From: a virus
IMG/VR virus record: IMGVR_UViG_3300041809_000017
Span: 1 to 23,384 of that record
DNA length: 23,384 bases
Strand: one strand, 5' to 3'
In this document: positions 1-23,384 of the stretch, piece after piece
Numbering within the stretch: position 1 is the first letter of the stretch
Layout: every line of letters starts with the position of its first letter
Notes under the pieces: model-generated
Told to the model about the DNA's origin: nothing
The model's input: the letters and a program-made list of their open reading frames with translations, nothing else
Databases searched by the model: none
Position numbers and translations under genes: made by a program

Positions 1-1
1 T

Positions 2-133
2 GTACGGATGAGCGCGGAGATGCTGGTGTGGTTGGACAGTTTGGCGAAGTCGGAGGGTCGTAGCCGGAGCAATTTAGTGCAGAGAATACTGGAGCAGGCT
101 AGTGCGAAGGGTATGGAGGCAAAGTGCGGGTAA
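2..133 (+). CDS. Ribbon-helix-helix DNA-binding protein, C-terminal part (5' truncated by window)
   Basis: An open frame enters from the left edge and ends at TAA 131-133, giving 43 residues. It reads VRMSAEMLVWLDSLAKSEG followed by RSRSNLVQRILEQA, the pattern of an Arc/CopG/MetJ ribbon-helix-helix domain: a short beta strand with alternating residues, a first helix, then an S-R-S-x-L-hydrophobic turn into the second helix. In that family the strand of a dimer enters the DNA major groove. The true start is probably just outside the window, or could be the ATG at 8-10. The position directly before terL is where many phages carry a small terminase subunit or a late regulator, but nothing here separates those roles. 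The fold is fairly secure; the target is unknown. Confidence 0.6.
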   Translation, partial: VRMSAEMLVWLDSLAKSEGRSRSNLVQRILEQASAKGMEAKCG

Positions 134-160
134 TGTTTCTGGTCAATGTAGGATAGAGAG

Positions 161-1903
161 ATGGCGAGAAAATCACAGGTCACTCCCGCACCCAACATGC
201 TCGATGGAGTAGACCTGACGGGGTACAAGCCGGGGAAGCCGGAGACCATCAAGCCGGAGGTCATCGAGGCGGTTGGAGCCAAGATTCGGGAGAGTATGCG
301 GCTGGCGTTCCTCAAGATGAACAGGGCGCAGATTCCGTTTATCCGAATCAAGAACAACAGAGGACGAACGCCGCGAACTAGACTGTTTACATCTGGCAAT
401 CAAACTGGAAAAACTAGCGTGGGGGTAGCTGAGGATATTGCTCATGCGATGGGGTTTAGGCCGTGGCTGACAAAGGATGATCCCGACTACAAGATCAATG
501 TAAGAGTCCCGAATAACGGGATTTTCGGCTGCGAAGTTGCGGGTCAGATGTTGACGCAGCGGGTGGAACCGGAGTTTATGAAACTGATCCCAAAATACTG
601 TGGGATAGAGACTTCTAAGTATTCCGATGGTTCAATCAAAAGCATCTACCTTACCAACGACTTCAACGGGAAGCCCTGCGGGTCTACGATTCACTTCCGG
701 TCGTATGTGCAGCCTGCGGATACCTGGGAAGGTGTGATTTCGGACTGGGTTCACTTCGATGAGCCTCCTCCAAAGGAGATATTGACTGCCTGCCTGCGTG
801 GTCTGATGAGTACCAATGGCCCGTGGTGGGCCACCATGACTCCGTTGAAAGAGGCGTATATCTACGACCTTATCTTCCTCAAGGCATTCAATATGGGCGG
901 GGACGATCAGGAGATTGCAGTGTTCTACGGTTCGACCTGGGACAACTGCCAGGACTGGTGCCGTGACTGTGATGTAACGGTTCCTGAAAACGACCCTGAG
1001 AGGCTAGAACCTGGACAGGAGAGGCCGGTAGACAACTGCCCTAGATGTGGCCGTGTCATGGGTTTCCTTCCCCGCGCCGGTATCGAGAACTATCTCAAGA
1101 AGATCACCGATCCAGATGAGCGTGAGGCCAGAGAAGAGGGCAAGTGGAAGCATCTCAGCGGTATGGTCTACAAGGAACTCTCCCGTGAGAAACATCTCTA
1201 CGAGGACTTTCAGATACCGAAGGACTGGATGCGGATTGAAGTGCTCGATCCCCATGATGCTAGACCCTGCTGCTGGCTGTTCGGAGCAGTCAGCCCGGAG
1301 GAAATCGTCATCAATGGCAAGACCGCCAACAGAATCTACTGGTATACCTACCTTCGACCGAGCGGAAACATCGAGTCGATCTGCCGTCAGGTCAGAGTAA
1401 AGAGGGCAGAACACAACTACAAAGAACCTGCCATGCTGATTATCGACGTGAAGTTCGCGTCTGCGGAGAAGCCCCTGCATGGCGAGGTCTATGCGTCGTG
1501 GGAGGAGGAGTTGGAGAAGGCGGGGATGAAGCATATCGTTCACTCCTGCTCTGCCCCAGGCGATGTGGCACTCGGTCACAAGAGGGTCAAAGAGTACCTG
1601 CAACCCCACTATTCGGCTATGAAGGACAAGAGCTTCCCCGGCATGTTGTTTGCTAGACAAGGAACCAGTGGAGATGGTGGGCCGTGGCAGCACATGAGCA
1701 ATTACTCATGGAAAGAGGGCACAGACAAGCCGGAAGAGGCGTACAAGGACTTCTGCGATTGTGTGAGGTATGCTTGCTTAGAACAACCTGTCTACCGCAA
1801 GCCGGAGCCGGAGATCGATGAGGAGTTGGCAAGGAAGCTTATGGCCATCAACAATCAGGAGAAAACGGAGAATCCTCTGTTCTATGGCATGACGATTCGC
1901 TGA
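161..1903 (+). CDS. terL: Terminase large subunit (ATPase-nuclease packaging motor)
   Basis: This is a 580-residue protein that would drive DNA into the prohead and cut it at the end of packaging. The ATPase half has a Walker A loop, GNQTGKT, at residues 79-85. The Walker B strand DWVHFDE is at 195-201, with the acidic pair D200-E201. A coupling-type segment WWATMTP follows at 222-228. The nuclease half has an RNase H-like acidic set: D363 in VLDPHDA, D429 in LIIDV and D533 in FCDCVRYA near the C-terminus. Between the halves lies a cysteine cluster, C263, C267, C270, C293 and C296, that looks like an inserted zinc ribbon. Length is slightly above the usual 450-550. The start ATG follows a purine-rich GGATAGAGAG stretch. 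The family call is firm; the metal site is inferred from the spacing. Confidence 0.93.
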   Translation: MARKSQVTPAPNMLDGVDLTGYKPGKPETIKPEVIEAVGAKIRESMRLAFLKMNRAQIPFIRIKNNRGRTPRTRLFTSGNQTGKTSVGVAEDIAHAMGFRPWLTKDDPDYKINVRVPNNGIFGCEVAGQMLTQRVEPEFMKLIPKYCGIETSKYSDGSIKSIYLTNDFNGKPCGSTIHFRSYVQPADTWEGVISDWVHFDEPPPKEILTACLRGLMSTNGPWWATMTPLKEAYIYDLIFLKAFNMGGDDQEIAVFYGSTWDNCQDWCRDCDVTVPENDPERLEPGQERPVDNCPRCGRVMGFLPRAGIENYLKKITDPDEREAREEGKWKHLSGMVYKELSREKHLYEDFQIPKDWMRIEVLDPHDARPCCWLFGAVSPEEIVINGKTANRIYWYTYLRPSGNIESICRQVRVKRAEHNYKEPAMLIIDVKFASAEKPLHGEVYASWEEELEKAGMKHIVHSCSAPGDVALGHKRVKEYLQPHYSAMKDKSFPGMLFARQGTSGDGGPWQHMSNYSWKEGTDKPEEAYKDFCDCVRYACLEQPVYRKPEPEIDEELARKLMAINNQEKTENPLFYGMTIR

Positions 1904-1920
1904 CGTGATATTCTTTCTTA

Positions 1921-1927
1921 CGGAGGT
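1921..1927 (+). promoter_or_regulatory. Strong Shine-Dalgarno preceding a non-canonical start codon
   Basis: CGGAGGT is close to a perfect anti-16S match and lies 18 nt after the terminase stop. No ATG, GTG or TTG follows at a workable distance in the downstream open frame. The codon 7 nt beyond GGAGG is ATC (1934-1936). This site therefore decides the start of the following gene. Confidence 0.6.
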
Positions 1928-1933
1928 AGAGAC

Positions 1934-2188
1934 ATCGCACCGATCATACCCTTTATTCCTCTGATTGCAGCCGGTGTTGGGGCTGCTGCGACTGGAGTTG
2001 CGATTGCTGAACAGCCTTCCGCCCCTTCTGCCCCTAATACAACAAATACTGATGCGAAGGCTCTTGCCGATGCAGCACAAGCACAGGCTCTAGCCTTGCA
2101 GAGACGCAGAGGCATGGCGGCAACCACCCTGACCTCTCCGTTGGGCGTACAATCCCCCGCACAGACTCAGAAGGCTACACTGGGATGA
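1934..2188 (+). CDS. Small membrane-anchored virion-type protein (84 aa), apparent ATC start
   Basis: The frame is open from the terminase stop to TGA 2186-2188 and contains no ATG, GTG or TTG until an internal ATG far downstream. With ATC at 1934 as start, 7 nt after GGAGG, it encodes 84 residues. The N-terminus is strongly hydrophobic (APIIPFIPLIAAGVGAAATG), a likely membrane segment. A Pro/Ala/Thr-rich linker and an Ala/Gln helix follow. The C-terminus, RRRGMAATTLTSPLGV, is of a kind I associate with small proteins beside terminase and portal genes in many podoviruses, broadly like the basic Gly/Ser tail of T7 gp7.3. Codon usage and amino-acid pattern look coding. The alternatives are ATT at 1910, which lacks a spaced SD, or UGA readthrough from the same-frame terminase. 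The function is unknown; a minor tail or connector role is inference. Confidence 0.65.
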   Translation: MAPIIPFIPLIAAGVGAAATGVAIAEQPSAPSAPNTTNTDAKALADAAQAQALALQRRRGMAATTLTSPLGVQSPAQTQKATLG

Positions 2189-2283
2189 AGAAACGGGTAA
2201 GCAAAACGGTGAAGACAGAGGAACAGCAGGAAGCGCGTAAAAAGATGATTGCCAAAGCAATCGAGTATCTGAGGAAAACCTGA
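2185..2283 (+). CDS. 32-residue basic micro-protein coupled to portal gene
   Basis: The ATG at 2185 overlaps the stop of the 84-residue gene (ATGA), and its own TGA (2281-2283) overlaps the portal ATG (TGATG). The product is highly charged and helical-looking: MKKRVSKTVKTEEQQEARKK, then MIAKAIEYLRKT. No family is recognised. The exact fit between two stop/start junctions is what argues for translation; it would pass ribosomes on to the portal gene. GAGGA near its 3' end can serve as the portal ribosome site. It may be a real minor protein or mainly a coupling leader. Confidence 0.55.
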   Translation: MKKRVSKTVKTEEQQEARKKMIAKAIEYLRKT

Positions 2284-4160
2284 TGGCTTATCCGATTCTT
2301 GGATCATCGAGCAACTACCCCGCCGCCGAAGGATACTCTCCCTCCAAACTTGGTAGCCGAACAGAGGACGAGAAGGCAAAGGATTGCACCAAGTACCTGT
2401 TGATATTGGCCCAGCAGAGAATCTACTGGGAGCCGATGATCGACAACATCATCCGGTTTGTGAACCACGGACGGCGCGGGATTTGGGACAAAGACCTCTG
2501 GCCTGGACAACAGACGGGAATGGAGATATTTGCCGACACTGCCATGCTTGCCCGCAACCAGTTGGTAGATGGAATGGTAGGCAACATCGTTCCCCGCAAC
2601 CTGCAATGGTTTGGGCTGGAGTTGCCGGGGAAGTTCAACTTTCCTAGAACCAGCGGGATGAGAGCGTGGAATGGTCAGAGGGCAGACACTTATCCACAGG
2701 TGCAGAAGTGGCTTCAGGAAACCTCGGAAGTCATGTACTCGGCCTTCAATCGCAGCAATTTCTACGATGTAATCCCTGAGTTCATCTCAGATGGGGCAAC
2801 CTGCGGAACGGCGCATCTCGTTGTGGAAGAGGACATGGAGCAGGCATCTATCAACTTTGTGGTGCCTCACTTCCGCGAGTGCTTTATCGCAACCAACCAG
2901 TATGGACGTGTAGACACCAACTACCGCGTCTACAAGATGACGCTGCGCCAGATTGCGCAGAAGTTTGGTTGGGAGAAGGTCAAAAAGATTGAGCCAAACT
3001 TCGAGAAAGACTATGAATCGAACATGCAGGCAGAGCGCGAAGTCCTTCATGCTGTCTATCCACGTGAGGACTATGAGCCGTGGCGTATCGACGCGAAGAG
3101 TAAGAAGTGGGCCTCGATGTGGGTCTACCGCAAAGGTGGAAAGGTTCTGACTGTCTCCGGCTCAGTCGCTTCTCTGGCTGGCAATGAGGAGCAGGTTGCC
3201 TCGGAGGGCGGATACGATTCCATGCCTACAATCACATGGCGATGGAGAACAAACTCCGATGAAATCTATGGAAGAGGCCCAGCGCATGATGCCTGGGTTT
3301 CCATCGCTCTCGACAATCAGATGGGTAGAACCAACTTAGTAACGGCCCAGAAATCAGCCGAACCTCCTTTGGCGGCATTCTCAGATTTGAGGGGTGCGAT
3401 TCAGAGAGGGCCGAACGGAATTACCTACATTGAGAGAAATAGGGCACATACCATGCAGGAGAGTATGCCCCAGGCTCTCTATACGGGAGTGCAGAACCTT
3501 CCCTTCAACGTGGAGTTTCAGGATCGCATCAAGTCCACCATCAACTCCTACTTCCATACCGATGTCTTCATGATGATGTCGAAGCTGGCGCAGGGGAAAG
3601 ACACTTCCCGCATGGTGACAGAGCAGATCAATGAGTTGCAGGGAGAGAAGGCCGCAATTCTCGGAACCAGGGTGGGGAACCTTCAGTCGGAGGCATTTGA
3701 TCCCTTGATCGAAAGGGTCTACTCGATTGAGGCTGCAGCTGGCCGGATACCGACCCCCCCGGACATTCTTCTCAACTCTGTTCATGGCCCGGTTGTGGTG
3801 CAGTATCTAGGCCCACTCTCGCAGGCACAGACGCGATTGACCACCATGAGAAGCATGTCAACCCTTATTCAGACCGTATCGCAATTGGCTCAGGTAGACC
3901 CCAGCATCGTCCATGCGATCAATGCTCCTTATATGCTGCGTGTCTCCCGCGATGCCCTGAATGCGCCGGTTGACTGCATCTATGACGAGAAGACCTTTGC
4001 TGAAATTGTGAAGCGGTTGAACCAGCAGGCACAGCAGGAACAGGTAGCGCAGAATGTACCGAAACTGGCGAAGGCCGCTGCATCGCTGGCAAAATCTCCT
4101 GAATCGGGAAGCATCCTGCAACATTTGATGGGCGGAGAACAGAATGCCGGAGCAGCCTAA
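2283..4160 (+). CDS. Portal protein (podovirus head-tail connector)
   Basis: The protein has 625 residues, of the T7/epsilon15-type portal size class. Twelve copies would form the ring at the capsid vertex through which DNA is packaged by the terminase and leaves into the tail. It is recognised from the N-terminal helix region that includes GIWDKDLWPGQQTG, followed by DTAMLARNQLVDGMVGNIVP. Further support comes from a mid-protein region with W-R-W and an IYGRGPAHDAW motif, typical of the podovirus head-to-tail connector family. A long C-terminal helical part is rich in Gln and Ala (KRLNQQAQQEQVAQ) and would form the barrel. Its start is fixed by the TGATG overlap with the upstream micro-gene. 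It overlaps the next gene by 17 nt. The call rests on family resemblance and the terL-portal order. Confidence 0.88.
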   Translation: MAYPILGSSSNYPAAEGYSPSKLGSRTEDEKAKDCTKYLLILAQQRIYWEPMIDNIIRFVNHGRRGIWDKDLWPGQQTGMEIFADTAMLARNQLVDGMVGNIVPRNLQWFGLELPGKFNFPRTSGMRAWNGQRADTYPQVQKWLQETSEVMYSAFNRSNFYDVIPEFISDGATCGTAHLVVEEDMEQASINFVVPHFRECFIATNQYGRVDTNYRVYKMTLRQIAQKFGWEKVKKIEPNFEKDYESNMQAEREVLHAVYPREDYEPWRIDAKSKKWASMWVYRKGGKVLTVSGSVASLAGNEEQVASEGGYDSMPTITWRWRTNSDEIYGRGPAHDAWVSIALDNQMGRTNLVTAQKSAEPPLAAFSDLRGAIQRGPNGITYIERNRAHTMQESMPQALYTGVQNLPFNVEFQDRIKSTINSYFHTDVFMMMSKLAQGKDTSRMVTEQINELQGEKAAILGTRVGNLQSEAFDPLIERVYSIEAAAGRIPTPPDILLNSVHGPVVVQYLGPLSQAQTRLTTMRSMSTLIQTVSQLAQVDPSIVHAINAPYMLRVSRDALNAPVDCIYDEKTFAEIVKRLNQQAQQEQVAQNVPKLAKAAASLAKSPESGSILQHLMGGEQNAGAA

Positions 4161-4389
4161 AACTCCCGAAGAGGAGATGCAACAACGCTACCGGAACGTC
4201 TTTGGCAGCATGGAGGGAAAGATTGTACTTGGAGATATTTTGAGTCTGGGTCACTTTGGCGATCCTCTGAATCCGTCTGACCCTGTAGCAGTAGCAGAGT
4301 ACAATGCTGCTATTATGATTGCAAGACTGGCGGGAGCGTTTGACCCGCTTTATCGAGAGCTTGGAATGACGAAGGACAAAGGAGAATGA
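4144..4389 (+). CDS. Bbp19-like small phage protein
   Basis: This 81-residue protein starts inside the 3' end of the portal gene, 6 nt after GGAG. The pattern YRNVFGSMEGKIVLGDIL, with DPVAVAEYNAAIMIARLAG after it, matches the small Bbp19-like family named after Bordetella phage BPP-1: Y-x-x-V-F-x-x-x-x-G-x-x-V-L-x-D-L, then a second helix around a conserved small-residue stretch. The family's exact role is not known to me; it occurs near the portal and capsid genes of epsilon15/BPP-1-like phages. The assignment is by motif recall and is moderately sure. Confidence 0.6.
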   Translation: MPEQPKTPEEEMQQRYRNVFGSMEGKIVLGDILSLGHFGDPLNPSDPVAVAEYNAAIMIARLAGAFDPLYRELGMTKDKGE

Positions 4390-4390
4390 G

Positions 4391-4798
4391 ATGGCTGTAA
4401 ACGCAGCATACGACAACGTGTTATGGCCGGGTGGGGATGGCCTTCGTGTTCCCCAGGAACGAAGTGGGTTCAAGCCAACCTCCTCGCAAACAGGGCCGTC
4501 GCTTCAGACCTATGGGGAAGTTGACCTGGGAGCCATCGCCACAAGCCCCTATAACCTGAACACGCAGCAGGCTGGAGCGTCTTTGATTACCGTGACCCCC
4601 AGTGTTGCCCTGAACATCGTTCTTCCCGTGTGTCAGCCAGGGCAGAAGACGCTTGTGCAGAACAACAGCACTGCAAACTCGATCCAGGTCAGCGTCAGCG
4701 GCAACACGGCTAACAGCGCGACGGTTGGAACGAGTTCTGTTGCCCTTGTGGTGCAGACTGGAACCAACGGCGGTGTGACTCTGGTTACTGGAACCTAA
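4391..4798 (+). CDS. Beta-rich hypothetical virion protein (135 aa)
   Basis: The gene starts one base after the previous stop, behind AAAGGAG. Residues 1-40 are polar and irregular. From about residue 45 the sequence alternates hydrophobic and small polar residues (GASLITVTPSVALNIVLP), with many Thr, Ser, Val and Asn and frequent Gly. The segment VQNNSTANSIQVSV with a later GTNGGVTLVTGT end looks like the beta-sandwich or short beta-helix repeats seen in phage fibres and decoration proteins. No enzyme motif is visible. A head fibre or decoration role is a guess from composition and position between portal and scaffold. The stop TAA overlaps the next ATG (TAATG). Confidence 0.6.
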   Translation: MAVNAAYDNVLWPGGDGLRVPQERSGFKPTSSQTGPSLQTYGEVDLGAIATSPYNLNTQQAGASLITVTPSVALNIVLPVCQPGQKTLVQNNSTANSIQVSVSGNTANSATVGTSSVALVVQTGTNGGVTLVTGT

Positions 4799-5496
4799 TG
4801 GCGGAGCACATCCCCAACTCGGTGCGGGTGCGCGTTTGTCTTGCGCCCCGCTCTCAGCCCTTTGATGAGGCGATGGATTCGCTGAATCTGGCAATCCTCC
4901 ACGCGCAAAAGGCTGGATTCAGTGTCCTGCTGGAGAAGGTGCGCCGTGGATGCCCTGGATTTCAGAATGCAGGGCCAACATTGAACCACTTTATTAGGAA
5001 TGGGGATACGCACCTATTCATCGCTGCCGATGATGTGATCTTTCCTCTTGATGCCATCGTTCGTCTAGTGGAGGACGACAAGGATATTGTCAGTGGAATC
5101 TACCGCAAGAACATGGTTTTTGAACTGTCTCCGGCAAACTATGTCGATACCTGGCAGGAGTTTGAGGATAAATATAGAGCGGGTGGTCTGTACGAGACTA
5201 AGTTCGCAGCCTGCCACTCCCTAACCGTCAAGAGGCATGTCATCGAGAAGATGATGGAGGATTATCCTGAGTTAGCCTACGAGCAGGGAGACGAGAAGCA
5301 CTATGCTCTCTTTATCCCCATGATCCATGAGGGAAAGTGTTATCAGGATGACTGGGCGTTTTCCATCCGGGCACAGCAGAGCGGGTTCAAACTTTGGGAC
5401 GATTACAACTGCAAGTTGAAGCACTACTGCTATGAGTTTATGGGGTTTGAGGCTCTGGACGCGAAAATTGCACAGGAGGCGAAGGATGGCAACTAG
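4798..5496 (+). CDS. GT-A-fold glycosyltransferase-like protein
   Basis: This 232-residue protein has the layout of a small family-2-type glycosyltransferase. An N-terminal Rossmann-like half leads to a hydrophobic strand ending in an acidic pair, LFIAADDV (residues 73-80), in the place of the metal- and nucleotide-sugar-binding DxD motif. VSGIYRKN follows at 98-105. A second acidic motif, YQDDWAF (182-188), corresponds to the ED-x-x-F catalytic-base region. After it come SGFKLW and a conserved histidine at 209 (KLKHY), as in phage and bacterial GT-A enzymes. It would transfer a sugar from an activated donor to an unknown acceptor. It lies between a beta-rich virion protein and the scaffold gene, which makes a virion protein a plausible acceptor but does not prove it. 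Start is set by the TAATG overlap. Confidence 0.68.
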   Translation: MAEHIPNSVRVRVCLAPRSQPFDEAMDSLNLAILHAQKAGFSVLLEKVRRGCPGFQNAGPTLNHFIRNGDTHLFIAADDVIFPLDAIVRLVEDDKDIVSGIYRKNMVFELSPANYVDTWQEFEDKYRAGGLYETKFAACHSLTVKRHVIEKMMEDYPELAYEQGDEKHYALFIPMIHEGKCYQDDWAFSIRAQQSGFKLWDDYNCKLKHYCYEFMGFEALDAKIAQEAKDGN

Positions 5497-5662
5497 CGGT
5501 GGAAAAGGAAGTGGCAAGGGAGCCTCACCAGCCGCCCTCGGACGGGATGATGAGCAGACTAAGATGAGGGCCAACTTTACCGTATGGGCTGCAAAGCGGA
5601 AGACCCCTTATCCAAAGTCTAATATGCCTCCTTCAAGGGTCATCTTCAAGAAGGTTTCGTAG
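5486..5662 (+). CDS. 58-residue basic protein carrying the PYPKSNMP peptide
   Basis: The chosen ATG (5486) is 7 nt after AGGAGG (5473-5478) and overlaps the glycosyltransferase end by 11 nt. An in-frame ATG further upstream at 5432 has no comparable site. The protein starts with a Gly/Ser/Lys-rich flexible stretch (MATSGGKGSGKGASPAAL). A short polar helix follows, then KRKTPYPKSNMPPSRVIF at the C-terminus. Residues 41-48 (PYPKSNMP) recur exactly near the C-terminus of the next gene product, the scaffold-like protein. No known family is recognised. A small capsid- or scaffold-associated protein is the natural reading, by inference only. Confidence 0.65.
   Translation: MATSGGKGSGKGASPAALGRDDEQTKMRANFTVWAAKRKTPYPKSNMPPSRVIFKKVS
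5606..5629 (+). repeat. PYPKSNMP peptide, copy 1
   Basis: These eight codons of the 58-residue gene encode the same octapeptide as 6371-6394. About half of the codons differ at the third base, so the match is kept at protein level rather than being a recent DNA duplication. Confidence 0.75.
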
Positions 5663-5666
5663 TGTG

Positions 5667-5675
5667 TGGTATGAT
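5667..5675 (+). promoter_or_regulatory. Candidate extended -10 promoter for scaffold and capsid genes
   Basis: TGGTATGAT fits an extended -10 element (TG-N-TATGAT), in the only gap of more than 30 nt in this part of the block. A weak -35-like TTCAAG at 5645-5650 lies 19 bp upstream. Transcription would begin near 5682, just before GAGG and the scaffold ATG at 5699, and would give extra mRNA for the scaffold and the highly expressed major capsid gene. This is a consensus match only. Confidence 0.35.
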
Positions 5676-5698
5676 TTCTGTGAATCGAGGTAGTATCA

Positions 5699-6433
5699 AT
5701 GCCTGAAGAAGCAAACGCAACGGGAACATCAACACCGCCTGGATGGGTCGCTGGTTTGCCTGATCCTCTCAAGTCGAATGAAGCCATCACGAAGTTCAAG
5801 ACAGTCGGAGAGTTTGCCAACGACTATCTTGCAGTTTCCACGAAGGCCAGTGAGCTTGAGAAGAAGATGGGAGACTACATACCCAAACTGCCGCAGGATG
5901 CGACCGATGAGGAGCGCAGTCTGTATCTGGACGCTTTAGGCCGACCCAAACAGCCCAGTGAGTACAAATTTGAAGGCGAAGACAAGAATGCCCCTGAGTG
6001 GAACGACTCCGTTAAGAAGGCATTTCATTCTGCCGGACTGACTGCATCACAGGCCGATCAAATCGGAAAGTGGTGGAACGGTCAGATGAAGCAGATGGTG
6101 GAAGCGCATAACACCACCATCAAGAATGAGATGGCCGCTGCCGAGACGAAGTTGAAAAGCGAATGGGGTAACAAGTTCGATACCAACATGGAACTGGCCA
6201 AGCGCATGTGGAACACCCACGGCGAGGGAGATTTCGACAAGGCTTTCGATGCGGCAACAAGCCCGCAGAAGATTGGATTCATCAAGGCTCTTGTCAAGTT
6301 TGCATCCCTTACCGGCGAGGACAAATCTCCGCAGTCGGCACAGCGTCCTACGGTCAACGGTGTTGACAATCCGTATCCGAAGTCCAATATGCCAGCAGCG
6401 AGGAGTGTGTCCTGGGTGGCCCCCCAAAGCTGA
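5699..6433 (+). CDS. Putative scaffolding protein
   Basis: This 244-residue acidic, mostly helical protein lies immediately upstream of the major capsid gene, the standard place for a scaffold. The N-terminus (residues 1-20) is flexible and Thr/Pro-rich. An early segment, FKTVGEFANDYLAVSTKASE, is the pattern of phage scaffold or head-assembly proteins. Residues about 105-185 are charged helices with coiled-coil character. The C-terminus holds PYPKSNMP at 225-232 followed by a basic and aromatic tail (AARSVSWVAPQS); scaffold C-termini commonly bind the coat protein. No protease motif is visible. The start has GAGGT upstream. Scaffold identity is inferred from position and composition, not from a catalytic signature. 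Confidence 0.68.
   Translation: MPEEANATGTSTPPGWVAGLPDPLKSNEAITKFKTVGEFANDYLAVSTKASELEKKMGDYIPKLPQDATDEERSLYLDALGRPKQPSEYKFEGEDKNAPEWNDSVKKAFHSAGLTASQADQIGKWWNGQMKQMVEAHNTTIKNEMAAAETKLKSEWGNKFDTNMELAKRMWNTHGEGDFDKAFDAATSPQKIGFIKALVKFASLTGEDKSPQSAQRPTVNGVDNPYPKSNMPAARSVSWVAPQS
6371..6394 (+). repeat. PYPKSNMP peptide, copy 2
   Basis: This is the second copy of the octapeptide, close to the scaffold C-terminus. As in copy 1, an arginine follows two residues later (P-x-x-R), so the conserved unit may be about eleven residues long. Confidence 0.75.
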
Positions 6434-6448
6434 TAGGAAGGATTGATT

Positions 6449-7504
6449 ATGGCCGACGTATCGCAACTTCCGTGGACTACATTTGGCGACATTGTGCAGA
6501 ACTATGCAACGCTGGATGCCCGATCCCCCTGGGTCAACGTGGCCCGCGTTCTCGACCGGACAACCCCGCTGCTCAGGGTCTTGCCGATGATCCCGTCCAA
6601 TCAGGTGATGTCGAATATCGCCACCCGAACGGACTCTCTTCCTGTGGCCTCGACGCGCCGCTGGAACGCCTTCACGCTTCCCACCGCCTCCAAGAACACC
6701 CCGTTGAACGATGGCATTATGAACCTCGAAGACTACTCCGAGGTTGACAAGCAGCTATGCGCAATCCAGAACGATCCGACCGCATGGCGCATGGATCAGG
6801 ATGCCAACCACATCGAGGGAATCCGTCAGAAGGCTGAATCGACCTTCTGGTATGGCAATCTCTCGCAAGACCCTGGTTCGATCAATGGACTCGCAACACG
6901 GTTCAACAACCTCGAATCCTACCCCAACGGCGATCAGTCGTGGCAACCGAATGTTCTCAGCAACGGTGCTACCACTGGCCCGGTCACAAGCATCTGGCTG
7001 GTCGAGTTTGGCCCGCAGAAGGTCTACGGAATCTATCCTCCCAACATGCCGGGTGGGTTGATGGTCGAAGACCTCGGTGAAGTGACGAAGCAGGGTGCAA
7101 CGGCAACCACAGCCGGAGGCCCGGTGCAGAACGGGTACATGCAGATGTACCTGACTCACCTTCACTGGATGTTTGGATTGCAGATTGCCGATGAACGGTG
7201 CGTCCAGCGCATCGCCAACGTCAATCCGACTGTACTGTCCTCGCCGGGAGACTTCGACGAGAACGTGCTGATCGACGCAATCAACTTCCTGCCTGGTCGC
7301 GGCGATGCCCCCGGAACCGTCATCTTCGTCAACCGCGCTATTGCAGCGCAGATTGACATTCGCTCGGTATCGCAGAAACTCAACGCGTACTACACACAAG
7401 ACCCGACTGACGGCAATGTGTGGGGCCGCAGAGTCACCCGATTCCAGGGAATCCCAATCCTACTGGCCGAGAAACTGGTCAACACCGAAACGCTTGTGAG
7501 CTAA
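6449..7504 (+). CDS. Major capsid protein, epsilon15 gp7 family (HK97 fold)
   Basis: This is a 351-residue coat protein that would form the icosahedral shell. The family is recognised from a chain of conserved blocks. TRTDSLPVASTRRWN is followed by an E-D-Y-S-E-V-D segment and a F-W-Y-G-N then G-L-A-T-R-F block. Then come GPVTSIWLVEFGPQKVYGIY and M-P-G-G-L, an RIANVN block after the aromatic loop, and a C-terminal FQGIPILLAEKLVNTE. These are characteristic of the major capsid proteins of epsilon15-like phages, which have the HK97 fold. ATG 6449 is preferred over the in-frame TTG at 6443 because AGGAAGGA (6435-6442) is spaced 6 nt from the ATG but only touches the TTG. It follows the scaffold gene and precedes the cement gene. 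Confidence 0.9.
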   Translation: MADVSQLPWTTFGDIVQNYATLDARSPWVNVARVLDRTTPLLRVLPMIPSNQVMSNIATRTDSLPVASTRRWNAFTLPTASKNTPLNDGIMNLEDYSEVDKQLCAIQNDPTAWRMDQDANHIEGIRQKAESTFWYGNLSQDPGSINGLATRFNNLESYPNGDQSWQPNVLSNGATTGPVTSIWLVEFGPQKVYGIYPPNMPGGLMVEDLGEVTKQGATATTAGGPVQNGYMQMYLTHLHWMFGLQIADERCVQRIANVNPTVLSSPGDFDENVLIDAINFLPGRGDAPGTVIFVNRAIAAQIDIRSVSQKLNAYYTQDPTDGNVWGRRVTRFQGIPILLAEKLVNTETLVS

Positions 7505-7514
7505 GGAGAAAACC

Positions 7515-8261
7515 ATGCCACAGTCTGACGCGCTCGTTTATTTTCATGGCACTGGTACTACGACAGGGCCGGTAACATCCACCGCCAATGTCTCCTCCTC
7601 TGGCTCTCAAGCCGGAACGGTGCTCACCATCACAGGTTCTCCCACTACTGGACAGTTTCAGGTTGGCCAGAGTGTCAGCATCGTTGGTGGTTTGGCCAAT
7701 ACCTTCATCACTGCGCTTGGTTCCGGCAGTGGAACGGCGGGCACCTATACGGTCAGCACGTCCTCCACGGTCGCATCCTACGCATCCGTCACGGCTCTGC
7801 CAAACACTCTGGGAGATGCCATCGGGACTGCCAGCGGATACTCCAATGTCGAAATCGACTTCGGAGCACCCAACAGCGGAGGCGTTTTCCCGAATATCGT
7901 TCAGTTCCCGTCCCTCACCGAGAAGGGCTACACCTTCCCTCCTGAAGTGGTTGGGTTTGGCGGGGTCGATTCGGGAGTCCACATCATCGTCACAGGTTAT
8001 GTGAACAACCTGACCAGCATCAACTTCGAGGTCTGCACATCGGCAGCGACCAATGCGACCTACAACTCAACCGGAAATCCAATCGCTTCTCGCAGTCTGA
8101 CCCTCGCGCAGTTGCAGGTAGTCGGGGCGCACTACTTCATCCCCGTCCCTGGATCGGCAATTCTGGAGTTCCTGCGTGTCTACATGGCACTCACGGGAAC
8201 TGCGGCAACTGCCGGAACTGCTGTCATGTGGTTTGGGCCGCGAGTTGGAGGAGAGCAGTAA
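7515..8261 (+). CDS. Capsid cement protein, Bbp16-like, with inserted beta module
   Basis: The protein has 248 residues, much longer than the roughly 110-150 residues I expect for Bbp16-type cement proteins. The C-terminal part (about 98-245) fits that family: an N-x-x-E-I-D-F-G start, strands around SINFEVCTSAATNATYN, S-R-S-L-T-L-A-Q-L-Q-V-V-G-A, then a final ILEFLRVYMALTGTAATAG and VMWFG. Cement proteins bind the outside of the coat lattice and stabilise it; in BPP-1 and epsilon15 they lie next to the coat gene, as here. The N-terminal part (33-90) is a separate Gly/Ser/Thr-rich beta module that also occurs twice in the tail nozzle protein. GGAGAAAACC precedes the start. The cement call is moderately firm; the role of the extra module is unknown. 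Confidence 0.65.
   Translation: MPQSDALVYFHGTGTTTGPVTSTANVSSSGSQAGTVLTITGSPTTGQFQVGQSVSIVGGLANTFITALGSGSGTAGTYTVSTSSTVASYASVTALPNTLGDAIGTASGYSNVEIDFGAPNSGGVFPNIVQFPSLTEKGYTFPPEVVGFGGVDSGVHIIVTGYVNNLTSINFEVCTSAATNATYNSTGNPIASRSLTLAQLQVVGAHYFIPVPGSAILEFLRVYMALTGTAATAGTAVMWFGPRVGGEQ
7611..7784 (+). repeat. Mobile beta module, copy 1 (cement protein residues 33-90)
   Basis: It reads GTVLTITGSPTTGQFQVGQS, then a G-S-G-S-G-T-A-G-T-Y block and a S-T-S-S-T-V-A-S close. The order of motifs matches two segments of the tail nozzle gene: V-L-T-[IV]-T, vG-Q, I/T-T-A-[LF]-G, GtGsaGtY and S-x-S. Similarity is in protein, not obviously in DNA. Confidence 0.75.
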
Positions 8262-8782
8262 TGATCGTTGAAGCCCTTTGCCTGAATGACGCGTGGGACA
8301 GTGTACGCTGTTTCTACTATGAGAAGGGAAGAACCTATCCCATCGACACCGAAAGCGAGATTGCCCGTATGACGGTGCGTCCCATGTCGTCAGGCAAGGT
8401 CGATCAGAAGACGGGAGAGATTGTAGCGGCAAAAGTCAGCCGCCCTTCTCTCCCTGTTTTCCAGTTTGACCGTGCCGCTCCTCTGGGGGCAACCGGAAAT
8501 GGTGTTCCGAGCGATTACACCTGCGACGATTGCGGGAAGAAGTGCAAGTCTCTCAACGAGCTTGGAACCCACACCCGCAGCAAGCATCCCAAGCAGCCTC
8601 TTGTCGATGAGACGGAAGAGGAGGCTGTGGTACGGACGGTGTGTACCTGCAAGCAGTGTGACCCTCACCAGACGTTCAATTCTCGGTCTGAATTGATGAA
8701 GCATCGGGGAGAAGTTCACAAGGCAAATTTCTTCAAAAAGGGATTCGGTCAGCAAGAGGGCGCGGTCACACAGGCCGCGTAA
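8261..8782 (+). CDS. Protein with two C2H2-type zinc-finger motifs
   Basis: This 173-residue protein has an N-terminal part (1-70) that looks like a small phage domain with strands around YYEKGRTYPID. Its second part holds two finger motifs. Finger 1 is C88-x2-C91-x12-H104-x4-H109, in YTCDDCGKKCKSLNELGTHT with RSKH after it. Finger 2 is C130-x2-C133-x14-H148-x4-H153, with FNSRSELMKHRGEVH. Both have the hydrophobic and Leu positions of classical C2H2 fingers. Start ATG 8261 overlaps the cement TAA (TAATG) and follows GGAGGAGAG; an upstream in-frame start would lie inside the cement gene. The position between cement and tail adaptor suggests a minor structural or assembly role, but DNA/RNA binding or protein contact are equally open. 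Confidence 0.65.
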   Translation: MIVEALCLNDAWDSVRCFYYEKGRTYPIDTESEIARMTVRPMSSGKVDQKTGEIVAAKVSRPSLPVFQFDRAAPLGATGNGVPSDYTCDDCGKKCKSLNELGTHTRSKHPKQPLVDETEEEAVVRTVCTCKQCDPHQTFNSRSELMKHRGEVHKANFFKKGFGQQEGAVTQAA

Positions 8783-8794
8783 GCGGAGGGTGAC

Positions 8795-9547
8795 GTGCCT
8801 TACTCGCAAGTATCCATCTCAAATCTCGCGCTCAATCGCATTGGTGCGCGTGGTCAGATCACCAGCATCAATGACAACAGCCCCAATGCTGTGAAGGTGT
8901 TGAACGTCTGGGACGCTGTGTTCCAGGAGGTATTATCGGAGCGCGATTGGCGCTTCGCTAAAACACGCGTTCAACTGCAACTGAGCAACATCACTCCGCT
9001 CTACACCTACAGGTACGCATGGGCATTGCCTACTGACCTTCTTCGGTTTGTTCGTCCCATGCGCAAGCCTCCAAGCCGACACGACTACTGGTGGGGATGG
9101 GGGCCGGAAGGAACAGGCTGGTATAACCGGCAAGACCCTCCGTTCTGGCCGTTTGACACTGATTACAAAATAGAGACTCTGACGGCGGGATGGACATCTC
9201 CCCTCACCAATCCCCCGACTCCCTTTCCAGGGCCGTTTCCATCGGGCCGGTATGCCATCACAAACTATGGTGGATGTCAGGTTCCGGCCATGATTACCTA
9301 CATCCAACTCATCACCGACTACAGCCAGTTGATGCCTGGATTTGTGAATTGCCTCGCAAACCGGCTTGCGATGGAGTTGTCTATCGGAGTGACGGAGGAC
9401 AAACAGAAGTTCCAGATGATGCAGGAGATGTATAAGGAGAGCTTGAACTCTGCCGAAGCGCAGAATGAATGCCTTGATTTCAGTTGGGACGAGGACGGAA
9501 GTACCTCTTGGGAAGATGCAGGACGTTGGGTGAGAGGATACCGGTAG
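8795..9547 (+). CDS. Tail adaptor protein (tail tubular protein A / T7 gp11-like)
   Basis: The 250-residue protein opens with [20 protein letters not shown], then the [18 protein letters not shown] pattern. [16 protein letters not shown] and [13 protein letters not shown] follow. This is the signature of the adaptor that sits between portal and nozzle in T7- and epsilon15-like podoviruses. Its C-terminal helix contains repeated acidic and aromatic residues. The start is GTG at 8795, just after GGAGG (8785-8789); no ATG fits. It is immediately followed by the nozzle gene, the usual gp11-gp12 order. The assignment is solid at family level. Confidence 0.8.
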
Positions 9548-9552
9548 GAACT

Positions 9553-12500
9553 ATGCCTCCTAAACTCTACACGGTCAGGAACGCACTGAACTCTGGGGAA
9601 ATTTCGGAGCTAATCGCGTTCCGCGAGGACATTTCCAAGTACAGTTCTTCCTGTCTGACTCTGGAAAACTCGATTGCTCTAGTGGAGGGTGGTGCAAAGA
9701 AGATGCCGGGAACCTACTTCGCTGGCACTACAGAGAATGGCGGCTCGATGTTTACTGGTTCCATCGCAACAACCGTTCTTACGGTTACAGCGATCAATTA
9801 TGGGGTATTGCAGGTAGGGCAGACAATCGTTGGCCCCGGAGTCACAACAGGAACTACGATCACAGCGTTTGGCAGTGGTACGGGTAGCGCGGGAAGTTAT
9901 GCAATCAGCACATCGCAGACATTATCCAGTGAGCAGATGCAGACGGCCAGTAGTGGGAAGAGCCGTCTAGTCCCCTTTCAGTTCTCGACCGCACAGGGTG
10001 CGATCCTTGAGTTCTCAGCGGGGATTGTCCGTATTTGGGAAGGGGCAACCCCGGGGGACTGGTCGCTGGGGCTGGCGCTGAATGGCCCGACGGCGAGCAA
10101 CTACAACCCCGTGACAGCCTACGTCGCCGGAAACATCGTGCAGATTGGCCCGACATGCTTCATCCTGCCTACCAGCGGGCCTACGTGGGGCATCCTGAGC
10201 ATCGCTGCGCCATATGGGGCGACCAACGCCAACACGGTACCTATCACGCTCACGCTCAACTCCGCGGACTCCTTGGTGGTGACGGTGACTGGGAGTGCTC
10301 CAAACCAAGGCATCAATATCGCCTTGGCGAACACCACCCGCGCTAACAATGCGGCGACGGCTATTCAGGCGGCGATCCAGGCTCTCGTCTCGCTAAACTC
10401 CGGTACGAACAACTACGTGAGCCTTGCTGCGTGGACGGTCACTCCCGACACGATCTATTACGCAACTCCACCCATCGTTCTGCCTACCACCTACTCGGCG
10501 AACTGGAACAACGTAAGCGTTCTCGGTGAGTGTGTGGCTTCCAATCAGAATGACGAGTACCCGCTCAACGTTCTGGGAGGCTGGAACTCGGCCTACTGGG
10601 AGATGTACACGCCGGTTGCAGAAGCGCCGATTGAGCTGGTGACGCCGTATCTTGAGGCCGACCTGTTCGCTCTGGACTGCTCGACGCAGAGCGCGGATGT
10701 TCTGTGGGTCTTCCATCCAAACTACCCGCCTGCCTGCATCTCTCGCCTGAGCGCGAATAGCTGGCAGTACAGCCAATCGCTCGCTGGCCAGCAACCCGGT
10801 GAGGCGTCGTATCGCGGGACTCTCGGGATTGCCAAGACCGGATACTCGGCGCTGGGGCAGTCGATTATTGCTGTGACACAAGCAAGCTTCTGCGATGTCA
10901 GCATCGCCAAGACGACGATGGTGTTTGCCCAAGGGTCGCGTATCTACATCAACCTGTGTGCCGGGATGGTGCAGCTGAATGAGGGAGAGTTTATCGTCTT
11001 CCACCCGTCAACCTCTACATGGTTCGACGCCAATGGCAACTTTAGTTTTGCGCTAGGAGATCCCCAAACTCTCGTTAGCTTTGTCGGCTCAATATCCGGA
11101 ACGGTGCTGACGGTGACGCAAGTAAACTACGGTACGATTCAGCATTTCCAAGGACTCAACTGGGACGGCACAACCGGCAACCGGATTACGTCATTTGGCA
11201 CGGGGACTGGTGGTGTAGGAACCTACAACCTCCTCGCAAGTTCGTCCGTCGCAGCAGGTACAACCTTCATCGGCGCGGTACTAATAGACTCAGCGGGATA
11301 TATCGCCTACGTTGGCGGTGGATTTGCCGTACAGGTATCTCCGATGTTCGCGGCGCCCGGAGACTACCCAGCCTGCGGGACGCTCTATCAGGAACGCCTC
11401 TGCGTGGGCGGGAGTGACAATAACCCCACGCAACTCAACGGCAGCGTTCAGGACGACTACCCCGACTTCATCTGTGATCCTAATGAGGACGACTACGCGA
11501 TTCAGTTTACCCTGGTTTCAAATCAGGTCAACCAACTCATCAACATGATTGGCACACCGAACGCCCTGTTGATTGGAACATCGGGCGGAGTGTGGGTGAT
11601 GAATGGAAGTAATGGATCATCTCTGAGTCAGACCAATGTGAATGCTTCGGTGCAATCGACTTATGGGGTAAGTGCATTGCAGCCGCAGTTGGTCAATGGC
11701 TCAGCTATCTTCGTTTCCCGATCGGCGCGGATCGTGAACTTCCTCGTCTACAGTTTCACAACGAACGCATGGGACAACAATGACCTTACCCGCCTGAATC
11801 GCAATATCACCTTGGGGCCATCTGAGGCAACCTCTGGTATTGCTCAGACCGCGTTTCAGATAGAGCCATATCCGATCTTCTGGGCCGTGAGAAACGATGG
11901 TCAACTCATCGGTTTAGTCTTCAATGTACAGGATCAGGTATACGCATGGTTCCGCGTCAACATGACTATACAAGGTGGAAGCATCGAATCGGTTGCTGTC
12001 ATCAGCGGAGAGAACCAAGAGGATCAGGTGGTGGTGGTGGTCAACCGCACCATCAATGGAGTGACACAGAGGTACGTTGAATACTTCATGCCGCAGGAGT
12101 TGTTTGGTCAACTCTCCAATGCCTTTTTCGTACACTGTGGTCAGCAGTTACAAGGGGCTCCCGCTGTTGCTATCACGGGAATAACCAACGGAAGTAGTTG
12201 TGTGGTATCGACCAAGACACCGCATGGATTCACTACAGGAATGACGGTGCAGATTACCGGCGTAACCGGTATGGTTTCGCCAACTGGTCAGTCCATCAAT
12301 CAGGATGCGACCCAAGCCTATACCATCACTTACGATTCGGCTACGGAGTTCACGCTGAATGGGATGGACACATCGACCTGGACTCCTTATGTGAGCGGGG
12401 GTTCGGTCGAGCAGGTATTCAATGAAGTAACAGGACTGAGTTATCTTCTTGGTCAGACGGTGGTTGCTGTGGGCGATGGTGCGATCATCCTTCAGCCTAC

Positions 12501-12888
12501 AGTGGTCACGTCCGACTCAATCACGTTCCCGTACTATTGCAACCTCATCACCATCGGTATTCCGTATACCACAACGATACAGCCCACCAACCCATCCTTG
12601 TCCTCGCAGGGAGCTACGACGCGGGGAATGCCCCAGAAGCTTAATCGCGCATCCCTGTCACTCTATCAGTCGATGGGAGGGCAGGTGGGAACAGACCTTA
12701 ACTACATGTACGATTTGGTTTATGGAACAGGAACACAACTACAGACTCCAACGATGACTACAGGACTGCTTACGGTAGACTTGGATTGTGACTGGAGCGA
12801 GTCATCCACGCTCTATATACAGCAATCCGACCCATTGCCATTTTGTGTAAGGGGGATCATTTTCAGAATGACGGCGAACCCGGACTAA
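9553..12888 (+). CDS. Tail nozzle protein (tail tubular protein B / T7 gp12-like), enlarged by inserted domains
   Basis: The predicted 1111 residues exceed the roughly 650-850 typical of this group. The N-terminus ([20 protein letters not shown], then AFREDISKY and S-C-L-T-L-E-N-S) and the early [11 protein letters not shown] fit the phage nozzle pattern. The centre has a RLCVGG block, DDYAIQF, and [14 protein letters not shown] followed by [16 protein letters not shown], all standard for this propeller-like protein. Added segments are visible: beta module copies at residues 69-129 and 512-572; a Thr/Asn-rich segment with a [13 protein letters not shown] helix at about 216-296; and at 874-954 a domain resembling the E1 FCCH-like fold of many phage tail proteins ([18 protein letters not shown]). 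ATG 9553 follows GGTAGGA; an in-frame upstream start lies inside the adaptor gene. Confidence 0.75.
9757..9939 (+). repeat. Mobile beta module, copy 2 (nozzle residues 69-129)
   Basis: It contains [20 protein letters not shown], then [17 protein letters not shown] and STSQTLSS. It lies directly after the conserved GTYFAG of the nozzle N-terminus, as if inserted into a surface loop. Confidence 0.75.
11086..11268 (+). repeat. Mobile beta module, copy 3 (nozzle residues 512-572)
   Basis: It contains [19 protein letters not shown], then [16 protein letters not shown] and a S-S-S-V-A-A-G-T-T close. It differs from copy 2 mainly in the middle, where VGQT is replaced by a [10 protein letters not shown] loop. 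Confidence 0.72.
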
Positions 12889-12889
12889 C

Positions 12890-13324
12890 ATGAGATACGA
12901 AGTAGTTCCACTCAAACCGGAGCATATTGACAAGCTGCTTGCAGGGTCAGCAATCCCTGTTGGTCTGGATCGCCGCGCCTACTTTTCTCCGGGCAGTGCT
13001 GGATGCTGTTTGCTGGTCGATGAAGTTCCGGTTTTCGCAGGCGGCATTGTTGACCTGCATTGGAGTCGAGGAGAGGGATGGTTTCTTCCCACCCATTTCT
13101 TCTATACGCATGTCAAGACATGCCTAAGAAGCCTGCGAGAATACATCCCTCGCCTCGCCGCAGAGGGTGGATTCAGACGACTGCAAGCCACCTGTATCGC
13201 GGGGGTGTCGTCTACGATCCTCAAGCATCTTGGGTTTACCTTTGAAGGGACGATGGCAAAGTTTGGGCCAAGCGGGGAGACATGCGATATGTGGTCAAGG
13301 ACTTTTGATTTGGAGGCAACATGA
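12890..13324 (+). CDS. T7 gp13-like / GNAT-fold internal virion-region protein
   Basis: The protein has 144 residues. The layout is that of a small GNAT-like domain: an N-terminal MRYEVVPLKPEHIDKLL helix-strand, a central G-x-V-D and W-F-L strand pair, then a helix with CLRSLREYIPRLAAEGGFRR. A closing strand is followed by SSTILKHLGFTFEG, like the C-terminal L-x-x-L-G-F of acetyltransferases. Phage proteins with this degenerate fold include the T7 gp13 family, found next to the internal virion proteins, as here. No clear acetyl-CoA loop (R/Q-x-x-G-x-G/A) is seen, so catalysis is doubtful. The gene has little SD and probably depends on coupling to the nozzle stop two bases upstream. Its own TGA overlaps the next ATG. 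Confidence 0.58.
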   Translation: MRYEVVPLKPEHIDKLLAGSAIPVGLDRRAYFSPGSAGCCLLVDEVPVFAGGIVDLHWSRGEGWFLPTHFFYTHVKTCLRSLREYIPRLAAEGGFRRLQATCIAGVSSTILKHLGFTFEGTMAKFGPSGETCDMWSRTFDLEAT

Positions 13325-13836
13325 CTCCGCAGGCAGCGGCTCCATCTACGGGAATTTCGACAGGTCTATTCGGACTTGGTGCGCTTACCTCTGTTCTGAG
13401 TGGCGTGGGCGGAATCATGGGTGGACAGGAACAGAAGTCTGCCTACGACTACAACGCTGACGTTACCCTTCAGAACATGCGCGACCAGATGGTTACAAAC
13501 CAGCAGAAGTATTCCAATCTGGTTGGCAAACAGGCAAGCGGATATGCGGCATCGGGCGTGGACATTACATCGGGATCGCCCCTTCTGGTGATGGCTGCTA
13601 CGGCTGCAAGGGGAGGAGAACAGGGACAGAAGATTGAGGATGCCGGAACAGAAGAGGCTGCGATGCAGCGATACTACGGCAAGATAGCCGCTTTCAGTGG
13701 AACAATGAGCGGCATTGGTAGCTTCCTGCAAGGAATCACAAAGTCGGCAACCTCGTACTATGGTGCCACAGCACCTACCCCCGCTCCGAGCGTCCCTTCC
13801 ATCAACCCCGATGATGACCCCATGAGGGGAGGATAA
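13321..13836 (+). CDS. Internal virion protein, T7 gp14-like
   Basis: This 171-residue protein has a Gly/Leu-rich N-terminal hydrophobic stretch (GLFGLGALTSVLSGVGGIMG), then helices with many Asn, Gln and Ala. The motif QASGYAASGVDITSGSP is characteristic of gp14-type internal proteins. A further Gly-rich helix near the C-terminus and a Pro-rich acidic tail follow. In T7 this protein is ejected first and forms a pore in the outer membrane. The start overlaps the previous stop (ATGA), with TTGGAGG just before. Identity is by motif and by position before two larger internal proteins. Confidence 0.65.
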   Translation: MTPQAAAPSTGISTGLFGLGALTSVLSGVGGIMGGQEQKSAYDYNADVTLQNMRDQMVTNQQKYSNLVGKQASGYAASGVDITSGSPLLVMAATAARGGEQGQKIEDAGTEEAAMQRYYGKIAAFSGTMSGIGSFLQGITKSATSYYGATAPTPAPSVPSINPDDDPMRGG

Positions 13837-13837
13837 A

Positions 13838-15586
13838 GTGGCACAAATACCAGGAGTTCCGACAATTGAGCCAGTAGAGAAGCCACTCATGCAGCCGCGT
13901 GAGGCGGGCAAGGTGGGTGCTGCAATTTCGGGACTGGCGGATACATCGGGAGACATTGCGAATACAGGGCTTGCGTTGCAGGGGCATATCCGCGAGGCCC
14001 AGGCCAGTGTCGATGAGCTTGCCGCACAGAATGAGTTGGCAGCAGCAGATGAGGCATATCAGGTACAGCTTGCCAAGACAACCAACTCTCGCGATGTAGA
14101 GGGTGTGACGCAGGAGCATAACGATACCCTGAATGAGATTTCTCGCAAGTGGTCAAACTCCCCTGCCTCCAGAGAGATTCAGATGCACACAGAGGCTCTA
14201 CGGCCTCGCGGGGAACATCTGGGGCAGATAAAGCAAATCGACCTGATGAGCAAGGAATGGGATGCACAGACTGAAATTCAGATGCAGACGCTTATCCCTC
14301 AACTGGTCACTGCACAACGCAATGGCGACAAAGGGCAGGTGGACTACATCAATGGGTACATCGACCATCTGTATGATGATGGCAAGCAGAAGGGACTCAT
14401 CTCTGATGCCGATAAAGACTTGGCAATCAATAAGATGCAGATTCAGGTTCGCCAGCAACTTAACGATGCGGTTATCTCCAGTGCAGACCCGAAGGAACGA
14501 TTAGCGGCGATTCAGCAACTCAAGAGTGGTGGAAGTGGGCCGCTGAATCTTGCTGGACTTGCTGCGGGAGATGTAGCCGCATTACGCACTCAGGCAGAAT
14601 CTATGAATGAACGGCTAGACAATCTAGCCGAAGCGCAGAACCTCAACCGCGACTTGAACATCGTGCAGAATGCTTTTGCCGCTCCGGAGTACAAGAACAA
14701 CTATGAGGCCAGAGTCAACTCATTGCAGGATGGAGACTGGCTGGTGCAGCACGGCATCGTGAGCGAGGATGGATCACCGAATCGTGAGATGGCCCAGAAG
14801 TTGATTCAGGAAACCAATGCTCAGAGAGCAGAATGGGAGAAGCAGCAGACTGACCGCGATCAGAAGGCTCTCGATCAGTACGGCCCGAATGTGAGCAAGA
14901 TGACACGCGCTCAGATTGAGCAGTTGCCCGGAGAGTCTGAGGGCGGTATCTCCCCACGCGCAAGAGCTACACTTCTGAGCCGGTGGGATGAGAATTATCA
15001 TATTGGATTGTCAGAACGCACTGCTGCGCGTATTGCCAACATTCAGGAACGGCAGGAGAAGATGGAGGAGATTAAGTTCAACAGCGATCAGACGCGAGGA
15101 CAGGTATCACTGGACATGGCATCTGGCAAGGTTCTTACTCAGTCTGACATTTGGGAGATTCCGGGGATCACGAATGATGACCGGCAGAAACTTTTAGACC
15201 AACAGAAGGCGGGAAACAAGTACGTCAACGATGTTCTTACTGGGTTCAAAGACTTGCCTCTTCCCGCTGAGGAACAGAACAGATTGGCTACGGTTTTCTA
15301 CGATCAAGTACAGGCAGGAGATTTGCGTGGGCCAGCGATCACAACACTAGGAGAGTCCCTAAAGAACCAGGCGAAACAGAGGAATGCAGCGCAATGGATT
15401 GACTCTCTATTCTATGGGACACCAACTGCTACGGATGTTTCTCGCAACGCTGACAGAGTGGGGCAACTCGCAGATTATCTCAAGACCAAGAATGCTCCTG
15501 CACGTCCTAAAACGGTTCCCGATGACTATGTGTGGAATCCTCAAGGAAACAATGGGAAGGGATCATGGCGGGCACCGAAGCAGTAG
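13838..15586 (+). CDS. Large helical internal virion protein (T7 gp15 position)
   Basis: The protein has 582 residues and starts at GTG 13838 behind AGGGGAGGA. It is Gln-, Asp- and Ala-rich and helical throughout, with alternating charged stretches such as IQERQEKMEEIKFNSDQTRG. The C-terminus is basic, polar and Gly/Asn-rich. No enzymatic motif was found. It lies between the gp14-like and gp16-like genes, as T7 gp15 does, and has a similar size class (T7 gp15 is about 750 residues). A role as part of the internal core or periplasmic ejection tube follows from position and composition. It overlaps the next gene by 22 nt. Confidence 0.55.
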   Translation: MAQIPGVPTIEPVEKPLMQPREAGKVGAAISGLADTSGDIANTGLALQGHIREAQASVDELAAQNELAAADEAYQVQLAKTTNSRDVEGVTQEHNDTLNEISRKWSNSPASREIQMHTEALRPRGEHLGQIKQIDLMSKEWDAQTEIQMQTLIPQLVTAQRNGDKGQVDYINGYIDHLYDDGKQKGLISDADKDLAINKMQIQVRQQLNDAVISSADPKERLAAIQQLKSGGSGPLNLAGLAAGDVAALRTQAESMNERLDNLAEAQNLNRDLNIVQNAFAAPEYKNNYEARVNSLQDGDWLVQHGIVSEDGSPNREMAQKLIQETNAQRAEWEKQQTDRDQKALDQYGPNVSKMTRAQIEQLPGESEGGISPRARATLLSRWDENYHIGLSERTAARIANIQERQEKMEEIKFNSDQTRGQVSLDMASGKVLTQSDIWEIPGITNDDRQKLLDQQKAGNKYVNDVLTGFKDLPLPAEEQNRLATVFYDQVQAGDLRGPAITTLGESLKNQAKQRNAAQWIDSLFYGTPTATDVSRNADRVGQLADYLKTKNAPARPKTVPDDYVWNPQGNNGKGSWRAPKQ

Positions 15587-18500
15587 AATACGATGCCCAG
15601 GGTAAGCCTTTACAGGCTTCGCGGGGTGCGGCTGAGTATGATGCAAGCGGTAATCCCATTACTGCGCCATCAACCGCGTCTCCAATAAATCCTGACGAGT
15701 ACCCCAAAGTAGCACAGTCCCTTGTCTATTCTCGGATGTTCAACAAGCCTCCGTCTGCTGCATACCAGATGCACGATCAGATTGCAGAACAGATGGACTC
15801 ATTGGGGGTCAAGTCCGGGCCTTCAAACATCGCATCGGAAATGTGGCAGGACTTCAAGGTGGGTGGACAAAGTTCCATCATTGGGCTGGCTACAAGAGAG
15901 AAACTTCCCGATACTTTGCAGAACCCAGGGATGCTTGACCATTTTATGGAAGGTATGACCCAGATGATTTCCGACTTGCCTATTTATGCAATATCAGGCG
16001 CGGCGGGTGGGGCAGCAGGTACGGAAGTTCCTGTAGTTGGCAATACAGCGGGCGCGGCTATCGGAGCCTTCGCTATTCCGGCTGGTCTACGAGAATCTCT
16101 AGTGTTGGGAATCAAACAGGGGAAAATACAGAACTTCAGCCAACTGTGGCATACGACTTTAGATTTGGCTAAGGAAACTACTAAAGGAGCGATCATAGGA
16201 CTCGCTACGTTTGGGGCTGGTGAGGCTACACTTCCCTTTGCCAAGCCTGCCGTAGCTATGGCTATGAAGAGGGCACAACAGGCGGCGGCAATGACTGTAG
16301 CGGGGTCTGCGGTTGAAGGACGTATGCCTACGGCCCAGGACTTCGCCATTAATGCGGCGATGTTTACTGCGATGCACTACACCGCTGCGGCGTTCGGGAC
16401 GGCTGATATTGCGGCCCCAAAGGTGCATGAGAAGTTGCTGGAGATATACAAGGATACCGGTGTTCATCCCGCCGACGTTGCTGCTGAGGCACTAAAGCGG
16501 TCAGAAGCAGGACGTGGTTCGGAGCCGGTTGACCCGATTGACCGTCTGGACGAGATTGCGCGGGAAGCAAAGGAGGTTGCGGGTGGAGAAGAGGCCAAGC
16601 CGAAAGAGGGAGCAAAGCCGGAAGCAAAGCCAACTGAGGAGCCTGCTACCCCTGAACTTCCGCCCGCTGAACTTCGTCCGGCCATCCGACAGGGAGACGA
16701 GATTACCGAAGGCAAGGACGGCGAGACTCACGATGAAACTATTGCGCGAACCGGCGTAGAGGAGACTCCCGAAACCGAGCGAGGGTTTGTAGACAAAGAC
16801 GGCAGTTGGCACAACCGCGAAGAGGCTCTGGCAAAGGTTCGGCAGAATGAGCCGGAAGTGGCGAAGGCGTGGGAACAGGTCACACAAGACCCCGATGCAG
16901 AGTTTCATAGTGAGGACTACAACGAAGCGCGTCAACGGTCTACAGGTATCAAGAACGCTTCAGTGGACGCGCAGCGTGAGCAGATGGGGTTGCCGCCGAT
17001 AGAGTCTCCCATGCGGGTGCTCGATCCTGACAACTGGGATGTGGCGAAAGAGGATGTCAATTCTGGCCGCATTGACCCACTGAAAATTGCAGAAGGTATC
17101 AACAATAATCCACGAAACTTGTCTGCCGAAGAGACGAACGCGATGAACTATTATCGCTCCCAACTCTCCACCCAGCACAAAGCCGTCATGGATGCTGTTG
17201 AGAAAGCTAGGGAAGAGAACGACCCTAATACTGAGGCAAGAGCAAGAGAGAATCTGCAAGAGATAGAAGACAAGATCAACACGGTTGACGAGGCAACAAA
17301 GAGGGCCGGAACAGAATGGGGCCTGACTGGGCAGATGCGCCAGCGCATGATTGCTGAAGACTATTCTCTGGATCGCCTGCTCCAAAGGGCGAGGATTGCC
17401 AGCAAGACGGGCGAGGTATCGCCTGAAGTTCGTGACCGTCTTGAGACTCTTTCAAGTCAGTTGGAGTTGGCGAACAAGCAACTTGAAGAGTATCGGTCGA
17501 AGCAATCACAGCGCGAAGCACAGCGCACGGTAGAGAAGATCAAGGCGGATACGGCGAGGGTTGAGCGCAAGGGTGAACGTGCAGAGATTCGCGTCAAGTT
17601 GAAAATGGAGTTTGACAACCTCATCAAAGACCTGGATAAAACTCTATCCTCCCGTATGTCGGCAAACCCATTCCTTGATCCTGAGATTTTGGGACAGTTG
17701 GGAAAGATTGCCAGAAACCGTGTTGAATCGGGCCTGACGCGCATCGAGGATGTAGTAGACGACATTCATGGTGCTCTGACCAATATCGGCTATCAGGTCA
17801 GTAAGCGCGATCTTCGGGATGCAATCAGCGGATATGGCAAGACAATAGAGATGAGCAAGGAGGCCGTAGACGTTGCCCTGCGGGAAGTGCGAAGACAAGG
17901 CAAGCTCATCTCTGCGCTCGAAGACGCGGAAGCAAAGCAAATACCTTCGCGTAGCGGGTTACAAAGGGATGCGCAGTCTGATCGTGTACGGGAACTCCAG
18001 CGTCAAGTGAAACAGGCGATGCGTGAGTCCGGTATTGATGTGCGCAAGTCGCAGACCCCAGAACGCCAGTGGAAAACAGCCCTGGATTCCGTGAAAACTC
18101 GTCTGCGCAACCAGATTGACGACCTCACCAAACAGTTGAAGACGGGAGAGAAAGAGGCCAAACGTACCGGAATTGTCTACGACGATGAGGCAAAGGCTCT
18201 CAAGGAACAGCGTGACAACCTGAAGGAGTTGCTGCGAATTGCAACACAAGAACCTCAGAAGGTATCGGCATATCAAGAGAGCCGTATTAGGGCGGCAGAG
18301 AAACAACTCGCTGAATTGCAACGCAAGGTCAAAGAGAAAGACCTTACTCCACAGCAGAGACGCGAGGGGCCAGAAACCAAAGAGATTACCGCATTGCAGG
18401 AAAAGATTGCCAAGATGCGTGAAACCTATCGCCAGATGGTGAAGGAGTCGAAAGCAAAGACCCCTGCGGAGATTGCGGAACAACGTATCAAGGCGGCTGC

Positions 18501-20241
18501 AAGCGCGATGGAGAAGCAGATTGCTGAATACGAACGCAAGATCAAAGAGGGTGATATAACCCCAGAGCAGCGACGGGCAGGACGACCAGAGCCAAGAGAA
18601 ATCTCCCTGCTTCGTGACCGTCTTGATGCAGCGCGTGAAACCTATCGCCAGATGAAGGAAGCGGCACAACCTAAAAAATCTCCAGAGCAGATTGCGCTTG
18701 ATCGCTACAAGGCAAACGTTCAGAAGCGCATTGCTGACATGGAGAATCGTCTGAAGACGGGTGACTTCACAAAGGAACCACCAAAGCAGACAGTACTCGA
18801 TCCTGAAGCCGATGCACTCAGGATCAAGGCCCAGAAGTTGCGCAATCAGGTAGACGATGAGATTGACAAGCAGAAACGGGCCAACGCTACAACTACTGAC
18901 AAGGTTCTCCACGCATTCTCTAAATGGAGACGTTTCACGGTACTGACCAGTCCGCACACGTTCGGGAAACTTGGCATGGCTGCGATGTATCGCATGGGAG
19001 CTACCCCGGTAGAGGAACTTCTAGGTGGAGTGCTATCAAAGATTCCGGGGGTTAGTTCGGTTGCGGATCGTGCTCCGTTTGAGGGTAAACCAAGCATCTC
19101 CGCAGAAGCAAAGGCCATGTCTCAGGCGTTCGAGAAGGCTACCAGAGACGACGTTTGGCAGATGCTAAAGACCGGAGAGACTTCTCTGGACGAACTATTT
19201 GGAGGGCAGAAAGGACGTACACCCCGCGAAGCCCTGGACTTCATGGGAAATCTTCACGGTGCTATCAAGGTACTACCTAAACGGGCTGAGTTCTTCCGAC
19301 GATTGGAGATAGGAACGCAGTGGGCCATCGACCACAACCTTGACATCCACGATCCGAAGGTACAAAGCGCATTGACGGCAGGCGCCTACGAAGAGGCAAA
19401 TCGGGCCATCTTCATGCAGAAAAACGTAGTGACAACTGCATGGAATATGATGCTCAACTACTTCCATCAGCACGGAGCGGCAGGAAAGGCATTGGAGACG
19501 GCGGGGAGATTTATGTTCCCCATCGTCAATGTTCCCACTAACTTTGTGGCAGAGATGGCGCAGTACAGCCCCGGCAGTCTGCCGTGGTACACAGTCCAAC
19601 TATTCAAGGTTTTGACCGATGAGAACCGTATGGGCAAGAGTGCGATGGACAACCTGAGTATGCACGATATGGACAACATCATGCGCGGGTTGAAGAAGGG
19701 AACTGTGGGCCTCGCTCTGCTTACTATCGGGTATGCGCTTCGTAATTCAATTACTGGTTACTACAAGCCGTCCACAAAGAGGATGGCAGGAGAGCCGGGG
19801 ATGGGTACTGTGACAGTGGGTGGAGTCAACATCCCTTCATGGCTGCTTGAGAATCCGGCTTTGGAGACGCTACAGCTTGGCGCGACGATGGGACATGTGT
19901 GGGATCACTACCAAGTGAAGGGAGAGTCTGGAGGGTTGATTGCTGGCGCAGCATTCGGTGCGCGGGGGGCTGCAGCGAGGCTTCCATTCCTAGAGGAACC
20001 AGGTAGGGTGATGGAACAAACGCAAACGCCGGAGCAGACTGGGGTGTGGGCAGGGCAACTTGCGGGGAGCATCCTAGAGCCTCTTGGTGCGCAACAGATA
20101 GCACAATGGACAGACCCAGAGGGTACGGCAAGGAAGGCGAAGACATTTACAGAATCGGTTGAAATGGGAGTTCCTGGATTACGCGAGACAGTACCTATTC
20201 GCGGTAAGAAACGATCCACGATCAGAAAGATGGGACAATGA
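15565..20241 (+). CDS. Giant internal virion / ejection protein with glycine-zipper, coiled-coil repeats and LPD38-like C-terminus
   Basis: The predicted protein has 1558 residues. ATG 15565 follows GGAAGG; an earlier in-frame start only extends into the previous gene. An imperfect start repeat (EYDAQGKP and EYDASGNP) is followed at about 143-175 by a Gly/Ala-zipper hydrophobic region, AGGAAGTEVPVVGNTAGAAI. A Lys/Glu/Pro-rich acidic linker (about 340-440) separates this from a long charged coiled coil. Four degenerate units of 64-72 residues are visible (near 858, 922, 993 and 1063). From about 1110 the protein changes to a domain resembling large polyvalent protein domain 38 of phages: KVLPKRAEFFRR, GRFMFPIVNVPTNF (from 1314), a hydrophobic GTVGLALLTIGYAL (1379) and GGVNIPSWLLENPALETLQL. 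It holds the position of T7 gp16, but I see no lytic transglycosylase motif. A DNA-ejection role is inferred. Confidence 0.62.
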   Translation: MAGTEAVEYDAQGKPLQASRGAAEYDASGNPITAPSTASPINPDEYPKVAQSLVYSRMFNKPPSAAYQMHDQIAEQMDSLGVKSGPSNIASEMWQDFKVGGQSSIIGLATREKLPDTLQNPGMLDHFMEGMTQMISDLPIYAISGAAGGAAGTEVPVVGNTAGAAIGAFAIPAGLRESLVLGIKQGKIQNFSQLWHTTLDLAKETTKGAIIGLATFGAGEATLPFAKPAVAMAMKRAQQAAAMTVAGSAVEGRMPTAQDFAINAAMFTAMHYTAAAFGTADIAAPKVHEKLLEIYKDTGVHPADVAAEALKRSEAGRGSEPVDPIDRLDEIAREAKEVAGGEEAKPKEGAKPEAKPTEEPATPELPPAELRPAIRQGDEITEGKDGETHDETIARTGVEETPETERGFVDKDGSWHNREEALAKVRQNEPEVAKAWEQVTQDPDAEFHSEDYNEARQRSTGIKNASVDAQREQMGLPPIESPMRVLDPDNWDVAKEDVNSGRIDPLKIAEGINNNPRNLSAEETNAMNYYRSQLSTQHKAVMDAVEKAREENDPNTEARARENLQEIEDKINTVDEATKRAGTEWGLTGQMRQRMIAEDYSLDRLLQRARIASKTGEVSPEVRDRLETLSSQLELANKQLEEYRSKQSQREAQRTVEKIKADTARVERKGERAEIRVKLKMEFDNLIKDLDKTLSSRMSANPFLDPEILGQLGKIARNRVESGLTRIEDVVDDIHGALTNIGYQVSKRDLRDAISGYGKTIEMSKEAVDVALREVRRQGKLISALEDAEAKQIPSRSGLQRDAQSDRVRELQRQVKQAMRESGIDVRKSQTPERQWKTALDSVKTRLRNQIDDLTKQLKTGEKEAKRTGIVYDDEAKALKEQRDNLKELLRIATQEPQKVSAYQESRIRAAEKQLAELQRKVKEKDLTPQQRREGPETKEITALQEKIAKMRETYRQMVKESKAKTPAEIAEQRIKAAASAMEKQIAEYERKIKEGDITPEQRRAGRPEPREISLLRDRLDAARETYRQMKEAAQPKKSPEQIALDRYKANVQKRIADMENRLKTGDFTKEPPKQTVLDPEADALRIKAQKLRNQVDDEIDKQKRANATTTDKVLHAFSKWRRFTVLTSPHTFGKLGMAAMYRMGATPVEELLGGVLSKIPGVSSVADRAPFEGKPSISAEAKAMSQAFEKATRDDVWQMLKTGETSLDELFGGQKGRTPREALDFMGNLHGAIKVLPKRAEFFRRLEIGTQWAIDHNLDIHDPKVQSALTAGAYEEANRAIFMQKNVVTTAWNMMLNYFHQHGAAGKALETAGRFMFPIVNVPTNFVAEMAQYSPGSLPWYTVQLFKVLTDENRMGKSAMDNLSMHDMDNIMRGLKKGTVGLALLTIGYALRNSITGYYKPSTKRMAGEPGMGTVTVGGVNIPSWLLENPALETLQLGATMGHVWDHYQVKGESGGLIAGAAFGARGAAARLPFLEEPGRVMEQTQTPEQTGVWAGQLAGSILEPLGAQQIAQWTDPEGTARKAKTFTESVEMGVPGLRETVPIRGKKRSTIRKMGQ
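18277..18840 (+). repeat. Coiled-coil repeat array in the giant internal protein
   Basis: Units begin near 18277, 18478 and 18697, each with R-x-K/R-A, then I-A/L-x-x-E/Q-R-K-x-K-x-x-D-[IL]-T-P-[EQ]-Q-R-R and a RETYRQM end. A fourth, weaker unit precedes them around 18136. The RETYRQM blocks at 18417 and 18633 are exactly 216 nt apart and share over 20 identical bases, so part of the array duplicated recently. Confidence 0.72.
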
Positions 20242-20306
20242 TTTCAGACTTTGATTTGCAGATGATTGGGCTGCACAATGCAGAGACACCTTACTGGTGG
20301 GTTTGA
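20238..20306 (+). CDS. 22-residue micro-ORF linking internal-protein and ATP-grasp genes
   Basis: The ATG at 20238 overlaps the TGA of the giant internal gene (ATGA), and its TGA (20304-20306) overlaps the ATG of the next gene (TGATG). It reads MISDFDLQMIGLHNAETPYW, then WV. The same double-overlap arrangement is seen at 2185-2283. The SD is weak and no family is recognised. Without it, ribosomes would have to cross 64 nt to reach the next start, so it may act as a coupling device; it could also be chance. Confidence 0.4.
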   Translation: MISDFDLQMIGLHNAETPYWWV

Positions 20307-21562
20307 TGGAAGATTACTCTACCAAGTCGGTCTGTGTGGTGGACAATGGGGTGTATACCTGTCTCGCGGAGAAACTGTCTGAGACGTTCGGTAAGGTCTG
20401 GTATCACTCTCCGTGGGTAGCTGACTATCCCTCTTCAACCCACACGGAACTTGGCAAGGGATTCCCCACGTTTGAGCGCGTAGACGACATCTGGGACATC
20501 TTGGATGAGGTAGACCTGTTTGTGTTCCCTGAGAGCCACCAGGGGCCGTTGCAGAACTATCTGACGGACATTGGCAAGCGCGTTTGGGGATCGCGCACCG
20601 GAGACGAACTGGAATTGTATCGGGAGGAATCTAAAGAGTACATAGATAGTTTAGGCATCCTTCAGCCTCCCTACGAGGTTGTGAAGGGAATGACAGCCCT
20701 GCGCAAGTACATCAAGAGCCGCGACAAAGAGAAGATGTGGGTGAAGATCAGCCGGACGCGAGGCGACACGGAAACCTTCTCGGTCGAGGGCTACGAACTC
20801 AGCAAGAACCATCTGGACGAACTGGAAGCAGAGTTTGGCCCAATGGCAGAGTATAGGGAGTTTGTCATTGAGGATAACCTGCCTGATACCTACGACTTAG
20901 CAATAGACACCTATTGTATTGATGGAAAGTTCCCTTCTAAGTCATTGATGGGTAACGAACAAAAGGATCAAGGATATGTTTGTGTAGTCAAGGACTGGGA
21001 AGACTTCCCGAAGACAATGCGGGAGAACTACGAGAAGTTGAGTCCTGCTCTAAAGGGGTACGGCTATCGCAACTTCTTTGCAATGGAGCATCGCACTGGC
21101 AAGGACAAGATGTACCTGAGCGATCCCTGTTGCCGCGTGGGGTCGCCGGTCTTTGAGTTGGAATTGAACATGATGGCTAATCTTGCCGACATTCTCTGGC
21201 AGGGGGCCGGAGGGGTGCTGGTAGAGCCGGAGTACAGGGGAAAGTATGGATATGAGATTCTGGTGCAAAGTCAGTGGGTTGACCAACATCCTCTTCTGGT
21301 ACAGTTCCCTGAGAAGTACCGTGACCAGATCAAGTTCCGTTATGCCTCGCAGTTCCCTGATGGCCTATGGATACTGCCGCAGAAGGCGGGGCCAATCTTC
21401 GGTGCCATCGTATCCTATGGAGATAGCATTGATGCTTGCGTTGCCGAAATCGAGGAGATTAGCAGCCAGATCAAGGGCCAGAATGTTGAGTCATTTACGG
21501 GAAGCGCAGAGACGTTGAAGGCGAACCTGAAAGAGTTGGCAAGCTGGGGTTATACAATCTGA
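20306..21562 (+). CDS. ATP-grasp-like ligase (PurD / peptide-ligase type)
   Basis: The protein has 418 residues. The plan fits the ATP-grasp fold. An N-terminal preATP-grasp part (1-95) has VVDNG and a F-V-F-P-E strand end. W-G-S-R-T-G-D-E-L-E-L-Y-R-E-E-S-K (94-110) and a Y-E-V-V strand correspond to the K-x-x-A/x-x-G-I-P-x-P region of PurD-like enzymes. MWVKISRTRGDTETFSV (144-160) takes the ATP-lysine and glycine-rich loop place. YREFVIEDNLPDTYDLAIDT (183-202) corresponds to the V-E-E-F strand. SDPCCRVGSPVFELEL (272-287) corresponds to the magnesium-binding N-x-R-x-G-D-P-E loop, with altered residues. Such enzymes join a carboxylate to an amine using ATP. The substrate is unknown. Loop changes mean activity is not assured. 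ATG 20306 is chosen for the TGATG overlap. Confidence 0.55.
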   Translation: MEDYSTKSVCVVDNGVYTCLAEKLSETFGKVWYHSPWVADYPSSTHTELGKGFPTFERVDDIWDILDEVDLFVFPESHQGPLQNYLTDIGKRVWGSRTGDELELYREESKEYIDSLGILQPPYEVVKGMTALRKYIKSRDKEKMWVKISRTRGDTETFSVEGYELSKNHLDELEAEFGPMAEYREFVIEDNLPDTYDLAIDTYCIDGKFPSKSLMGNEQKDQGYVCVVKDWEDFPKTMRENYEKLSPALKGYGYRNFFAMEHRTGKDKMYLSDPCCRVGSPVFELELNMMANLADILWQGAGGVLVEPEYRGKYGYEILVQSQWVDQHPLLVQFPEKYRDQIKFRYASQFPDGLWILPQKAGPIFGAIVSYGDSIDACVAEIEEISSQIKGQNVESFTGSAETLKANLKELASWGYTI

Positions 21563-21574
21563 TTGGAGGGTATT

Positions 21575-22021
21575 ATGCGTACACGATTTCTGTTCTTTAC
21601 GTTGGCCGTAGTCGTTCTCTTGATCGCGGGTCTGTGCTCGATTGGAGCGCAACAGGTGAACCCTATAAGCGGAGTTACTTATGACTGGGCGGCGGTTTCT
21701 GGAACCGGACAGTTGGGGGGATACCTGTACCAGTATCAGAACGGAATTACCTCCGGTTCTAGTAACTTCACGATTGACTGGGGTGTGACGGGAACCGCTC
21801 CATCGGTCTGCACCTTTCGTGTAGAGGGAAGCTCCGATGCGGTAGCCTGGACGGGATTGGATGCAACCGCACCATCGGCGGATTCGGCTCCGTGTACGTC
21901 TTCTAATCTCCTGTCTATCGCCTATAAGCCTGCCCGATTTATCCGTATCAATATCGTGACATACACCGCTGGAGATTCAACAACCAAGGTGATATTTCAC
22001 TATACAAGGGGGTCGATGTGA
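21575..22021 (+). CDS. Secreted beta-sandwich protein with Sec signal peptide
   Basis: The 148-residue protein begins with a classical signal peptide: MRTR, then FLFFTLAVVVLLIAGLCSIG, and an A-QQ cleavage site around residue 24. It has no lipobox, because the Cys context is AGLC. The mature part is Gly/Ser/Thr-rich with W-G-V, S-S-D-x-x-x-W and ARFIRINIVTYTAGDSTTKV. That pattern is seen in small phage beta-sandwich proteins that display S-x-D-x-W and aromatic R-x-N strands. ATG 21575 follows GGAGGG by 4 nt; the TTG at 21563 would add four residues but lies on the SD itself. It directly precedes two further signal-peptide genes. Function is unknown; a tail-tip or surface role is inferred. Confidence 0.62.
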   Translation: MRTRFLFFTLAVVVLLIAGLCSIGAQQVNPISGVTYDWAAVSGTGQLGGYLYQYQNGITSGSSNFTIDWGVTGTAPSVCTFRVEGSSDAVAWTGLDATAPSADSAPCTSSNLLSIAYKPARFIRINIVTYTAGDSTTKVIFHYTRGSM

Positions 22022-22890
22022 AACGAGTCCTTGCACTTCTCATGGCTTTAACAACAGTCACAGCTTTCTCTCAGTCTCCGGTGTATGGGATTCCAGGCAC
22101 CGCTGGTGCCGTAGCTCTAGCCAACGGAACAACCGCGACTACTCAGCCTTACGCCGGGGATGCGACGACCAAGGTTGCTACGGATCAGTTTGTGCAGAAC
22201 GCCATCAACTATTCGATGGCGACAGTTCCGCTGACCCTCAGCACCGGCACATATTCGTTCGATGCAGCATCGACTTGTGCGCCGACGATTGGTTTTACGG
22301 CGAGTGGAAACATCAGCGCGATAGGGACAATCTATTCGGGCGGTACTGGCTGCGTAGTAGGTGACCTGCTGTCCGTTGGCGGCGGAAACCACGACGCGAT
22401 TGTTCAAGTAGCAACACTGACCGGATCGGCCGTGGCGTCTCTCAACATCGTCTACGGCGGTACTGGGTATACCTCAGCCATCAACATTGCTACTGGAGCG
22501 ACTTCTTCCATTCCGTTCACGTTCCTCTTGTCCGGTGCCCTGAGCGGCAACGTGACTTTGGTGATGACGAATGGAACATATCTGACGCAGAGCAACCAGT
22601 GGATATTTGCCGACAACACAACCGGCAATCCCACCTACGCGGTGAAGGTCTGCGTCGCTGGAGCGACGGACGCTTGCGCTGCGGGAGGCCGTACTGTCAC
22701 GCTGGTTGAGGGTACGAACAATTCTACCTCTACGATCTTGCAGACAGACGGCGCGGCGAACGTGGATCTGGCGATTGGGTATCTCCCAAGCCTCCAGTTG
22801 GGTCTGAGCGGAAGCAAACTCCCCCTTTGCGAGTCCAACGGAGTTATCTATGCTGGAACTAATACGGTAGGGGTATTGGCTTGCCCATAG
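22018..22890 (+). CDS. Tail-fibre-like secreted protein with GGTGY repeats
   Basis: The predicted 290 residues start at GTG 22018, overlapping the previous TGA (GTGA). The N-terminus, MKRVLALLMALTTVTAFSQS, is a good Sec signal peptide. TTATTQPYAGDATTKVATDQ is the collar-type motif common at the start of phage fibre and side-tail proteins. IYSGGTGCVVGDLLSVGGGN and later IVYGGTGYTSAINI are two units of the GGTGY-type beta repeat seen in phage tail proteins. Hydrophobic and Gly/Thr alternation continues to the end, where a Cys near the C-terminus is noted. It is probably a fibre or its adaptor. The signal peptide is odd for a virion component assembled in the cytoplasm. Confidence 0.62.
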   Translation: MKRVLALLMALTTVTAFSQSPVYGIPGTAGAVALANGTTATTQPYAGDATTKVATDQFVQNAINYSMATVPLTLSTGTYSFDAASTCAPTIGFTASGNISAIGTIYSGGTGCVVGDLLSVGGGNHDAIVQVATLTGSAVASLNIVYGGTGYTSAINIATGATSSIPFTFLLSGALSGNVTLVMTNGTYLTQSNQWIFADNTTGNPTYAVKVCVAGATDACAAGGRTVTLVEGTNNSTSTILQTDGAANVDLAIGYLPSLQLGLSGSKLPLCESNGVIYAGTNTVGVLACP

Positions 22891-22897
22891 GAGCAGC

Positions 22898-22921
22898 ATG
22901 AAACTGACGGTGACGAGGTAG
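22898..22921 (+). CDS. Seven-codon minigene candidate before the fibre gene
   Basis: ATG at 22898 lies 4-5 nt after TAGGAG and runs MKLTVTR to TAG 22919-22921, ending two bases before the next ATG. It could be a translational leader feeding the fibre start at 22924, or a chance reading in the 33-nt gap. The evidence is only the SD and the tight spacing. Confidence 0.25.
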   Translation: MKLTVTR

Positions 22922-22923
22922 AT

Positions 22924-23384
22924 ATGAAACGGATTGCTCTATGGCTCTCGATGCTCCTGATTCCTTTCGCGGCTCACGCCACAGTGACCAACCAGACACT
23001 TAGCGTTTCATTCACATGTACGGGAAGCACGGGGCCTTATCCCTTTACGTTCCCTATCAGCGGGGCTACCGGATTGCAGATTACGCAGAATGGGACTGTT
23101 CTAGCTTCTACCGCCTACACTGTGACTCCAGTAAACAATAACTATGCCAATGGTGGGAGCGTTACGCTCAATTCGGTATGTCCCTCCGCACAGACGTTGG
23201 TGATTCTACGAGTGACCCCACTCACTCAGACCACTGTATTTACAGACAACATGCCTACCCCGATGGCAAGCATTGGAAACGCAGTAGACAAACTGACAGA
23301 GATTGTGCAAGAGAAGTCGGAGTATTTGTTTAACATTCCTTACTGTTCGGGGTTTAGCCCATCGGTGGGGCAGACCGTTGCATA
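22924..23384 (+). CDS. Tail fibre protein, T7 gp17-type N-terminal domain with signal peptide (3' truncated by window)
   Basis: ATG 22924 follows GAGG by about 6 nt; 153 codons are seen before the window ends. MKRIALWLSMLLIPFAAHA is a signal peptide with an A-H-A cleavage site. After it come TLSVSFTCTG, the short aromatic F-T-F-P-I motif, LQITQNGTVLASTAYTVTP, GGSVTLNS and LVILRVTPLTQTTVFTDN. A helix with AVDKLTEIVQEKSEYLF closes the visible part. This order is that of the T7 tail-fibre N-terminal domain, which anchors the fibre to the tail. The receptor-binding tip lies outside the window. Fibre identity is quite sure; the signal peptide is unexpected and needs an explanation. Confidence 0.75.
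   Translation, partial: MKRIALWLSMLLIPFAAHATVTNQTLSVSFTCTGSTGPYPFTFPISGATGLQITQNGTVLASTAYTVTPVNNNYANGGSVTLNSVCPSAQTLVILRVTPLTQTTVFTDNMPTPMASIGNAVDKLTEIVQEKSEYLFNIPYCSGFSPSVGQTVA

Follow-up and report, generated by a model that had tools for sequence, protein, structure and literature searches.

The window, meaning the whole 23,384-base stretch of DNA analysed here, is a podovirus fragment from IMG/VR. By profile matches it encodes a terminase, a podovirus portal, a GP7-type capsid protein and gp11- and gp12-like tail proteins, followed by large uncharacterised genes, a gene for a 421-aa protein (20297–21562, + strand) and then the three genes under study, referred to here as genes 1–3. The 421-aa protein is leaderless and had no match in Pfam or PHROG. 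It is 58–80% identical among relatives, in which its gene likewise lies directly upstream of a module of predicted exported fibre proteins, and we used it as a marker gene. By eye it is ATP-grasp-like, and it may be a fibre- or envelope-modifying enzyme. Elsewhere in the window, a 232-aa protein encoded in the portal–capsid interval (4798–5496) looks glycosyltransferase-like by eye and has no Pfam match, and a phage protein in the capsid–tail interval (8261–8779) has a C2H2 zinc-finger-like match with an E-value of 5e-5, just under the curated cut-off.

All three genes are on the + strand, have good ribosome sites at their starts and begin with a predicted Sec signal peptide. Gene 1 (21575–22021, 148 aa) has an ATG start and a GGAGG ribosome site, and its N-terminus reads MRTRFLFFTLAVVVLLIAGLCSIGA followed by QQ. 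Its predicted leader (21575–21649) is 25 aa long and ends in IGA before Q, leaving a mature part of 123 aa with two cysteines. The protein has a weak F5/8-type C resemblance (E-value 0.004, under the cut-off), and a single-sequence fold model was of too poor a quality to use. The GTG start of gene 2 (22018–22890) overlaps the gene 1 stop. Its N-terminus, MKRVLALLMALTTVTAFS followed by QS, contains an 18-aa predicted leader (22018–22071) ending in AFS before Q, with an alternative site after VTA and before F; the mature part is 272 aa with six cysteines. Judged by its sequence, gene 2 is fibre-like, because it carries the fibre-type motif ATTQPYAGDATTKVATDQFV (ATTQ..D.TTKVATDQFV) and matches the distal portion of a fibre, likewise leadered, from a related phage, L092 (29.5% identity over 193 aa, E-value 1e-6).

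Gene 3 (22924–23384) is cut at the contig end, with 153 aa present, and is predicted to be a leadered tail fibre. It begins with MKRIALWLSMLLIPFAAHA followed by TV, and shows the layout expected of a substrate for Sec and signal peptidase I: a basic start, then a hydrophobic core, with small residues at both −3 and −1. The predicted leader (22924–22980, 19 aa, AHA before T) ends exactly where a T7 gp17-type tail-anchor domain begins (22981–23340), a domain with cysteines at positions 13 and 67 in mature numbering. The first-pass annotation had recognised this domain, and both profile and fold bear it out: alignments to PHROG tail-fibre profiles begin at residue 20, immediately past the leader, and in an AlphaFold model of the mature domain the pLDDT block means are about 90 over residues 11–80. 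The best solved structural neighbours of this model include the fibre anchors of Carin-1, LME-1, HRP29, P-SCSP1u and T7, with moderate TM-scores of about 0.44–0.54. In the alignment with the Carin-1 fibre (TVPTN), which was solved on the virion, mature residue 1 (the T of TVTNQ) pairs with its residue 2; leader removal would therefore restore the usual N-terminus of a leaderless fibre. Profile, fold and this alignment together identify the domain as a gp17-type anchor. In the primary product the 19-aa leader precedes this domain, which would become N-terminal only after the predicted cleavage.

We called signal peptides by one fixed rule written for this analysis, together with controls. The rule called genes 1–3 and none of the 16 other genes in the window. 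Across the clade, it passed 35 of 54 proteins among the first four genes downstream of the 421-aa gene and 2 of 89 upstream of it, one of these two being a leadered fibre; the background rate, from antisense open reading frames, was 41 in 753. One to several consecutive genes past the marker gene carry leaders in relatives. On three larger contigs, strong calls were concentrated in the fibre module, the remainder being a lipoprotein downstream of the fibre module on contig G001, two small proteins on G012 (one a lipoprotein, the other cysteine-rich and exported), and weak or antisense calls. The first-pass annotation had described genes 1–3 as fibre-like proteins with Sec leaders and A-x-A-type cleavage sites. 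The leaders of all three were called and genes 2 and 3 have fibre evidence, but gene 1 has none beyond its weak F5/8-type C match, and the strict A-x-A form is seen in gene 3 (AHA) but not in gene 1 (I-G-A) or gene 2 (A-F-S).

To place gene 3 among its relatives, we retrieved anchor domains from viral contigs via a domain alignment and the 421-aa gene. After removal of duplicates, the first set comprised 66 domains, of which 16 had a leader and 50 had none. The 16 leaders are 18–21 aa long and end in alanine at the domain boundary, with mostly alanine at −3; the automatic rule overlooked two of them, L009 and L015 (because of a tie between sites in one and a basic residue at −2 in the other), which we assigned by inspection. 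Each of the 16 leadered domains has exactly two cysteines in its first 100 residues. In a tree of 64 domains, the leadered domains formed a clade of 18 with two leaderless members, L004 and L101, which are nested within it and lack the leader and both cysteines together; the tree rests on few columns, and leader and cysteines changed independently only about twice in it, so that it is not a statistical proof alone. A later scan added six distinct domains (L136, L137, L150, L152, L154/L155 and L156), fetched when the hypothesis had already been recorded, and in all six the leader ends in alanine at the boundary and the cysteine count is exactly two. In the combined set, every one of the 22 distinct leadered domains has the cysteine pair in its first 100 residues, compared with 0 of 50 leaderless ones. 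The first-pass annotation had proposed looking for the same leader on this domain in related phages, and these 22 distinct versions supply it.

These comparisons bear on whether the leaders are real. Wrongly placed start codons or chance hydrophobic stretches could imitate leaders, as the antisense calls illustrate. Such an artefact is hardly credible here, given the good ribosome sites at the three starts and the position of the leader, which ends at the same domain boundary, with alanine at −1, in all 22 leadered domains; furthermore, an open hydrophobic frame was found upstream of none of the 50 leaderless anchor domains. It had also been suggested that an uncut leader might tether the fibre to the inner membrane. 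We consider this very improbable: alanine is always found at −1 and a small or aliphatic residue at −3, the hydrophobic core is short, the boundary falls exactly at the domain, and removal of the leader restores the N-terminus of a virion-bound fibre.

The association between leaders and cysteines extends beyond the anchor domain. The 46 complete leadered fibre-module proteins fall into 18 sequence clusters and all contain cysteine, at 19.8 per 1,000 aa. Their mature cysteine count ranges from 2 to 42 and is even in 43 and odd in 3 (even in 32 of 35 in the first set and 11 of 11 in the later set), although the proteins are partly related and binomial figures overstate the certainty. Cleavage sites for these counts were set by hand; this adjustment of the automatic sites shifted parity either way (L090 became odd and L137 even). 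Among the controls, the 34 leaderless gp17-type fibres that are complete contain 2.7 cysteines per 1,000 aa, with 12 lacking cysteine and no surplus of even counts in the other 22 (8 even), and upstream virion genes have 4.6 per 1,000 aa, with even counts in 31 of 50.

Cysteine pairs are present or absent together with the leader and are also seen in unrelated neighbours that share only the leader, a pattern that folding in an oxidising compartment would produce; we conclude that the leaders are very probably used and cut, and that the leadered fibres are very probably exported, cleaved and oxidised. The leader could instead be inert or only partly used, with fibres folding in the cytoplasm and their cysteine pairs oxidising after lysis. 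Oxidation after release is chemically possible, and the gp12-like tail protein of the window has 15 cysteines and no leader. However, the cysteine pairs track the leader without exception, fibres of this family that lack a leader are cysteine-poor, and diverged phages have retained a strong hydrophobic leader whose cleavage site is ideal, all of which makes an inert leader improbable. The gp12-like protein itself (9553–12888) is unusual in this respect among the leaderless virion proteins of the window. Homologues of DsbA and Thioredoxin_2 were absent from the clade contigs, and disulfide formation would therefore fall to host enzymes.

Several relatives carry variant modules. In L099 (11819–12895) and L101 (11558–12631), the anchor protein is short (about 358 aa), leaderless and cysteine-free, and the next gene is leadered; in L101 this leadered protein has 1,119 aa and 20 mature cysteines, and its L099 equivalent is cut at the contig end. 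From its sequence, this arrangement resembles a fibre in two parts, of which the base is cytoplasmic and the distal part exported. L092 encodes two leadered gp17-type fibres (6796–8922 and 11593–17352) flanking the marker gene. Leadered proteins are also present in the same region of two distant phages, L104 (14388–19157, with Ig-like domains) and L113 (15786–17418), in which the marker gene product is 33–39% identical, and export may thus occur beyond this clade. A small exported family with a VGTC or AGTC start and an invariant cysteine pair was seen in L007 (11271–11795) and seven relatives (alignment A5); it is restricted to this phage clade except for a 35% match to a Methanosarcina virus protein. 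Past the fibre genes, L005 (16434–16856), L007 (17536–18048) and L101 (18975–19439) encode small lipobox lipoproteins that may function in lysis (spanin-like).

We also searched for related proteins in hosts, cultured phages and the literature. The 421-aa gene and the anchor domain had no match in 84,980 prokaryote genomes, searched for host and prophage copies. Cultured phages yielded only distant relatives, at about 34% identity, and four further clade proteins had no match among them except the VGTC-family protein (the Methanosarcina virus match). Klebsiella phage BUCT711 was considered as a leadered relative and rejected: the match runs from query residue 14 and the annotated start lies five residues inside it (locus 2516 versus 2501), such that there is no leader. 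Two papers touch on signal peptides in phages: phage DGR proteins are reported to lack them (PMC6199706), and Bacteroides phages are reported to have them, with no assignment to fibres in the passages found (PMC5723332). The first-pass annotation knew of no well-described system of this kind, and we likewise found no description of exported tailed-phage fibres in the open-access literature searched, a partial selection that did not include bioRxiv preprints.

In well-studied tailed phages, fibres are made in the cytoplasm. The known gp17-type fibres, such as those of T7, Carin-1 (Dpo36 in 8ck1) and LME-1 (orf22 in 9efk), share with gene 3 the N-terminal anchor domain (by profile and fold), its N-terminal boundary once the leader is removed, and a position among late tail genes. 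They are leaderless, cysteine-poor and cytoplasm-made, whereas the fibres of this clade have a Sec leader and paired cysteines.

A parallel for export is found among the coat proteins of filamentous phages, such as pIII, a virion adhesin with a Sec leader that is disulfide-bonded outside the inner membrane, in phages that assemble by extrusion without lysis. The clade fibres resemble it as predicted Sec-leadered adhesins with disulfides formed outside the inner membrane, but the sequences are unrelated and the clade phages are tailed, with a portal and a terminase. The window itself does not class with filamentous phages, containing a terminase, a podovirus portal, a GP7-type capsid and tail genes, and relatives have a lysozyme gene past the fibre genes. 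Late joining outside the cytoplasm also has a precedent, as T4 fibres and the P22 tailspike attach to particles in extracts. That attachment is laboratory complementation with cytoplasmic proteins; in this clade, exported fibres would normally take this route. The earlier conclusion that secretion before lysis would prevent normal assembly is not necessary, because once the cell has opened, tails could acquire their fibres outside the cytoplasm.

On the reading we prefer, the tail fibres and their fibre-module neighbours would be made as Sec pre-proteins, exported by the host Sec translocon and cut by signal peptidase I, giving a fibre whose N-terminus matches that of the cytoplasm-made fibres of related phages. 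Beyond the inner membrane, where conditions are oxidising, host enzymes would then form disulfides, among them a predicted Cys13–Cys67 bond in the anchor domain and several others in the shaft. The first of these steps is strongly supported as a prediction, and the second strongly though indirectly. For the third step we infer docking outside the cytoplasm: mature fibres would be held there while fibreless particles are built inside, and at lysis the fibres would join the tail via the gp17-type anchor. In the L099 and L101 branch, the anchor would be cytoplasmic and the exported distal protein would be added later, outside.

Docking is favoured because the anchor domain has been kept and is normally the sole one on its contig: 13 contigs have one each and a 14th has two, both leadered, though contigs may be incomplete and a second, leaderless fibre could be missed. 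Without this anchor on the virion, the phages would apparently be fibreless. The main rival holds that the exported, oxidised proteins stay off virions and are released or held at the cell surface, where they would prevent superinfection, strip off polysaccharide or serve as decoys. Export and disulfides support it as they do docking, and several leadered fibre neighbours lack an anchor domain. The first-pass annotation had raised a role of this sort, in acting on other cells or blocking superinfection; it keeps some standing, but does not explain why the virion anchor fold and its N-terminal boundary are retained, normally once per contig, and we consider it unlikely. That the fibres are exported through Sec, oxidised and docked onto tails at or after lysis is, in our view, fairly probable. 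We hold it somewhat probable that export, oxidation and joining to virions that stay fibreless until lysis or later make up the normal life cycle of the whole clade, with virions probably completed outside the inner membrane.

In the textbook view, tailed phages assemble wholly in the cytoplasm. If the reading proposed here is true, a fibre-exporting clade needs a second assembly site and gains disulfide-hardened fibres in return. Its fibres would meet the cell's own surface before release, tying assembly to superinfection and to the sharing of fibres between co-infecting phages. A leader combined with an even cysteine count would offer a simple sequence signature for further cases, and such genes risk being annotated as host secreted proteins.
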